Notes: generated by a model not told the origin, from the sequence alone. A DNA stretch of 64,000 nucleotides from Acidobacteriota bacterium (GCA_016213735.1 JACQZU010000012.1:62001-126000); one strand, 5' to 3'. Counted from the stretch's first letter, positions 1 through 64,000 are shown. Program-made: numbers and translations.

Positions 1-331
1 GAACATCCTCGACGGCCGGGCCGGGGGGCCCTGGGCGGTGCTGGCGCGCTTCGTGGAACATCGGGAGGAGCCCCGGCGGGTCCCCATCCACCTCCTGGAC
101 GAGGGAAGAAAAAAGCGGATGTGGGTGGAGGGGATGTTCGACACTTCCATCGAGGCCATCCGGGGCCGGGACAAGGATGGAGTGGCCGTGCTGGGGAATC
201 TCTTCAACCAGATCCACGCCCCCACCCAGGTGCTGGCCCTGGGCAGTTCGCGCTGCACCGATGGCCGGATCTCCTTCGAGACCGAGAACACCCACGCCCT
301 GTACTCCGCCTTCGCCTGGGAGGGTCCCTGA
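1..331 (+). CDS. DUF1326 domain protein (C-terminal part)
   Basis: This is the C-terminal part of a protein whose start lies before the window; reading frame 2 is open from the first bases to a TGA at 329-331. The visible 109 or so residues (LDGRAGGPW near the edge, then MWVEGMFDTSIEAI) resemble the end of DUF1326 proteins, a family of unknown function. The assignment is helped by context: the next gene downstream is a DUF2182 membrane protein, and these two families are commonly found as a pair. The stop codon overlaps the probable CTG start of that gene (CTGA), which suggests translational coupling. No signal peptide or catalytic residue can be judged from the fragment. Confidence 0.65.
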   Translation, partial: NILDGRAGGPWAVLARFVEHREEPRRVPIHLLDEGRKKRMWVEGMFDTSIEAIRGRDKDGVAVLGNLFNQIHAPTQVLALGSSRCTDGRISFETENTHALYSAFAWEGP

Positions 332-1101
332 GACCGGGGGAGGGCCTGGCCGCGCGGGTCCGGCGCGACCAGACCCTGCTCCTGGCTGGCCTGGTGGTGG
401 TGGCGGGGCTGGCCTGGTGGCACATGGGCCGCATGGCCTCCGGCGCGGTGCCCTGCCACCCCGCCGCCCCTGACGGGAAGCCTTGGTCCTGGCCCGAACT
501 GGGATCGGCCGTGGCCATGTGGATGGTGATGATGGGGGGCATGATGCTGCCCATCGTGAGCCCATGGCTCCTGGCCCTTTCAGGGAAGGCGAGGGAGGCG
601 GAGGGAGGCCCGGCGCCCTTTCCCGCCCTGGGAGCGTTCCTGGGGGGCTACCTGGCGGTGTGGTCGGCCTACAGCCTTCTGGCCGCCGCGGGGCAGCTGG
701 CCCTCCAGCGCGCCGCCCTGCTCTCCGGGGAGGGAGTCCTCACCCACCGGCTCCTGGCCGGGGGTCTGCTCGTCGGGGCCGGGGTCTACCAGTGGTCTCC
801 CTTCCGGGACGCCTGCATGACCCATTGCCGGTCCCCCTTCGCCTATTTCCTTGCCCACTGGCGGCCCGGACGGCTCGGGGCCTTCTCCATGGGCGCCCGG
901 CACGGCCTGCACTGCGCGGGCTGCTGCTGGGCCCTCATGGGCCTCTCGTTCGTGTTCGGGGTGATGAGCCTGACCTGGATGGCGGGGCTCACGGCCTTCC
1001 TGCTTTTGGAGAAGACCACCTCCGCCGGTCCTTGGCTGGGCCGGGCCGGCGGGGTCCTGCTCTTCGCAGGGGGATTGTGGATGGCCTTCGGGCCCGCCTG
1101 A
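328..1101 (+). CDS. DUF2182 integral membrane protein
   Basis: About 257 residues with several strongly hydrophobic segments (around residues 11-30, 60-80, 100-125, 145-160, 205-250). Metal-ligand-like features typical of DUF2182 proteins are present: a Met-rich stretch (MWMVMMGGMMLP), a DACMTHCRSP segment and a GLHCAGCCWALM segment. The family is annotated as a predicted metal-binding membrane protein; the exact function is unknown. No ATG/GTG/TTG start lies in the right place. I chose CTG 328, which overlaps the upstream stop; CTG 346 is an alternative. The gene is followed by the convergent end of the copper-efflux operon, so a role in metal handling is plausible but is inference. Confidence 0.75.
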   Translation: MRPGEGLAARVRRDQTLLLAGLVVVAGLAWWHMGRMASGAVPCHPAAPDGKPWSWPELGSAVAMWMVMMGGMMLPIVSPWLLALSGKAREAEGGPAPFPALGAFLGGYLAVWSAYSLLAAAGQLALQRAALLSGEGVLTHRLLAGGLLVGAGVYQWSPFRDACMTHCRSPFAYFLAHWRPGRLGAFSMGARHGLHCAGCCWALMGLSFVFGVMSLTWMAGLTAFLLLEKTTSAGPWLGRAGGVLLFAGGLWMAFGPA

Positions 1102-1143
1102 GGGTGTTTCAGGCGGCAAGGCCCCCGGCGATGCGGGCCGCGC

Positions 1144-1386
1144 CTATTTGGCCGCCTTGGCGTTCTTCGGTGTGCCGTCCTTCTCCAGGTACTTGTCGGG
1201 GTCCTTCTGGAGCTTGGGGCCGCAACCCGGGCAGCAGAGGCGGTATTCCCTTCCGCGGACCACGACGGTCTTGCTCTTCTCGGACACTTTTTCGCCCATG
1301 ACCGGGCACTTGGTGTTGGTGGCGGGAGCGGGCTTTTCGGCCGGGGCGCCCAGGAGGGCCAGGGAAATGAGGGCGGCTTGGAACAT
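1144..1386 (-). CDS. Small secreted YHS/TRASH-like metal-binding protein
   Basis: An 80-residue protein with a short signal peptide (about residues 1-16) followed by a compact domain. The domain has a CPVMG motif at Cys27 and a CCPGC motif near residue 53, ending in a KDPDKYLE segment. This Cys-Pro-Val plus CCPGC arrangement with a terminal K-x-P-x-K-Y resembles YHS/TRASH-type metal-binding domains often seen beside copper and mercury genes. It is the last gene of the Cus-type efflux operon, 17 bases after cusA, so it is likely a periplasmic metal-binding accessory. The metal is not shown by sequence; Cu(I) is the inference from context. Confidence 0.65.
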   Translation of the reverse strand: MFQAALISLALLGAPAEKPAPATNTKCPVMGEKVSEKSKTVVVRGREYRLCCPGCGPKLQKDPDKYLEKDGTPKNAKAAK

Positions 1387-1403
1387 GGGGGCTCCTGTTC
1401 GGA

Positions 1404-4400
1404 TCAGGATAACGCCGGTTGGGGCGCATCAGGGGTGGACCTGGGCAGCTCGCGCTGCTTCCAGAGGAAATAGATGGCGGGGTAGACGAGGAGTTCCAGG
1501 AGGAAACTGGTGGCCAGACCGCCCACCATGGGAGCCGCCACCCGCTTCATGACATCGGCGCCCGTGCCGATGGACCACATGATAGGCAGAAGGCCCATGA
1601 AGGCGGCGAAGACCGTCATGGCCTTGGGCCGCACGCGCTTCACCGCCCCGTGGACGATGGCCTCCACCAGGTCCGCCCGCGTGTTCAGCCTCCCCGCCGA
1701 GCGGGCCTCCTGGTGGGAGAGGTCCAGGAAGAGCAGCATGAAGACCCCGGTCTCCGCGTCCAGCCCCATGAGGGCGATGAGGCCCACCCACACCGCGATG
1801 CTCATGTTGTAGTCCAGGGCCCAGAGCAGCCAGAAGGCCCCGATGGCGGAGAAGGGCACCGCCAGCATCACGATGGAGGCCTTGAAGGCCGACCGGGTGT
1901 TCGCGTAGAGGAGGCCGAAGATCAGGACCACGGTGATGGGGAGGATGATGCGGAGCCGCTCCTTGACCCGGATCATGTTCTCGTACTGGCCGCTCCAGGT
2001 GAGGCTGGTTCCCGGGGGCAGGCGGAGCTGGGCGTCCACGGCCGCCTTGGCCCTGGCCACGTAGGTGCCGACGTCCGTCTGGGCGGTGTCGAAATCCACC
2101 AGCACGTAGCCGTTCAGCAGGCCGTTCTCGTCCCGGATCATGGCCGGGCCCGTGGCCCACTTGAGATCCGCGATCTCCGACATGGGGATCTGCGCGCCGG
2201 TGGGAAGGGGCACAAGCACCCGCTCCAGGGCCCCCGGGGACTCCCGGTAGTCCCGGGCGTAGCGGACGCTCACGGGATACCGGGCCCGGCCGTCGAAGAC
2301 GATGCTCTGGTTGTCGCCTCCGATGGCGGTCATGACCAGCATGTTGGCGGCCTCCACGCTGAGGCCGTAGCGTGCCAGGGACTCCCGCTTCAGCACGAAG
2401 TCCAGGAAATAGCCCTGGGCGGTGCGCTCGGCGAAGGCGCTCCGCGTGCCCGGCACCCGCTGCAGGATGGCCTCGGCCTCCACGGCCACCTTCTCGATCA
2501 CGGCCAGGTCGGGGCCGTTGACCTTCAGGCCCACCGGCGTGCGGATGCCCGTGCTGAGCATGTCCAGGCGCGCCTTGATGGGCATGGTCCAGGCGTTCGG
2601 GATGGCCGGAAGGCGGACCACCCGGTCCAGCTCCGCCACGATGTCCTCCTGGGTGATGCGGTCCCGCCAGAAGGGGCGCAGGACGGGTTTCAGCCAGCCT
2701 GGCGCCCATCCCGAGTACCAGCGGGGTTTTTCCCGCCACTGCTCCTCGGGAAGCAGAACGATCACCGTCTCCATCATGGAGAAAGGGGCCGGGTCCGTGG
2801 CGGTGTCGGCGCGGCCCGCCTTTCCGAACACCCTGTGCACCTCCGGAATGGTGTGGATGAGCTTGTCCTGCACCTGGAGGATCCGCGCGGCCTCGGTCTG
2901 GCTGAGGCCCGGCAAAGTGGAGGGCATGTACAGGAGGGTCCCTTCGTTGAGCGGAGGCATGAATTCGCTGCCGAGTTTCATGAAGACGGGGACCGTGGCG
3001 AGCACCAGCAGCGCGGCCACGGCGATCGTGGCCCGGGAATGGCGCAGCACGAAACGGCAGGGGGGCTCGTAGATCCTGTGGAGGAAGACGCTGATGGGAT
3101 GGCGCTCCTCGGGGTGGTAGCGTCCCACGGCGGCCTGGGTGGCCAGCCAGGCCAGCCACCGGGGCCTGAAGGTGAAGGGCTCGATGCGCGCGAAGAGCAT
3201 GCGCAGGGCCGGGTCCATGGTGAGGGCCAGGACCGCGGCGATGGCCATGGCCAGGTTCTTGGAATAGGCCAGGGGCTTGAAGAGCCGTCCCTCCTGGTCG
3301 ACCAGCGTGAAGACGGGCATGAAGCTCACCGCCACCACGAGCAGGGAGAAGAAGACGCTGGGGCCCACCTCCAGGAGGGCCGAGAGGCGGACCTCGTAGA
3401 AGCTGCCCGGTTTGCCCGCGGCGATCCACCCCTCGATCTTCTTGTAGGCGTTCTCCACCTCCACGATGGCGCCGTCCACCAGCACGCCGATGGAGATGGC
3501 GATGCCCGCCAGGCTCATGAGGTTGGCGTTCTGGCCCATGCCCAGCATGGGAATGAAGGCCAGGGCCACGCTCATGGGAATCGTGACGATCGGGACGATG
3601 GCGCTGGGGACGTGCCACAGGAAGACCAGGATCACGATGGAGACGATGATCATCTCCTCGACGAGCTTGTCCCGGACCGTCCCGATGGCCTTCTGGATGA
3701 GTTCGCTCCGGTCGTAGGTGGTGACGACCTCGACCCCCTCCGGGAGGCCCTTCTTCAGCTCCGAGAGCTTGGCCTTCACAGCCTCGATGACGGTGAGGGC
3801 GTTCTCTCCCTGGCGCATGACCACGATCCCGCCCACCGCGTCGCCTTCGCCGTCCAGGTCCGCCAGGCCCCGCCGCATCTCCGGCCCCAGCGTGACCGTG
3901 GCCACCTCGGAGAGCCGCACGGGCGTTCCGTTCTCGGCCTTGAGCACGGCCTGGCCCAGGTCCTGGGGCGTGCGGGCGTAGCCCCGCCCCCGGACCATGT
4001 ACTCCCGCCCCGCGTACTCCACCAGGCGGCCCCCACCCTCGTTGTTGGCGGCCCGCACGGCCTGGATGACCGCGTCGATGGGAATGCGGTAGGCGGCCAG
4101 CTTCACGGGGTTCACGCTCACCTGGAACTGCCGGGCCTGGCCCCCCACCGTGGCGACTTCGGACACGCCGGGAACGCTCTGGAGGCCGTAGCGCAGGAAC
4201 CAGTCCTGGTGGCTGCGGATCTCGTCCAGACTGTGGCGCCCGCTGCGGTCCACCAGGGCGTACTGGTACACCCAGCCCACGGAGGTGGCGTCGGGCCCCA
4301 GTTCGGTCTTCACGCCCGCGGGGAGGCTGGAGGTGATCTTGCTCAGGTATTCCAGGGTCCGGCTCCGGGCCCAGTAGATGTCCGTGCCGTCCTCGAAGAT

Positions 4401-4718
4401 CACGTAGACGTAGGAGTAGCCGAAGTCCGAGAGGCCCCGGACGGCCTTCACCCGGGGAGCCCCCAGCAGGCTCGTGACGATCGGGTAGGTCACCTGGTCC
4501 TCCACCAGGTCGGGACTGCGGTCCCACTTCGAATACACGATCACCTGGGTGTCGCTGAGGTCCGGCAGGGCGTCCAGGGGGATGCGGCGCATGGCCCAGA
4601 AGGAGAGGGCCAGGAGCAGGGCCGAGCAGGCCATCACGAGCCAGCGGTTCTCCGCCGAGAAGCGGATGATCTTCTGGAGCAGGGTGGGGTGGTCGGGATC
4701 GTAGGCGTTTCCGTGCAT
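1404..4718 (-). CDS. cusA: Heavy-metal efflux RND transporter, CusA/CzcA family
   Basis: A 1104-residue inner-membrane proton-driven pump, close to the usual 1030-1100 of HME-RND proteins. Near the N-terminus it has the family signatures DALPDLSDTQV and FGYSYVYVIFEDGTDIYWA. TM4 carries GVLVDGAIVEVENAY. The periplasmic segment NAWTMPIKARLDMLSTG matches the region of CusA that holds a copper-binding methionine. These features favour the monovalent Cu(I)/Ag(I) subgroup over the Zn/Co/Cd CzcA subgroup. The gene starts 10 bases after the adaptor gene and belongs to a five-gene minus-strand operon. It would form a tripartite complex with the adaptor and the TolC-type protein upstream. Confidence 0.92.
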   Translation of the reverse strand: MHGNAYDPDHPTLLQKIIRFSAENRWLVMACSALLLALSFWAMRRIPLDALPDLSDTQVIVYSKWDRSPDLVEDQVTYPIVTSLLGAPRVKAVRGLSDFGYSYVYVIFEDGTDIYWARSRTLEYLSKITSSLPAGVKTELGPDATSVGWVYQYALVDRSGRHSLDEIRSHQDWFLRYGLQSVPGVSEVATVGGQARQFQVSVNPVKLAAYRIPIDAVIQAVRAANNEGGGRLVEYAGREYMVRGRGYARTPQDLGQAVLKAENGTPVRLSEVATVTLGPEMRRGLADLDGEGDAVGGIVVMRQGENALTVIEAVKAKLSELKKGLPEGVEVVTTYDRSELIQKAIGTVRDKLVEEMIIVSIVILVFLWHVPSAIVPIVTIPMSVALAFIPMLGMGQNANLMSLAGIAISIGVLVDGAIVEVENAYKKIEGWIAAGKPGSFYEVRLSALLEVGPSVFFSLLVVAVSFMPVFTLVDQEGRLFKPLAYSKNLAMAIAAVLALTMDPALRMLFARIEPFTFRPRWLAWLATQAAVGRYHPEERHPISVFLHRIYEPPCRFVLRHSRATIAVAALLVLATVPVFMKLGSEFMPPLNEGTLLYMPSTLPGLSQTEAARILQVQDKLIHTIPEVHRVFGKAGRADTATDPAPFSMMETVIVLLPEEQWREKPRWYSGWAPGWLKPVLRPFWRDRITQEDIVAELDRVVRLPAIPNAWTMPIKARLDMLSTGIRTPVGLKVNGPDLAVIEKVAVEAEAILQRVPGTRSAFAERTAQGYFLDFVLKRESLARYGLSVEAANMLVMTAIGGDNQSIVFDGRARYPVSVRYARDYRESPGALERVLVPLPTGAQIPMSEIADLKWATGPAMIRDENGLLNGYVLVDFDTAQTDVGTYVARAKAAVDAQLRLPPGTSLTWSGQYENMIRVKERLRIILPITVVLIFGLLYANTRSAFKASIVMLAVPFSAIGAFWLLWALDYNMSIAVWVGLIALMGLDAETGVFMLLFLDLSHQEARSAGRLNTRADLVEAIVHGAVKRVRPKAMTVFAAFMGLLPIMWSIGTGADVMKRVAAPMVGGLATSFLLELLVYPAIYFLWKQRELPRSTPDAPQPALS

Positions 4719-4728
4719 GGCCGCCCCT

Positions 4729-6033
4729 TCAGTGCTTGTGGGGATCCGGGGGCGCGGACTTCCGCCCCATGTCCGCCAGGGCGGCCTTGAGGCGGGATTC
4801 CGAGTCCACCAGGAAGTTGGCGCGGGTCACGACCTTCTCCCCCTTGGCGAGGCCGTCCACGATCTCGACGCTGTCGGAGGAACGCAGGCCCGACCGCACC
4901 TCCCGGGGTTCAAAGTAGCCCTGCCCGACGTCCACGAAGACGATGGAGCGGGTTCCGCTGTCGAGCACTGCGTCCGCGGGAACCTTCAGCCCCTTCTTTC
5001 CCGGCACCTGGATCACCACCTCCCCGAGCATGTCGGGGCGCAGGAGCTGGCCCGGATTGGGGAGTTCCAGCCGGGCCTTCAGGGTGCGGGTCCGGGGGTC
5101 CAGGGCGGGATCGAGGAAGGCCACCTTTCCGCTCAGTTGCCGTTCCCCGAGGGCGGGGGAGCTGAACGCGGCGGGCATTCCCACCCGGACCCGGCCCAGG
5201 TCCGACTCGTAGAGCTCGGCCACCACCCACACCGAGCTGAGGTCGGTGAGTTCGAGGGGCTGGTCCATGGCGGCCACCTTGCTGCCGGCGTTGATGGTCT
5301 TGGCGGTGAGGACTCCGTCCACCGGGGCGACCACCGGCAGGAGCCGGGTGACCATGCCGCTGGTCTCCAGATCGGCGATGAAGGCAGGGGAGGCCCCAAG
5401 AAAGGCCAGGCGCCGCCTCGAGGTCTCCACCAGGGCGGCGTAGTTCGCCCCCTGCTCCGTGTCCTGGTATTTCCGCCGGGCGCTCAGGGCCGCGAGGAAC
5501 TCCCGCTGGGCGGCGCCGAAGTCGGGGCTGTTGAGGGAAAAGAGCAGTTCCCCTTTCCGGAAGGGACGGCCCAGGAAATCCGCCCGGAGTTCCTCCACGT
5601 AGCCCTCGGAACGCACGGCGATGCGTTGCACCCGCCGTTCGTCCACCGCCACCCGTCCAGGGGAGCGGATCTCGCCTCCCCAGGTGCCCTCCTCCACCGG
5701 GGCGGTGCGGAGGCCCATGAGCTGCTGGCGCTCGGGGCTGATGGCCACCGTGACCATGCCTTCGGGGCCGGGGCTCTGAGGGGTGGCTGCACCCTCCATC
5801 TCCACCAGGTCCATTCCACAAATGGGGCAGGTGCCCGGGTGATCCTGGAGGATCTGGGGGTGCATGGGGCACTGGTACGCCTTCTTCGAGGGAGCCCCGG
5901 TCGGGGCGGGCGCCGGCCTCGGCCGGAGGAGCCACACGGCGGTGCCTCCGGCCACCAGTCCCAGGGCCAGGCCGAGGAGCAGGCCCCGGCCAGGGCCCGG
6001 GCGCTTGGGGGACGCATTAAGGATGTCGCTCAT
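4729..6033 (-). CDS. cusB: Efflux RND periplasmic adaptor, CusB-like, with heavy-metal-binding N-terminus
   Basis: A 434-residue membrane-fusion protein. An N-terminal transmembrane anchor spans about residues 17-37. A heavy-metal-binding domain follows: YQCPMHPQI at 53-61 and CPICGMDL at 69-76, giving Cys55, His58, Cys69 and Cys72. The lipoyl/barrel-sandwich and beta-barrel domains of adaptors follow (for example VEEGTWGGEIRSPGRV and the DQPLELTDLSSVWV segment). The C-terminus ends in DPHKH, another possible metal site. The protein links the RND pump to the outer membrane channel and may deliver Cu/Ag to the pump. It lies 7 bases after the tolC-type gene and 10 bases before cusA. Confidence 0.9.
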   Translation of the reverse strand: MSDILNASPKRPGPGRGLLLGLALGLVAGGTAVWLLRPRPAPAPTGAPSKKAYQCPMHPQILQDHPGTCPICGMDLVEMEGAATPQSPGPEGMVTVAISPERQQLMGLRTAPVEEGTWGGEIRSPGRVAVDERRVQRIAVRSEGYVEELRADFLGRPFRKGELLFSLNSPDFGAAQREFLAALSARRKYQDTEQGANYAALVETSRRRLAFLGASPAFIADLETSGMVTRLLPVVAPVDGVLTAKTINAGSKVAAMDQPLELTDLSSVWVVAELYESDLGRVRVGMPAAFSSPALGERQLSGKVAFLDPALDPRTRTLKARLELPNPGQLLRPDMLGEVVIQVPGKKGLKVPADAVLDSGTRSIVFVDVGQGYFEPREVRSGLRSSDSVEIVDGLAKGEKVVTRANFLVDSESRLKAALADMGRKSAPPDPHKH

Positions 6034-6040
6034 GGGATCC

Positions 6041-7483
6041 TCACATCTTCATGGGGGTCGAGGCGGGGGCATCGGGGGCGGGGGCGGCCGAACTCGGGCC
6101 ACGGGAGGCGCGGGCCTGGTTCGGACGGGCCATGGAGGCCATGCCCGCGGCCGGAGCGCCTTCCCCGGAAGGCTCCAGCGACACACGGTAGTGGGCGATG
6201 GAGAGGCTGTGAAGGCGCGCCAGGAGGTCCAGGTGGGCCTGGCGGTCCTGCAGGCGGGCTTTCAGGGCCTCCAGGAGGCTCCCGAAGGGGGTCCTGCCCG
6301 CCTCGTAGGTCCCCATCAGGCTCCGGATGCTCAATTCCCCCTGGGGCAGGAGGGCGTCCTCGTAAAGCCGCAGCTGCCGATCCGCGAGGGTCCATTCCCG
6401 AAGCCGCTCCTGCACCCGCTGGGTCAATTCCAGCCGCAGGGCCGTTCGGCCTGACCCGGCGGCCCGGTGCTCCGCCAGGCGCTGGGTCACCACCTGCTGC
6501 TGCTTCCGCCCCGCGAAGACCGGCAGCGCGAAGCCCACCTCGGCCTTCCACCCCAGGCCCATGCCGGGCTCCCGCATCAGGCCCGCGGTGAGTCGGATGT
6601 CGGGCCGGAGGTCCATCCGGCCAAGGCCCAGGGCGCCGGCCGCCATGGCGATCTCGGAATGGGCGGCGTTCCACTCCGGGCTGCGGGCCAGCGCCTCGGC
6701 GACGGCCGCGGCCTCCTCGGGGCGGCCGGGGCGGGGCAGGGCATCCAGGTCACCTTCAACCTGCAATCCCTGGCCGTCGTCCAGGGCCCCCAGGGTGCGG
6801 AGACCCGCCAGCAGGGTCGCCTCCTGGTTGTCCAGTTGGAGGCGCCGCTGCTTCAGGCGCGTGCGTTCCATCATGGCCTGGAGGAGGTCCGCCTGGCTCC
6901 CCGTGCCCTCTTCGCAGCAGAGCTTGGCGATGGACTCGGCCTGGGCCCACAGTCCGTCCTGCTCCTCCAGGAGGCGGAACTCTCCCCGGAGGCGAAGCCA
7001 TCCCAGGAGGGCCTCCATCACGGCTCCCTCGAGATCCAGGCGCACGCGGTCCCGCTCCGCTTCCACCTTGCCCAGTCCCGCCCGGGCGGCCTCCTCCCGC
7101 AACCTTCGCTTCCCCGGCCAGGGAATCACCTGGCTGCCCATGATCGAGAATTCCGTGCCCCGGGGCAGCACTCCCATGAGCAGGTCGGGAGGATTCCCCG
7201 GAGTCATCCCCGGGGATTCCACGGTCACGTCCATGGCGGCCCGCCGGAGGAAGCCAAAGCTCACTTCCGGATCTGGAAGGGCGCCGACGGCCGTGACCCG
7301 GGCGGCGCTGGCTTCCAGGAGGTGCCCGCTCCTTTGAAGCTGGGGATTGCGCCCCCGGGCGCCTTCCATGAGCGTGGCGAAGGCCGGCAGCTGGGCGAGC
7401 GGGGGGGTTGATGGGTTGCTGGGGGCCGATTGTCCCGCCAAAAAAACAGGCAGGAAGGCCCCGAGAAGGGCTCGGGTGCGCAT
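6041..7483 (-). CDS. TolC-family outer membrane efflux protein, CusC/CzcC-like
   Basis: A 480-residue protein with an N-terminal signal peptide (about residues 1-17), then two repeats of long alpha-helical sequence as expected for outer membrane efflux channels. It is rich in Leu, Arg, Glu and Ala, with the typical helix patterns and a conserved GxE/TxEF-type turn (PRGTEFSIMGSQVIPWPGK). A C-terminal tail with Met (GMASMARPNQ) may bind metal. It completes the CusCBA tripartite system encoded on the same strand. The preceding gene is a small Cys-rich secreted protein 61 bases upstream. Confidence 0.85.
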   Translation of the reverse strand: MRTRALLGAFLPVFLAGQSAPSNPSTPPLAQLPAFATLMEGARGRNPQLQRSGHLLEASAARVTAVGALPDPEVSFGFLRRAAMDVTVESPGMTPGNPPDLLMGVLPRGTEFSIMGSQVIPWPGKRRLREEAARAGLGKVEAERDRVRLDLEGAVMEALLGWLRLRGEFRLLEEQDGLWAQAESIAKLCCEEGTGSQADLLQAMMERTRLKQRRLQLDNQEATLLAGLRTLGALDDGQGLQVEGDLDALPRPGRPEEAAAVAEALARSPEWNAAHSEIAMAAGALGLGRMDLRPDIRLTAGLMREPGMGLGWKAEVGFALPVFAGRKQQQVVTQRLAEHRAAGSGRTALRLELTQRVQERLREWTLADRQLRLYEDALLPQGELSIRSLMGTYEAGRTPFGSLLEALKARLQDRQAHLDLLARLHSLSIAHYRVSLEPSGEGAPAAGMASMARPNQARASRGPSSAAPAPDAPASTPMKM

Positions 7484-7544
7484 GGATGCTCCTTGGTTGG
7501 ATTCGAGGACGATTCCCCCGGGCTGAACCGGGCGGGATCCCCCT

Positions 7545-7934
7545 TCAAATCCGGAGCACGCAGGTCCTGGAGAGAACCGGGCCGGTCAGACCCGGGCCGT
7601 CCCGTCGGGCGGGCCGACCCTCCCACGAATTCGGTTCGGCGAGGCCGCTCACCAGGGCGGCCTGCATTCCTTCCAAGGGGAGGGGTTCCGGCCGGAGGGC
7701 CCGGATACTGTCTGCGGGAAGAGGTGCCTGGACCTCCTGTGAGGCCTGCGAGACCGGGGCGGGGGTCCCGCGGCCCGGTTCGGTGGCGCAGGGACAACCG
7801 CCCTGGGGCTGGGCCTCCCCGCAGCAGCAGGTGCACACCTGATCCGGGCCCGCGGCGCAATCCAAAGCCTCGGCCCCCGGCCCGAAGAGCACGGCGAGGG
7901 CGAGGAGGCCATGAATGAGGGATCGGAACAGCAT
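7545..7934 (-). CDS. Small Cys-rich secreted protein at head of copper-efflux operon
   Basis: About 129 residues when started at the ATG at 7934, which gives a clean signal peptide (MLFRSLIHGLLALAVLFG). A longer reading from 8006 is possible but would precede the signal peptide by 24 residues. The mature part opens with a Cys cluster, CTCCCGE then GGCPCATEP, giving seven Cys between residues 26 and 49. The rest is Pro/Glu-rich and low complexity. I do not recognise a family. Its place as first gene of the Cus-type operon suggests a periplasmic metal-binding or sensing role, which is inference. The start region abuts a divergent glycosyltransferase gene. Confidence 0.55.
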   Translation of the reverse strand: MLFRSLIHGLLALAVLFGPGAEALDCAAGPDQVCTCCCGEAQPQGGCPCATEPGRGTPAPVSQASQEVQAPLPADSIRALRPEPLPLEGMQAALVSGLAEPNSWEGRPARRDGPGLTGPVLSRTCVLRI

Positions 7935-8017
7935 CCGATCCCATGCTACGGCCGCGACGCCCATCGGGAAAGGCCTCGCCTTCGAAGCGGAGCAGGAATG
8001 GGGCATGCTGGAAGGGC

Positions 8018-9103
8018 TTGGTCCTCCGGAAACTCCTCGTCCTGACGCGCTTGCCGTTCTGGCGGGCCCGATCGGGCGTCCAGGTTCGGATCCTCACCAT
8101 GGTCCGGGCCATCCAGCCCTGGGTCCAGGTGGTGGTGAACCATCCCCATCCCCTGAACGCCCAGGACCTGGAATGTCTTCGGGTCCTGGATCCGCCTCTT
8201 GAAGTCCTGGCCCTGGAGCGGGCCTCCTTTCCCGAATACTTCGCCCGGACGGAAGACCTGTGCCGAAGCGGCGGAGTGGACGCCTGCCTCTTCGAGCGCC
8301 TGGAGATGGGTGGCCTCCGGCCCGCGGTGCCCGAGGGGGTCCTGGCCATCCTGGACACCCACGACCTGCTGAGTTCTCATCAGGAATCCCGCAGCCGGGC
8401 GGGTGTTTCCACGGAGGGTGGTTTTTCCCTGTCCAAGGAACTGGCCCTCCTGGACGCCTTCGACCTGGTGCTCATGATCCAGCAGGAAGAGTACGGACGG
8501 GTGGCGGAGGCCCTGGGGGACAAGGCCCTTCTGGTACCCCACCCCTCCCTGGGCCCCTGCCAGGTTCCCCGCGCCACCCTGAGCACCCTCGGTTTCATGG
8601 GAAGCGACTACGAGGCGAACCCGGACGGTCTGGGATGGTTCCTCCAGGAGGTCTGGCCTCGTCTGGAAGGCCATGGGCTGGGGATGCACCTCTGGGGGAC
8701 CGTGGGTTCACGGCTGGGCCGACCCCTTCCCGAGGGGTGGACGGACCACGGTTTCGTGGCGGACCCGGAACAGGCCTGGGGCGCGATGGACGCCTTCGTG
8801 AATCCCGTCCGCTGGGGTTCGGGCCTCAAGATCAAGAGCGCGGAGGCGCTGGGCCGGGGCCTCCCCCTGGTGAGCACTTCCTGCGGAGTGTCGGGCCTTC
8901 CGGCCCACGGGGAGGCCTTCCTGGTCGCCGACGGGGCCGCCGAATTCGCCGGGGCCGTGCTGCGCCTGAAGGAGGACGCCGCGCTTCGGCGGCGGCTCTC
9001 CGAGGCGGGCCGGCGCCTCGCCGCCCGTCTCCTGTCGCCCCGGGCCTGCTTCGGGCCCCTGTTCGATCGCCTGGGCCTGCCCAAGGAGCACCTGACGGGC
9101 TGA
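8018..9103 (+). CDS. Glycosyltransferase, GT4-like
   Basis: About 361 residues. The N-terminus (RKLLVLTRLPFWRARSGVQ) and the C-terminal half fit a GT-B glycosyltransferase. The C-terminal donor-site region reads GFVADPEQAWGAMDAFVNPVRWGSGLKIKSAEAL, with the G-x-G-x-K-x-K-x-x-E-A pattern used for nucleotide-sugar binding, followed by GLPLVSTSCGVSGL. Donor and acceptor are unknown. The frame is open from an ATG at 7943, but that start would sit only 8 bases from the divergent copper-operon gene and add an Arg/Lys-rich tail, so I prefer TTG 8018; the start is uncertain. The gene stands alone on the plus strand and converges with the next gene. Confidence 0.75.
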   Translation: MVLRKLLVLTRLPFWRARSGVQVRILTMVRAIQPWVQVVVNHPHPLNAQDLECLRVLDPPLEVLALERASFPEYFARTEDLCRSGGVDACLFERLEMGGLRPAVPEGVLAILDTHDLLSSHQESRSRAGVSTEGGFSLSKELALLDAFDLVLMIQQEEYGRVAEALGDKALLVPHPSLGPCQVPRATLSTLGFMGSDYEANPDGLGWFLQEVWPRLEGHGLGMHLWGTVGSRLGRPLPEGWTDHGFVADPEQAWGAMDAFVNPVRWGSGLKIKSAEALGRGLPLVSTSCGVSGLPAHGEAFLVADGAAEFAGAVLRLKEDAALRRRLSEAGRRLAARLLSPRACFGPLFDRLGLPKEHLTG

Positions 9104-9155
9104 GGTCCCATCCGCACCTGGCCCGGGGATCTCCTCCCGGGTTCCGGCTCAGCCC
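9097..9155. terminator. Nested inverted repeat between convergent genes
   Basis: An 8-base inverted repeat, GGGCTGAG at 9097-9104 and CTCAGCCC at 9148-9155, contains the stop codons of both convergent genes. It encloses a second repeat, CCCGGG at 9122-9127 and CCCGGG at 9136-9141. This could fold as a bidirectional terminator. There is no T-run, so the call rests on position and symmetry. Confidence 0.4.
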
Positions 9156-10840
9156 ATCATCAGGCTCCCGAAGGCCTCTCCCAGCAGGGGCGCTGCGCCG
9201 TGGGCGGTGTCCTCGTAGGAGCCGCCGACCCCGGGGGCGGGCACCCTGCGCACCCCTGGAGCCGCCGCCCTGGGGAAGAAGGCCCGGGCTGTGAGCATGG
9301 CCGCCAGGCGATCCCGGTCCTCCGGGTGCCCCCGGGCGGCGTTCAGGGCCCGTTCCAGGTCGGGATCCTGGCGGATCCAGTCGCGAAGGCGGCGGAAGGT
9401 CCCCCCGTAGGCTTCCTCGGTGGGGGCGGCGCCCTGCGCCTCCAGGCGCAGCAGGGAGAGCAGGGCGTGCAGGAGAACCTCGGGGCGGGCGGGAGACCCT
9501 CCTCGCCCGAGGTGGTGGTCCAGGCCCGCCAGGCGGGCCTGGAGGGGCGGGAGCCGCGAGGCCACCCCTTCGGTCAGGGACGCAAGGGCGAAGCCGAACG
9601 CGGCGCGGCCCCAGGGCTCCTGCAGTCCCGAGGGGGCCAGCCGGGCGGCCTCCACAGCGACCTCCAGGAGGTTCTCGAGACAGCGCTCCGCCATCGCGGG
9701 GCTGGCGAAACCCCGGGAAGCCGCCTCGTGCAGGACTCCGAGGAGCAGGTTCCCTCCCAGGCTGCTCTGGCGGGGCGGCGGGCCGAAGGCCTCCGACAGT
9801 TTGGCGTGGACCCAGGCCAGGCGGTCCCTGGCCTCCCCGAAAACCGCCGCCAAATCCCGATCGAGGACGTCGGGCATGGTGTGGAGGAGGTCCAGGGCCC
9901 GGACCAGATGCCATCCATCCCGGGGAAGCGCGAGGAGGGTGCCTTCCACACCTTCCCGCAGAGCCTGGACCCGTTCCCGGGACGCCCAGAGGAAGGCCCT
10001 CCGGGGCTCCGAACGGTGGCTTCGCGACAGGCGGATGAGAAAGGCGTTCTGAGCCCGGGGCGTGGTGCCCTGGAGGAAGGCAGGAATGCGTTCGAGCGCC
10101 GCAGCCAGGATCTCGAAGGCCGCAATGGCCTCGCTCTGGGTGGGCTGCCCCCCCGGGCACTCCAGCACGAAGGCGAGCAGGGCGGCCGGGTCCTCCCGGA
10201 AATGCGCGTAGTCCTCGATCTTGTGGCGGCGGGGGCCGGAGAGCAGGTGCAGGGCGGCTTCCAGGTCCTGGAGGACCCCCGCCTCCGGGAGGGCCTTGCG
10301 GCCCGCCGCCGTCAGGACCCATTCCCCTCCGGACTCGACCCGAAGGCGCCTGGCCTCCAGGGCCCGGATCGCTTCCAGTTCGTGCTCGATCCCCGACAAG
10401 CGGTCCAGGCATTCCTTGGCGGCGACCTCCAGATGGGCGAGGAGCTTCGGAAGCCGCCTGGAGACGTCCTCCGGGCCGTGGACCCCCCGGACTTCCATCC
10501 CCAGTCCCGCGAGACCTTGCCACAGCTCGCCGGCCTGGGGGTCTCCCTCCGGGGCTCCGCCGGGACCGCGGCGGAAGAGGCGAGCCAGGCCGCGGGGACG
10601 AAGCCCTTTCCTCGCCAGGTTCTCCGCCAGGCGGCGCAGCGGAAGCACCTGCTGCTGGCGGGCCTGCCACTGGGAATAGCGGGCCTCCAGGGCCTCCAGG
10701 GCCGAAGGGGGGGCGGGGGCGAGGAGTCCCTCCCGGCGCAGGCATTCCAGGGCTTCGGCATCCCCCGGGCCCAGGGCGGCCTCTCCGTCGCTGGCGAGGC
10801 GGAGGAGGAGCGATTGCTCAGGGGATGCTGGGGAACTCAC
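9149..10840 (-). CDS. Hypothetical protein, 563 aa
   Basis: I do not recognise this protein. The start GTG at 10840 is preceded by a good ribosome site (GGAAGGG about six bases upstream); the frame also stays open to an ATG at 10873. It is predicted mostly alpha-helical, rich in Leu, Ala, Arg and Glu, without a signal peptide or membrane segment, so probably cytoplasmic. It contains a WVLTAAGRKALPEAG segment like the wing of a winged-helix domain near residue 190, and long helical repeats afterwards. The C-terminus ends in GEAFGSLMMG after a Pro/Gly-rich linker. Neighbours give no functional hint. Codon use is typical of the window. Confidence 0.75.
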   Translation of the reverse strand: MSSPASPEQSLLLRLASDGEAALGPGDAEALECLRREGLLAPAPPSALEALEARYSQWQARQQQVLPLRRLAENLARKGLRPRGLARLFRRGPGGAPEGDPQAGELWQGLAGLGMEVRGVHGPEDVSRRLPKLLAHLEVAAKECLDRLSGIEHELEAIRALEARRLRVESGGEWVLTAAGRKALPEAGVLQDLEAALHLLSGPRRHKIEDYAHFREDPAALLAFVLECPGGQPTQSEAIAAFEILAAALERIPAFLQGTTPRAQNAFLIRLSRSHRSEPRRAFLWASRERVQALREGVEGTLLALPRDGWHLVRALDLLHTMPDVLDRDLAAVFGEARDRLAWVHAKLSEAFGPPPRQSSLGGNLLLGVLHEAASRGFASPAMAERCLENLLEVAVEAARLAPSGLQEPWGRAAFGFALASLTEGVASRLPPLQARLAGLDHHLGRGGSPARPEVLLHALLSLLRLEAQGAAPTEEAYGGTFRRLRDWIRQDPDLERALNAARGHPEDRDRLAAMLTARAFFPRAAAPGVRRVPAPGVGGSYEDTAHGAAPLLGEAFGSLMMG

Positions 10841-10915
10841 GCGGTCCCTTCCGGACAGGACTGCGCACATCATCGGAATCCAGGAACGGGGTCCTGAATC
10901 GGAACGGATTCCGGC

Positions 10916-11656
10916 CTACTTCAGGTGGCAGGAGAGGCAGAGCGCCGAGCGGGCATTGTCCCTCCGGAGGAAGGGGGGGATGGCGGGATCGTGCACCGCG
11001 TGGCAGGAGGTGCATTCCACCCGTCCGTTGCGCAGGGGTGTCGACGATCCCGCCAACGTCGAGGCGGGCACGAATTCAGCACCGGTGGACGGGTAGAGGA
11101 TGGAAACCGGGTGGTGGGCCGACAGGTTGGTGCCCATGTAGGCCGGGAGGTGGGTGGCGTAGCCGGCGAAGCCCGGGCGATGGCAGTAGCCGCAGTTTCC
11201 GGCGGACCCCGTGGGGTTCATGGCGGCGTGGGCCGAGGTGATGAAGGCGATCGAACCGAGGGGGTAGTTTCCGTTCACCAGCCCGGGACCCGGCATGTTG
11301 ACCACCGTGTCCACCGCGATGGTCCCGTCATGGCACGAGAGGCAGGCCAGGCTGTGGCCCCCCGGGGCGCTGGGGAGGTTGTGAAGGGATTCGCTGAAAT
11401 AGGTGGTGTACCTGGAGGGATCGGGCAGGGACCGGTTCCAGAGCGGGACGTTGGAGACCGAGGACAGTGAACTGTGGGGCGTGTGACAGAAGACGCAGAT
11501 CTGGGTGTAGTTGCTGATGGCCGTGCTGTGCATGGCCGAACTCTGGCCGTAGACCCAACTCAGGTCGTGCTTGGACCCCACGATGTGCCCTTGCCCTTCC
11601 AGAGGGGCGGCCGCGAGGACCAGGAGAATGACCAGCCAGGGATGACGGGGATGCAT
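10916..11656 (-). CDS. Secreted pentaheme c-type cytochrome (doubled-CXXCH type)
   Basis: A 246-residue protein with a signal peptide (about 1-22) and five heme-binding CXXCH motifs: Cys54-His58, Cys105-His109, Cys155-His159, Cys215-His219 and Cys240-His244. Extra histidines (for example HTPH after the first motif and HAVHDP after the fourth) can serve as distal ligands. The spacing and the CHTPH/CHDG/CHAVHDP contexts are those of doubled-CXXCH multiheme cytochromes that carry electrons in the periplasm or outside the cell. I chose the ATG at 11656 because it places the signal peptide first; the frame is open 36 codons further upstream. The gene follows scpB after 189 bases and is probably transcribed separately. 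Confidence 0.85.
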   Translation of the reverse strand: MHPRHPWLVILLVLAAAPLEGQGHIVGSKHDLSWVYGQSSAMHSTAISNYTQICVFCHTPHSSLSSVSNVPLWNRSLPDPSRYTTYFSESLHNLPSAPGGHSLACLSCHDGTIAVDTVVNMPGPGLVNGNYPLGSIAFITSAHAAMNPTGSAGNCGYCHRPGFAGYATHLPAYMGTNLSAHHPVSILYPSTGAEFVPASTLAGSSTPLRNGRVECTSCHAVHDPAIPPFLRRDNARSALCLSCHLK

Positions 11657-11845
11657 CGGAAGGCCTCGACCAGGATTTTTCGTGGGGGCATGTCGTGGTC
11701 GGCTTCCGGGGTTTGGAGCGAGGAGCCCCGGAAGACGACAAGAAATACAAGATATGAGGGTCATTATTTAAATGCAATCTTTGCCTGGCCTGAAGACGCC
11801 AGGGAGGGAGGAAAGGACCAGCGGCCTGCCCGGGAGGGCGGACCC

Positions 11846-12673
11846 TCAGGGGGACGGGGCGGTGGGGCTGGGGTCCTCGGAAACCGCGGCGGGTTCCCCG
11901 AAGAGCCCGTCCTCGGGCATCTCGGGCGCGTCCAGGGTGGCCAGGGCCTTGGCCTCCAGGCCGCTCTCGCCGAAGTCCGCCAGGCGGGGCAGGTCGTGGA
12001 GGCCCTTGAGGCCGAAGTGCAGCAGGAAGGTCTGGGTGGTGGCGTACATCATGGGCCGGCCCACCACCGCCTTGCGGCCCACGGGCTGGACCAGCTCCCG
12101 CTCCAGCAGGCTGCGCACCTGCTGGGCGCTGCTGGTGACGCCGCGCAGCTCGTTCAGCTCCGGAATGGTGATGGGCTGGCGGTAGGCCACGATGGCCAGG
12201 GTCTCCACCTGGGCGGGGGTGAGCTTGCCGCTGCGGATGGTGGTCACCAGCCTGGACACCAGGGCGCTGTACTCCCGCGCCGTGGCCATGCGCCACCCGC
12301 CCCCCACCTCGATGAGGCGCACGCCCCGGGGCGGGACGAGCCGTTCCTGGAGCTTCTCGATGGCCTGCCGCAGGGGCCCCTCGTGGATGCCGGTCAACTC
12401 CTGCAGCCGGGCCAGGTCCAGCACCTCTCCGCTGGCCAGGAAGAGGGCCTCCAGGGCGCCGGGGAGGTCGCCGCCCTCCTCCCAGAGGGGCTCCATCGGA
12501 TAGAGGCTCCGGTCCGGCTCCGCCGATCCCGCCGTCGCCTCGATCTCCGGGGACCCGAAGGCCGGCTGCATCTCCGGGTGGTCCTCGAACATCCGCAGCT
12601 GCAGGGCCTCCAGGTCCTCCGGGAGGAGGGGCGGCAGCGCGTCGTCGGGGGGCAGGGCGTCGGGATCGGTCAT
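11846..12673 (-). CDS. scpB: Segregation and condensation protein ScpB
   Basis: A 275-residue protein with the two winged-helix domains of ScpB, the kleisin-interacting subunit of the SMC-ScpAB condensin complex. The core shows ALEALFLASGEVLDLARL near residue 80, and the most conserved block LTPAQVETLAIVAYRQPITIPELNELRGV, VRSLLERELVQPVGRK and VGRPMMYATTQTFLLHFGL. Acidic and Pro-rich extensions lie at both ends. The start ATG at 12673 (MTDPDALPP) is preferred over 12757. scpA is not adjacent in this window, which is unusual since the two are often neighbours. Confidence 0.93.
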   Translation of the reverse strand: MTDPDALPPDDALPPLLPEDLEALQLRMFEDHPEMQPAFGSPEIEATAGSAEPDRSLYPMEPLWEEGGDLPGALEALFLASGEVLDLARLQELTGIHEGPLRQAIEKLQERLVPPRGVRLIEVGGGWRMATAREYSALVSRLVTTIRSGKLTPAQVETLAIVAYRQPITIPELNELRGVTSSAQQVRSLLERELVQPVGRKAVVGRPMMYATTQTFLLHFGLKGLHDLPRLADFGESGLEAKALATLDAPEMPEDGLFGEPAAVSEDPSPTAPSP

Positions 12674-12915
12674 GGAGGGGCCGGAAGATTCGATTATCCG
12701 CGAAAGCGGCGGCCGGGCGAATGCCCCATGGATGCTCCTCTCTGTCCGGTGCGGCACCGCAGAGGCGAAAGGAGGATTCCTTCTGATCTGTCAGGGAATG
12801 CAGTCATTGGCCCGGTCCCCGGACTCCTCATTCGACTGGTCCCATCGGAAATGCTCGAACCGGTCGCGGCCCGGGGAGGGGTCTCCCCTAGCCTGGGGGC
12901 CCAAGGAGGTCCTCC

Positions 12916-13740
12916 ATGAGCCGTTCCGCTTCCCGCGTCCTGACCCTGATCCGCCGAGCCCTGGTGGCCGCCCTCTGGCTCCTGCCCGCCGCGCTGCAGG
13001 CCCAGACCGTGATCTCGGCCCTTCCCTATGTCATCTCCAACCCCGGCAGGTACCAGGTGAGTTTCAACTTGGCCTACGGCGCCGCTTCCGGGGCCGCGAT
13101 CACCGTGGCCGCCAGCGAAGTGGACCTGGACCTGGGGGGCTTCAACCTGATGGGCGGCAGCGGGGCCACGGGGATCTCCCTCTCGGGCGTCGCCCAGGTG
13201 CGGGTTCGGAACGGCTACCTCACGGGCTTCAGCACGGGGGTCCAGGTCACCGGCGGCTCCAGCGGCGTGGAACTGACGGGACTCACGGTGGGCGGCGGCT
13301 CCCTGGGCATGTACCTCGTCGGGCAGGACCTGAACGTCCACGCCAACGTGGTGCGGGAGATCCTCTCCACCACGGGAACGGCCACGGGGATTTTCGTGGC
13401 GGGGCAGTCCGTGCGCGTCTGGGACAACACCGTGCGCAACGTCCGCAGCACCGCGGCGGGCGCTTCCTCCCACGGCATCCTGGTCAACTCCTCGGTGGGG
13501 GATTTCACCTGGGGGAGCCTGGAGGGCAACCGCATCGCCCTGGCCGCGGGCCTCTCCTCCAGCTACGGCATCTCGGTGCAGAACGCGTCCACCATGGTCG
13601 TCCTGGGCAACCAGATCCTCAACGCCCGCTCGGGGCTGGGGTACTACGGCAGCGGGGGCAGCATCAAGTACGGCAACAACATCGTCACCGGCGCCACCAC
13701 GGCCTACGGGATCGGCACCGACATCGGGAACAACCACTGA
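12916..13740 (+). CDS. Secreted right-handed beta-helix protein
   Basis: A 274-residue protein with a long signal peptide (residues 1-30, ending LPAALQAQ). The mature part is rich in Gly, Ser, Val, Asn and Thr, with short repeats such as SGVAQVRVRNGYLTGFSTGV, GVELTGLTVGGGSLGMYLV and NASTMVVLGNQILNA. That spacing is typical of parallel beta-helix (NosD/pectate lyase-like) folds, in which each turn is about 22 residues. No catalytic residues are evident. A strong ribosome site (AAGGAGG) lies 9 bases upstream of the ATG. The gene is single and converges with the phosphatidylserine decarboxylase gene. Function is unknown; carbohydrate binding is possible for this fold. Confidence 0.75.
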   Translation: MSRSASRVLTLIRRALVAALWLLPAALQAQTVISALPYVISNPGRYQVSFNLAYGAASGAAITVAASEVDLDLGGFNLMGGSGATGISLSGVAQVRVRNGYLTGFSTGVQVTGGSSGVELTGLTVGGGSLGMYLVGQDLNVHANVVREILSTTGTATGIFVAGQSVRVWDNTVRNVRSTAAGASSHGILVNSSVGDFTWGSLEGNRIALAAGLSSSYGISVQNASTMVVLGNQILNARSGLGYYGSGGSIKYGNNIVTGATTAYGIGTDIGNNH

Positions 13741-13765
13741 CCGGGAGGCCCGGCGCCGGCGGCCC

Positions 13766-14698
13766 TCAGTAGCTGCCCAGGCGCTGCCCCACCCGGACGT
13801 CGCCGTCGGCACGCAGGGGGGTCCACCGTTCCGCCCGGGGGCCCCCCACCAGCAGGACCACCGTGCTGCCGAAGGCGAAGGTGCCCAGGTCCTCGCCGGG
13901 GGCGCAGGGCAATCCGGGCACCTCCATCCCCCCGTCCTTGGGCAGCGGCCGTCCCTCCCGCCACTTGGCGTCCAGGAGCACGCCGCCCACATGGGTGGCC
14001 CCCACCAGGACCGCGGCCACCTCCAGGCCCTCGTCGGGACCCGTGCCCGTGGCCGTCCAGGTGGCCCTCCGGTTCCGCTCGTAGAGGCGGGGCGTATGGG
14101 CGGTGCTGGCCTCGTTCACGGGCCAGAGTTCCCCTTCCACCCTGGAGAGGGCCGTCACGCGCCCTTCCAGGGGCACGTGGATGCGGTGGTAGTCCTTCGG
14201 GGCCAGGTAGAGGACCAGGTAGTGCCCTCCCTCGAAGCGCTGGGCCCGGGGGTCGTGCTTCAGGAGTTCGGGGATGCGGTAGGGGAGGCCCTTGGCCTGG
14301 ATGGCGCAGCCCTCGGTGATGCGGCCGGCGGCCACGATGCGGGCGTCCACGGGGCTGTTGAGAAAGCCGGGCACCGGCGGATCCTGGGGGCGCAGGCCCG
14401 GCCTGAGCCTCCGGGTGAAGAGGTCCTGGAGGGTCTCGAAGTCCTCGACCGGCCGGTCCGCCTCCTTCAGGTCGGCTCCCACCTGGGCCGCGAACCCGCC
14501 GAGCAGGGCCGGCCGGAGGAAGCGCGGCACGGGCTGGCGCGCGGCCCAGCCGGCGAAGGCCGACCCCAGCTTCTTCGGGTACAGCCGAAGTAGGCGCAGG
14601 GAGAAGGGCCCCCGCCCGGGCCCGAGCACCAGGAGGAGCAGCAGCAGGCCCAGGGCCAGCAACAGCGCCACTTTCAAGGATGCAGGCCATCCGCTCAT
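13766..14698 (-). CDS. psd: Phosphatidylserine decarboxylase
   Basis: A 310-residue enzyme that converts phosphatidylserine to phosphatidylethanolamine at the inner membrane. The N-terminus has a hydrophobic anchor (about 8-26). Conserved blocks are present: FNSPVDARIVAAG, YLVLYLAPKDYHRIHVPLEG with its catalytic His, and the autocleavage site FGST at 276-279, where Ser278 becomes the pyruvoyl group of a roughly 33-residue alpha chain. The usual LGST is FGST here, a conservative change. Start ATG at 14698 is chosen because upstream codons are not protein-like. It is divergent from a DMT-type transporter. Confidence 0.92.
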   Translation of the reverse strand: MSGWPASLKVALLLALGLLLLLLVLGPGRGPFSLRLLRLYPKKLGSAFAGWAARQPVPRFLRPALLGGFAAQVGADLKEADRPVEDFETLQDLFTRRLRPGLRPQDPPVPGFLNSPVDARIVAAGRITEGCAIQAKGLPYRIPELLKHDPRAQRFEGGHYLVLYLAPKDYHRIHVPLEGRVTALSRVEGELWPVNEASTAHTPRLYERNRRATWTATGTGPDEGLEVAAVLVGATHVGGVLLDAKWREGRPLPKDGGMEVPGLPCAPGEDLGTFAFGSTVVLLVGGPRAERWTPLRADGDVRVGQRLGSY

Positions 14699-14855
14699 CA
14701 CCGTCCAAGGTAGCAGAGGGCCCGGGGCCGGGCCCTTCGGGGATGTGACGGAGGTTACGCGCCGCGCCGCCGCCCCGGGTGTAGGGTCCTTGCTTCGGCC
14801 ACGAAGGAGGCCCTGCTCGTCGGGCGGCCGGAGACGCGAAAGGAGGCAGCCGGGG

Positions 14856-15875
14856 TTGAACGCATCCAGTCGCCGCTGGGACCTTGCCATCTGGTTCTTC
14901 GCCTTCGGGTACTTCGCCACCTACGCCCCCTACAGCGCCCTCGACAAGGCCCTGGCCGAGGGCCACTGGCCCGGGATGCAGGGGCCCATCTCCGGCTTCG
15001 CCCTGCTCCCCGGCTCGGTCCTGGCCACCTTCGCGGGGATGCTGGCCTTCCTGGGGCTTTCGGGCTGGTGGCGGCTCGCCGGAACCCGGCGGGTCCTGGG
15101 GGTCGGGGTGCACCTCCCGGGGCCCTGGACCTTCCTCTCGGGGGCCTGCACCGCCGCCATCATCATGACCACCACCCTGGCCTACACCTTCCAGGGGGTG
15201 AGCATCGTCTTCATGATGCTGCTCATGCGGGGCGGCGTGCTGGTGATCGCCCCCCTGGTGGACGCCTTCGCGGGGAGGAGGGTCCGGTGGTTCTCCTGGA
15301 CCGCCCTGGGGCTGGCCCTGGCCGCCCTGCTGGCGGCCTTCGCGGAGCGCATGAGCTTCCGGATCAGCCCCGGCGCCGCCCTGGACGTGGGCGCCTACCT
15401 CCTGGCCTACTTCGTCCGCCTGCGATTCATGAGCCGCCTCGCCAAGTCGGACGACCCCGGGACCACGAAGCGCTACTTCGCGGAGGAGCAGATGGTGGCG
15501 ACGCCCCTCCTCCTGCTCGCCCTGGGCCTCCTGGCCCTGTGGAACGGCGGGCCGGCTGCGGCCAAGGTCCGGGAGGGATTCCTCCTGCTCGGGGGGCCCC
15601 TGAAATGGCCCGCCTTCGCGGTGGGCCTGCTGTCCCTGGGCACCGGGATCTTCGGAGGGCTCATCCTGCTGGACCGCCGGGAGAACAGTTTCTGCGTCCC
15701 CGTGAACCGGGCCAGCAGCGTGCTGGCGGGCGTCGCCGCGACCCTGGCCCTCCACCTCCTGGCCGGCCAGCGGCTGCCCAGCCCCTTCGAGTGGGCCGGC
15801 GCGGCGCTGCTGGTGACGGCCATCCTGGTGCTGAGCCTGCCGACCCTCCGCCCTTCCAGGCCGCCTGCAACCTGA
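14856..15875 (+). CDS. DMT/EamA-like integral membrane transporter
   Basis: A 339-residue protein with about ten hydrophobic segments. It has two halves resembling EamA repeats; the second half ends with PVNRASSVLAGVAATLALHLL and a final helix pair, as in drug/metabolite transporters. Substrate is unknown. The start is a TTG at 14856: it has a strong ribosome site, AAAGGAGG at 14839-14846, about nine bases upstream, and residues before it are not membrane-protein-like. The gene is divergent from psd. Confidence 0.75.
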   Translation: MNASSRRWDLAIWFFAFGYFATYAPYSALDKALAEGHWPGMQGPISGFALLPGSVLATFAGMLAFLGLSGWWRLAGTRRVLGVGVHLPGPWTFLSGACTAAIIMTTTLAYTFQGVSIVFMMLLMRGGVLVIAPLVDAFAGRRVRWFSWTALGLALAALLAAFAERMSFRISPGAALDVGAYLLAYFVRLRFMSRLAKSDDPGTTKRYFAEEQMVATPLLLLALGLLALWNGGPAAAKVREGFLLLGGPLKWPAFAVGLLSLGTGIFGGLILLDRRENSFCVPVNRASSVLAGVAATLALHLLAGQRLPSPFEWAGAALLVTAILVLSLPTLRPSRPPAT

Positions 15876-15893
15876 GTTTGCCCTCCGGGGCCC

Positions 15894-17279
<1,386 letters not shown>

Positions 17280-17355
17280 GGGTTTTCCCGGCAAAGGATC
17301 CAGTATGCCGGGAGCCGGCGCGGACCCCAACGCCCCCCTCGCGGCGCGCGGGGGC

Positions 17356-17607
17356 TCAATCGCCCGCGCGGATCCTGCGCAGGGCCGCTTCCAGCGCGGC
17401 ATGGGACCCGGGAGGGGTCTCACTGGGAAGGCCCAGGGCGCGTTTCGCGAAGCCCGGCAGGTGCCGGAGCCCGTCCACGAAGGCGTGGCACGCGCGGCAC
17501 AGGAGCAGGTGCAGGCGGATCCCCAGGCGGGCCCGGAGGCCCAGCTGCCCCTCGAGGTAGTCGGTGGCGCGCTCCTGGACGCTCTGGCAGGTGGGCATCA
17601 GGCTCAT
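17356..17607 (-). CDS. Zinc-finger (zf-HC2-like) anti-sigma factor
   Basis: An 83-residue protein with Cys7, His33, Cys37 and Cys40, an H-x3-C-x2-C zinc motif (HLLLCRAC) of the ZAS/zf-HC2 anti-sigma fold. There is no transmembrane segment, so it would be a soluble cytoplasmic anti-sigma factor. Its ATG overlaps the stop of the ECF sigma gene by four bases (ATGA), a sign of coupled, stoichiometric synthesis. By analogy with other ZAS proteins it may release the sigma factor on a redox or metal signal; that is inference. It is the last gene of the RiPP/YceI/sigma cluster. Confidence 0.8.
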   Translation of the reverse strand: MSLMPTCQSVQERATDYLEGQLGLRARLGIRLHLLLCRACHAFVDGLRHLPGFAKRALGLPSETPPGSHAALEAALRRIRAGD

Positions 17608-18221
17608 GGACGGCCTCCCCGGCAATGGTCCCGCAGGCGGGCCTGCAGGGTGGTCCGCGCCCGGTGGAGGCGCTGTCGGACCGCGGCGGGGCTGATCCCC
17701 AGATGGCGGGCGATGGCCTCGCTGTCCCAGTCCTCCAGGTCCTTCAGCACGAAGACGGCCCGGACGCCGTCGGGCAGCGTTTCCAGGGCCTGCAGGAACA
17801 GCTCCCGGATCTCCCGGCGCTCCGCCAGCCCGTGGGCCTCGGCTTCCACGTGCCAGGGGACGGCTCCGGGCGCTTCCAGGTGGTGTCCGCGGCTGTCGAA
17901 GGGTCCGATCGCCGGTTCTTCCCTCTGCTCCCGCTCCCGCACCCGGACGCGGCTGCGGCGCACCATGAGGGCGGCGTTGAGGCAGACCCTGTAGCCCCAG
18001 CTGCTGAAGCGGCTCCGCCCCTCGAAGCGGGGCAGCTCCCGGTGGATGGCGATCAGCGCTTCCTGGAGGGCGTCCTCGGCGTCCATGGGGTCGCCCAGGA
18101 TGCGCAGGATCCCGTGGTGGAAGAGACCCAGGTGGGGTTTCACCAGGGCCTCGAAGGCGTCGGCATCGCCCGCCACCGCGCGCGCGATCAGTTCGTCCTC
18201 GGCGTCCGGAGGGGAAGGCAT
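17604..18221 (-). CDS. ECF-type RNA polymerase sigma factor
   Basis: A 205-residue sigma-70 family protein. Region 2 spans about residues 10-90, including FHHGILRILGDPMDAEDALQEAL and RFSSWGYRVCLNAA. Region 4 lies at about 140-200 with the helix-turn-helix segment DWDSEAIARHLGISPAAVRQRLHRART. There is an extended His/Glu-rich linker between them. It lies 47 bases after the yceI gene and overlaps its anti-sigma gene by four bases. The gene order suggests it controls the HvfA-type cluster upstream, and perhaps the copper response more widely; direct promoter evidence is lacking. Confidence 0.92.
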   Translation of the reverse strand: MPSPPDAEDELIARAVAGDADAFEALVKPHLGLFHHGILRILGDPMDAEDALQEALIAIHRELPRFEGRSRFSSWGYRVCLNAALMVRRSRVRVREREQREEPAIGPFDSRGHHLEAPGAVPWHVEAEAHGLAERREIRELFLQALETLPDGVRAVFVLKDLEDWDSEAIARHLGISPAAVRQRLHRARTTLQARLRDHCRGGRP

Positions 18222-18268
18222 GCGGGGGCCAGTGTGGCCTGGACTCCGCGAGGGGGCAAGGCTCGGGG

Positions 18269-18874
18269 CTACTTGCGGGAAGCTCCCCGGGGGGCAGGCT
18301 TGGCCTCCTCGAAGGAACCCACCAGCAACAGTTCCAGATCCACCTGTTTCTTGAGGCTGATCTTGGCGGCGACGCTCTCGGCCCCGATCCCGAAATCCAG
18401 GCGGTCCAGGGGCAGGGCGGCCCGGTAGGACCAGGTGGGAACCCCCGCGCCATTCACCCCCTCGGCGGCCGTGAAGGGAAGCTCCAGTTCCCGGGAGACC
18501 CCATGCAGGTCCAGGGTTCCCCGGACCAGGACCTTGTTCCCTTCCCTCCGGGCGCTGGTCGAGGTGAAGGTGATCCGTGGGAAGGTCGAGGCCCCGAAGA
18601 AATCCGGGGATCGCAGATGCTCGTCCCTGGCCCCGTTGGAGGTGTTGACGGAGCGGGTTTCGAGTTCCACCCGGATCCGCGCGCCTTCCAGGGTGGCGGG
18701 GTCCCCCGAGATGTCCACCTTGTACCGGTCGAAGCGCCCCGGCACATCGAAGAGAAGGGTGGAGGCCCTGAATCCAAGGACGGTGTGATTGCGGTCCACG
18801 CGGAAGACGCGGGCCTGGGCGGCCAGGGGGGACACCAGGAGCAAGGCCGGCGCGAACCAGCGGAAAGGGTGCAT
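18269..18874 (-). CDS. YceI family periplasmic protein
   Basis: A 201-residue protein with a signal peptide (about 1-20, ending PLAAQA). It has the YceI lipocalin-like barrel pattern: FRVDRNHTVLGFRAS, GRFDRYKVDISGDPATL, SVNTSNGARDEHLRSPDFFGASTFPRI and the LVRGTLDLHGVSRELELPF block. YceI proteins bind isoprenoid quinones or other hydrophobic ligands in the periplasm. Here the gene sits between the DUF2063 partner gene (11 bases downstream of it) and the sigma factor. Published HvfA-type clusters often hold a DoxX-like membrane protein as fourth member; a YceI protein in that place is a variation. Its link to the RiPP is inferred from operon position. Confidence 0.9.
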   Translation of the reverse strand: MHPFRWFAPALLLVSPLAAQARVFRVDRNHTVLGFRASTLLFDVPGRFDRYKVDISGDPATLEGARIRVELETRSVNTSNGARDEHLRSPDFFGASTFPRITFTSTSARREGNKVLVRGTLDLHGVSRELELPFTAAEGVNGAGVPTWSYRAALPLDRLDFGIGAESVAAKISLKKQVDLELLLVGSFEEAKPAPRGASRK

Positions 18875-18885
18875 GGGGTTCTCCT

Positions 18886-19593
18886 TCAGGAAGGCCGGAA
18901 ACCTGCCACGGCACCTTGGGTGCGCAGGTCCCGGAGGAGGATGAGGATGGCCTCGAGGTCGGGGAGTCCCACCGTCTCGGCGGCCTGGGCGATGGAGGCG
19001 TGCTGGGCTTCCAGCAGCAGGGCCTGGGTGGCGGGAGTGAGTTCGAGGAAGCGGCCCTCCCCCTCCGGGCCGCGGTAGGCCAGGAGGCAGGCGGCTCCGG
19101 GCTCGGGAAGGGGCGCGTCCACGGTGCACCGGTGCACCGCGTGGGCGTAGGCCACGAGCTGCGCCGCGGGGCCCAGGACGAGGCGGGCTCCGGGGGTGGG
19201 TTCCTCGGTGAGACCCTCGGGGGGCGGCTCGTCGGGATGGCGTTCCACCAGGACCTCCAGGATTTCGGCGTGGGCCAGTTCGGCGAGGAAGGGCCAGCGT
19301 TCCCGGCCCCAGCCCGTGGCGTGGAGCCAGCCGAGAAAGGCCGGGGCGATGTCGCGGTAGTGGGGGCTTGGAAGGCAGCGGGCCGCGAGGAAGCCGTCCA
19401 CGGCCTCCTCCCAGGCACCCGCCTCCTCGAGCAGGGCGCGGGTCACGGGGAAGACGCTCTCCAGGGGATCCGCGAGGCCGCTTCGGACGAGGCTTCGGTA
19501 GATCTCCGCGGCCTCCCAGGGGACATCCGTCTCCCCTTCCGGATCCAGGATGCGGGCGGCGAAGGCCCTCTGAAGCTCCAGCAGCTCAGGCAT
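18886..19593 (-). CDS. hvfC: DUF2063/HvfC-type partner protein of MNIO enzyme
   Basis: A 235-residue protein with the N-terminal DUF2063 signature: LELQRAFAARILDP at the start, IYRSLVRSGLADPLESVFPVTRALL, then a helical region and LGWLHATGWGRERWPFLAELAHAE. In MNIO systems this protein forms a complex with the DUF692 enzyme and helps present the precursor peptide. Its ATG lies inside the end of the DUF692 gene (8-base overlap), so the two are translationally coupled. Symbol given by family and context, not by a database hit. Confidence 0.85.
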   Translation of the reverse strand: MPELLELQRAFAARILDPEGETDVPWEAAEIYRSLVRSGLADPLESVFPVTRALLEEAGAWEEAVDGFLAARCLPSPHYRDIAPAFLGWLHATGWGRERWPFLAELAHAEILEVLVERHPDEPPPEGLTEEPTPGARLVLGPAAQLVAYAHAVHRCTVDAPLPEPGAACLLAYRGPEGEGRFLELTPATQALLLEAQHASIAQAAETVGLPDLEAILILLRDLRTQGAVAGFRPS

Positions 19594-20449
19594 GGCCCAC
19601 CGCCTCGGGGAGGGCGAGCCCGGCCCGGGCGGCGTCGTAGGCCGCCTGGAGGTGCCGGCGCTCGGCCAGGAGGAGGTCCAGGGAGGGAATCTCCTGGTCG
19701 CGCTCGAGGAGCACGGGCACGGGACGCCCGATCCGCTGCAGCGTCCACTGCATCAGGTCCACCACCGGGTCCGCCACCGGGGCGCCGTGGGTGTCCAGGA
19801 TGCGCCCGCCGTGAGGGGTGTGGCCTGCGATGTGCATCTGGCGCACCCGGTGCAGGGGCATGCGCTCCAGCCAGGCCCGCGCATCGAAGCCGAAGTTGCA
19901 GGCGTTGACGTACACGTTGTTGAGGTCCAGGAGCCAGCCCACGTCCGCGGATTCGAGCACCTCCGTCAGGAATGCACCTTCGTCCATGTCGCCGGGGGCG
20001 AGCTCGGCGTAGTAGGTGATGTTCTCCAGAATCAGGGGCACCGGCAGTCGCGCCTGCAGCTCCCGGGCCCGTCCGGCGGCGTGCCGCGCGGCTTCCCGCG
20101 TGAAGGGCAGGGGCAGCAGTTCGTGGAGGCAGGACCCGTCCACCGAGGTGAAGCACAGGTGTTCCGAGTGCCAAGGGGCCCCCGTCCTGTCGAGCAGGCG
20201 GCCCAGTTCAGCCAGGTAGCCGCCGGGGAAGGGATCGAAGCCCCCGAGGGAGATGGCCAGGCCGTGGGTGAGTACCGGGTCCCGGTCCAGGACGGTCAGG
20301 GCGTCGCGGTGGCGGCGGCCCCCTTCTCCCAGGACGTTCTCCGGGCAGATCTCCCAGAAGGGCAGGTCCGGGAGGGGGGCCTGGGCGGCCAAGGCGAGGT
20401 GCGGGCCCCGGAGGCCCACCCCCACGCCCTGGAAACGATCCGCGTTCAT
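19586..20449 (-). CDS. hvfB: DUF692 multinuclear non-heme iron oxidase (HvfB/BufB-type)
   Basis: A 287-residue TIM-barrel iron enzyme. Conserved metal-ligand segments are visible: His62 (LTHGLAISLGG), SEHL at 95-98, the LENITYY block with Glu142, DLNNVYVN at 175-182, HIAGH at 206-210, DTHG at 219-222 and LERD at 248-251. These match the ligand pattern of the DUF692/MNIO family. Family members oxidise cysteines of precursor peptides, giving oxazolone plus thioamide in the HvfA and methanobactin systems. Start ATG at 20449 follows the precursor gene by 14 bases. This gene is the modifying enzyme of the cluster; the substrate is the Cys-repeat peptide upstream. Confidence 0.93.
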   Translation of the reverse strand: MNADRFQGVGVGLRGPHLALAAQAPLPDLPFWEICPENVLGEGGRRHRDALTVLDRDPVLTHGLAISLGGFDPFPGGYLAELGRLLDRTGAPWHSEHLCFTSVDGSCLHELLPLPFTREAARHAAGRARELQARLPVPLILENITYYAELAPGDMDEGAFLTEVLESADVGWLLDLNNVYVNACNFGFDARAWLERMPLHRVRQMHIAGHTPHGGRILDTHGAPVADPVVDLMQWTLQRIGRPVPVLLERDQEIPSLDLLLAERRHLQAAYDAARAGLALPEAVGHA

Positions 20450-20463
20450 GCCGGCTCTTCGCC

Positions 20464-20820
20464 TCAGCCCTGGCCCTTGTCGGCGTCCTTCTTCGGCTCG
20501 GGCTTGGCCGGGGCCTTGGTGCCGCAGCTTCCCTTCCCGCAGGAGCCCTCCTTGTGCTTTCCGTCCTTGGCCTTGGCCTTCTCCTTGCCGCAGGTGCCTT
20601 CCTTGGCCTTGGTGCCTTTGTCCTTGCCGCAGGAGCCTTCCGAGCCTTCCTTCTTGCCGCAGCTGCCTTCGGAGCCCTTGGTGCCGCACCCTCCCGCCAG
20701 CATCAAGGCGGAATCGCTGCCGGGGGAGGGGACGGGCGTGGCCCCGAGCTGGGCGGAGGAGCCGGCCGCCAGGGAGCCGGCGGTGAACAGGGTGGCGGCG
20801 CTGATGAGCTTGGTGATCAT
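20464..20820 (-). CDS. hvfA: HvfA-like precursor peptide with EGxCG repeats (copper-binding RiPP)
   Basis: A 118-residue low-complexity protein. The N-terminus looks like a signal peptide (about 1-23, ending SLAAGSSA). The rest is Lys/Gly/Glu/Cys-rich with four EGxCG motifs: EGSCG at 51-55, EGSCG at 61-65, EGTCG at 74-78 and EGSCG at 91-95. Two further Cys sit in GGCG (Cys45) and KGSCG (Cys99), so there are six Cys in all. HvfA of Haemophilus has EGKCG motifs whose Cys are converted by HvfB/HvfC and then bind copper. The gene has a strong ribosome site (AGGAGG, six bases upstream) and leads the operon. Modification at each Cys here is inference. Confidence 0.88.
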   Translation of the reverse strand: MITKLISAATLFTAGSLAAGSSAQLGATPVPSPGSDSALMLAGGCGTKGSEGSCGKKEGSEGSCGKDKGTKAKEGTCGKEKAKAKDGKHKEGSCGKGSCGTKAPAKPEPKKDADKGQG

Positions 20821-20985
20821 GCAATTCCTCCTGCGGCCAGAGCCGCTCTGAGGGGCCTCGCGGCCCGTGGGAAACCGGCCTTCCTCGGGATCCGAGGAGT
20901 GAGACGCGGTATCAGGTGACGGAACTGGGATGCGCCGGGAGGCCGTTGCGTGACGGACTTTATTCAGGCCAGGTGGGTCAGCTTT

Positions 20986-23178
20986 CTACAAGCTGCCCTT
21001 CAGGAATTCCCAGATCTTCCGGTACCAGGCCCAGGTCTGGTCCGGGGCCCGGGGGCCATGCGCCGCGCCGGGGACCAGGGCGAACTCCACGGCCTTCCCG
21101 GCCTTCTGGAAGGCGTCCAGGGCCTGGATGCTGTGCTGGGGATGCACGTTGTCGTCCAGGGTGCCGTGGAGCAGCAGCAGCCGGCCCTGGAGGCGGTCCG
21201 CCGCCTTGAGGACGCTGGTGCGGGCGTAGCCCTCGGGATTGTCCTTGGGCAGGCCCATGTAGCGTTCGGTGTAGACGCTGTCGTAGAGGTGCCAGTCCGT
21301 CACCGGGGCCCCGGCCACGCCGACCTTCCACTTGGTGGAGTGGGTGAGGGCGAAGGCACTCATGAAGCCGCCGTAGCTGGTGCCCATGATGGCGACCCGG
21401 CCCAGGTCGGCCCAGCCCTGCTGGCCCAGCCAGGCCACGCTGTCCTCCAGGTCGGCCAGTTCCTGCTCGCCCAGGCGGCGGTGGGCGGCGTGGGCGCTGG
21501 TGGAGCCATGGTTCGAGGCGCTGCGGGGGTCCACCGCGAAGACGACGTAGCCCTGCTGGGCCAGGAAGTGGGACAGCAGGTTTCCCCGCCCGAAGGCGTT
21601 CCGGACCGTGGGGGCGTGGGGCCCGCCGTAGACGGGCTGGACCACCGGATACTTCAGGGAGGAATCGAAGCCCGGGGGAAGGGTCAGCATCCCCTCCAGG
21701 GGCGCCCCGTCCCGGGCCTTCAGCTGGACGAACTTGACGGTCCCCAGGGCGAGCTGGGCGTAGGCGGGGCTCGCCCCTCCCCCCAGGTCCAGCAGCTTCT
21801 TGCCCTCCCGGGCCAGCACCGCGGTGGTGGGGGGGGTGGTGGCGTCGCTCCACTGGTCCAGGTAGAGGTCCAGGCTCTTGCCGAACTTGACCTGGTGCGT
21901 GCCCGCCCGGGCGCTCAGCCGCTCCAGGCGCGCGTTGGGTGCCTTGCCCTCCAGCGCCACGGAATAGAGGTCCAGCCCCAGGGGGCCGCGTTCGGTGCCC
22001 GAGAAGAGCAGGAGCGCCTTCTTGGCGTCCTTGGGCTTGGCGGGCTCCTCCACCCCGTGGATCTCGCGGACGTCCCAGGGGCCCTCCGTGACCTGGCGGA
22101 GGAGGGCGCCGTCCTCGGCGTGCCGGTAGGCGTGGCGGAAGCCGCTGCGGTCCGAGAGCCAGAGGAAGGAGCCGTCCTTCAGGAAGCGGGGCAGGGGCAG
22201 GCGGTCCTGCCAGGCCTTGCCCTGCTCCCGGAGGAGGCTCGCGCCCTTCGTTCCCTGGAAGCGCCACAGCTCCAGCCAGGACTGGATGCGGTCCTGGAAG
22301 GCGGCGACCAGGCGGTTTTTGGGATCCCAGCCCACCTGGACGATCAGGGTCTCCTGGCCCGGGTAGGGATTCTCCATCCAGGCCAGGGTGCCCTGGAGGT
22401 CCACCCTGCCGAGCCGCGCGACCGGGTTGGGATCGCCGGCCTTGGGGTAGCGGAGGGGCACCTGCTTCTGGGGCTGGCTCCGGTCGTCCATCAGCACGTG
22501 GGTGGGCACCTTGGAGATGTCCAGCTGCAGGAAGGCCAGCATCCGGGAGTCGGGACTCCACCAGAAGGCCCGCTTGTTCCCCCGGTCGTAGATCTCCTCC
22601 TCGTAGACCCAGTCCAGGCGGCCGTTGAGGCGCTCCTCGGCCCCGTCCCGGGTCAGGCGGATCTCCACGCCGCTCTCCAGTTCCAGGGCGTGGAGGTCGT
22701 TGGCCCTCAGGAAGGCGACCTTCTTCCCGTCGGGGCTGAACAGGGGTTCGTCCTTCGGCCGGCCGTCCCGGGTGAGCCGCCTGGCCTCCAGGGGCTGGAT
22801 CCGCACCAGGTAGAAGTCCCCTCCGAGGCTGGCCACGAAGGCGTCCATGGCCTCGTTCCAGGCGGGCCGCATCAGGGCGCGCTTGGCCTCCGCCTCCGGG
22901 GCCCCCTGCTTCACCAGGGCGTCGGCCACCGCATCCGCACCCAGGAAGGGCTTGCGCTCCCCGCTCCGGGCGTCCACCCGGGTCAGCGTGGCCTGGCCCT
23001 TCTCCACCCGCGTCTCCAGGAGTTGGTCCCCCGGCAGCCAGGCGTAGCGCGGCGGGGCCGGCAGGTAGTCCACCTTGCGCGTGGGGTGGTAGAGCGCCTC
23101 CAGGCTCAGCTTGCCGCCCTGGGCCAGCAGGGCAGGGACCGCGAAGAACAGGAGGGCGAGGGCCCGCAGCAGCATCAT
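20986..23178 (-). CDS. S9 family prolyl oligopeptidase / dipeptidyl peptidase IV-like
   Basis: A 730-residue secreted peptidase. A signal peptide covers about residues 1-20 (MMLLRALALLFFAVPALLAQ). An N-terminal beta-propeller (DPPIV_N-like, SPDGKKVAFL, WSPDSRMLAFL) is followed by the alpha/beta hydrolase domain. The nucleophile motif is MGTSYGGFMSAFA (near residue 600), with the downstream HGTLDDNVHPQHS carrying the catalytic Asp and GAAHGPRAP the catalytic His. The protein likely releases dipeptides after Pro or Ala in the periplasm. It lies upstream of the RiPP cluster on the same strand but is separated from hvfA by 165 bases, and is likely a separate unit. The plus-strand side faces the low-GC island. 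Confidence 0.92.
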   Translation of the reverse strand: MMLLRALALLFFAVPALLAQGGKLSLEALYHPTRKVDYLPAPPRYAWLPGDQLLETRVEKGQATLTRVDARSGERKPFLGADAVADALVKQGAPEAEAKRALMRPAWNEAMDAFVASLGGDFYLVRIQPLEARRLTRDGRPKDEPLFSPDGKKVAFLRANDLHALELESGVEIRLTRDGAEERLNGRLDWVYEEEIYDRGNKRAFWWSPDSRMLAFLQLDISKVPTHVLMDDRSQPQKQVPLRYPKAGDPNPVARLGRVDLQGTLAWMENPYPGQETLIVQVGWDPKNRLVAAFQDRIQSWLELWRFQGTKGASLLREQGKAWQDRLPLPRFLKDGSFLWLSDRSGFRHAYRHAEDGALLRQVTEGPWDVREIHGVEEPAKPKDAKKALLLFSGTERGPLGLDLYSVALEGKAPNARLERLSARAGTHQVKFGKSLDLYLDQWSDATTPPTTAVLAREGKKLLDLGGGASPAYAQLALGTVKFVQLKARDGAPLEGMLTLPPGFDSSLKYPVVQPVYGGPHAPTVRNAFGRGNLLSHFLAQQGYVVFAVDPRSASNHGSTSAHAAHRRLGEQELADLEDSVAWLGQQGWADLGRVAIMGTSYGGFMSAFALTHSTKWKVGVAGAPVTDWHLYDSVYTERYMGLPKDNPEGYARTSVLKAADRLQGRLLLLHGTLDDNVHPQHSIQALDAFQKAGKAVEFALVPGAAHGPRAPDQTWAWYRKIWEFLKGSL

Positions 23179-23559
23179 GGAACTCCGGAAAGGCCCAGGG
23201 TATCGCAAGACGAGGCGTGCGGACCCTGGGCCCTCGACTTCAAGGTGGTGGCAGTCTCCCAGGCCATTCTGTCCTAATCGCAAATCCTGGGGATTGGCCG
23301 CTGCGTGGAGGGGCTAGGAGGGCCCGGCCTTTTCTCAGCGCGACTCGATGCTCCCGTCGATCCGTTGCTCAAAAACCACCATTTGGCAACACGCAAGTGA
23401 ATCGCACCCCGAAATCCCCTTTTTCGAATTTGGTCCTACGTTCAGGCACACCCTGCGAAGTCGCTCCTCATCGATATCGATAGATAATGCTTGGACGTCT
23501 GATCTCCGGAGAAATTTAAGGTCAGTTTCTCCTTCTCACATCGGCCTGTGACCCCATGG
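23179..23559. other. Intergenic junction between chromosome and low-GC island
   Basis: About 380 bases without a convincing gene. The first 100 bases are GC-rich and would hold the promoter of the S9 peptidase. From about 23340 the sequence becomes visibly richer in A and T, marking the edge of the island. A 12-base palindrome, ATCGATATCGAT, lies at 23470-23481. I saw no tRNA gene, no integrase and no obvious direct repeat shared with the other edge near 29.1 kb. Confidence 0.6.
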
Positions 23560-24825
23560 CTATGCTGGTTTTTTCCCGCTTGCGGGTCGCCACATAATTC
23601 GGAGCCGCCCTTGAAAATTTTTCTCCTCTAACAAAAAACTCTGAAACCACATTTCGTGGTCGTCCTCGCGTTCTGTGCGTGGCACTTCAGCACTCTTTGA
23701 CCAAACCGGCGACGGACTATAAGAAGAAGTCTGTTGATAGAACGGCGACTTGTCAAAAAGTGGATCGCGGAATCTCTCGAAACGTAATTCCACTTCTAGG
23801 TTTTTCACCATTCCGTGGTTCGCAATTACTTCAGCAATACAGTAATTGTTTTCACCTATTTCGGTTTCTAAATTGTTTGATAATAATTCTTCTTCGTTTT
23901 TCGGATACGCCATTGGAAGGCTCCATGCATATTGATAATAAATCGTATCTTGATTTTTGAATCGCAATCTGGCGTCATTTTTATCATAAAAACTGACAAA
24001 CACTTTTCCACCTGTGGATGATTCTTCTCCCACTCGTATCCGAAGTGGTGTTCCAATTCGTTTTGTGTTTGTTTTTCGGCATAAACCTCGAAAAAAACTT
24101 GATTCTCGCCTTTTTTCCATGGGGGAACTAATAATTTCTTTCAATGAAGAAAATCCCCCCCTCGGATGAAAAATTTCATGAGGTATTTCACCATTGAAAT
24201 CATTTTCGAATCTCGAAGCATCCGTGATTAACATAGTTGTAATATTTTGAACAGTTAATGTGCCGTTGGAATAAATTGTAAATATTTTCCTAAGATTCGT
24301 TTGTGTATACGGGGGACCAGGAAAGAGTAATGGAGTTCCAATACCTGCAAGAAGTTCTGGAATTTTTTTCATGTATGTGATAAATTTTTCTTTATCATCG
24401 TTGAGGGTTTCGCGTTTAAAAGGAATGAGTTCTAATCCACCAATAGTGATGAGTGCAAGGTCTCTTGGATCTACGCCTTCTTCGTAGAAACCACAAATGA
24501 GTTTATTCGTATTATAAAAAAATCCAATTGCTGAAGCGGCCTCACAAAGAACAAATTGAGAAGGTAACCAATGTTTTGATGTTTCATCGCGATGCCGCTT
24601 GGTAAAGATTGCAACGAGGCAAGAGCAATCTGCAATGTCGGCCTTGATTTTTTCGTCAATGCGCATGGGAATAGGTTTCGAACCGGCCAGCACTTGGTAT
24701 GAGAGAGAACGCGACTTGATGAGTTCAATAAACCAACTTGCAACATCCAAATCACTTTTAGTCTCTCCTGGTGGCGGCGTCTTTTCGTACGAGTACGCCA
24801 CGAAGACTGGAATTCGATCACTCAT
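23560..24825 (-). CDS. TIR-domain protein, candidate defence effector
   Basis: A 421-residue protein. The N-terminal ~150 residues look like a TIR domain: IPVFVAYSYEK as the first strand and BB-like turn, DEKIKADIADCSCLVAIFTKRH, and the helix KHWLPSQFVLCEAASAIGF with Glu95 at the position of the catalytic glutamate of NADase TIRs. The C-terminal ~270 residues are unknown, with a beta-rich character. Local GC is very low (one 60-base line at 24361 has 16 G/C), unlike any other part of the window, so horizontal origin is likely. Ribosome site GGGAGCAGGT precedes the ATG. It follows the large NTPase gene on the same strand after 250 bases. NAD-degrading defence is inference. Confidence 0.7.
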   Translation of the reverse strand: MSDRIPVFVAYSYEKTPPPGETKSDLDVASWFIELIKSRSLSYQVLAGSKPIPMRIDEKIKADIADCSCLVAIFTKRHRDETSKHWLPSQFVLCEAASAIGFFYNTNKLICGFYEEGVDPRDLALITIGGLELIPFKRETLNDDKEKFITYMKKIPELLAGIGTPLLFPGPPYTQTNLRKIFTIYSNGTLTVQNITTMLITDASRFENDFNGEIPHEIFHPRGGFSSLKEIISSPMEKRRESSFFRGLCRKTNTKRIGTPLRIRVGEESSTGGKVFVSFYDKNDARLRFKNQDTIYYQYAWSLPMAYPKNEEELLSNNLETEIGENNYCIAEVIANHGMVKNLEVELRFERFRDPLFDKSPFYQQTSSYSPSPVWSKSAEVPRTEREDDHEMWFQSFLLEEKNFQGRLRIMWRPASGKKPA

Positions 24826-25075
24826 ACCTGCTCCCGGTTTTTCATCCTATTGCGATACCATTTTCGCCTACTGTAGCATTTTTTCGAGGAAAAGGAAAAG
24901 TATTGGCTTTCATCATGACTTACTCCTCCGCGAAGGTGGGAAAAAATTTTGGGTGGCAACTTCGGTCGGGAAGTGGTCCGTCCTTCTTCCGTTTTGAGGT
25001 CACATCCATTGGCATCTACACCAATTGGTCCACTTGGGAATGACGGTGCGGTGGAATATCACGCAATTGTGTTGG

Positions 25076-28000
25076 CTAAACAATCTCCGAGTCTCTAGCA
25101 GACCATTCAGAACACGAGCGATGTATTTGGTTATGAGTTTGATAGATCCGATGCCTTGCAGGATTGGGAATCACCTCGTGACCTTCCATCTTCTTAAGCC
25201 AGTCCCGTTCTCCCCAGTTGCACCAGACCAAGACTTGGCGCGTATCTTTCAGGTAACGCCGAAGAAGGTCGGCACGGACGTACAAGAGGCTGTGCCGATC
25301 TCCCTTCCATCCGTCCCCGGCCTCTCGATAGAGAGTTCCGGGCTTGCCCATTGAATCGTAGAAATCGATCTCGCGATTTTTGCTGGCCAAGCCAAGGCGC
25401 TGAATCAAGCTGGGCGCGGGGAGATCGAAGCCCGAGAATTCGTTGTGCGACGAATGGTACGACTCCCAGCCAAAGTGAATGAACGGAAGCTCGAGGCGTA
25501 TGCCGGGGACGTGCCGCATTTCCGGAGTCGGGCCGAGTTGTAGCTCGACAAATGAAATTCCTGTCTCCTTTCCTTCGTCAGATGACAACCTAATCTTGAC
25601 GGTGGCAGGTGGAGTCTTCTCTTTCGGATACACGCGTTCGTATCGATCGAACGCCTGCGCGATTTGTCGACGGTACCGGCCGTTCGGCTGGAATAGGTGC
25701 CGCGCATAGTTCTGACGGCGCCCAGCCTCCCCCGCGTAGAGATAGTGTTCAGTGGCTCCTTCGGGGATCTCAAAATTCCCGGGGTACTCCGCCGCAAGGA
25801 ACTTCGCCCTAATACTGCGCACATCTCTGCGCGTGATGAACACTCCGCGCAAGAAGGCAAAGAGCTCTCGATCGTGACTCTCGTCGGCGCCGCGAACGAA
25901 CCCTTCCACGAGCACCCACTCACCTGGGTTTCCGTTGATCTCAGGTACCACGAGCAACGGATCCCACTTCGGTGTGAAACCTCCCTCGACCCAGGCTTCG
26001 GTGTCAATGCCCGGGTCGCCAAACAGGTCCGGAATTGGTGGCGTCCAGTCGGGCGGCCTCTTCGGGAAACTTGGATCAACTCCGCAATCAGATGTTCTCT
26101 CACCGAGGCGCCAATCCGGCAGCTTTCTTGTGGCCTCCCGCTCGCCCCACATTTCGAAAAAGGCTATCCACGAGTACTTTTTCCCGTACCGATCCACCTT
26201 CTCCTGATCGCGTGCATTCCATGATGTATTGCCGATCTCACTATCGGCTTCTTTGAATCGCTCTGCGCGGTACCCCAGGTCGAACATGCGTCGTTCGATC
26301 TTCGCGCGGACCTGGACGTAGTCTGGCTTCTTGTCGTCGTAGTTCGCTCGGTTGGGTACCAAGCGTCCTATCGTGTAGTTGCCAAAATCCATTTGAATAG
26401 CATGACCAATGGCTTCTTTCACGGCTGGATCAGGCGTGCCGTCACTCGCAAATGTCGAAGGCGTGTTCGGAAACGGCGCGGTAAGATTCCGGCTAGCGGT
26501 TTTGGGTAGCGCGACGCAATCCTCACGCTGGGCAATCTGGATGATGCCGAGCGCGTAATCTCGCATTAGGGTGTGGTGGGTTGCATTGCGCGCACCGGGT
26601 CCAAACATCTTTCGACACAGGGTTTTCGCAAGATCCCCGAGTAGAGGTCGAAACGTCGGCGCCGCCTCCGAGTCCACCAGGGACAAGGTCGTCCCGTACG
26701 CAGCCGCCAACATGCGTTCCGGCACATAAGGATCATTGAATCCAAGGCTCGTCACGACGTGGGTGAAAAGCACTTCGGGAAACCTTTCGCCGATCAACAC
26801 AAGTGCCTTTGTCGCCAGGTCGCGGTCACTGCGAACAACCGTTGTAAGGACCAGGGAGAGCAGTACAACAAGCTCCGTCGCAGAGCGCTGCGTCATGTTC
26901 ACTGCGTTGAGCTTGTCCGCCCAGGTCAGTAGCCGGTGAATGGTGGGCGACGCGTACCGTCGCCGAAGATATTCGGACCACTGAAGATCGCGGTCCGGCA
27001 TCGGATAGCGCGCCAGGAAATCGTACAGACGCCTTGCGTGGTAAGGGTGCTTTGGCTTGGTCGAGACGGCGGCCAACGCATCAACCATTTGCTCCCACGC
27101 CCGCGACCCGGCGTTCAGATACTGATTGATGACGGACCGCGTACCCTCGGTGAATGCTGCAGGGTCGCGCCAAAACATGCCTTCGATGAATGGGTCGAAG
27201 TAGGCATTCAAGTTTTGGGCCCGTTTGGGCAACACGAAGAACAGTTCGCGCTGCTTGGACGGGAGTCGCTTCCCCACGCGATGGGGAAATTCGGTAATCA
27301 GCGCCTGCGCCCAGCCCGGTTCCACGTATTGTCGGTAGTAGTGATTGGATATCCGGAAGATCCGCGAGAGCGGCGATTTGGCCGTGAAGCTTCGTTTGAT
27401 GGTTGCAGCCGATGAAACATCGAGATGCGTCTTTAGCAAATGTCGTGCGACCAAGTGATCACTGAATCGTTGATAGGGAAGACGAAAGACGACCCGAGAC
27501 TTCACCCCGGTGTTTGTCGAGTACCAGACGGCGTCCTCTTCGATGAGGCCGTTTGTCCGTAGAACGTCAAGGAGTTGTCGCCGTTGTGACGGTCTCAATG
27601 CCGGGTAGTTGGCTGCGATGATGCGATCAGCCTCAGATGGGCGAACATAGCCACGCAGATTCGCTGCAATGCATGGCGCGAAGCCGGCGAGGCGCCTGTC
27701 AGTGATTTGATCACTTCCCTTCAGCAGCCCCCAGCACCCCCTGGCCCTCAGCCCATATTCGCGCTCAATCGGCTCACCGACCCGATTGACGAACGACTCG
27801 AGGACGAAAGTCATTCCCTTTTGACCCGAGGCTATGCCTGCAAAACCCTTTGCCAGCTTCTTACCTGTAAGGTCTTGGAGTGATTGGCAGATCAGCTTTA
27901 GGGTGAGTGGCCGTGAGAATTCTCTGTCCAGTAGCGGTACTTCAGGCAACGGCAGGTTGAAATACTGGAAGAAGGCTGCCTGAGCGTCGAATCCTTTATC

Positions 28001-28972
28001 ATCAAATCCGAAATGAATGACCTTATGAAATTTCTCTAGGTCTTTATGCGCGATCGCGAGGTGCTCAAACGGTGTCCGGCATGTGACGATCAGGCCAATG
28101 TTCGGGCGGCCTGCAACGAGCGCTTGCACACTGGCAACGGCTTCCCGCCATTCACGACGACTACCTTCGTTTACACCCTCTAGGATGACGATGCCGCGCT
28201 CTCTGTTATCGTGGGCCAATTCTTCAAGTTGATCGAACACCTCAACTGTCGTGCGCCCGGCTTCAATCCGCGCACAAATTTCTGCAACAACACCGCCTTG
28301 GAAGTTCTTGGCAAGAACAAGAATAGTGGCTTGGCCGCGACCGATTCGGTCTTGCGTGACATCGCACATCAGATGTGTCTTACCTGTGCCCCACTCACCG
28401 CTTACCAGGAGTTGAGGATCGAACAGGACTTTGAACGCCGCGCTCTGGATGAACTCCTTCTCGTTATTAACAACGGCCAAACATTGACCAATAGCGTTCA
28501 TGTTGCCGCGGATAGTGTTACGTGCAGAGGAGTTGTCGTTGTCTCTGCTGGCAGGCTGCAGCTTGCGCTCCTCCGCACGCCAGTGCGCCATATCCGCAAC
28601 TAGCTCGGATTCAATTCCGGAGAGTCGATCCAACCACTCTTCTCCGGCCCCAGCGTCGCGCGCACGCAGGCGGTCCATCATCGGCAACAAGAAGGCTCGG
28701 GCATCGTCCACTCGCACCTGAATTGAATTAGGCCGCTGACTGCAGTGCTTTGCAAAGTCCCAATCCTTGGAAAACGCATCCAAGATCGACTGGAATCTCG
28801 CAAGAGCGCCTTCCCCGCAGGCGAGGTTTTCAATTGCGGTGAAGAGTGATTCGATCTTTAGATTTGGCGCGTGTGGATCCATCCCTGGCGAATATCTTTG
28901 CCCGGCTTGGCGGATCTGATCCCTGCAGAGACTTTTCAGCGCTGCCAAGAAGGATTCGTGAGCGGGAGACAT
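25076..28972 (-). CDS. Large STAND-like P-loop NTPase, candidate defence sensor
   Basis: About 1298 residues (ATG 28972; a GTG at 28993 would add seven). A helical N-terminus of about 185 residues precedes an NTPase domain: Walker A GEWGTGKTH (residues 192-200), Walker B GIVILEG (260-266) and a sensor-like LIVTCRTPFEH (294-304). Then comes a winged-helix-like region (QRRQLLDVLRTNGLIEEDAVW) and a long C-terminal half rich in Trp, Arg and Tyr. This architecture fits STAND/NACHT-type ATPases that act as pathogen sensors, but I cannot place it in a named Avs type. GC is intermediate, lower than the chromosome but higher than the TIR gene. It may work with the TIR protein or be a separate system. 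Confidence 0.65.
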   Translation of the reverse strand: MSPAHESFLAALKSLCRDQIRQAGQRYSPGMDPHAPNLKIESLFTAIENLACGEGALARFQSILDAFSKDWDFAKHCSQRPNSIQVRVDDARAFLLPMMDRLRARDAGAGEEWLDRLSGIESELVADMAHWRAEERKLQPASRDNDNSSARNTIRGNMNAIGQCLAVVNNEKEFIQSAAFKVLFDPQLLVSGEWGTGKTHLMCDVTQDRIGRGQATILVLAKNFQGGVVAEICARIEAGRTTVEVFDQLEELAHDNRERGIVILEGVNEGSRREWREAVASVQALVAGRPNIGLIVTCRTPFEHLAIAHKDLEKFHKVIHFGFDDKGFDAQAAFFQYFNLPLPEVPLLDREFSRPLTLKLICQSLQDLTGKKLAKGFAGIASGQKGMTFVLESFVNRVGEPIEREYGLRARGCWGLLKGSDQITDRRLAGFAPCIAANLRGYVRPSEADRIIAANYPALRPSQRRQLLDVLRTNGLIEEDAVWYSTNTGVKSRVVFRLPYQRFSDHLVARHLLKTHLDVSSAATIKRSFTAKSPLSRIFRISNHYYRQYVEPGWAQALITEFPHRVGKRLPSKQRELFFVLPKRAQNLNAYFDPFIEGMFWRDPAAFTEGTRSVINQYLNAGSRAWEQMVDALAAVSTKPKHPYHARRLYDFLARYPMPDRDLQWSEYLRRRYASPTIHRLLTWADKLNAVNMTQRSATELVVLLSLVLTTVVRSDRDLATKALVLIGERFPEVLFTHVVTSLGFNDPYVPERMLAAAYGTTLSLVDSEAAPTFRPLLGDLAKTLCRKMFGPGARNATHHTLMRDYALGIIQIAQREDCVALPKTASRNLTAPFPNTPSTFASDGTPDPAVKEAIGHAIQMDFGNYTIGRLVPNRANYDDKKPDYVQVRAKIERRMFDLGYRAERFKEADSEIGNTSWNARDQEKVDRYGKKYSWIAFFEMWGEREATRKLPDWRLGERTSDCGVDPSFPKRPPDWTPPIPDLFGDPGIDTEAWVEGGFTPKWDPLLVVPEINGNPGEWVLVEGFVRGADESHDRELFAFLRGVFITRRDVRSIRAKFLAAEYPGNFEIPEGATEHYLYAGEAGRRQNYARHLFQPNGRYRRQIAQAFDRYERVYPKEKTPPATVKIRLSSDEGKETGISFVELQLGPTPEMRHVPGIRLELPFIHFGWESYHSSHNEFSGFDLPAPSLIQRLGLASKNREIDFYDSMGKPGTLYREAGDGWKGDRHSLLYVRADLLRRYLKDTRQVLVWCNWGERDWLKKMEGHEVIPNPARHRIYQTHNQIHRSCSEWSARDSEIV

Positions 28973-29158
28973 TGCCACACTATTTGAGGGCACACTCTAG
29001 GCACGGAGGCCACAAGGCAAATCGGCTATTTAAGAACCGAGCACGAGTATCGCGTAGTCATAATCAATTCATACCATATCACACATGTACCCCGACATCA
29101 GCTATCAACCCGTCAGAAGGAGGCTTCGACCAGATCCACTGGCCCGGCCAAAGGTCTC

Positions 29159-30364
29159 CTAATCCGACGTCATGATGAAGAGCGGGGCCATCTCGAAGAT
29201 GTTGTGGTAGTGGGGCCGCAGGCGCTCGGTGCTGTAGAAGCGCTCCACGTTCACGAGCTTCTTGCTGCTGGTGATCACGTCCAGGGGCACGTTGTCGTAG
29301 CGGCCGTTGCGCAGCACCACCAGGCGGCCGTGGACGCCCTTCATGATCAGGTCCAGGGCCAGGTTCCCGAAGGCCATGGGGACGATGGAGTCGATGGCGT
29401 CGGGGTCGCCGCCTCGAACCAGGTAGCCCAGCTTCTGGGTGATGGTGTTCACCGTCCGGCCCTTGTTGAACTTCGGGGAGAGCTGCTGGAGGTGGGCGGA
29501 GACCAGGTCCCCGATACCCCCCAGCTTGGCGTGGCCGAAGGCGTCGGTGGCCTGGTCGGAGAAGACCATCTCCCCGCCGCGGAACATGGCGCCCTCGGAG
29601 ACCAGGGCGATGGCGTAGCGGCTGGGGTTGCGGTTCCGGTCCTCCACCAGCAGTTCCGTCAGCTGCTCGATGTCGAACCTGTGCTCGGGGATCACGCAGC
29701 GGTTGGCCGAGCCCGCCATGGTGGGCAGCATGGCGGTGAAGCCCGCGTAGCGCCCGAAGACCTCCAGCACCAGGAAGCGCTCGTGGGAGCCGGCGCTGGT
29801 GCGCAGGCGGTTGGTCATCTCGATGGTGCGGGTGACGCAGGTGCTGAAGCCGATGCAGTAGTCCGTGCCCGGGACGTCGTTGTCCATGGTCTTGGGGATG
29901 GCCACGACCTTGAAACCTTCGCGGTAGAGCCGGACCGCGACGCTGAGGGTGTCGTCCCCGCCGATGGGGATCAGGTGGTCGATGCCAAGGAAGTCCAGGT
30001 TCTGGAGCACCTCGGGGATGAGGTCGTTCACCTTCCCGGTGTAGCGGTCCGCCAGGTGGGGCGGCACATCCTCCTTTCTCACGGACATGGGGTTGGTCCG
30101 GGAGCTGTGGAGGAAGGTGCCACCGGTGCGCCCTGCCCGGGCCACCACCTCGGAGGTGAGCACCTGGGCGTGCTCGCTGTTGTCCGCCTGGGGGTCCCGC
30201 ACCAGGTTCACCAGACCTGCCCAGCCCCGGCGGATGCCGATGACGCGGTAGCCTTCCGCCAGCGCCCGGATGGTGACCGCCCGGATGGCGGGGTTGAGGC
30301 CCGGCACGTCCCCCCCGCCGGTCAGGATGCCGATGGTGCCTCGGGCGTGCTGGGCTGCTGGCAT
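29159..30364 (-). CDS. PPi-dependent 6-phosphofructokinase
   Basis: A 401-residue PFK-A superfamily enzyme. The nucleotide/PPi loop reads TGGGDVPGLNPAIR. Two diagnostic sites predict the phosphoryl donor: GGDDT at 135-139 has Asp where ATP-PFKs have Gly, and PKTMDND at 157-163 has Lys where ATP enzymes have Gly. Both changes are the signature of pyrophosphate:fructose-6-phosphate phosphotransferase (EC 2.7.1.90). The MGR-like motif is FGRYAG near 203-208. The enzyme is reversible in glycolysis and gluconeogenesis. Start ATG at 30364 was chosen because upstream residues are not PFK-like. It is divergent from the dipeptide epimerase gene and next to the island edge. Confidence 0.9.
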   Translation of the reverse strand: MPAAQHARGTIGILTGGGDVPGLNPAIRAVTIRALAEGYRVIGIRRGWAGLVNLVRDPQADNSEHAQVLTSEVVARAGRTGGTFLHSSRTNPMSVRKEDVPPHLADRYTGKVNDLIPEVLQNLDFLGIDHLIPIGGDDTLSVAVRLYREGFKVVAIPKTMDNDVPGTDYCIGFSTCVTRTIEMTNRLRTSAGSHERFLVLEVFGRYAGFTAMLPTMAGSANRCVIPEHRFDIEQLTELLVEDRNRNPSRYAIALVSEGAMFRGGEMVFSDQATDAFGHAKLGGIGDLVSAHLQQLSPKFNKGRTVNTITQKLGYLVRGGDPDAIDSIVPMAFGNLALDLIMKGVHGRLVVLRNGRYDNVPLDVITSSKKLVNVERFYSTERLRPHYHNIFEMAPLFIMTSD

Positions 30365-30431
30365 GGGCCCTCCCTCCCCCGATTCTACAATTCCCTCCCA
30401 GGCGGCCCCCCCGACCCTCCATCCTGGAAGG

Positions 30432-31523
30432 ATGAACGACGCCTTCCGGATCGCCTCCATCGCCGTCCACCCCCTGCGGCCGCCCCTCAAGGCGCCCTTC
30501 CGGATCGCCAGCGGGGGCGTGGATTCCCTGGAGAACCTCGCGGTCTCCGTGCGCCTGGAGGGCGGGGCGGTGGGCTGGGGGGAGATCTCCACCCTGCCGG
30601 GCGTGACCCACGAGGACGGGGCCTCGGCCCGGCAGGCGGCCGAGGCGGAGGCCGTGCTCCTGGGAGGGGGAACCATCCTTTCCTGGCGCCGCCTGGCCCG
30701 GGAAATGGCCGAGCGGCGGCCCCGCGATTCCTCGGTGCGGGCAGGCTTCGAGATGGCGATCCTGGATGCCCTGGCCAAGCAGGCGGGCCTGCCCCTCTTC
30801 GCATTCTTGGGCGGAGCCGCGGACACCCTGGAGACCGACATCACCATCCCCATCTGCCCGCCGGAGGAGGCGGAACGCCTGGCCCGGCACTACCGCGGCG
30901 AGGGCTTCCGGACCATCAAAGTGAAGATCGGCCTGGACCTCTCGGGGGACATCCCCCGGCTGTCGGCCATCCGCCGCGGCTTTCCGGACTGCCGCCTGGT
31001 GCTGGACGCCAACGCCGGCTACACCGTGGAGGAGGCCTTCCGGGCCCTGGCGGAACTCCGGGCCGCCGGCATGGAGCCCGCCCTCCTGGAGCAGCCGGTG
31101 GCCCGGGAGGACTGGGAGGGGATGGCGAAGCTCACCCGGGAGGCCGGGGTGCCCGTGGCGGCGGACGAGTCCTGCCGGGGGCCCGCCGACGCCCTGAGGA
31201 TCGTCCGGGAGCGCGCGGCCTCGGTGGTGAACATCAAGCTGGCCAAGTGCGGCGTGGCCCAGGCCCTGGAGATTGCCGCCATCGCCGGGGCCGGGGGCCT
31301 GGGGCTCATGGTGGGGGGCATGGTGGAGACCCGCCTGGCCATGGGCTTCAGCGCCCACTTCGCCGCGGGCCTGGGGGGCTTCGACTGGATCGACCTGGAC
31401 ACTCCGGTGCTTCTGGCGGAGGACTGGATCTCCGGGGGGCCCCGGATCCGGCAGGCCCGCTACCGGCTGGACCCGGGCGTCCCCGGACACGGGGGGGAAC
31501 TGGCCCCGGCCTCCCCGAGGTAG
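30432..31523 (+). CDS. Dipeptide epimerase (L-Ala-D/L-Glu epimerase-like, enolase superfamily)
   Basis: A 363-residue enolase-superfamily enzyme. The catalytic residues of the muconate-lactonizing/epimerase group are visible: the KVK lysines in RTIKVKIGLD, metal ligands in LDANAGY, LLEQPV and AADES, and a second lysine in NIKLAKCG. The late DLDTP motif (FDWIDLDTPVLL) is typical of dipeptide epimerases, which recycle murein peptides. The specific dipeptide is not determined. The 3' end overlaps the convergent livF gene by 64 bases. It is divergent from the phosphofructokinase gene. Confidence 0.87.
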   Translation: MNDAFRIASIAVHPLRPPLKAPFRIASGGVDSLENLAVSVRLEGGAVGWGEISTLPGVTHEDGASARQAAEAEAVLLGGGTILSWRRLAREMAERRPRDSSVRAGFEMAILDALAKQAGLPLFAFLGGAADTLETDITIPICPPEEAERLARHYRGEGFRTIKVKIGLDLSGDIPRLSAIRRGFPDCRLVLDANAGYTVEEAFRALAELRAAGMEPALLEQPVAREDWEGMAKLTREAGVPVAADESCRGPADALRIVRERAASVVNIKLAKCGVAQALEIAAIAGAGGLGLMVGGMVETRLAMGFSAHFAAGLGGFDWIDLDTPVLLAEDWISGGPRIRQARYRLDPGVPGHGGELAPASPR

Positions 31524-32218
31524 GCCTCCCGGACCCTCGGATGGCCGGCCAGCTCCGCGGCCGGGCCCTCCAGGACGATCCGGCCGTTCTCCAGCACGCA
31601 GCCCCGGTGGGCGATCTTCAGGGCCATGTGGGCGTTCTGCTCCACGAGGAGCAGGGTGGTGCCCTCCGCGTTGATCTCCTGGAAGGCCCGGAAGACCTCC
31701 CGCACCAGGAGGGGCGACAGCCCCATGGAGGGCTCGTCCAGGAGGAGGAGGCGGCAGCCGGTCATGAGGGCCCGCCCCACCGCGAGCATCTGCTGCTCCC
31801 CGCCGGAGAGGGTGCCGCCCGCCTGGGTCCGCCGCTCGGCCAGGCGGGGGAAGAGCCGGAACACGCGCCGGGTGGCCTCCTCCACGTGGCGGCGCTCCCG
31901 GCGGGTCCAGGTGGCCAGGGCCAGGTTCTCCTGCACGGTGAGGCTCGGGAAGATCCCCCGCCCTTCGGGGACGTGGGCCACCCCCAGGGCCACGAGTTCA
32001 TGGGCCGGGGTGGCCCGGACGCTCCGCCCTCCCAGGAGGATGTCCCCCCCCTGGAGGGGAAGCATGCGGGACACGGCCCGGAGGATCGTGGACTTCCCCG
32101 CCCCGTTGGCGCCCAGGAGGGAGACGATCTCGCCCTCCCGGACTTCCAGGTCCACCCCGTGGAGGGCGCGGATGGCGCCGTAGGCCACGGACACCTGCTC
32201 CAGGCGGAGGAGGCTCAT
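31460..32218 (-). CDS. livF: Branched-chain amino-acid ABC transporter ATP-binding protein LivF
   Basis: A 252-residue ABC ATPase. Walker A GANGAGKST is at 36-44, the Q-loop lies near VPEGRGIFPSLTVQENL, the signature LSGGEQQ at 137-143, Walker B LLLLDEPSMGLSP at 157-169 and the H-loop region is LLLVEQNAHMAL. The VPEGRGIF sequence and short C-terminus are typical of LivF as opposed to LivG. It overlaps livG by four bases. Its 3' end runs 64 bases into the convergent epimerase gene. Last gene of the livKHMGF operon. Confidence 0.93.
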   Translation of the reverse strand: MSLLRLEQVSVAYGAIRALHGVDLEVREGEIVSLLGANGAGKSTILRAVSRMLPLQGGDILLGGRSVRATPAHELVALGVAHVPEGRGIFPSLTVQENLALATWTRRERRHVEEATRRVFRLFPRLAERRTQAGGTLSGGEQQMLAVGRALMTGCRLLLLDEPSMGLSPLLVREVFRAFQEINAEGTTLLLVEQNAHMALKIAHRGCVLENGRIVLEGPAAELAGHPRVREAYLGEAGASSPPCPGTPGSSR

Positions 32219-32991
32219 GCGCGGGCCTCCTCTTCGCCCAGGTAGGCCTCCACCACCCGGGGGTCCCGGACCACCTCGCCGGGGGCGCCCCGGGCGATGG
32301 TCTCCCCGAAGTCCAGCACCTGGATCTCCCGGCAGAGCTGCAGCACCACGGGCATCTGGTGCTCGATGAGCAGGATGGCCAGGGGGAAGTCCTGGTGGAC
32401 CTTCCGGATGAGCTGGATCAGCTCCTCCACCTCGCGGGGGTTCATGCCCGCGGCCGGCTCGTCCAGAAGCAGCACCCTGGGGCCCGTGGCCAGGGCCCGG
32501 GCGATCTCCAGGCGGCGCTGTTCGCCGTAGGGGAGTCCGCCCGCCGCCTCGTCCCGAAGCCCCGCCAGCCCGAAGCGCTCCAGGTGCTCCAGGCTCCGCG
32601 CGAGAATGCGGGCCTCTTCCTCCCGGAAGCGCGCGGTCCTGAAGGTCGCCCACCAGAGCCCGTACCCCGCGCCGGGGTGGAAGGCCATCCGGATGTTGTC
32701 CAGCACCGACATCTGGGCGAAGAGCCGGATGTTCTGGAAGGTCCGGGCGATGCCGGCCCTCGCGACGGCGTCCGGCCCGAAGCGGGTGGTTTCGGTGTTC
32801 CCCAGGCTCACCCGGCCCCGGTCCGGGCGGTAGATCCCCGTGATCAGGTTGAAGACCGTCGTCTTGCCCGCGCCGTTGGGACCGATGATTCCCTGGATGT
32901 CCCGGGGACCCAGCTCCAGGTCGAAGCCCGAGACGGCGGTGAGGCCGCCGAAGGCCTTGGCCAGACCCTGGACCTTCAGCGCGGCCTCCAT
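32215..32991 (-). CDS. livG: Branched-chain amino-acid ABC transporter ATP-binding protein LivG
   Basis: A 258-residue ABC ATPase. Walker A GPNGAGKTT, the family-typical IARTFQNIRLF, a signature variant LPYGEQRRLEIARAL (LPYGEQ in place of LSGGQ, normal for LivG), Walker B VLLLDEPAAGMNP and ILLIEHQM are present. The start ATG 32991 overlaps the stop of livM by one base; an in-frame extension to 33102 is not protein-like. Powers import of Leu/Ile/Val-like substrates with LivF. Confidence 0.94.
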   Translation of the reverse strand: MEAALKVQGLAKAFGGLTAVSGFDLELGPRDIQGIIGPNGAGKTTVFNLITGIYRPDRGRVSLGNTETTRFGPDAVARAGIARTFQNIRLFAQMSVLDNIRMAFHPGAGYGLWWATFRTARFREEEARILARSLEHLERFGLAGLRDEAAGGLPYGEQRRLEIARALATGPRVLLLDEPAAGMNPREVEELIQLIRKVHQDFPLAILLIEHQMPVVLQLCREIQVLDFGETIARGAPGEVVRDPRVVEAYLGEEEARA

Positions 32992-34019
32992 CAGGATCTC
33001 CCCCGGGGCCGGAGCCAGCGCCACTCGCGGTGGCCCATGAGCCCGGAGGGCCGGGTGAGCATGACCAGGATGAGGATCAGGGGGCTGAGGATCATGCGCC
33101 ACTCGGCCAGCTGGGGCGCGAAGGCGCCCAGCAGGTTCCGGAGCAGCTCCATCATCAGGGTGTAGGCCACCACGCCGAGGATGGAGCCCGAGAGGCTCGC
33201 CATGCCCCCCAGGTAGAGCATCACGAGGATCTCCGTGGTCTTGATGTAGTCGAAGCTGCGGGGGGTGATGAACTGCTGGTACTGGGCCCAGAGGCCCCCG
33301 GCGAGGCCGGCGAAGGCCGCCGCGATGGTGAAGGCCTGGAGCTTGGCCCGGTTCACGTCCACCCCCATGACCTCGGCGGCCAGGGGATTCTCCCGGATGG
33401 AGAGCCAGACCCGGCCGTAGCTGGACTGCACCAGGGCCCTCAGGACCGCGAGGGTCAGGAGGGTGCAGGCCGCCACGGCGGCGAACCCGGTGTTCCGGGG
33501 GATCCCGGTGAAGCCCCGGGGGCCTCCGACCGCGTCGATGTTCTGGATGACGTTGACGATGATCATGTTGAAGCCGAGGGTGATGATGGACAGGTAGTCC
33601 CCCACGGTCTTGAAGGTGGCGCGTCCCACCAGGTATCCCGCGGCGGCCGCGGCGGCCATGGCGGCCGCCAGGGTGGGCAGGAGGAGCAGGAGGGGCCCCA
33701 GGAAGGGGGGCAGGCTGGAGGGCGGCGGCAGCACGCGGGCCGCCAGGAGGGCGGCGGCATAGGCGCCCACGCCCATGAACCCCGCGTGGCCCAGGGCGAA
33801 CTCGCCCAGGTAGCCGTTGAGGAGGTTCAGGCTCGCCACCAGGATGATGTTCATTCCCACCACGGTGAGGAGGTGGAGGTAGTAGGGGTTCAGCACCTCC
33901 GGAAGGATCCCCGCCTCGGTCATCAGCTGGAGGGCCACGGCGAGGGCCAGGGTCCCGAGGACGAGTCCCCGGAGGGCCCAGGGGCCCGGCGCGCGGGGAG
34001 AGGGAGGAGGGGCGAGCAT
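32991..34019 (-). CDS. livM: Branched-chain amino-acid ABC transporter permease LivM
   Basis: A 342-residue inner-membrane permease with eight to ten hydrophobic segments. The LivM signatures NLLNGYLGEFALGHAGFMGVGAY and SIRENPLAAEVMGVDVNRAKLQAFTIAAAFAGLAGGLWA (the EAA-like loop) are clear. An Ala-rich stretch (AAAMAAAAAAGY) lies in the middle. It starts one base after the end of livH and is followed by livG with a one-base overlap. Confidence 0.94.
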   Translation of the reverse strand: MLAPPPSPRAPGPWALRGLVLGTLALAVALQLMTEAGILPEVLNPYYLHLLTVVGMNIILVASLNLLNGYLGEFALGHAGFMGVGAYAAALLAARVLPPPSSLPPFLGPLLLLLPTLAAAMAAAAAAGYLVGRATFKTVGDYLSIITLGFNMIIVNVIQNIDAVGGPRGFTGIPRNTGFAAVAACTLLTLAVLRALVQSSYGRVWLSIRENPLAAEVMGVDVNRAKLQAFTIAAAFAGLAGGLWAQYQQFITPRSFDYIKTTEILVMLYLGGMASLSGSILGVVAYTLMMELLRNLLGAFAPQLAEWRMILSPLILILVMLTRPSGLMGHREWRWLRPRGRS

Positions 34020-34020
34020 C

Positions 34021-34911
34021 CTAGACCTTCTTGGAGGCCGGCCGGCCCAGCAGGCCGGAGGGCCAGATCAGCAGCAGCAGGATCAGGAGGCCGAAGGCGA
34101 TGCCGTTCTTCAGGTTGGAGGAGAGGTAGGCCACCGTGAGCACCTCCACCCCGGCCAGGAGGAAGGAGCCCAGGACGGCCCCTTCGATGGAACCGATGCC
34201 CCCGATCACCGCGGCGATGAAGGCCTTCCACCCCAGGTCGATGCCCATGTAGGGGTCCAGGGAGTAGGCCTGTCCGAAGAAGACCCCCCCGGCCGCGGCC
34301 AGGGCGGAGCCGATGGCGAAGGTCACGGCGATGACGCGGTTCAGGTTGACGCCCATGAGGGGCACCACGTCCTTGTCGTCCGCCACCGCCCGCATGGCGG
34401 TGCCCAGGAGGGTCCGGTGCACCACCGCCCAGAGGAGGGCCATGAGCGCCAGGGAGACGAAGATGATGAGCAGCTTGTCCCAGGTGACCGAGACGCCCAG
34501 GGCGTCCTGCAGCCAGGCCACGGGGGTGGTGGGCATCCGGGAGGGGATCTGCCGCGTCTCGGGCCCCACCCCCAGGCGGACCAGGTTCTCCAGGAAGATC
34601 CCCACCCCCAGGGCGGTGATGACCAGGGACATGCGCTGGGCCTGGCGCAGGCGGCGGTAGGCCACGCGCTCGATGGCCACCCCCAGGAGGGCCGTGAGCA
34701 GCATCGCCAGGGGCATGAGCGCCCAGAGGGGCATCCAGGTGAAGCGCAGGGCCAGGAGCAGGCCCGCGAAGCCGCCCACCATGAAGATGTCCCCGTGGGC
34801 GAAGTTGATCAGGCGGATGACGCCGTACACCATGCTGTAGCCCAGGGCGATGAGGGCGTACACGGCGCCGAGCTGGGCCGCGTTCAGGAGCTGCTGGACG
34901 ACCGTTTCCAA
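34021..34911 (-). CDS. livH: Branched-chain amino-acid ABC transporter permease LivH
   Basis: A 296-residue permease. Diagnostic sequences are QLGAVYALIALGYSMVYGVIRLINFAHGD at the N-terminus, MRAVADDKDVVPLMGVNLNRVIAVTFAIGSALAAAGGVFFG in the cytoplasmic loop, and KAFIAAVIGGIGSIEGAVLGSFLLAGVE near the C-terminus. It pairs with LivM to form the membrane channel. It lies 25 bases after livK and one base before livM. Confidence 0.94.
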   Translation of the reverse strand: METVVQQLLNAAQLGAVYALIALGYSMVYGVIRLINFAHGDIFMVGGFAGLLLALRFTWMPLWALMPLAMLLTALLGVAIERVAYRRLRQAQRMSLVITALGVGIFLENLVRLGVGPETRQIPSRMPTTPVAWLQDALGVSVTWDKLLIIFVSLALMALLWAVVHRTLLGTAMRAVADDKDVVPLMGVNLNRVIAVTFAIGSALAAAGGVFFGQAYSLDPYMGIDLGWKAFIAAVIGGIGSIEGAVLGSFLLAGVEVLTVAYLSSNLKNGIAFGLLILLLLIWPSGLLGRPASKKV

Positions 34912-34936
34912 GCCCGGGATTCCCTGGGGGCCCGGC

Positions 34937-36070
34937 CTAGGGGTTCACCGCGCTGTCGAAGACGAACCTGCCGTTCTCGATCCGGATCATCACCGCGCCC
35001 TTGACGGGGTCTCCGCTCCCCCCGTAGGTGATGGTCCCGGTCACCCCCTTGAATCCCGAGGTGGCGGCCAGGGCGTCCCGGAGGGCGCGGGGCTCGGCCT
35101 TGCCCGCGGTGCCGGCGGCCTTGAAGAGCAGCTGGGCCGCGTCGTAGGTGAGGGCCGCCGCGGCGTCGGGGACGGATCCGAAGCGGGCCTTGTACTTGGC
35201 GATGAAGGCCTGGGCCCCCGGGTCGCTGGTGTCCGGGGAGTAGTGGTTCGAGAAGGATGCGCCGTCCATGACCCCGCCCCCGAGCTTCACCAGCTCCGGG
35301 TTGTCCCACCCGTCCCCGCCCAGGATGGGCGCGGTGATGCCCAGCTTGCGGGCCTGCTGGACCTGGAGGGGCACCTCGTTGAAGTAGTTGGGGAGGAAGA
35401 GCACGTCGGGCTTGGCGGCCTTGATCTTGGTGAGCTGGGCGGAGAAGTCCGTGTCCTTCGTGTTGTAGGTCTCGAAGCCCGCGAGGGTGCCGCCCAGCTT
35501 GGCGAATTCGTCACGGAAGACCTCGGCGATGCCCTTGTTGTAGTCGCTCGCGATGTCGTAGAGCACCGCGGCCGTGCGGGCCTTCAGGCGCCCCGCCGCG
35601 AACTGGGCCACCACCTTCCCCTGGAAGGGATCGATGAAGCAGGCCCTGAAGACGAATTTCCGGCCCTTGGTGACGTTGGGGTTGGTGGCCCAGGGCGTGA
35701 CCTGGGGGATCCCGGCGGACTCGGCGATGGGGGCGCCCGCGTTGGCGCACTTGCTGGACTGGGAGCCGATGATGGCCACCACCCGGTCCTGGTTGATGAG
35801 CTTCTGGAACACCGTGGCGGTGGATTCGGGCTTGTTCTCGTCGTCCTCCACCACGAAGCGCACCTTCAGCGTCTTCCCGCCCACGCTCAGGCCCCCGGCG
35901 GCGTTCGCCTCGTCCTGGGCGAGCAGGGCGGCGTTCTTGGTGGACTGGCCCAGGGCGGAGATGTCCCCGGTGAGGGGGGCCGAGACGCCGATCTTCAGCT
36001 CGTTGCCGCCAGGTTTGCAGGCCCCGAGCAGGAGGAGTGGAAGGAGGGCGGTCCAGGCGGTCTTGGTCAT
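34937..36070 (-). CDS. livK: Branched-chain amino-acid ABC transporter substrate-binding lipoprotein
   Basis: A 377-residue periplasmic-binding protein of the LivJ/LivK family. The N-terminus has a lipoprotein signal with lipobox LGAC at Cys18, so it is probably anchored to a membrane. The family fold is seen in LKIGVSAPLTGDISALGQSTKNAALLAQDEAN, VVAIIGSQSSKCANAGAPIAE and IPQVTPWATNPNVT. The real ligand could be branched-chain amino acids or another small compound. First gene of the livKHMGF operon; no marked promoter is obvious in the 61 bases before it. Confidence 0.92.
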   Translation of the reverse strand: MTKTAWTALLPLLLLGACKPGGNELKIGVSAPLTGDISALGQSTKNAALLAQDEANAAGGLSVGGKTLKVRFVVEDDENKPESTATVFQKLINQDRVVAIIGSQSSKCANAGAPIAESAGIPQVTPWATNPNVTKGRKFVFRACFIDPFQGKVVAQFAAGRLKARTAAVLYDIASDYNKGIAEVFRDEFAKLGGTLAGFETYNTKDTDFSAQLTKIKAAKPDVLFLPNYFNEVPLQVQQARKLGITAPILGGDGWDNPELVKLGGGVMDGASFSNHYSPDTSDPGAQAFIAKYKARFGSVPDAAAALTYDAAQLLFKAAGTAGKAEPRALRDALAATSGFKGVTGTITYGGSGDPVKGAVMIRIENGRFVFDSAVNP

Positions 36071-36131
36071 GGTGCGGCTCCGGAGGGGTGTGCCCCTGAG
36101 GGTACCCGAAGCCGGGCGGGGAGGGTCCCCC

Positions 36132-37835
36132 TCAGGGCCGCCCGTAGCCCTCCCGGTGGACGTCCATCACGGCCCGGCCGCTGGGGTCCACCATCTTCTC
36201 GAAGGCGGCGTCCCACTTGAGGGCCGTGGGGGTGCTGCAGGCCACGCTGCGCTCGAAGGGCACGCAGGCCACCGCCGAGGCGGAGGGGAAGTGCTGCTCG
36301 AAGATCTGGCGGTAGAGGTAGCCCTCCTTGGTCTCGGGGGTCTTGACCGGAAAGCGCTCGCCGGCGCCCCGGAGCATCCCGTCGCTCACCTCGGCTTCGG
36401 CGAAGGCCTTGAGGCCGTCGATCCACCCGTAGCCCACGCCGTCGGAGAACTGCTCCTTCTGCCGCCAGAGCACGGAATCCGGGATGGCGCCGTCGAAGGC
36501 CTTCCGGAGCGGCCACTTCTCGATGGGCCGGTCCCGGGGGGCGTTCCGGGGCACCTTCACCTCGGGATCCAGGTTCATGGCCACGTCCAGGAACTCCCGG
36601 TCCAGGAAGGGCACCCGGGCCTCCACCCCCCAGGCGGCGGAGGACTTGTTGGCCCGGAGGCAGTCGTAGAGGTGCAGCTTGGAGAGCTTGCGGACGGTCT
36701 CCGCGTGCAGTTCCCGGCCGTCCGGCGCCTTGTGGAAGTAGAGGTAGCCGCCGAAGACCTCGTCGGCCCCCTCGCCGGAGAGGATCATCTTGATCCCCAT
36801 GGCCCGGATCTTCCGCATCATGAGGTACATGGGCGTGGAGGCCCGGACGGTGGTGAGGTCGAAGGTCTCCAGGTGGTAGATCACGTCCGACAGGGCGTCC
36901 AGGCCCTCCTGCACGGTGAAGTGGAACTCGTGGTGGACCGAGCCGATGGCCTCGGCCACGGTGCGGGCGGGACCCAGGTCCGGCGCCCCCTTCAGGCCCA
37001 CGGCGAAGGAGTGGAGGCGGGGCCACCAGGCGGGGCTGCGGTCCTGCTCCTCGACGCGCTTGGCGCTGAACTTGGCGGCCGTGGCGGCGATGATGGAACT
37101 GTCCACCCCGCCGCTGATGAGCACGCCGTAGGGCACGTCGCTCATGAGCTGGCGGTGCACGGCGGCTTCCAGGGCCTGCCGGAGGACGCCGGGATCGTAG
37201 GGCTCCATCGGGAGGAAATCCTCCGCGGCCCAGGCGGGTTCGTAGTAGGGCTGGAATCCCTTTTCCGCCTCGCTTCCGAGGAAGTAGTGTCCGGGAGGGA
37301 ACTCCCGGATGCGCTCGCAGACCCCCGTCAGGGCCTTCATCTCGGAGGCCACGTGGAGGTGCTCCTGCCGGTCCCAGCCGAGGTAGAGGGGGATGACCCC
37401 GATGGGATCCCGGGCGATCAGGTAGGTCTTTCTCTTCGGGTCCCACAGCACGAAGGCGAAAATGCCGTTGATGCGGTTGAGGAAATCCTTGGGGTCCAGC
37501 TCGTCGTAAAGGTAGAGGATGACCTCGCAGTCACTGGAGGTCTGGTAGTCGTGGGGCTCCCGCAGCTGGCTTTCCAGCTCCTTGTGGTTGTAGATCTCCC
37601 CGTTCACCGCCAGGACGGCCCCGGTCCAGGCGTCCACCAGGGGCTGGGCCCCGTGCTCCACGTCCACGATGGCGAGGCGCTCGTGGGCCAGGATGGCCCC
37701 CTCGTCGGCGAAGATCCCGCTCCAGTCGGGTCCGCGGTGGCGCAGCAGCCGCGACTGGGCCAGGGCGCGCCTCCGGAGTTCTCCGGCGTCGGAACGTCCG
37801 GGGGCGAGGTCGAGGATCGAGAGAATGCCGCACAT
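36132..37835 (-). CDS. asnB: Asparagine synthetase (glutamine-hydrolysing) AsnB
   Basis: A 567-residue two-domain enzyme that makes asparagine from aspartate, glutamine and ATP. After removal of Met1, Cys2 is the glutaminase nucleophile (MCGIL). Glutamine-site residues are in LRHRGPD and VNGEIYNH; DPIGVIPLY matches the E. coli AsnB type. The synthetase domain has the ATP/PPi loop SGGVDSS at 241-247 and the SGEGADEVFGGY motif. Length fits AsnB-A of enterobacteria (554). The ATG 37835 is preceded by AGGAG seven bases upstream. A terminator hairpin and an Asn-codon leader lie directly upstream, so expression is probably controlled by attenuation. Confidence 0.95.
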   Translation of the reverse strand: MCGILSILDLAPGRSDAGELRRRALAQSRLLRHRGPDWSGIFADEGAILAHERLAIVDVEHGAQPLVDAWTGAVLAVNGEIYNHKELESQLREPHDYQTSSDCEVILYLYDELDPKDFLNRINGIFAFVLWDPKRKTYLIARDPIGVIPLYLGWDRQEHLHVASEMKALTGVCERIREFPPGHYFLGSEAEKGFQPYYEPAWAAEDFLPMEPYDPGVLRQALEAAVHRQLMSDVPYGVLISGGVDSSIIAATAAKFSAKRVEEQDRSPAWWPRLHSFAVGLKGAPDLGPARTVAEAIGSVHHEFHFTVQEGLDALSDVIYHLETFDLTTVRASTPMYLMMRKIRAMGIKMILSGEGADEVFGGYLYFHKAPDGRELHAETVRKLSKLHLYDCLRANKSSAAWGVEARVPFLDREFLDVAMNLDPEVKVPRNAPRDRPIEKWPLRKAFDGAIPDSVLWRQKEQFSDGVGYGWIDGLKAFAEAEVSDGMLRGAGERFPVKTPETKEGYLYRQIFEQHFPSASAVACVPFERSVACSTPTALKWDAAFEKMVDPSGRAVMDVHREGYGRP

Positions 37836-37853
37836 GTTGGACTCCTGAAGTGG

Positions 37854-37891
37854 CCAAAAAACAAAACCCCCGATCCCTTGCGGATCGGGGG
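37854..37891 (-). terminator. asnB leader terminator (attenuator)
   Basis: On the minus strand a perfect 10-bp stem (CCCCCGATCC, loop GCAAG, GGATCGGGGG; 37891-37867) is followed by TTTTGTTTTTT. This is a strong intrinsic terminator that lies only about 20 bases before the asnB ribosome site. An upstream segment, GCGGATCG at 37948-37941, is exactly complementary to CGATCCGC at 37887-37880 in the left arm and loop, so an alternative antiterminator can form. It could also serve as the end of pepQ, but its position after a leader ORF with Asn codons favours attenuation. Confidence 0.8.
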
Positions 37892-37912
37892 TGGTCAGGG
37901 GCTGAGGTCTGT

Positions 37913-38002
37913 CTAGGGCCGACCCGCTCCGTCCCACGCGCGATCCGCGCGGGGGGGCCGGTTATTGTTGCGGTTGTCCTGCCGCTGGAGGATGTGGCTC
38001 AA
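37913..38002 (-). CDS. Putative asnB leader peptide, Asn-rich
   Basis: A 29-codon ORF, TTG at 38002 to TAG at 37913. The predicted peptide begins MSHILQRQ and continues DNRNNNRPP, with Asn at positions 10, 12, 13 and 14. The Asn codons are AAC, AAC, AAT, AAC. An AGGA sequence lies nine bases before the TTG. The ORF ends 21 bases before the terminator stem. A ribosome slowed at the Asn codons would cover the first arm (CCCGCGC, 37953-37947) of the CCCGCGC...GCGCGTGGG hairpin. That would free GCGGATCG to pair with the terminator's left arm. Translation of this ORF is inferred from sequence only. Confidence 0.65.
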   Translation of the reverse strand: MSHILQRQDNRNNNRPPRADRAWDGAGRP

Positions 38003-38024
38003 GTGAATGGATCCTGGCCCTTAG

Positions 38025-38053
38025 AGAATGAGGCCCGGGAAGGCGACCGTCAA
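38025..38053 (-). promoter_or_regulatory. Candidate asnB promoter
   Basis: On the minus strand TTGACG (38053-38048) is followed after exactly 17 bases by CATTCT (38030-38025). The -35 matches five of six consensus bases, the -10 only three. Transcription would start near 38018, giving a short 5' end before the leader-peptide ribosome site AGGA at 38015-38012. The promoter lies between pepQ and the leader ORF. Confidence 0.45.
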
Positions 38054-38060
38054 GCCTGGA

Positions 38061-39383
38061 TCAGGTGGGGAGCTGTTCCCGGGTGAGGTTCCGGCCCCCG
38101 TGCTCCGTCACCAGGATGTTGTCCTCGATGCGGATCCCGCCGCAGGGAATCAGCTCGTCGATGAGCTTCCAATCGAACAGCGCGGCGTGCTCGTTCCCGC
38201 GGAAGGGGCGCAGGAGCATGGGGATGAAGTAGAGGCCGGGCTCGATCGTGAAGACCTGCCGGGGCTCGATGGTGCGCGTGGTGCGCAGGTACGGGTGCTC
38301 CGGGGGAGGCGGCTGCAGGTCGCCCCCGGGGCCGGCCAGCTTGCCGGCGACGTCGTGCACCTGGAGGCCCAGGTGGTGACCCAGGCCGTGGGGATAGAAG
38401 GCACGGGTCAACCCCTTGGCGATGGCCTCCTCGGGACCGGCCTTCAGGATGCCGGCGCTCTGGAGCAGGGCCCCGATCTTCAGGTGGCTGGAGTGGTGCA
38501 GGGCGCCGAAGGAGAGGCCGGGCTTCACCTCCGCGCAGAGCTCCTGCTGCAGCTTCTCCATGCCCACCACCAGCGCGGCGAATCGGGGGTCGCACCCCGG
38601 GCCCGGTGTGGTGCGGGTGATGTCCGAGGCATAGCCCCGGACGTTGGCGCCGCAGTCCAGAAGGAGGGTCTTTCCGTTCCGGAAGGTTCGCTTCCCTTCG
38701 TAGTGGAGGGTGGCGCCCTTTTCATTGAGGGCCACGATGCTGGCGAAGGCCAGGTCGTGGTCCAGGCATCCCACGGCCTGGGCGAAGGCGTGGTGGATCT
38801 CCAGCTCGGAGGCCCCCGCGAGGAACGCGGCCCGGCCGGCCGAGTGTCCCCGGGCGCCCAGGACTGTCGCCTCCTCCATGCAGCGGACCTCGTAGGCGCT
38901 CTTGAAGCTGCGGCCCCAGTCCAGGAAGGCAGTGATGGAGGCAGGGTTGGGGTCCAGCCCCGCGGCCCCGGCCCGGTCCGTCTCGTTCCCGATGTAGGCG
39001 GCCCGCGAAGGCTTCCCGAGGGTCTCCCAGACGGCGTCCAGGGTGGCGCACTCCACGAGGTCGAAGCTGGCCAGCCAGAAGGGCTCCCCGCCCCAGAGCG
39101 CCGCCAGGGGCAGCTGCTCGTACCAGAAGTCCTCCGGGGCGTACCGGATCAGGAGGGGGCGTTTTCCGGCCTCCACCTTGAGAACGTGGTGCGGCCCCCG
39201 CAGGGGGCAGTGGTGGACGAAATGGGGCGTGGAACGGAAGGGGGCTTCCTGGTCGTCGGCGAAGTGGGTGTAGGGCTGGCCGCTGGAGATCACCAGGGCC
39301 TCGTAGCCGGTGTCGGCGAGGGCCCTGGAGGCCCAGGCCAGGCGTTCCGCCAGGTGTTCGCTGAAGAGGGTGCGGAGGTCCAT
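38061..39383 (-). CDS. pepQ: Xaa-Pro dipeptidase (peptidase M24B)
   Basis: A 440-residue metallopeptidase of the length of E. coli PepQ. The pita-bread metal site is visible: LLLDCGANVRGYASDITRT with two Asp, the His block YPHGLGHHLGLQVHD, then FTIEPGLYF and GGIRIEDNILVTEHG with two Glu. It cleaves Xaa-Pro dipeptides in the cytoplasm. Start ATG 39383 (MDLRTLF) is preferred. It lies 54 bases downstream of mqnA on the same strand, and the asnB leader begins about 60 bases after its stop. Confidence 0.9.
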   Translation of the reverse strand: MDLRTLFSEHLAERLAWASRALADTGYEALVISSGQPYTHFADDQEAPFRSTPHFVHHCPLRGPHHVLKVEAGKRPLLIRYAPEDFWYEQLPLAALWGGEPFWLASFDLVECATLDAVWETLGKPSRAAYIGNETDRAGAAGLDPNPASITAFLDWGRSFKSAYEVRCMEEATVLGARGHSAGRAAFLAGASELEIHHAFAQAVGCLDHDLAFASIVALNEKGATLHYEGKRTFRNGKTLLLDCGANVRGYASDITRTTPGPGCDPRFAALVVGMEKLQQELCAEVKPGLSFGALHHSSHLKIGALLQSAGILKAGPEEAIAKGLTRAFYPHGLGHHLGLQVHDVAGKLAGPGGDLQPPPPEHPYLRTTRTIEPRQVFTIEPGLYFIPMLLRPFRGNEHAALFDWKLIDELIPCGGIRIEDNILVTEHGGRNLTREQLPT

Positions 39384-39437
39384 GGTCGTCCTTCCCGAGG
39401 CCCCCATCATGCCATCCCGGGGACGGGCGGGCGGAAC

Positions 39438-40247
39438 CTACAGAAAGCGGAGGGGCTTCGCCTCCGGGGCGAAGCCGTGGCGGACCGCCTTGTCGAAAAA
39501 GAGGGCCAGGCTCTCCCGCTCGGCTTCCCCGAGGGTGTAGCAGATGTTCTCCGTGAGGTATTCGCGCAATTCCGGCTTGGTCCACCCGATGCTGCGCCAG
39601 GCCTCGTCCACGATCTCCCCGAGGTGGTCCATCCCCATCTCCAGGCTGCGGTGGAAGAAGGGGGCCACCCCGCCCGGCAGGGGCAGGGGAGGGGCGTCCT
39701 CGCGGACCAGCCACAGGGCGAACACGAAGGGAAGCCCGGTCCATCGGTGCCATTCCTCCGCGAGGTCGAGCACCAGGAGTCCCTCCCGTCTGGCTCGCAT
39801 GAAGTGGTCCCCGATCAGGACCGCGGCGTCGTTCCCTTCGAGCATGGCGGGCAGGTCGGGCTCCATTTCGGTCACCCGGGGATCGGTTCCGTAGCGCTCC
39901 CGCAGCAGCAGCTGGGCGAGCACGAGGGAGGTCCTGGAACTGCGGTCCAGGGCCAGGCTCCGGATCTCCTCGGGGGGAACCCTGGAAAGGATGCCCACCG
40001 AGCGCACCCGCTTGGGGCTCGCGATGCAGAGGCCCGGCACGATCCGGAGGGCCGGGATCCGAAGGTACTCGATGCTGCTCACGATCCCCGCATCCACCGA
40101 CCCGGCCCGGAGCTGGTCGGCGCAGGCGGAAGGCACGTGGGATTCGAGGTGGACGTACTGGTACCCGAGGCCGTGCTTGAAGCCGTAGTTGAGGGGCGCC
40201 GCGTTGAGGTACTCGATGATGGAAATCCTGAAGGGCAGGCCGCGCAT
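39438..40247 (-). CDS. mqnA: Chorismate dehydratase MqnA (futalosine pathway)
   Basis: A 269-residue periplasmic-binding-like enzyme. The N-terminal RISIIEYLNAAPLNYGF and the SVDAGIVSSIEYLRI and LALDRSSRTSLVLAQLLL blocks match MqnA, which dehydrates chorismate to 3-enolpyruvyl-benzoate at the start of the futalosine route to menaquinone. MqnD shares the fold but not these blocks. Other pathway genes are not in the window. The gene is divergent from ogt, with only 50 bases between the starts. Confidence 0.9.
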   Translation of the reverse strand: MRGLPFRISIIEYLNAAPLNYGFKHGLGYQYVHLESHVPSACADQLRAGSVDAGIVSSIEYLRIPALRIVPGLCIASPKRVRSVGILSRVPPEEIRSLALDRSSRTSLVLAQLLLRERYGTDPRVTEMEPDLPAMLEGNDAAVLIGDHFMRARREGLLVLDLAEEWHRWTGLPFVFALWLVREDAPPLPLPGGVAPFFHRSLEMGMDHLGEIVDEAWRSIGWTKPELREYLTENICYTLGEAERESLALFFDKAVRHGFAPEAKPLRFL

Positions 40248-40297
40248 GGTCCAAGTCTATCCCCCGGCCCCGGGGGCCTTCTGCGATCATTCAGGAC

Positions 40298-40813
40298 ATG
40301 AACCTCTGGCACTACGAGCTGGAGACCCCCCTGGGGCCGATGCGGGCCGCCTTCGACGGGCGGGGGCGCCTGCACGAACTCTCCTTCGGGGGACTGGACC
40401 CCCGGGACACGGTGCCCGTGGCCACCAAGCAGATCCGGGAGGCCCACGCCTTCCTGTCCCGCCAGCTGGCGGCCTACTTCTCCTGCACCCTGCGGACCTT
40501 CACGGTGCCCCTGGCCCCCGAAGGCACCCTCTTCCAGATGAGGGTCTGGGAGGAGCTCCGGCGCATCCCCTTCGGGCAGACCGCCAGCTACCACCAGCTG
40601 GCGGAACGGCTGGGGGAGCCCCGGGCCACCCGGGCCGTGGGGCAGGCCAACGGAGCCAATCCCATCGCCATCCTCATCCCCTGCCACCGGGTCATCGGGG
40701 CGGACGGATCCCTGGTGGGCTACGGGGGCGGCATGGAACGGAAGGAATTCCTCCTGAGGCTGGAGGGGGTCCTCCAGCCGGTGGAGCGGCCCCACGGGCT
40801 CTTCGAGGGCTGA
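40298..40813 (+). CDS. ogt: Methylated-DNA--protein-cysteine methyltransferase
   Basis: A 171-residue DNA repair protein that accepts the methyl group from O6-methylguanine. The active-site motif PCHRVIG has the acceptor Cys129, preceded by ANGANPIAILI and followed by LVGYGGG. The helix-turn-helix region VWEELRRIPFGQTASYHQLAERLG precedes it. Length suits Ogt rather than the two-domain Ada. Its TGA lies in the loop of a small hairpin shared with the convergent speD end. Confidence 0.93.
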   Translation: MNLWHYELETPLGPMRAAFDGRGRLHELSFGGLDPRDTVPVATKQIREAHAFLSRQLAAYFSCTLRTFTVPLAPEGTLFQMRVWEELRRIPFGQTASYHQLAERLGEPRATRAVGQANGANPIAILIPCHRVIGADGSLVGYGGGMERKEFLLRLEGVLQPVERPHGLFEG

Positions 40814-40819
40814 GCCCTC
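40805..40819. terminator. Small hairpin over two convergent stop codons
   Basis: GAGGGC (40805-40810), loop TGA and GCCCTC (40814-40819) form a 6-bp hairpin. The loop is the ogt stop codon, and the speD stop (TCA on the plus strand, 40818-40820) overlaps the right arm. It is short and has no T-run, so terminator function is uncertain. Confidence 0.3.
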
Positions 40820-41189
40820 AGAGGTGGCAGAGCTCCAGCTTGCGGAGGGGCCCACGCTGGTACTCCAGCAGCTCCAGGTCCTCCGCCTTCAGGGCTTCCT
40901 TGAGGACCGCCAGGGCCTTCCGGGGTTCCACCCGGGCCACGCAGGTGAAGAAATCCACGGCCGCGAACCGGTATTCCGGCCAGGTGTGGATGGCCAGGTG
41001 GCTCTCGGCGATGATCACCGCCCCGCTCACGCCCAGGGGGCTGAAGTGATGGAAGTTGTGGGTGATGACCGTGGCGCCGCTGGCCTCCACCGCGGCCAGC
41101 ATGGCCGTCGTGACGTGGTGGAGGTCCGACAGCAGGCCCGCGTCGCAGCCTGAGAATTCCGCCAGGAGGTGTCGCCCGAGGGCCCGCAT
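40818..41189 (-). CDS. speD: S-adenosylmethionine decarboxylase proenzyme
   Basis: A 123-residue class 1B SpeD. Residues match the prokaryotic enzyme exactly: the autocleavage Ser63 in IIAESHLAIHTWPEY (pyruvoyl precursor), the proton donor region His68 and Cys83 in VDFFTC. It supplies the aminopropyl group for spermidine synthesis. It lies 12 bases downstream of the RNA methyltransferase gene on the same strand. A spermidine synthase gene is not seen in the window. Confidence 0.93.
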   Translation of the reverse strand: MRALGRHLLAEFSGCDAGLLSDLHHVTTAMLAAVEASGATVITHNFHHFSPLGVSGAVIIAESHLAIHTWPEYRFAAVDFFTCVARVEPRKALAVLKEALKAEDLELLEYQRGPLRKLELCHL

Positions 41190-41201
41190 GGCTCCAGCCT
41201 A

Positions 41202-42386
41202 TCAGGCGCGCCGGAAGCGCCCGACGAACTCGGCGTGGGGCGTCCAGGGGAAGAGGTCCAGCACCGCCAGCGCCTCCAGCCGCCAGGAGGGGGCCAGGTC
41301 CCGGGCATCCCGGCAGAAGGCGGCACCGTCGCAGCCCACCAGGACCAGGTCCAGGGCCCCGGCGGTGCGGAGCCGGCCGCAAAGCTCGGGACCCAGGCCC
41401 GCCCGGGGCGGGTCCAGGAGCACCAGGTCCCCGGGAGCCCCGAGGTTCTCTGGAAGCCATCGGGCCACGTCCGCCAGGTGGATGTCCGCCTCCAGGCCCA
41501 GGCTCCAGAGATTCTCCGCGGCCCACTCCACCGCCGAAGGCTCGGATTCCACCAGCACGCGCTGGTGAAAACGCGTTCCCAGGAGGGCGCTGAAGAGGCC
41601 GACCCCTCCGAACAAATCGTAGAGTCGGGCCCCCCGCAAGTCCCAACCCTCCAGGACTTCGGCGAAGGCCTCCATGGCCCAGGGCGCGCAGGCCTGGAAG
41701 AAGCCCCCAGGGGCGTGCCCCAGGGCGACCCCTCGGTGGCGGTGCCACAGGGGCGGTGCCCCGGGTTGCCACCCGTCCGGCGCAAGGGCCCAGCTGCGCC
41801 CGTCCTCGGCCGTGGCGGCCACCTCGCCCGAGGGCGTTCCCGTGGCCAGTTCCCACCGCTGCGGGCGAGGCGGGAGCACCCTGGCCTCCAGGGCCTCCGC
41901 CAGCCTGGGGATGGCCCGGGAGAGGGGGTCCGAGGCGGCGGGGCAGGCCTGGACCGGGACGAGGCGGTGGCTGCGGACCCCGTGGTACCCCAGCGCCCGG
42001 CCGTCCCAATGAAGCTGGACCCGGTGCCGCCGCGTGTCCCCCGGGGCAGGGTACCAACGGGCGGGGGGTGCGCCGGGGAGTTGCCGGCGGAGCAGGTCCC
42101 GGACCATGTCCCATTTGAGCTCCGGGCGGGACTCCTCCGCGCCCTGGAGGCTGCAGCCCCCGCATTCCATCGCGGCCGGGCAGAAGGGATCCACCCGCCG
42201 GGGGTCCCTCGTGATCCAGCGCCGGACCACCCCCTCGCCGTGCCCTGACTTCCAACGGACCTCGGCCTCCACTTGCTCCCCCGGGAAGAGGGCCAGGGGG
42301 GCCGACAGGAGCAGGAGGCGGCCGTCCGGGCCCTGGGCCAGCCCTTGGCCACCCCAGGCCAGGCGCTGGATGGGACCCGACCAAAT
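41202..42386 (-). CDS. RNA (uracil-5-)-methyltransferase, TrmA/RlmD family
   Basis: About 394 residues. A TRAM-like N-terminus is followed by a cysteine motif for a 4Fe-4S cluster (FCPAAMECGGCSLQG, with a fourth Cys in VQACPAAS). The SAM site is LYDLFGGVGLFSALLG, followed by VLLDPPRAGLGPEL, and the catalytic Cys lies in LVGCDGAAFCRDARDL. These are the features of m5U methyltransferases acting on rRNA or tRNA; the target is not known. No ATG, GTG or TTG is available at the domain start; ATT 42386 is my tentative choice and the frame stays open to 42737. The upstream region overlaps the start of the divergent HD-GYP gene. Confidence 0.85.
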   Translation of the reverse strand: MWSGPIQRLAWGGQGLAQGPDGRLLLLSAPLALFPGEQVEAEVRWKSGHGEGVVRRWITRDPRRVDPFCPAAMECGGCSLQGAEESRPELKWDMVRDLLRRQLPGAPPARWYPAPGDTRRHRVQLHWDGRALGYHGVRSHRLVPVQACPAASDPLSRAIPRLAEALEARVLPPRPQRWELATGTPSGEVAATAEDGRSWALAPDGWQPGAPPLWHRHRGVALGHAPGGFFQACAPWAMEAFAEVLEGWDLRGARLYDLFGGVGLFSALLGTRFHQRVLVESEPSAVEWAAENLWSLGLEADIHLADVARWLPENLGAPGDLVLLDPPRAGLGPELCGRLRTAGALDLVLVGCDGAAFCRDARDLAPSWRLEALAVLDLFPWTPHAEFVGRFRRA

Positions 42387-42441
42387 TTCCGCCGCCTTGG
42401 CTGGGCTCCGATAGACTGACTCGCGCCGTCCCCGCCGATCC

Positions 42442-44154
42442 GTGCCCTTCACCGTCGCCGTCCCCCTCGAGCACCGTAGCAGCCTCCAGGAACGGCTGCG
42501 CGGGATGCTCCCCGCTGAAACGGCCTGGCTGGAGGCGGGGCCCGCCGAGGTGGTGGTGGGCTGCCCGGGAGAGGGGCGCCTGGCCAGCTGCCCGGCCTGG
42601 CCTGGTTTGGAGGGAGCCCACGCCCTGGTGCTGGCGGGGGTCGAGCGCCGCCTGGACCAGGCCCGGATGGAACGGCTCAACGAAATCGGGCGAGCCCTGG
42701 CCTCCGAGCAGAACCTCGGACGGCTGCTGGACCTCATCCTCAGCCAGGCCCGTGAACTCCTGGGGGCCGAGGCGGGCTCCCTCTACCTGGTGGCGGGAGA
42801 AGGGGAGGCCCGGGAACTGGTCTTCGCCCACACCCAGAACGAGAAGGTGAGCCTGCCCTACCACCGCTTCCGCATGCCCATCTCCACCCGTTCCATCGCC
42901 GGCTTCGTGGCCGCCACGGGGAAGACGCTCAACCTTCCGGATGTCCGGAACCTTCCCGAGGGGGCGCCCTACCAGTTCAACGACCGCTTCGACAAGGAGG
43001 CCGGCTACACCACGGTGTCCATGCTGGTGGTCCCCATGCAGGATACCGAGGGGGAGATCCTGGGCCTGTTGCAGCTCATCAACCGGGTGAGCCCGGCCGG
43101 CGAGTCGGCGGCGAGGGTGGTGCCCTTCCTCTCCAGGGACCAGGCCCTGGCGGAAAGCCTGGCGGGCCAGGCCGGGGTCGCCGTCCGGAATGCCCAGCTC
43201 CGGGAGGAGATCGAAGAACTCCTGGAGGGTTTCGTCAACGCCAGCGTGACGGCCATCGAATCCCGGGACCCCGTCACCAGCGGGCACTCCGGCCGGGTCG
43301 CCGCCCTCACCGTGGGGCTGGCGGAGGCGATCAACGCCACCCCCGACGGGCCTTTCGGAGCCCTCCATTTCTCCGACCGCCAGCTCCGGGAGATCCGGTA
43401 CGCCAGCCTGCTGCACGACTTCGGGAAGGTGGGCGTCCGGGAGCAGGTGCTCGTGAAGGCCAAGAAGCTGGACCCCTGGCGCCTGGAGATCCTGCTCCAG
43501 CGGCTCCGGCAGCGGCAGCTCGAACTGGCCCTGGAGGGGGCGAGGCGGGGAGAGGGCCCCCAGGGTGGGGGCGGGATCGAAGCGCTCCTGGGTGCCGCCC
43601 GGGAGGAGACCGAGCGGCTCATCGACCTCGTCCGGCGCAGCAATGAACCGGCCGTCCTCCCCGAGGAGCTGGCCGAGGGCCTTGCCGCCCTGGAGGGTCT
43701 CCAGGCCATCCACTGGGAGGGGGGGGCTGGCCCCATTTTCGAGCCCGCCGATCTCGCCGCCCTCCGCATCCGGAAGGGCAGCCTTTCCGAATCGGAACGA
43801 CTGGAAATCGAGAGCCACGTCACGCACACCTACCGTTTCCTGAGCCAGATTCCCTGGACCAAGGATCTCCAGGGGGTCCCCGACATCGCCTACGCCCACC
43901 ACGAGCGGCTCACGGGCTCCGGCTACCCCAGGGGCCTGACCAAGGGGCAGATTCCCGTGCAGAGCCGCTGCATGGCGATCACGGACGTGTTCGACGCCCT
44001 CACGGCCCAGGACCGCCCCTACAAGGCCGCCGTTCCCCTCGAGCGCAGCCTCCGCATCCTCGAAATGGAAGCCAGGGACGGACAGCTGGACCCCGACCTC
44101 CTGGGCCTGTTCATCCAGGCCCGGGTCTTCGAGCGCTTGCCACGCCCCGCCTGA
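42442..44154 (+). CDS. GAF and HD-GYP domain protein, predicted c-di-GMP phosphodiesterase
   Basis: A 570-residue regulatory protein. A short N-terminal region is followed by a GAF sensor (about residues 80-240, with GLLQLINRV near its end). The HD-GYP domain follows from about 265 on: ESRDPVTSGHSGRVAAL, LLHDFGKVGVREQVL near 323-337, and HHERLTGSGYPRGL near 486-499 (GSGYP is the GYP motif). A roughly 130-residue insert of helical sequence separates the HD and GYP segments, larger than usual. It would degrade c-di-GMP in response to a ligand of the GAF domain. The GTG 42442 start is uncertain. Single gene, divergent from the methyltransferase. Confidence 0.88.
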   Translation: MPFTVAVPLEHRSSLQERLRGMLPAETAWLEAGPAEVVVGCPGEGRLASCPAWPGLEGAHALVLAGVERRLDQARMERLNEIGRALASEQNLGRLLDLILSQARELLGAEAGSLYLVAGEGEARELVFAHTQNEKVSLPYHRFRMPISTRSIAGFVAATGKTLNLPDVRNLPEGAPYQFNDRFDKEAGYTTVSMLVVPMQDTEGEILGLLQLINRVSPAGESAARVVPFLSRDQALAESLAGQAGVAVRNAQLREEIEELLEGFVNASVTAIESRDPVTSGHSGRVAALTVGLAEAINATPDGPFGALHFSDRQLREIRYASLLHDFGKVGVREQVLVKAKKLDPWRLEILLQRLRQRQLELALEGARRGEGPQGGGGIEALLGAAREETERLIDLVRRSNEPAVLPEELAEGLAALEGLQAIHWEGGAGPIFEPADLAALRIRKGSLSESERLEIESHVTHTYRFLSQIPWTKDLQGVPDIAYAHHERLTGSGYPRGLTKGQIPVQSRCMAITDVFDALTAQDRPYKAAVPLERSLRILEMEARDGQLDPDLLGLFIQARVFERLPRPA

Positions 44155-44214
44155 GGTCAATCCGTTTCATCCCCGCGCGTGCATCCCCTACAATGGCCTC
44201 TTTGGGGAGAACGC

Positions 44215-44688
44215 ATGGGTGAGGGGCGCACGCCGAACAGCATCGACCTTCAGGGCATCATGCAGCTCCTGCCCCACCGCTATCCCATCCTGCTGGTGGA
44301 CCGGATCCTGGACTACGAGCGTTGCCAGTGGATCCGCGGCATCAAGAACGTCTCCATCAACGAGGAGATCTTCCAGGGCCACTTCCCGAAGCGCCCGGTC
44401 TTCCCCGGCGTCCTCATCGTGGAGGCCATGGCCCAGACCGGCGGATGCCTGATGATGCAGGAGATCCAGGACCGGGATAAGAAGGTGATCTACTTCATGG
44501 GCATCGACGGGGTGAAGTTCCGGAAGCCCGTGCTCCCGGGGGACCAGCTCGTGATGGAGTGCAAGGTCCTTCAGATGCGCGGGAAGATCTGCAAGCTTCG
44601 CGGCGAGGCGTTCGTGGACGGCGCCAAGGTGGCCGAGGCCGAGTTCATGTCCATGCTGATGGACCTCGAGGAGGGTGAAGGCCGATGA
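44215..44688 (+). CDS. fabZ: 3-hydroxyacyl-ACP dehydratase FabZ
   Basis: A 157-residue hot-dog-fold enzyme of fatty-acid synthesis. Active-site segments are [14 protein letters not shown], then [23 protein letters not shown] with the catalytic His and Glu. The ATG at 44215 is preceded by GGGGAGA; an in-frame GTG at 44179 is less likely. The gene overlaps lpxA by four bases (ATGA), the usual fabZ-lpxA arrangement. Confidence 0.95.
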
Positions 44689-45470
44689 CGGTCCGCATCC
44701 ATCCCCTGGCCCTGGTGGAGCCTGGGGCCGAACTCGGCGAGGGGGTCGAGGTCGGACCCTTCTGCGTCGTGGAGTCCGGGGCCCGCATCGGAGACCGGTG
44801 CCTGCTCCGGAGCCACGTGGTGGTGGCCGGCAGCGCCGAATTGGGGTCGGACAACGAGGTCTATCCCCATACCACCCTGGGCCTGGCCCCCCAGGACCTG
44901 AAATACAAGGGAGAACCCACCCGTTTCGTTCTCGGGGACCGGAACGTGGTCCGGGAGAATTGCACCCTTCACCGCGGGACCGGCGAGGGCGGGGGAATTT
45001 CGACGGTGGGCAGCGGGAACCTCCTGCAGGTGGGGGCCCATGTGGCCCACGACTGCCTGGTGGGGAACGACAACGTCCTGGGCCATCAGAGTTCCCTCGC
45101 GGGCCACGTGACCGTCGGGAATGGATGCATCGTGGGGGCCTATTCCGCGGTGCACCAGTTCTGCCGCGTGGGGGACCACGCCTTCATGGGCGGCTTCACC
45201 GTGGCCACCCTGGACGTCCTGCCCTTCATGCGCACCGTGGGCACCCGGGACGTGAAAAGCTACGGCGTGAATGCCGTCGGGCTCAAGCGCCGCGGGTTCA
45301 CGGACGCCACCATCGAAGCCCTCAAGAAGGCCCACCAGATCCTCTTCCAGGCCGGACACCCCCGGGACCAGGGCCTTGAACTGGCCGAACGGGCGTACGG
45401 CCAGGTTCCCGAGGTTGCCGCCCTCCTGGCATTCATCCGGGAATCCCCCCGGGGCGTCCACCGTGGTTGA
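44685..45470 (+). CDS. lpxA: UDP-N-acetylglucosamine acyltransferase LpxA
   Basis: A 261-residue left-handed beta-helix acyltransferase, first enzyme of lipid A synthesis, which confirms an outer membrane. Hexapeptide repeats run through the first 190 residues (IHPLALVEPGAELGEGVEVGPF). The catalytic His is in QVGAHVAHDCLVG, and the substrate segment RENCTLHRGT is conserved. The C-terminal helical part begins near KRRGFTDATIEALKKAH. It overlaps era by eight bases. Confidence 0.95.
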   Translation: MTVRIHPLALVEPGAELGEGVEVGPFCVVESGARIGDRCLLRSHVVVAGSAELGSDNEVYPHTTLGLAPQDLKYKGEPTRFVLGDRNVVRENCTLHRGTGEGGGISTVGSGNLLQVGAHVAHDCLVGNDNVLGHQSSLAGHVTVGNGCIVGAYSAVHQFCRVGDHAFMGGFTVATLDVLPFMRTVGTRDVKSYGVNAVGLKRRGFTDATIEALKKAHQILFQAGHPRDQGLELAERAYGQVPEVAALLAFIRESPRGVHRG

Positions 45471-46368
45471 GCGCTTCGCCAAGGTCGCGATCGTCGGCCT
45501 CCCGAACGCCGGCAAATCAACCCTTCTCAACACCTTGGTCGGTGAGAAGCTGGCGGCCACCAGCCAGATGCCCCAGACCACTCGGGGGCGGATCCTCGGC
45601 GTCGTGAATCGGGGAGAGGTCCAGCTGGCGTTCCTGGACACCCCTGGCTTCCACCTTCCCCAGCACGCCCTCAACCGGCGCATGGTCGAACACCTGGAGG
45701 CGGCCCTGGAGGAGGCGGACCTCCTTCTGTGGGTGGTGGATGCGGGCGGCTTTCTGGGTCCCGGGGAGCGCTCGCTGGCCAAGCGCCTTGCCGGCCTGGG
45801 GAAGCCGGTGATCCTTGCCCTCAACAAGCTCGACACGGTGTCCCGGGGCCGCCTCATGGAGCGGGCGGTGGCCCACAAGGACCTCGTTCCGGGCCTGGAG
45901 ATCGTCCCCCTGGCCGCCAAGACCGGCCAGAACCTGGATCCGCTCTGGACCCTCCTGTCGCGGGGCGCGGGGCAGGGTCCCTGGCTTTTCGACGCCGACC
46001 TGTTCACGGACCAGACCGAGCGGCAGCTGGCCACCGAGTTCATTCGGGAGAAGGTGCTCAGGAAGACCCGGGAGGAGGTGCCCCATGGGGTGGCGGTCCG
46101 GGTGGCCCGGTGGATCGAGGAAGGCCAAGACTATCCCGAGGATCTGCCCCCCGGAGGGGTCCTGATCGAGGGGGAGGTGCTGGTGGAGCGCGCCAGCCAC
46201 CGGAAGATCCTCCTGGGCCAGGGGGGCGAGATGATCCGGGACATCCGTCAGAGCGCCCAGCGGGAACTCCGGAAACTGCTCCAGCGGCCCGTCCGCCTGG
46301 AACTGTTCGTCAAGGTGGACGAGGGATGGCGGGACCGTCCGGATCGTTTGGATCGCTTGGGGTTATGA
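45463..46368 (+). CDS. era: GTPase Era
   Basis: A 301-residue ribosome-assembly GTPase. G1 GLPNAGKST, G3 DTPGF, G4 NKLD and a KH domain at the C-terminus (KILLGQGGEMIRDIRQSAQRELRKLL) are all clear. It acts in 16S rRNA maturation and 30S assembly. The GTG at 45463 overlaps the lpxA stop by eight bases, so the two are probably translated together. It is the last gene of fabZ-lpxA-era. Confidence 0.95.
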   Translation: MVERFAKVAIVGLPNAGKSTLLNTLVGEKLAATSQMPQTTRGRILGVVNRGEVQLAFLDTPGFHLPQHALNRRMVEHLEAALEEADLLLWVVDAGGFLGPGERSLAKRLAGLGKPVILALNKLDTVSRGRLMERAVAHKDLVPGLEIVPLAAKTGQNLDPLWTLLSRGAGQGPWLFDADLFTDQTERQLATEFIREKVLRKTREEVPHGVAVRVARWIEEGQDYPEDLPPGGVLIEGEVLVERASHRKILLGQGGEMIRDIRQSAQRELRKLLQRPVRLELFVKVDEGWRDRPDRLDRLGL

Positions 46369-46383
46369 ATATTTCCAAGTTGG

Positions 46384-46402
46384 AAGCCCCTGGACGGGGC
46401 TT
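46384..46402 (+). terminator. Hairpin after era
   Basis: AAGCCCC (46384-46390), loop TGGAC, GGGGCTT (46396-46402) forms a perfect 7-bp stem 16 bases after the era stop, followed by a single TG then AAAG. It may end the fabZ-lpxA-era unit. There is no long T-run. Confidence 0.4.
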
Positions 46403-46545
46403 TGAAAGTCCTTGTCGAAAAAAAGCTGCCTTGAGGCCCCGCCGGAATTGAGGGAAGGTAGCTCATCAGGAATTCCAAACGGCCTCCCCTGCCCCTTCCC
46501 GGCGGAATGGATGCCAATCGCGGCCCAAGGGCCAGGAGAACAACC

Positions 46546-49500
46546 ATGAATCCACGCCGAATTGCTCCGATCATCCTCAGCGCACTCGCCTGCGCCACGG
46601 TGGCCCACACCCAGACCACCACGGGCGGCGTACGGGGAAGCGTGGCCACTCGGGCAGGCAAGGCCATCCAGGGCGCCACGGTCCAGGTCCGGAACCAGGA
46701 CACCGGCATGAACCGCACCATGGTCACCACCGGAACCGGCGAATTCAGCTTCGTTCTCCTGCCCGTGGGCAGCTATGAAGTGACCGTCAGCGCCCCAGGG
46801 ATGAAAACCCTCAAGGATTCGAGGGTCCAGGTGAGCCTGGGCCAGAACACCACGGCCAACTTCCGGATGGATTCCGCCGAGGCGGGAACCACGGTGGAGG
46901 TGGTGGCTGCCGAACAGCTCCTCGACACCCAGCAGCTCAGCAGCATCACCACCATCAACGAGCAGATGGTGAAGGCGGTGCCCTTGAACGGCCGCAACTT
47001 CACGGACCTCGCCCTCCTCACCCCGGGCGTGACCGACGCCCCCGACAACCGGGTCAGCGCCGAGGGGGCCCGTGGCATCCAGAACAACCTGTCCATCGAC
47101 GGCGCCAGCTTCAATTCGAAGTTCTTCGGCGAGCAGCGCGGGTCCACCCGGATCCCCTTCGCCTTCGGGGCCGACACGATCCAGGAACTCCAGGTCATCA
47201 CCAATGCCTACGACGCGCAGTACGGCAACGCTGCCGGGGCCATCATCAACGCCGTCTCCAAGACGGGCAGCAACGACTGGCACGGCTCCTTCCTCTACCA
47301 GGCGCGTCCCGAATCCATGGTCGCCAAGATCCGCCCGGTTCCCTACGATCCCAACGGCACCCTGAACACCGAGCAGACCCGGACCAAGAAGTTCAGCCAG
47401 TACGCGGCCAACATCAACGTCGGGGGGCCCCTCATCAAGGACAAGCTGCACTTCTTCGCCGGCGTGGAGACCTTCAGGTACAAGGAGGACTACCGGCCGG
47501 CCATCTCCACGAGTTCGGCCAACGGCAATACCCAGGCCGACCTGGACAACTTCCTCTCCAACCTCGGGAACACGCTGATCGTGGCCCCTGGCCGGACCTA
47601 CATCCAGGACTTCAACCGGACCTACACGAACGACCGAAACAACACCGTCTTCTTCGGCCGGCTGGATTGGACGATCAACTCCAACCACACGGCCACCCTC
47701 CGACTGAATTCCCAGAACTGGCGCTCCGTCAACGGGACCACCACGGGCACCTCCACCCTGAGGGTGGGGGAGAGCAACAACGGCATCGAGGAGAATCGCA
47801 GCCTCAGCTGGGTGGCCGAACTGCGGTCCATCTTCGGGGCCAACCTGGTGAACGAGGCCCGCCTGCAGATCGCCAACGAGCGCCGCCCCCGGCTGCCCCA
47901 GACCTACACCAGTTCGGAAATTTCCGTGAACGGCTTCGTGGCCGGCCAGAACGAGTTCCTGCCCAACGGCCTGGACGAGAAGAGCCTCCAGCTGATCGAC
48001 AACCTCACCTACACCCGGGGCGAGTGGACCCTCAAGACCGGCGTGGACCTCCAGTCCTTCGACTACCTCAACCAGTTCTTCCGGCGGCAGAACGGTCAGT
48101 GGTCCTTCTCCACCTTCAATGCCGCCTACAAGTGGATGAGGGGCACGGACGCCGACCTCACCCTCAGCTCCAGCAACCCCGGGTTCATCACCTACCAGCA
48201 GGGCGTGAGCGACGTGAACGGGTACATCGCCTTCAAGTCCCGGCTGGATGCCTTCTACCTCCAGGCCCAGAACGCAGGCCTGCTGGACCGGAAGCTCCTG
48301 CTGAGCTTCGGGCTGCGGCTGACCCGTGAATCCGTGGACACCAACCCCAGGCCCAACGCGAACCTGGCGGGCACCGATTCCATCGCGGCCAGCACGGCGG
48401 CCGATCCGCGCCTGGGCTTCACCTACGACCTCTTCGGGAACGGCAAGACCATCCTCCGCGGCGGGTATGGCCACTTCACGAGCCCCGACCCGGACCTCAC
48501 CGTTTCCAACACGATGTTCGGCAACGGCTTCGGGGTCCGGAATTATTCCGTGAACCTCTCTTCGAGCAACCGCTCCTCCTTCGTGACGGGGGGCATCCTT
48601 TCCGCCAGCCAGCGGATCCAGGGCGGCAGCCTCACCCGGGTGGACCCCTCGGCCATCCTCACGAGCAGCACCTTCACCCAGGGCACCCTGACCGGGCAGG
48701 TCTGGGACCCGGACAACAAGATGCCCCTGGCCAAGCGCGCCAGCATCGGCGTGGAACAGGACGCCAGCGGACTCCTTAGCGGCCTCAAGCTCGGGGCCCG
48801 GGTGACCTGGGCCAAGTTCCTGCACCTCCAGTATTTCATCAACATCAACCTGTGGCAGGTGAATCCCGACGGGACCTTCGGGTACTACAACGACGGGTAC
48901 CCCACCAAGACCAACAAGTTCACCACTTCCGCCGGATCCGGCGGCCAGCCACCCACGGCCCGGCCTGGCTTCGCCATCGTCCGGGGGCGCAGGCTGGACT
49001 TCAACATTCCCGGCCTCAACCAGTCCTTCGGCAATGTCTTCCTTTCCAAGAACGACGGGGAGGGCAGCTACAAGTCCCTGGTGCTCCAGGCCAGCCGCAG
49101 CTCGGAGGAAGGCTTCGGCTTCACCGGCAGCCTGACCTTCTCCAAGGCCGAGGACAACAACTCCAACGAGCGCACCACCACGGGCTCGGACAGCAACACG
49201 GCCAACCCCGCGGATCCCCTCGCCCTGATCGCCCCCTCCGCCAACGACCGGCGCTTCCGCGCGGTGTTCGCCACCTACTTCCCCGTGTACTGGGGAATCA
49301 AGGGCTCCACCTACATCAGCTATGCCACCGGCCGGCCCTACAGCGCCTTCGACACCCGCGACCTCAACACCGACACCCAGACCGGAAACGACCTGGCGGT
49401 GGACTTCAATGGGCGCAACGGCTACCGCCAGCCCTCGACCCGGCAGTTCGACCTCCGGCTCACCCGACCCTTCCAGGTGAGCAAGTCCCTCTACCTGGAG

Positions 49501-49659
49501 GCCAGCATCGACGTCTTCAACGTCTTCAACTGGGCCAACCAGACCACCACCCTCCAGAGCGCCCGGAACGCGAGCGGGCCCATCGCCGACTTCGGATTCA
49601 TCAACAATCCAGACCGGAACACCCGGGAAGTGCAGTTCGCCATCCGGGCCCGCTTCTGA
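46546..49659 (+). CDS. Oar-like TonB-dependent receptor, copy 1
   Basis: A 1037-residue outer membrane protein. It has a signal peptide (about 1-22), an N-terminal carboxypeptidase-regulatory-like domain (about 24-105; GGVRGSVATRAGKAIQGATVQVRNQDTG) and a plug (about 120-230; PLNGRNFTDLALLTPGV and ELQVITNAYDAQYGNAAGAIINAVSKTG). A long barrel rich in aromatic and polar residues follows and ends in REVQFAIRARF, with terminal Phe as expected for BamA recognition. This is the Oar/TonB-dependent receptor type common in Acidobacteria and Myxococcus. Substrate is unknown. ATG 46546 has CAGGAG ahead of it. It lies 104 bases before a paralogue on the same strand. Confidence 0.9.
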   Translation: MNPRRIAPIILSALACATVAHTQTTTGGVRGSVATRAGKAIQGATVQVRNQDTGMNRTMVTTGTGEFSFVLLPVGSYEVTVSAPGMKTLKDSRVQVSLGQNTTANFRMDSAEAGTTVEVVAAEQLLDTQQLSSITTINEQMVKAVPLNGRNFTDLALLTPGVTDAPDNRVSAEGARGIQNNLSIDGASFNSKFFGEQRGSTRIPFAFGADTIQELQVITNAYDAQYGNAAGAIINAVSKTGSNDWHGSFLYQARPESMVAKIRPVPYDPNGTLNTEQTRTKKFSQYAANINVGGPLIKDKLHFFAGVETFRYKEDYRPAISTSSANGNTQADLDNFLSNLGNTLIVAPGRTYIQDFNRTYTNDRNNTVFFGRLDWTINSNHTATLRLNSQNWRSVNGTTTGTSTLRVGESNNGIEENRSLSWVAELRSIFGANLVNEARLQIANERRPRLPQTYTSSEISVNGFVAGQNEFLPNGLDEKSLQLIDNLTYTRGEWTLKTGVDLQSFDYLNQFFRRQNGQWSFSTFNAAYKWMRGTDADLTLSSSNPGFITYQQGVSDVNGYIAFKSRLDAFYLQAQNAGLLDRKLLLSFGLRLTRESVDTNPRPNANLAGTDSIAASTAADPRLGFTYDLFGNGKTILRGGYGHFTSPDPDLTVSNTMFGNGFGVRNYSVNLSSSNRSSFVTGGILSASQRIQGGSLTRVDPSAILTSSTFTQGTLTGQVWDPDNKMPLAKRASIGVEQDASGLLSGLKLGARVTWAKFLHLQYFININLWQVNPDGTFGYYNDGYPTKTNKFTTSAGSGGQPPTARPGFAIVRGRRLDFNIPGLNQSFGNVFLSKNDGEGSYKSLVLQASRSSEEGFGFTGSLTFSKAEDNNSNERTTTGSDSNTANPADPLALIAPSANDRRFRAVFATYFPVYWGIKGSTYISYATGRPYSAFDTRDLNTDTQTGNDLAVDFNGRNGYRQPSTRQFDLRLTRPFQVSKSLYLEASIDVFNVFNWANQTTTLQSARNASGPIADFGFINNPDRNTREVQFAIRARF

Positions 49660-49763
49660 CCGCTCCGGGTCCCCATCCCCTAACCCTTTCGAACCACCCC
49701 AACCCGGCCAACGATCCTTCCTGAAGGGACGGATCGCCCGCAGGCCAGCCCCAAGGAGAACCG

Positions 49764-52700
49764 ATGAACCGACGACGCCTCGCTCCCACCCTCCTTTCCG
49801 TCCTTGCCTGCATGACCGTGGCCCAGGCCCAGACCAGCCAGACCGCAGGAGCCCTGCGCGGCACGGTGCGGAGCAAGGGCGGGGGGGCGCTGAAGGGCGC
49901 CGTGGTGAACACCCGGAACCTCGAGACCGGGTTCCAGCGGACCGCCGTCAGCGGGGACCAGGGTGAATTCTCCATTCCGCTGCTCCCCATCGGGCGCTAC
50001 GAGATGACCGTCTCCGCCGCCGGAATGAAGACCATCAAAGACAGCAGCATCATCGTGAGCCTCGGGGCCGCCACCACGGTCAACCCGACCCTGGACCGGG
50101 CTGAGGCCTCCGCGGTGGTGGAGGTGACCGCGGCCTCCAGCGCCATCGACGCCACCCAGACCGGAACGGTCGCCTACGTGGACCAGAAACTGGTGGAGGA
50201 GGTCCCCCTTGTGACCCGGAACTTCACCGACATGGCCCGGCTCGCCCCCGGGGTCGTGGCGGGCCAGGGTTCCGGCAACAACCCCAGGCTCATCGTGGAG
50301 GGCGGCCGCCAGATCTTCAACGCCATCCAGATCGACGGCGCGAGCAACAACAGCGCCTTCTTCGGCGAGCAGCGGGGCGGCGTGTACACGCCCTTCATTT
50401 TCGGCGCCGACACCATCAAGGAACTCCAGATCATCACCAACGGTTTCGACGTCCAGTACGGCCAGGCCGGCGCCACGGTGAATGCCATCACCAAGAACGG
50501 GGCCAACGAGACCTTCGGGAGCGCCCTCTACGAGATGCGGCGGACCTCCTGGAGCGCCAAGCCGAAGCCCATCCCCTACGACCCCAACGGGACCTTCAAC
50601 ACGCCCACCAACCTCCAGCGCTTCAACGATTCCTACAACGTCAATTTCAACCTGGGCGGCGCCATCGTCCGGGACAAGGTCTGGTACTTCTTCGGCGTGG
50701 AGCGCTTCCACCGTTCCATCACCGCCAACCCCGTCCCCACCTCTGTCTCCTCCGCCCCGGGCCTCACCCAGGCCGATTTCGACGCCTTCACGGCCTCGAG
50801 GCTCGGCCAGGTCGTGACCAACCGCTCCGGACTGACCCTGGCCCAGGAGCTCGGGAACCCGGGGAAGGGTATCCCCGCGCACCCCTACAGCATGGAGAAC
50901 ACCAACACCGTGTACTTCGGGCGGCTTGATTTCGCCGCCACGGCCAAGCACCGCTTCGTCCTCCGCTGCAACTACCAGACCATGGACGACACGCTCCAGA
51001 ACACGAGCGCCAACCCCAACAATGCCGAGAGCAACAACATCCCCACCAAGGTGACCTCCATCAGCTGGGTCGGCGAGGCCAACAGCATCTGGACCTCCGA
51101 GCTGTTCACGGAAAGCCGCCTCCAGTTCGCGAGGGAAGGGCGCCCCATGCGGAACAATGCGGCCCCGGGGGTCCCGGCCATCCGCATCCCCTCCGCGGGA
51201 ACCTTCATGGATTTCGGAACCAAGACCTCCACCCCCCGCGAGAGCAACGAACTGACCACGCAGTTCTTCAGCGCCACCACCTGGAACCACGGTGACTGGC
51301 AGGTGAAGGGCGGCGTGGACTACATGAAGGTGGACGAGGACAATCAGTTCTTCCAGAACAATGCGGGGTCCTTCCAGTTCGCCACCTACGCGATCGCGAC
51401 AGCCTGGTCCAACGGCACCCTCGGGGCGAGCACCCCTGGCATGACCACCAGCGCCGGCATCAACTACGCGGGCGCGGTGAGCCCCTACTTCGGCCGGATC
51501 CCGATGTGGACCAAGATGATGAGCTTTTTCGGGCAGGCCCAGTACAACGGGCTGATGGAAAAGCGCCTCACCCTGGCGCTGGGGCTCCGCACCTTCAACC
51601 AGTCCTTCTCCAACAACCCTCACCCCAACCCGAATTTCCAGGGCCTCGACCAGGGCTTCGGCGGGAGTGGCGTGGACCCCCGGCTGTCCTTCAGCCTCGA
51701 CCTGGACGGGAAGGGGAAGACGGTCATTCGTGGCGGCGTCGGGGTCTTCACCAGCCCGACCCCCCTCCTTCTCCACTCCAACACGATGACCGGGAACGGG
51801 CAGATCATCACCAACTACGCCCTCAACCTCCGCTCCAACAGTGCCACCAACATCTTCGACGCCTACAACACCGGATTGCTGAGCGCAGGCCAGCTGATTT
51901 CAGGTTCCAGCATGACCAAGGTGAGCGACGCGAACCTGCCCAACCTCACCTCCGCGGCCTCCACGACCTCCCTCTGGGACCCGGATAACAAGCTGAGCCA
52001 ATCCAAGAAGGCCACCCTGGGCGTCGAGCACGAATACGCGAACAACCTCGTGCTCGGGGCCAGCCTCACCTTTGTCCGCTACGAGAACCTCCAGCGCTTC
52101 GAGAACATCAACCTGGGCCAGGTGGGGGGATCTGCCTACAACGACGGGTACGCCCCGGGCGGCAACTGGTTGTGGAACGGCACCCGTCCCAACACCGCCA
52201 CCATCCGGGGTCGCCGGGTGGACTTCAACAAGGGTTCCGTGACTCCCTTCAATCCCCCCGGCGGCTTCAGCGACGTCTACCTCGTGAAGTCGGACGGATG
52301 GGGGCACTACCGGGGCATCAGCTTCAGCGCCCGGAAGTCCTGGAACGAGAAGACCGGCTTCTTCGCCAATGTGACCTATGCCCGGGCGCAGGACACCGGC
52401 TCCTTCGAGCGGGGAACCTACACGTCCGCCTCCAGCGATTTCACGAGCGAGCTGGGCGCCTCCTTGACCCCCGATCCCCAGAGCCCGGCCTCCAACTACG
52501 GTTACGGGGACAGTGATCGCCGCATCGTCGCGAACCTGGTGGCCTATTTCCCCGTCGCCTGGGGTGTGAACGCGTCGGTGAGGGGTCTGTTCCAGACGGG
52601 ACTCCCCTACTCCGTGTACGACGCCGCGGACGTCAACAAGGATGGAATGGCGAACCACTTCTGGGCCGGCCACAACCGGAACGACCAGCGACAGCCGAGC

Positions 52701-52934
52701 TACACCCAGATCGACCTCCGGTTCAGCCGGGCCTTCAAGGTCCACAAGAAGGTCCAGGTGGAGGGCATCCTGGACATTTACAACCTGTTCAACAAAGCCG
52801 ACTTCACGATCCCATCGGCCAACTTCAAGTACACGACTTCCTCCGGGGCCCTCAATGCGGCCTTCGGTCAACTCGCCTCGGTGAACAAGGACCGTACCCG
52901 GGAAGTCCAGGTCGGCCTCAGGGTTAAATTCTGA
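49764..52934 (+). CDS. Oar-like TonB-dependent receptor, copy 2
   Basis: A 1056-residue paralogue of copy 1, with the same order: signal peptide (about 1-23), regulatory-like domain (GALRGTVRSKGGGALKGAVVNTRN), plug (PLVTRNFTDMARLAPGVVAG, ELQIITNGFDVQYGQAGATVNAITKNG) and a barrel ending in REVQVGLRVKF. The barrels differ considerably. An AAGGAG sequence precedes the ATG. It is followed by a perfect 16-bp hairpin. Tandem arrangement suggests an old duplication; ligands are unknown. Confidence 0.9.
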   Translation: MNRRRLAPTLLSVLACMTVAQAQTSQTAGALRGTVRSKGGGALKGAVVNTRNLETGFQRTAVSGDQGEFSIPLLPIGRYEMTVSAAGMKTIKDSSIIVSLGAATTVNPTLDRAEASAVVEVTAASSAIDATQTGTVAYVDQKLVEEVPLVTRNFTDMARLAPGVVAGQGSGNNPRLIVEGGRQIFNAIQIDGASNNSAFFGEQRGGVYTPFIFGADTIKELQIITNGFDVQYGQAGATVNAITKNGANETFGSALYEMRRTSWSAKPKPIPYDPNGTFNTPTNLQRFNDSYNVNFNLGGAIVRDKVWYFFGVERFHRSITANPVPTSVSSAPGLTQADFDAFTASRLGQVVTNRSGLTLAQELGNPGKGIPAHPYSMENTNTVYFGRLDFAATAKHRFVLRCNYQTMDDTLQNTSANPNNAESNNIPTKVTSISWVGEANSIWTSELFTESRLQFAREGRPMRNNAAPGVPAIRIPSAGTFMDFGTKTSTPRESNELTTQFFSATTWNHGDWQVKGGVDYMKVDEDNQFFQNNAGSFQFATYAIATAWSNGTLGASTPGMTTSAGINYAGAVSPYFGRIPMWTKMMSFFGQAQYNGLMEKRLTLALGLRTFNQSFSNNPHPNPNFQGLDQGFGGSGVDPRLSFSLDLDGKGKTVIRGGVGVFTSPTPLLLHSNTMTGNGQIITNYALNLRSNSATNIFDAYNTGLLSAGQLISGSSMTKVSDANLPNLTSAASTTSLWDPDNKLSQSKKATLGVEHEYANNLVLGASLTFVRYENLQRFENINLGQVGGSAYNDGYAPGGNWLWNGTRPNTATIRGRRVDFNKGSVTPFNPPGGFSDVYLVKSDGWGHYRGISFSARKSWNEKTGFFANVTYARAQDTGSFERGTYTSASSDFTSELGASLTPDPQSPASNYGYGDSDRRIVANLVAYFPVAWGVNASVRGLFQTGLPYSVYDAADVNKDGMANHFWAGHNRNDQRQPSYTQIDLRFSRAFKVHKKVQVEGILDIYNLFNKADFTIPSANFKYTTSSGALNAAFGQLASVNKDRTREVQVGLRVKF

Positions 52935-52954
52935 AGCTCTGATCCTCCGCAGCC

Positions 52955-52990
52955 ATGGAAAGGGCCCCGCGAGCGCGGGGCCCTTTCCAT
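52955..52990. terminator. Perfect 16-bp hairpin after receptor copy 2
   Basis: ATGGAAAGGGCCCCGC (52955-52970), loop GAGC, and its exact complement (52975-52990). The GC-rich stem lies about 20 bases after the receptor stop and between convergent genes. There is no T-run. It is probably a terminator for the plus strand, perhaps for both. Confidence 0.65.
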
Positions 52991-53102
52991 GCCTGCCTCC
53001 GTCTCCCGTCCTGGGGCTCGGCGCGGGGGGGTGGCCCTTCGGAACGGCGGCGGGGGGGCCCCTTGGGGAGCTTCCGCGGTCCCCCCGGAAGGAAGCCTCC
53101 GG

Positions 53103-54656
53103 TCAGGCCCGGAACCTCGAGACCAGGGCGTTGAGGTTGTCGGCGAGGTGGCTCAGTTCCTCGACCGTGCGCGTGGTTTCCCGGATGGTGGCGGCCATCT
53201 GTTCGGTGGCGGCCGCATTCTGTTCGGCGATGCCGGTCAGGGTGCTCATGGCGTCCACCACGCTTCCGGAGTCCTGGCTCTGGGACTGGCTCTGGGTGCC
53301 GATGGCCTTCATCCGCTGGGCGCTGGCGGAGATCGCCTCCTGGATGCTCTGAAGCGCCTGGCCCGCGGTGTTCACCATCCGGCTCCCGTCCTCGATGCTC
53401 TTGTCCGAGGTCTTGATGAGGGCCGTGATCTCCTTGGCGGCCTGGGCGCTGCGCTCCGCCAGTTTCCGGACCTCCTCCGCCACCACCGCAAACCCCTTGC
53501 CGTGTTCCCCGGCCTTGGCGGCCTCGATGGCGGCGTTGAGGGAGAGCAGGTTCGTCTGGTTGGCGATCTCCGTGATGACCGTGAGGATGTTCCCGATCTG
53601 TTTGCTGTTCTGGTTGATGGCCTGCATGCCGGAGATGGCCGCGTCCACGGCGGACCCGCCGGTGGCCCCGGCCTCCTGGGCCCGGTCGAAGACCTGGAGG
53701 GCCTCCTGGACCGTCCCGTTGATCACCTTGGACCCCTTGGCGATGGCTCCGACGCTGCTCGTCGCCTGGCTCACTTTCCCCTTCTGCTGCTCGGCGCTGC
53801 TGGCGATGGCGTCCGCCGTGGAGGCCATCTCGCTCATCCCGGCGCTCATCTGGAGGGATCCGGAGGCGATGTTGGTGGAGATGCCCATCACCTGCTGGAC
53901 GATGCTCTGGATGTTCTCAATGAAACGGTTGAAGTGGGTGGAAAGTTCGGCAATCTCGTCATTCCCCTTGACCTCCAGCCGTGCCGTCAGATCTCCCTGA
54001 CCCTCGGAGATGTCTCTCATCCGCCTCGAGATGGCCGCCATGGGGGCCACGATGGCGTTCGCGAGCAGGTAGGCCCCGGCCCCCCCCATGGCCAGCATGA
54101 CCAGCCCCAGGCCCCCCATGAGGAGGAAGCCCCGGACCTTGTCGCTGCCAAGTCGCTCGTCATTCATTGCGATCAGGACGAAGGATTTCTTGGAGGGATC
54201 CTCGACCCCGGCGGCCACCACCTGGAATCCCTTCGCCCCCCAGTGGGTGGTGTCTCCGGTCTTCTTGATGCTCTCCACCCTCTTCCCGAGCCCTTCCGCC
54301 AGGGTCCCGGCGTCCACGCTCTCGGCGCTCTTGTCCTTCCGCTGGGCGATGATCCTGAGGTTTCCGGAGCTTTCCAGGACCACCGCCGCCGCCAGGCTGA
54401 CATCCTTGTCTCCGGCCAGGAGCTGGTCCAGGGTCTTTTCGATGGCGGGGACGTCCTCGAACTGGACCAGGGGGGCCAGGGTCTGCTGGAGCAGCGTGGC
54501 GAGGCTGGAACCCTTGGCCCGAAGCGCGTCCATGCCCGAACTGCTGAGCTTCCATCCGCTGACCAGGACGGCGCTGAGGGACAGGACCGCGGTGAGCCCC
54601 AGGATGGAGTACATGAGCTTCTTGCGGATGTTGAGGGAATCCCAGAAAGCGGACAT
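53103..54656 (-). CDS. Methyl-accepting chemotaxis protein
   Basis: A 517-residue membrane receptor. TM1 is at about 14-34, a periplasmic sensing region (about 35-175) follows, then TM2 (177-199), HAMP (about 200-250) and the cytoplasmic signalling domain to the end. The hairpin tip is the conserved [16 protein letters not shown] and [15 protein letters not shown] region. The periplasmic part has no recognised Cache or 4HB signature that I can be sure of. It relays a ligand signal to CheA/CheW. Convergent with the receptor gene; no other chemotaxis gene nearby. Confidence 0.93.
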
Positions 54657-54722
54657 GCGCCCCCCTGTGAGGTAGGTCTGGCCTCCTCATCGGGGGCCGG
54701 GGAGGGAGGCATGATTTCTGGC

Positions 54723-55403
54723 CTAGGCCCCCAGGGGCCCGGGGCGTTCCCCGAAAAAGGCCGTTCCCACCCGCACCTGGTCGCTGCCCCACCGGATGGC
54801 CTCCTCCAGGTCTCCACTCATGCCCATGCTGAGTTTCAGGGGACGGCCCAGCCGTTGTTCCCATTCCCTGCGGAGAGCCCCCAGCTGCGCGAAGGCTTCG
54901 GGTCGATCAGGAGGGGGGATGGCCATGAATCCAACCAGGGGCGTTCGGGGGTCCGCCGACAGGGACTGAAGAACCGGGAGGATCCCCTCGGGGGAGCACC
55001 CCCCCACCTTGGTGGCCTCCTGCCACAGGTCCACCTGGATCCAGAGGGGCCGGACCAGCGCCAGCTCCTCGGCGAGGCTCAGGATCCGCCCCCCCAGTTC
55101 GGGGCGGTCCAGGGTCATGATCTCCCGGAAGTTCTCCAGGGCCGGCCGGGCCTTGTTCCGCTGGAGGGGTCCGATGAGAACGAAGGCGGCCCCGGGGAGG
55201 GCCTGGGCCTTCCGGGTCCCCTCCTGGACGTAGTTCTCTCCAAACCGGGTGAAACCGAGGTCCATGGCCTCCCTCAGGAGAGCCACGGGCTGCCGCTTGG
55301 AGACCGGGAGGAGCTCCACTCCCTCGGGGTTCCGCCCCGCCCTCTCGCAGGCGACCGCGATGCGGCGCTGCAGGGTGGCGATTCGAGCGGCAAGCCCTTC
55401 CAT
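54723..55403 (-). CDS. YggS/PROSC family PLP-binding protein
   Basis: A 226-residue single-domain TIM-barrel pyridoxal-phosphate protein. The cofactor-binding region includes LLPVSKRQP with the Schiff-base lysine, FGENYVQEG, FVLIGPLQRNKA and LSMGMSGDLEEAI and VRVGTAFFG at the end. Proteins of this family act in PLP homeostasis rather than having a known reaction. ATG 55403 is chosen; a TTG at 55409 has better spacing to GGGGAG. It lies between a chemotaxis receptor gene and the zinc-ribbon gene, all on the minus strand. Confidence 0.9.
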   Translation of the reverse strand: MEGLAARIATLQRRIAVACERAGRNPEGVELLPVSKRQPVALLREAMDLGFTRFGENYVQEGTRKAQALPGAAFVLIGPLQRNKARPALENFREIMTLDRPELGGRILSLAEELALVRPLWIQVDLWQEATKVGGCSPEGILPVLQSLSADPRTPLVGFMAIPPPDRPEAFAQLGALRREWEQRLGRPLKLSMGMSGDLEEAIRWGSDQVRVGTAFFGERPGPLGA

Positions 55404-55468
55404 AGGCAACCATTCTCCCCGAGGTTGAACCTGCAGGCCTGACCGGGCCCCGCCAGGTTCCGGGAGGA

Positions 55469-56167
55469 TCAGGGGATGAAGACGATCCGCTGGCAGGATT
55501 CACAGATCATGGGCCCCCCGTTCCGCCGGAGTTCAGACAGGAAGGGGACCCTCAATTTGACCTGGCAGCCCGTGCAGGTGGAGCCCTGGATGGGGACCAC
55601 GGCCCGGCCCTGCCGGGTCTGGAGGAGGCGCTGGAAGCGGACAAGGTCTCCCGCGGTCATGGAGGATTCCAGCTCCTTCCTCCGCAGGAGCAGCCGCTCC
55701 CGCCCCACCACCTGGTTTTCATGCTCGGAAAGGAATACCTGGTGAAGCTCCTGGAAGCGGGCCTGGGTCTCCTCGGAGCGGCTCCTCAGCGACGCTAGGC
55801 TCACCTCCAGTTCCGCACACCTCGCGACCGCATCCTTGAGCGGCCTCGCCACCGCGGCCTTCTGGCGCTCCCGGTCATCCAGGTCCCGGATCGCGGCGGC
55901 GTACTGGACCTTCTGGGTGGCGGCCTTCATGGCCTTCCGGGCCACTTCTTCCGCCCTCTGGGCCTCCTCCAGCTGCTGTTCCAATTCCTTCCGCTTCTCG
56001 CGTAAATCCACCAGCTGTTTTTCGGTTTCCTGGAGCTGCCGGGTCAGGGACTTTCCTTCCTGGTCCAGGGACGCGAGGTCCGGCGGGAAGGCGCTGAGGT
56101 CGCGATCGATGGTCCGGAGGTGGTCATGGGTGGCTTGCAGTTCCTGGAGAATCTCGAGAAGGCTCAT
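55469..56167 (-). CDS. Coiled-coil zinc-ribbon protein (C4-type, DUF164-like)
   Basis: A 232-residue protein. Residues 1-175 are heptad-like and rich in Glu, Lys, Leu and Gln, predicted coiled coil. The C-terminus is a zinc ribbon with two CxxC pairs (STCTGCQVKLR and MICESCQRIV). This domain order is that of the widely conserved C4-type zinc-ribbon family of unknown precise function, sometimes linked to nucleic acids or the flagellar/secretion apparatus. It is divergent from groESL, with the AT-rich patch between them. Confidence 0.85.
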   Translation of the reverse strand: MSLLEILQELQATHDHLRTIDRDLSAFPPDLASLDQEGKSLTRQLQETEKQLVDLREKRKELEQQLEEAQRAEEVARKAMKAATQKVQYAAAIRDLDDRERQKAAVARPLKDAVARCAELEVSLASLRSRSEETQARFQELHQVFLSEHENQVVGRERLLLRRKELESSMTAGDLVRFQRLLQTRQGRAVVPIQGSTCTGCQVKLRVPFLSELRRNGGPMICESCQRIVFIP

Positions 56168-56217
56168 GGTCCAAGCCTAGGCCGATATTGGACCAAATGG
56201 AACGGTGGGCTCGGTTA

Positions 56218-56283
56218 TTGCATATTTTGAATTTCAAAAAAATATTTTTTAAAAAATTTTATAATACTTAACTAAAATTTTGC
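56218..56283. promoter_or_regulatory. AT-rich tract in the groESL/zinc-ribbon intergenic region
   Basis: About 65 bases composed almost only of A and T, with runs of A and T (AAAAAAAT, TTTTTT, AAAAAATTTT) and a TATAAT at 56260-56265. It stands out in a GC-rich genome. It could act as an UP element or bent DNA for the groESL promoter, or as the promoter region of the divergent zinc-ribbon gene. The exact role is not shown. Confidence 0.5.
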
Positions 56284-56303
56284 TTCTCTCGGCCGAATTT
56301 GGC

Positions 56304-56331
56304 TTGACTATGGGAGGGGAATCGGTAAACT
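56304..56331 (+). promoter_or_regulatory. groESL promoter
   Basis: TTGACT at 56304-56309 (-35) is separated by 16 bases from TAAACT at 56326-56331 (-10), which matches TATAAT at four of six positions. The -10 overlaps the left arm of the CIRCE operator by two bases, so HrcA binding would block RNA polymerase. Confidence 0.7.
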
Positions 56332-56356
56332 AGCACTCGTCTCGTGAGAGTGCTAA
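56330..56356 (+). promoter_or_regulatory. CIRCE operator (HrcA binding site)
   Basis: CTAGCACTC at 56330-56338, nine bases, then GAGTGCTAA at 56348-56356. This is the CIRCE inverted repeat (consensus TTAGCACTC-N9-GAGTGCTAA) with a single mismatch at its first base. It lies directly upstream of groES and indicates HrcA-mediated heat-shock control. hrcA is not in the window. Confidence 0.95.
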
Positions 56357-56388
56357 CACACTCCGCACATTTGAACAGGAGGCCCCAC

Positions 56389-56676
56389 ATGGCGATCAAA
56401 CCCCTCTATGACCGCGTGGTTCTCAAGCGGATGGATCCGGCTGAGACCGTCAAGGGCGGCATCATCATCCCCGACACCGCGAAGGAAAAGCCCATGGAGG
56501 CCCTGGTGGTGGCCGCGGGCGAAGGCAAGTTCGACGACAACGGCAAGCGGGTGCCGATGTCCGTCAAGGCCGGGGACAAGGTGCTCATCGGCAAGTACAG
56601 CGGGACCGAAGTCAAGATCGACGGCGAAGACCACGTGATCGTCCGTGAAGACGAGATCCTGGCGATCGTTCAGTAA
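56389..56676 (+). CDS. groES: Co-chaperonin GroES
   Basis: A 95-residue Hsp10. Conserved [35 protein letters not shown] start and the [34 protein letters not shown] end. It forms the heptameric lid of GroEL. ATG 56389 is preceded by CAGGAGG. Upstream lies the CIRCE element; groEL follows 27 bases later. Confidence 0.97.
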
Positions 56677-58332
<1,656 letters not shown>

Positions 58333-58384
58333 CACCTTCCGGTGGTCCAGGCGGCTGTGCCGCCGGGACCACCCGGTTGCCCGC

Positions 58385-58413
58385 GCAAAGGCCCGGCGAA
58401 GCCGGGCCTTTGC
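58385..58413 (+). terminator. Terminator after groEL
   Basis: GCAAAGGCCCGGC (58385-58397), loop GAA, GCCGGGCCTTTGC (58401-58413) is a perfect 13-bp stem. A second weaker inverted repeat, GGTGGTCC/GGACCACC, lies just before it, soon after the groEL stop. The stem is GC-rich without a long T-run and lies between convergent genes. Confidence 0.65.
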
Positions 58414-58463
58414 CTTGCCCCCAGGCTCGGGAGCGCCGCCCCGGGCTTTGCCCCGGGGGGGTC

Positions 58464-59240
58464 CTACTCCGGGAGCCGCCGCTCGATTCGCTGGATGCTG
58501 CGGGCTCGTTTCCCTTCGGTCTCCACCAGGACCGCGTGCAATTGGAGGTCACCCTCCGCCACTTCCCACCGACCGCGCCCGGCCTTGAGGAACCGGTCCA
58601 GGCTGACCTCCTTCCGCATCCCGATGACCCCCGCATAGGGTCCGGTCATGCCGACGTCCGTCACGAAGGCGGTGCCCCCGGGGAGCACCCGGGCATCCAG
58701 GGTCGGCACGTGGCGATGGGTTCCCAGGACCGCCGCGACGCGCCCGTCCAGATGCCATCCCATCGCCTGGGCCTCGCTGGTGGCCTCGGCATGGATGTCC
58801 ACGATGACCAGGTCAGCCCGCTCCCTCGCCAGGAGGGCGTCGGCGGTCCTGAAGGGATCGTCCGCAGGCTGCATGAACACCCGCCCGATGAGATCCAGCA
58901 CCAGCACCTCTTGGCCCGAGGGGGTGTGGAGCTTCACGTGGCCCCGGCCCGGCGTGCCCGGCGGGAAGTTGGCGGGGCGCAGGAGGCGCTCCTCCCTTTC
59001 GAAATAGGGTTCGCACCCCTTGGCGTCGAAGGCGTGGTTTCCGGTGGTGATGACGTCCACTCCCAGGTCCTCGAACCAGGCCTTGGCGATCCCTTCAGTG
59101 ATGCCGTGGCCATGGGCGGCGTTCTCCCCGTTCACCACCACGAAGTCCAGGCCCAGCTCCCGCCGGAGCGGGGGGAGGTGAGCCTCCAGGAGCCTCCGGC
59201 CAGGCTCGCCAACCACATCGCCGACGAAGAGGATGCGCAT
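58464..59240 (-). CDS. YmdB-family metallophosphoesterase
   Basis: A 258-residue calcineurin-like phosphoesterase of the YmdB type. Metal-binding motifs are MRILFVGDVVGEPGR, VVVNGENAAHGHG, ITTGNHAFD, VDIHAEATSEAQAM and VLGTHRHVPT. Members hydrolyse 2',3'-cyclic nucleotides; Bacillus YmdB influences motility and biofilm. Start ATG 59240 begins at the first motif. The gene ends shortly after the groEL terminator and follows the third receptor gene on the same strand. Confidence 0.93.
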   Translation of the reverse strand: MRILFVGDVVGEPGRRLLEAHLPPLRRELGLDFVVVNGENAAHGHGITEGIAKAWFEDLGVDVITTGNHAFDAKGCEPYFEREERLLRPANFPPGTPGRGHVKLHTPSGQEVLVLDLIGRVFMQPADDPFRTADALLARERADLVIVDIHAEATSEAQAMGWHLDGRVAAVLGTHRHVPTLDARVLPGGTAFVTDVGMTGPYAGVIGMRKEVSLDRFLKAGRGRWEVAEGDLQLHAVLVETEGKRARSIQRIERRLPE

Positions 59241-59302
59241 CGGACCAGGGTACGCGAAGAGGGGCGGCCGTGGCCGCCCCTCCCGGTGGTCCCTGAATTC
59301 CT

Positions 59303-62203
59303 CTAGAAGGAGACCCGGGCCCCCAGCTGGATCTGCCGTGCCGCGCCCAGCCAGACATAGGACTGGTCGAGCTTCGGAGCCGCATCGGTGCTGCCGCTGT
59401 TCACCCGGTTGGAGGTGTAGGAGTCCTGGCGGTTGAACAGGTTGAAGACGTCCATGGAGAGCGTCAACTTGGCCCGCTTCATCAGCTTGAAGTCCCGGCG
59501 AAGGCCGAGGTCCACGAAGGAATTGGAGCCGGCCCGCTGGGTGTTCCGGCCCGTGTCCACGCCGTTGACGAAGAAGCGGTCGTTGCCGGTGTTCTTGTCC
59601 CCGTTCATGTCCTTGCTGTACATCAGGGTGTAGGGGGTCCCGGTCTGGTACCGGAAGGAAGCCGAGATGAGGAGACCGGAATTCTCCTTGTCCAGGTAGG
59701 AGAGGTATCCGGTGAGCACCTGGCGGCGGTCCGTGTCGGCGTAGCCCCACTGGTTCCCCAGCAGGTCCTTGTCCTGGATGGAGACGCCGGAGTAGTTCCG
59801 CTCGTTGGAGTCGGTGTCCTTGTTGATGGCGTAGGTGAAGAAGACCTGCGCGTTGAGGTTGCTCCCCTCCTTCTGGTACTTCAGGCTCGCCGTGTACGCG
59901 TGGTAGGTGCTGGTGGCGTCACTGTAATACACCCCCATGACCCCGTAGGTGGCGTTGGGCCGCGTGGAGGGGTACATCAGCCGGCCGTAGGAACCCATCG
60001 TGGGAGTTCCCAGGTTGGCATCGGCCGTCCGCTCCAATTGGTTGCCCTTGGCGTAGGTGGCCGAGAACCCCAGGACCAGGTCCTGGAAGAAGGGGCGCTC
60101 GAACCCGATGTTGGCCCGGTCGGTGTAGGGGTTCTTGAAATCGGGGCTGAACGTCCAGATGTTGAAGCCGGTGAAGGATACTCCGGTGGGAAGGGAGGCG
60201 ATCCAGTAGGGCTTGGAGGCGTTGAAGGCGCTCCCGATGGGGATCCCGTAGGTGGCCGCCTCGCTGGGCTGGAAGTCCTTGGATCCCGTCCGGACGCCGT
60301 TCGCCGCATAGGCCTGATAGAAGAACACGGCCGGGGTGGTGCTCACGTAGCGGCCCGCGCTCCCGCGGACCACGGTCCGGCCCTGGTCGAAGGCCGGGGT
60401 CCAGGTGAAGGAGAGGCGCGGGGAGGTCTGGCTGTCGCTCGGAATCTTCCCCGCGATGGGCATGGGGGAGGCCAGGGGATTGGCGAAGTCCAGGATCGGA
60501 TAGTCCGGATTCTCCTGCTTGTCCAGCCGGAACCCGAGCCCCACCTTCAAGGTGTCGGTGACGCGCCAGTCCGCCTGGATGAAGGCGGCCAGTTGCTTGT
60601 AGCTGGTGCTGAAGAGGCCGGCCTGCTGGACGGGAGCGCTGAGGCCGAAGTTCTGTCGGTAGTAGGTCCAGTTGCCGGTCCGGAAGTTGGCCAGGGAGCT
60701 GAAGCTGTAGGCCCCCTGCCAGTTCCCGGCGAAGAACTCGGAGACGTCGATGGCGTTGTAGTCGATGCCGGCCTTCACCTGGAGGAGGGGCGTCACGTAG
60801 CTCAGGTTGTCCTGGAACTGGGTGCGCTTGGTGCTGTAGGTCCGGTCGAAGGGATAGGCGCCGTAATACCCCACGTTGCTGATGCTCACCTGGGGCGTGC
60901 TGGCGAAGGTGGAGCGGGGCATGTCGTCCTTGGTCATGGCGACCCGGAACTCGTTGAGCCAGCTGGAACCCAACACCCAGTTCCACTGGAAGACGTAGGC
61001 GTCCGTGGTGACGTCGTCGGAGGCAAGGTTCTCGGAGGAGGCCATGCTGCTGGCGCCGGTGACACCGGTGAATTTCGAATGGTTGACCCGGAACTGGAAG
61101 GCGTGGTCAGGGGTGGGGTTCCAGTCCATGCGGAGGAAGATCACGTCGGAGTCGAGCTTGTTGGAGTAGCTCCCCCCCTTGCTGATCAGGACGGCGTCGT
61201 TGGGGTAGGTCGCGGGGTCCAGGGTGACGGGGTTGGACCCGCCCCAGACCTGGTTGATGGGCTCCTTCCGGCGCTGGGCGTCGTAGGCGATGAAGTAGAA
61301 GAGCTTGTCCTTCACGATGGGTCCGCCCACCGAGAATCCGAACTGGACCTGCTTGAAATCGCCCACGGGGTAGCTCGAGGTGCTGCCGCTGGGCTGGGTG
61401 AAGGTGGGGCCGTTCTCGACGAAGAGCTTGGGGCGCGTGTAGACGAAGAAGCCCCCACCGAAGTCGTTGGTGCCGCTCTTGGTGATGGCGTTCACGTAGC
61501 CTCCGCCCATGCGGCCGAATTCCGCGCTGGCGCCATCGGTGATCACCTGGTACTCGCGGATGGCCTCGATGGAGATCGTGAAGGGAGTCTTGCCTTCGGC
61601 GGCCCCGATGGCGCCCCCGAAGAAGGGCTCGTTGTTGTCCCCGCCGTCGATGTTGATGGAGGTGTTCACGCCCCGCTGGCCCGCAATGGCGAGGTTGCCG
61701 CGGTTGCCCTCCACCACCACCTGGGGTGCCAAGGTGGCGAGGTTCGTGAAGGAGCGGTTGAAGACCGGCAGGTTGGTGAGGGCGTCCGGGGAGACCAGCA
61801 CCGCGGCGCTGGCGCGCTCCGAGTCCACCTGGGAGACCGAGGCGACCACTTCCACGGTGGCGCCCGTTTCCAGGGCGAGCTTGACGTTGAGTGGCGCCGC
61901 GTCGCCCAGGTTGAGGTTCACCCGGATGTTGGTGGCCGTCTGGAACCCGGCCTTGGAGACGGTCACGGCGTAGGGCCCCACCGGGAGGGCGATGGCGACG
62001 TAGCGGCCGCCGTTGTCCGTGGAAAGGGTCCGGACAAAGCCGGTTTCCGTGTTCCGGACCACCACCGTGGCCCCTGGGATGGCCTCTCCCGACTTCCCGG
62101 TGACCAGTCCGGAGAGCTGGGCGCTCACGCCCTGGGCCATGACCGGGGCCGAGGCAACCAGAAGGGCTGCGAGAGCGGGGAATGCGAATCTTCCGTTAGG
62201 CAT
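59303..62203 (-). CDS. Oar-like TonB-dependent receptor, copy 3
   Basis: A 966-residue outer membrane protein, third of this type in the window. Signal peptide about 1-22 (APVMAQ), regulatory-like domain (SGLVTGKSGEAIPGATVVVRNTETGF), plug (LPVFNRSFTNLATLAPQVV; EYQVITDGASAEFGRMGGGYVNAITKSG), and a barrel ending in RQIQLGARVSF. ATG 62203 is chosen over 62257. It is divergent from the S55 peptidase gene and separated from it by about 195 bases. Substrate unknown. Confidence 0.9.
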   Translation of the reverse strand: MPNGRFAFPALAALLVASAPVMAQGVSAQLSGLVTGKSGEAIPGATVVVRNTETGFVRTLSTDNGGRYVAIALPVGPYAVTVSKAGFQTATNIRVNLNLGDAAPLNVKLALETGATVEVVASVSQVDSERASAAVLVSPDALTNLPVFNRSFTNLATLAPQVVVEGNRGNLAIAGQRGVNTSINIDGGDNNEPFFGGAIGAAEGKTPFTISIEAIREYQVITDGASAEFGRMGGGYVNAITKSGTNDFGGGFFVYTRPKLFVENGPTFTQPSGSTSSYPVGDFKQVQFGFSVGGPIVKDKLFYFIAYDAQRRKEPINQVWGGSNPVTLDPATYPNDAVLISKGGSYSNKLDSDVIFLRMDWNPTPDHAFQFRVNHSKFTGVTGASSMASSENLASDDVTTDAYVFQWNWVLGSSWLNEFRVAMTKDDMPRSTFASTPQVSISNVGYYGAYPFDRTYSTKRTQFQDNLSYVTPLLQVKAGIDYNAIDVSEFFAGNWQGAYSFSSLANFRTGNWTYYRQNFGLSAPVQQAGLFSTSYKQLAAFIQADWRVTDTLKVGLGFRLDKQENPDYPILDFANPLASPMPIAGKIPSDSQTSPRLSFTWTPAFDQGRTVVRGSAGRYVSTTPAVFFYQAYAANGVRTGSKDFQPSEAATYGIPIGSAFNASKPYWIASLPTGVSFTGFNIWTFSPDFKNPYTDRANIGFERPFFQDLVLGFSATYAKGNQLERTADANLGTPTMGSYGRLMYPSTRPNATYGVMGVYYSDATSTYHAYTASLKYQKEGSNLNAQVFFTYAINKDTDSNERNYSGVSIQDKDLLGNQWGYADTDRRQVLTGYLSYLDKENSGLLISASFRYQTGTPYTLMYSKDMNGDKNTGNDRFFVNGVDTGRNTQRAGSNSFVDLGLRRDFKLMKRAKLTLSMDVFNLFNRQDSYTSNRVNSGSTDAAPKLDQSYVWLGAARQIQLGARVSF

Positions 62204-62397
62204 GGACGTCCCTCCGAGGCCAAAGACTACCGATAACACACCTATAAACCAAGCCACGAATCGTGAGGTAACCTCCGAACCCCTGGGGGCATCTACACTA
62301 ACAACAGCCTTCCCAGAGGCTTGGTCCCGGCCCGCCCCCTGGGGATGTGATCGCCGGCGCAGCTGGGACCCCTCTCACCCATCCACAGAGGCCATTC

Positions 62398-64000
62398 ATG
62401 CCATTTTCCGCCACCTTGCTCGGCGCCCTGCTGGCCGCCCCGGTCCTGGTGGCCCAGGGCGCGTCCATCCTTCCGCTGCAGGAGGTCCGGGTGGGAATGA
62501 AGGGCCAGGGCCGGACCGTCTTCAAGGGCGGGAAGATCGAGCGCTTCGATTTCGAGGTCCTGGGGGTCTCCCGCAACATGATGGGACCCGGCCGGGGACT
62601 CATCCTCATCAAGGCCAGCGGCGGCCCCCTCGCCGAGTCCGGCATCGCGAAGGGGATGAGCGGCTCACCCTGCTACATCGACGGGAAGCTCGTGGGGGCC
62701 CTCAGCATCGGATTTCCCTTCGAGAAGGAACCCATCGGGGGCATCACTCCCATCCAGGACATGCTGGAGCAGCTCAAGGAGATCCCCGACACCCCGGCCC
62801 TGAAGACCCCCCTGATCATTCCGAAGCTCGATCCCCCCAAGGTGTTGAAGAGCGCCCTCCTGGGCCGGATGATCCCCTTCAACGAACTCGCCGGGATCCA
62901 GGGGGGCGAGGAGGCCTCCACCGCCCTCCTGCCGGTTTCGGGCAGCGAGTTCCTCCCCGAGGCCAGGGCCTTCTTCCAGGGCATGCCCTTCGCCTGGAGC
63001 GCCAGCTCGGCCGCCGGAGGCTCGCAAGGAGGGGAGGCGAGTCCCGTGGAGCCTGGGGGAATGGCCACCGCCATGCTCATCCAGGGAGACCTGGAGCTTG
63101 GCGCCAGCGGCACCATCACCACGCAGGACCAGAACCGCGTCACCCTCTTCGGCCATCCCCTCGCCAACCAGGGAGCGGTGGACCTTCCCCTGTGGTCGGC
63201 CACGGTGGCCACGGTGGTTCCCGGGTACAACGAATCCTTCAAGCTGGCCCTCCCGGTCGCCCCCATCGGCGCCCTCAGGCTGGATCGCAGTTCGGGTGTG
63301 GCCGGCGTGCTGGGCGCCACCGCCCGGACGGTTCCCCTCCGCCTGGGGGTGAACCTGGGCGGGAAACGCACCCTCAATTTCCGCTTCGACCTCATCGACC
63401 ACCCCACCATCACCCCCGCCTTCGCCGCAGGGGTCCTGGTCCAGACCCTGAGCACCCACGTCCGCGGGCTGGGGCTTCAGAGCCTCTCGCTCCAGGGCAA
63501 CATCAAGGTGGCCAACCACCCCGCGCTCCAGATCGAGAACGTCATCGCCGACATCAGCGCCCAGCGGTTGGGACAGTACGTGGGCGCCTTCCTCCAGGGC
63601 CTGATGCTCAATCCCTTCGAACGCCCTCAGATCGAGGGGATTTCCCTCAACGTGAAGGCCGAGGAACGCCTGGATTTCACCTTCGTCGCCGGCGTGAGGA
63701 CCCTCAAGGCCAGGGTGAAGCGCGGAGAGGTCCTCCCGGTGGTGGTGACCCTCCAGAACATGCAGGGCGTGCGCGAATTCGCCACCTTCAACGTGGGCAT
63801 CGCCGCCTCCGCCCAGCCGGGGAAGGCCACCCTCCTCGTGGGGGATGGCCTCAGCCTCATCGCCGCGGACCCGGACGAGCGCGCCATCGAGGTGAGCAGC
63901 CTGGGGGACGTGGTCCGTCTCCTGAACGGGGCCCTCAAGAACAACCACGCCTATGCCCTCCTGGTCCAGAGCCAGGCGGGCGCGGGCCTGCGCGGGGCGC
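62398..64000 (+). CDS. SpoIVB-type (peptidase S55) domain protein, C-terminus beyond window
   Basis: At least 534 residues; the reading frame runs off the window end. It has a signal peptide (about 1-19, ending LVAQ). The motif GIAKGMSGSPCYIDGKLVGALS is the active-site serine segment of the SpoIVB/S55 family (GMSGSP), followed by GITPIQDML and, further on, VTLFGHPLANQGAV and VLGATARTVPLRLG. In Bacillus, SpoIVB is a sporulation signalling protease; here a periplasmic serine peptidase of the same family in a Gram-negative is inferred. The C-terminal half is beta-rich. Divergent from receptor copy 3. Confidence 0.85.
   Translation, partial: MPFSATLLGALLAAPVLVAQGASILPLQEVRVGMKGQGRTVFKGGKIERFDFEVLGVSRNMMGPGRGLILIKASGGPLAESGIAKGMSGSPCYIDGKLVGALSIGFPFEKEPIGGITPIQDMLEQLKEIPDTPALKTPLIIPKLDPPKVLKSALLGRMIPFNELAGIQGGEEASTALLPVSGSEFLPEARAFFQGMPFAWSASSAAGGSQGGEASPVEPGGMATAMLIQGDLELGASGTITTQDQNRVTLFGHPLANQGAVDLPLWSATVATVVPGYNESFKLALPVAPIGALRLDRSSGVAGVLGATARTVPLRLGVNLGGKRTLNFRFDLIDHPTITPAFAAGVLVQTLSTHVRGLGLQSLSLQGNIKVANHPALQIENVIADISAQRLGQYVGAFLQGLMLNPFERPQIEGISLNVKAEERLDFTFVAGVRTLKARVKRGEVLPVVVTLQNMQGVREFATFNVGIAASAQPGKATLLVGDGLSLIAADPDERAIEVSSLGDVVRLLNGALKNNHAYALLVQSQAGAGLRGA

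What the first reader, a model, noticed from the sequence alone, without database searches (positions are those of the whole stretch)
17356..20820. HvfA-type copper RiPP cluster with YceI and its own sigma/anti-sigma pair
The order precursor - DUF692 (MNIO) - DUF2063 - YceI - ECF sigma - zinc-finger anti-sigma, all on one strand with overlaps and short gaps, indicates one unit. The precursor has four EGxCG motifs like HvfA, in which MNIO enzymes turn Cys into oxazolone/thioamide that binds copper. A YceI protein occupies the place where a DoxX-like protein is often found, and regulation appears built in. I infer a periplasmic copper buffer, not proven.
Basis: partly seen in the sequence, partly recalled or inferred. 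Interest (0 to 1): 0.88.

Follow-up and report, generated by a model that had tools for sequence, protein, structure and literature searches.

The report
Copper-peptide operon with a lipid-binding partner
A soil or sediment bacterium (Acidobacteriota) carries a self-regulated set of genes that probably makes an exported copper-binding peptide together with a lipid-binding protein not previously tied to such peptides, hinting that these bacteria pair copper trapping with protection of the cell envelope from oxidative damage.

Summary
The six genes are really there, on the minus strand, in the order claimed, with overlaps or gaps of 47 nt or less. The cluster is a thiooxazole metallophore ("captophorin"/oxazolin/bufferin-like) RiPP operon. 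The HvfA chemistry has been reassigned in the literature from oxazolone/thioamide to 5-thiooxazole. The precursor is only HvfA-like: EG[S/T]CG instead of EGKCG, and below the HvfA model's cut-off.
Comparative evidence shows a real unit. Precursor-MNIO-DUF2063-YceI-sigma-zf recurs in 17 Holophagaceae loci, window included. A two-block, ECF-type promoter-like motif, GTCAC[A/G]-N15-GCA[C/T]C, precedes the precursor in 34 of 46 loci (0.01 expected). In sister genomes of one genus the same motif precedes a stand-alone YceI and the secreted methionine sulfoxide reductase MsrAB.
YceI in the DoxX slot is new to the papers I could search. It recurs in Melainabacteria with a distant YceI subfamily, and one genome there has both DoxX and YceI versions. 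Sigma control itself is not new (Caulobacter sigma-F, Haemophilus RpoE2).
I infer an envelope copper/oxidative-stress module: the peptide traps Cu(I) and YceI limits lipid peroxidation. Modification, copper binding and YceI's role are untested. Verdict: new variant of a known kind.

The parts
20928..20954 (-). ECF-type promoter-like motif GTCACG-N15-GCATCC, about 107 nt upstream of the precursor start codon
   Evidence: Same two-block motif, spacer exactly 15, upstream of the precursor in 34/46 Holophagaceae loci (0.01 expected); window site; one of two exact matches in the genome
20833..20846 (-). Hairpin GCGGC-TCTG-GCCGC directly 5' of the Shine-Dalgarno (AGGAGG, 20827-20832)
   Evidence: Hairpin+SD directly before the precursor in 36/50 loci, about 0.003 expected per 60 nt; GCGG/CCGC invariant and next pair C-G/A-U/G-C in an alignment of 17 sequences
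20464..20820 (-). RiPP precursor, 118 aa, signal-peptide-like N-terminus, four EG[S/T]CG motifs plus GGCG and KGSCG
   Evidence: NF050188 HvfA, E 5e-5, below cut-off; homologues with [D/E]GSCG repeats
19586..20449 (-). MNIO (DUF692, MbnB_TglH_ChrH) maturase, 287 aa
   Evidence: PF05114 276.7 bits; 3BWW E 1e-44; putative ligands invariant in 18 sequences
18886..19593 (-). DUF2063/PME1 partner protein (HvfC-like, RRE-type), 235 aa
   Evidence: PF09836 and PF22106 over cut-off; NF050145 HvfC 115.7 bits, cut-off 142
18269..18874 (-). YceI-family lipocalin with signal peptide, 201 aa, no Cys; sits where DoxX usually sits
   Evidence: PF04264 108.9 bits; solved YceI/polyisoprenoid-binding homologues, best E 3e-17
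17604..18221 (-). ECF RNA polymerase sigma factor, 205 aa
   Evidence: Sigma70_r2, Sigma70_r4_2; TIGR02937 98.6 bits
17356..17607 (-). Small (83 aa) zf-HC2 ZAS-type anti-sigma factor (HLLLCRAC), no transmembrane segment apparent
   Evidence: PF13490 28.1 bits, cut-off 22.2; HX3CX2C invariant in 26 homologues

Best explanation
A self-regulated thiooxazole-metallophore (captophorin) operon. The ECF sigma factor, held by the small zinc-finger anti-sigma factor, reads the GTCAC-N15-GCAYC promoter when the cell meets copper and/or thiol-oxidative stress (inferred). MNIO and its DUF2063 partner oxidise the Cys of the EG[S/T]CG repeats to 5-thiooxazoles (inferred from characterised relatives). The peptide is exported through its signal peptide and binds Cu(I) in the periplasm (inferred). 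YceI, made from the same transcript, carries an isoprenoid or quinone in the periplasm and limits lipid peroxidation caused by copper or oxidants, in the slot DoxX fills elsewhere (inferred from BcnA/YceI work). Shown here: gene content, conserved order, conserved promoter-like motif, and recurrence of the YceI link in a second phylum. Not shown: modification, metal, inducer, YceI ligand.
For: Families. Order precursor-MNIO-DUF2063-YceI-sigma-zf in 17 Holophagaceae loci including the window. MNIO ligand and catalytic positions invariant. [D/E]GSCG repeats in homologous precursors. Promoter-like motif 34/46 against 0.01 expected, only at spacer 15; exactly one site per genome in three Geothrix genomes, at the operon. 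Motif recurs before stand-alone YceI (0 mismatches in G070, 1 in G066) and before MsrAB in both genomes, loci not used to define it. YceI next to DUF2063 also in Melainabacteria with a different YceI subfamily. Literature: PMC13097082, PMC13419390 (5-thiooxazole), PMC3511200 (sigma-F), PMC7907618 (RpoE2 controls msrAB and the hvf-type cluster), PMC9113575 (YceI-type BcnA against lipid peroxyl radicals).
Against: x in EGxCG is Ser/Thr, and the MNIO lacks the second Arg and the Phe of Lys-Cys enzymes, so modification efficiency is unknown. Many Holophagaceae operons lack YceI (28 of 50 in the main Holophagaceae branch of the tree) or sigma, so neither is essential. The motif also occurs where no sigma is in cis, so another sigma must read it there. 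MsrAB of the window genome and of Geothrix lacks the motif. No direct evidence for copper. Haemophilus and Neisseria analogues respond to hypochlorite or other oxidants and Caulobacter's to Cr/Cd, so copper may not be the inducer.
Confidence: 0.7

Rival explanations
1. The core is an ordinary EGxCG captophorin operon; YceI is a passenger with a general envelope role and no direct link to the peptide.
For: YceI is absent from many otherwise similar operons; an FKBP isomerase occupies the same slot in one Geothrix clade; some operons end after DUF2063.
Against: The YceI link arose on well separated MNIO branches in two phyla; stand-alone operon-type YceI in G070 and G066 carries the same promoter-like motif.
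Confidence: 0.3
2. The system is mainly an envelope oxidant (HOCl/peroxide) defence, and copper is incidental: the thiooxazole peptide scavenges oxidants or other soft metals.
For: Regulon partners are Msr enzymes: MsrAB with the same motif in G070/G066; MsrA next to sigma in Melainabacteria; RpoE2 activates the hvf-type cluster with msrAB under HOCl (PMC7907618); sigma-F responds to Cr/Cd (PMC3511200).
Against: Characterised thiooxazole peptides bind copper, and bufferins improve growth under copper stress (PMC12452194, PMC13097082).
Confidence: 0.3
3. Methanobactin/HvfA-type oxazolone-thioamide chemistry.
For: MNIO superfamily; weak HvfA similarity.
Against: HvfA itself was reassigned to 5-thiooxazole; the partner is PME1/DUF2063, not MbnC; MbnB model scores only 38 bits against a cut-off of 325.
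Confidence: 0.05
4. The precursor is not modified and acts as a plain Cys-rich metal-binding peptide.
For: Ser/Thr replaces Lys; substrate-contact residues are altered in the window enzyme (GLRG-PH, ERD-Q).
Against: MNIO and partner are conserved and adjacent in nearly every homologous locus; R15A, R16A and F250A variants of FonB still install thiooxazole (PMC13097082); metal-ligand and catalytic positions intact.
Confidence: 0.08

Closest known systems
Oxazolin (hvfABC-hvfX) of Haemophilus influenzae and fontiphorin (fonABC): 'captophorins'
   Same: Secreted EGxCG-repeat precursor, MNIO and DUF2063/PME1 partner; sigma-controlled in Haemophilus (RpoE2 with a small cytoplasmic anti-sigma)
   Different: EG[S/T]CG instead of EGKCG; YceI instead of DoxX; sigma and ZAS anti-sigma inside the operon; Acidobacteriota; specificity residues changed
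Bufferin 1 operon CC3254-3257 with sigF-nrsF of Caulobacter
   Same: Precursor-MNIO-DUF2063-fourth gene with adjacent ECF sigma/anti-sigma genes
   Different: Precursor is DUF2282, fourth gene is DoxX, anti-sigma is the six-TM NrsF; here EGxCG, YceI and soluble zf-HC2
Neisseria SigE / Haemophilus RpoE2 regulons
   Same: ECF sigma controls an MNIO cluster together with msrAB; small cytoplasmic anti-sigma
   Different: There the sigma lies apart from the MNIO cluster; here it lies in it. MsrAB carries the motif only in one sister genus, not in the window genome
BcnA/LcoA lipocalin system (YceI family)
   Same: Periplasmic YceI lipocalin
   Different: BcnA is linked to cytochrome b561; no metallophore link reported in the papers found
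Methanobactin (mbnABC)
   Same: MNIO acting on Cys, copper-binding product
   Different: MbnC partner, oxazolone/thioamide chemistry

Membership tests
Captophorin / MNIO-PME1 BGC | MNIO (PF05114) with conserved metal ligands and catalytic Asp | tested here: met
   276.7 bits; H62, H97, E142, D175, H206, D219, H221, E249, D251 invariant in 18 sequences and aligned to the same residues in 3BWW
Captophorin / MNIO-PME1 BGC | DUF2063/PME1 partner next to the MNIO | tested here: met
   PF09836 and PF22106 over cut-off
Captophorin / MNIO-PME1 BGC | Cys-repeat precursor with signal peptide directly upstream | tested here: met
   118-aa ORF, hydrophobic N-terminus, four EG[S/T]CG; homologues in most Holophagaceae loci
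Captophorin / MNIO-PME1 BGC | 5-thiooxazole product that binds copper | not testable with these tools
   needs mass spectrometry/NMR
HvfA/oxazolin (EGKCG, Lys-Cys) subgroup | EGKCG motif with Lys before Cys | tested here: not met
   Ser/Thr at that place in the window precursor; EGKCG not among the commonest 40 pentamers in Holophagaceae precursors
HvfA/oxazolin (EGKCG, Lys-Cys) subgroup | NCBIfam HvfA equivalog cut-off | tested here: not met
   23.8 bits against 95
HvfA/oxazolin (EGKCG, Lys-Cys) subgroup | Arg-Arg and Phe250 specificity residues of the MNIO | tested here: not met
   window R14-G15 and Q252 (FonB positions from PMC13097082, mapped through the 3BWW alignment)
HvfA/oxazolin (EGKCG, Lys-Cys) subgroup | DoxX-like fourth gene | tested here: not met
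   YceI there instead; the genome's DoxX matches lie on other contigs
Bufferin 1 | DUF2282 precursor | tested here: not met
   no Pfam match for the precursor
Bufferin 1 | sigma factor with NrsF anti-sigma | tested here: not met
   sigma present; anti-sigma is zf-HC2, not NrsF
Methanobactin | MbnC partner and MbnB equivalog | tested here: not met
   partner is DUF2063; MbnB 38 bits against 325
ECF sigma with ZAS anti-sigma | HX3CX2C in a small soluble protein next to the sigma gene | tested here: met
   HLLLCRAC; invariant in 26 homologues

The most novel reading that the evidence does not exclude
YceI lipocalins are an alternative partner to DoxX in thiooxazole-metallophore operons, recruited at least twice (Acidobacteriota and Melainabacteria). 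With Msr enzymes under the same sigma factor they form an envelope-repair module in which the peptide removes Cu(I) and YceI quenches the lipid peroxyl radicals that copper makes.
Probability: 0.4. Interest if true: 0.65.

Novelty: new variant of a known kind. Interest (0 to 1): 0.5.

Why it matters
The role of the DoxX protein in these widespread copper-peptide operons is unknown. A lineage that uses YceI in the same slot, with one genome carrying both versions, suggests the fourth protein deals with membrane redox or lipid damage, and gives a direct swap test. The shared promoter-like motif before the operon, a stand-alone YceI and MsrAB in sister genomes also makes the stress logic of these peptides testable outside Pseudomonadota.

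Tried and rejected
DUF2063 alone and as an alignment against PDB sequences did not recover 3DEE or any relative. Rfam gave nothing in 17000-21200. The motif is not upstream of MsrAB in the window genome or in four Geothrix genomes, and is absent from the Melainabacteria loci tested. The trans sigma paralogues (about 50% identical, each next to a zf protein) carry no such motif. A genome-wide search with one mismatch gave 69 sites against 50 in the reversed control, so weak sites are uninterpretable. No terminator or sigma-70-type site was found between the anti-sigma and the PTR2 gene; that gene was excluded because other Holophagaceae have different neighbours there. Structure prediction was not used: the families are clear by sequence. 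Paper searches for YceI with DUF692 or DUF2063, and for MNIO with Acidobacteriota, returned none; the library covers open-licence papers only.

Full report
OBSERVATION. The window lies in a 3.59 Mb genome of 28 contigs whose named relatives are Geothrix and other Holophagaceae. On the minus strand between 20820 and 17356 lie a 118-aa Cys-repeat precursor, an MNIO (PF05114, 276.7 bits), a DUF2063/NGO1945_C protein, a YceI protein, an ECF sigma factor and an 83-aa zf-HC2 protein. Gaps are 47 nt or less and two gene pairs overlap. The precursor has four EG[S/T]CG motifs plus GGCG and KGSCG. The MNIO is the only PF05114 match in the genome.

CONSERVATION. PF05114 occurs in 46 of 77 Holophagaceae genomes and 114 of 396 Acidobacteriota genomes. 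I fetched up to about 12 kb around the Holophagaceae hits and mapped the six genes. The full order precursor-MNIO-DUF2063-YceI-sigma-zf occurs in 17 loci including the window. Three loci have sigma-zf without YceI (L075, L078, L080). Five have YceI without the operon-type sigma (L060, L068, L071, L074, L077). One Geothrix clade has an FKBP isomerase in the YceI slot (L048). Precursors in these loci keep a signal-peptide-like N-terminus and [D/E]GSCG repeats; in other genera the repeats are DGKCG/DHKCG or RRCAGVPRCG.

CHEMISTRY. In the MNIO alignment every putative metal ligand and the catalytic Asp are invariant and match 3BWW. Site-3 residues shown to be essential in HvfB (Asn175, Asp242, His244) correspond to conserved residues here. 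FonB residues Arg16 and Phe250, which shape selectivity for EGKCG, are Gly15 and Gln252 in the window enzyme. Ala variants at those FonB sites stay active, so altered selectivity, not loss of activity, is the reasonable reading. This part is inference; no product was seen.

REGULATION. GTCAC[A/G]-N15-GCA[C/T]C lies upstream of the precursor in 34 of 46 loci, 0.01 expected from dinucleotide shuffles, and at no other spacer from 8 to 24. The window copy is at 20928-20954, one of two exact matches in the genome. I saw the motif in these same sequences and many are close relatives, so the count overstates independence. Three checks help. In three Geothrix genomes TGTCACA-N15-GCACC occurs exactly once, at the operon. 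In G070, whose sigma-bearing operon lacks YceI, an exact copy lies 74 nt upstream of a stand-alone operon-type YceI; G066 has the orthologous site with one mismatch. In G070 and G066 exact copies precede the secreted MsrAB. MsrAB of the window genome and Geothrix lacks it. Some operons have the motif but no sigma in cis; the other Holophagaceae tested, not the window genome, hold a second sigma-zf pair about 50% identical, which may serve there. That the motif is an ECF promoter read by this sigma is inference. The anti-sigma keeps HX3CX2C in all 26 homologues and shows no membrane segment, suggesting a cytoplasmic thiol or zinc signal (inference), as for the small cytoplasmic anti-sigma of Haemophilus RpoE2.

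YCEI. DoxX follows DUF2063 in Verrucomicrobia and other Acidobacteriota loci, and no locus had both DoxX and YceI. YceI follows DUF2063 in Melainabacteria loci L130, L131, L144, L155 and L246. Genome G432 holds one DoxX-type and two YceI-type clusters. On the MNIO tree the YceI label needs 8 changes, at least 3 forced by well-supported branches. The Melainabacteria YceI form a separate clade far from Holophagaceae operon YceI, which group with four stand-alone copies and apart from the general paralogue (long branches, so placement is cautious). Repeated recruitment is thus likely. In L144/L155 the neighbourhood is MsrA - sigma - Cys-rich protein in the anti-sigma position (no Pfam match) - DUF1223 - precursor - MNIO - DUF2063 - YceI, followed in L155 by an AhpC/TSA protein.

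MECHANISM. YceI-type BcnA protects the envelope from lipid peroxyl radicals, probably through bound ubiquinone (PMC9113575). RpoE2 of Haemophilus controls MsrAB and the hvf-type cluster under HOCl (PMC7907618). Sigma-F of Caulobacter controls the bufferin operons and YedY (PMC3511200). With the motif data this points to an envelope stress module: peptide for Cu(I), YceI for lipids, Msr for proteins. The inducer and the metal are unproven.

NOVELTY. Known: captophorin/bufferin operons, sigma control, link to Msr. Not found in the papers searched: YceI as partner, a soluble ZAS anti-sigma inside the operon, EG[S/T]CG precursors of Holophagaceae. The landscape paper PMC12452194 mentions neither YceI nor Acidobacteriota in its main text and reports sigma genes in Buf1 but not Buf2 clusters; its supplementary tables could not be read. 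I rate it a new variant of a known kind.

Noticed in passing
L074 (G070) and L077 (G007): Clusters precursor - radical SAM/SPASM protein - MNIO - DUF2063 - (thioredoxin in L074) - YceI: a possible RiPP worked on by both a radical SAM enzyme and an MNIO.
   Followed up: partly
L061, L076, L081 (genus g9): MNIO-DUF2063 loci preceded by a different precursor type with RRCAGVPRCG-like repeats, lacking the GTCAC-N15-GCAYC motif.
   Followed up: no
window 20833-20846 and homologous 5' UTRs: A GCGGC-loop-GCCGC hairpin directly before the Shine-Dalgarno of the precursor in 36/50 loci, inner pair changing C-G/A-U/G-C; role unknown.
   Followed up: partly
G070 C1:1870496 and G066 C1:1466554 (L259, L253): Secreted MsrAB carries the same promoter-like motif as the precursor operon.
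   Followed up: yes
L144, L155 (Melainabacteria): MsrA, a sigma factor, a Cys-rich protein in the anti-sigma position (no Pfam match) and DUF1223 upstream of a YceI-type captophorin cluster.
   Followed up: partly
L130 4008-4929: Two tandem precursors before one MNIO, with SSCGEGSCG and KEGSCKGA repeats.
   Followed up: no
L045, L048-L052 and relatives (Geothrix): A secreted FKBP-type isomerase occupies the YceI/DoxX slot (Pfam-confirmed in L048).
   Followed up: no
L082 (G056): MNIO preceded by a membrane protein with a C-terminal GTSCGSASGTSCG...GGCGGGCGG tail, a TIGR04222-like layout by eye.
   Followed up: no
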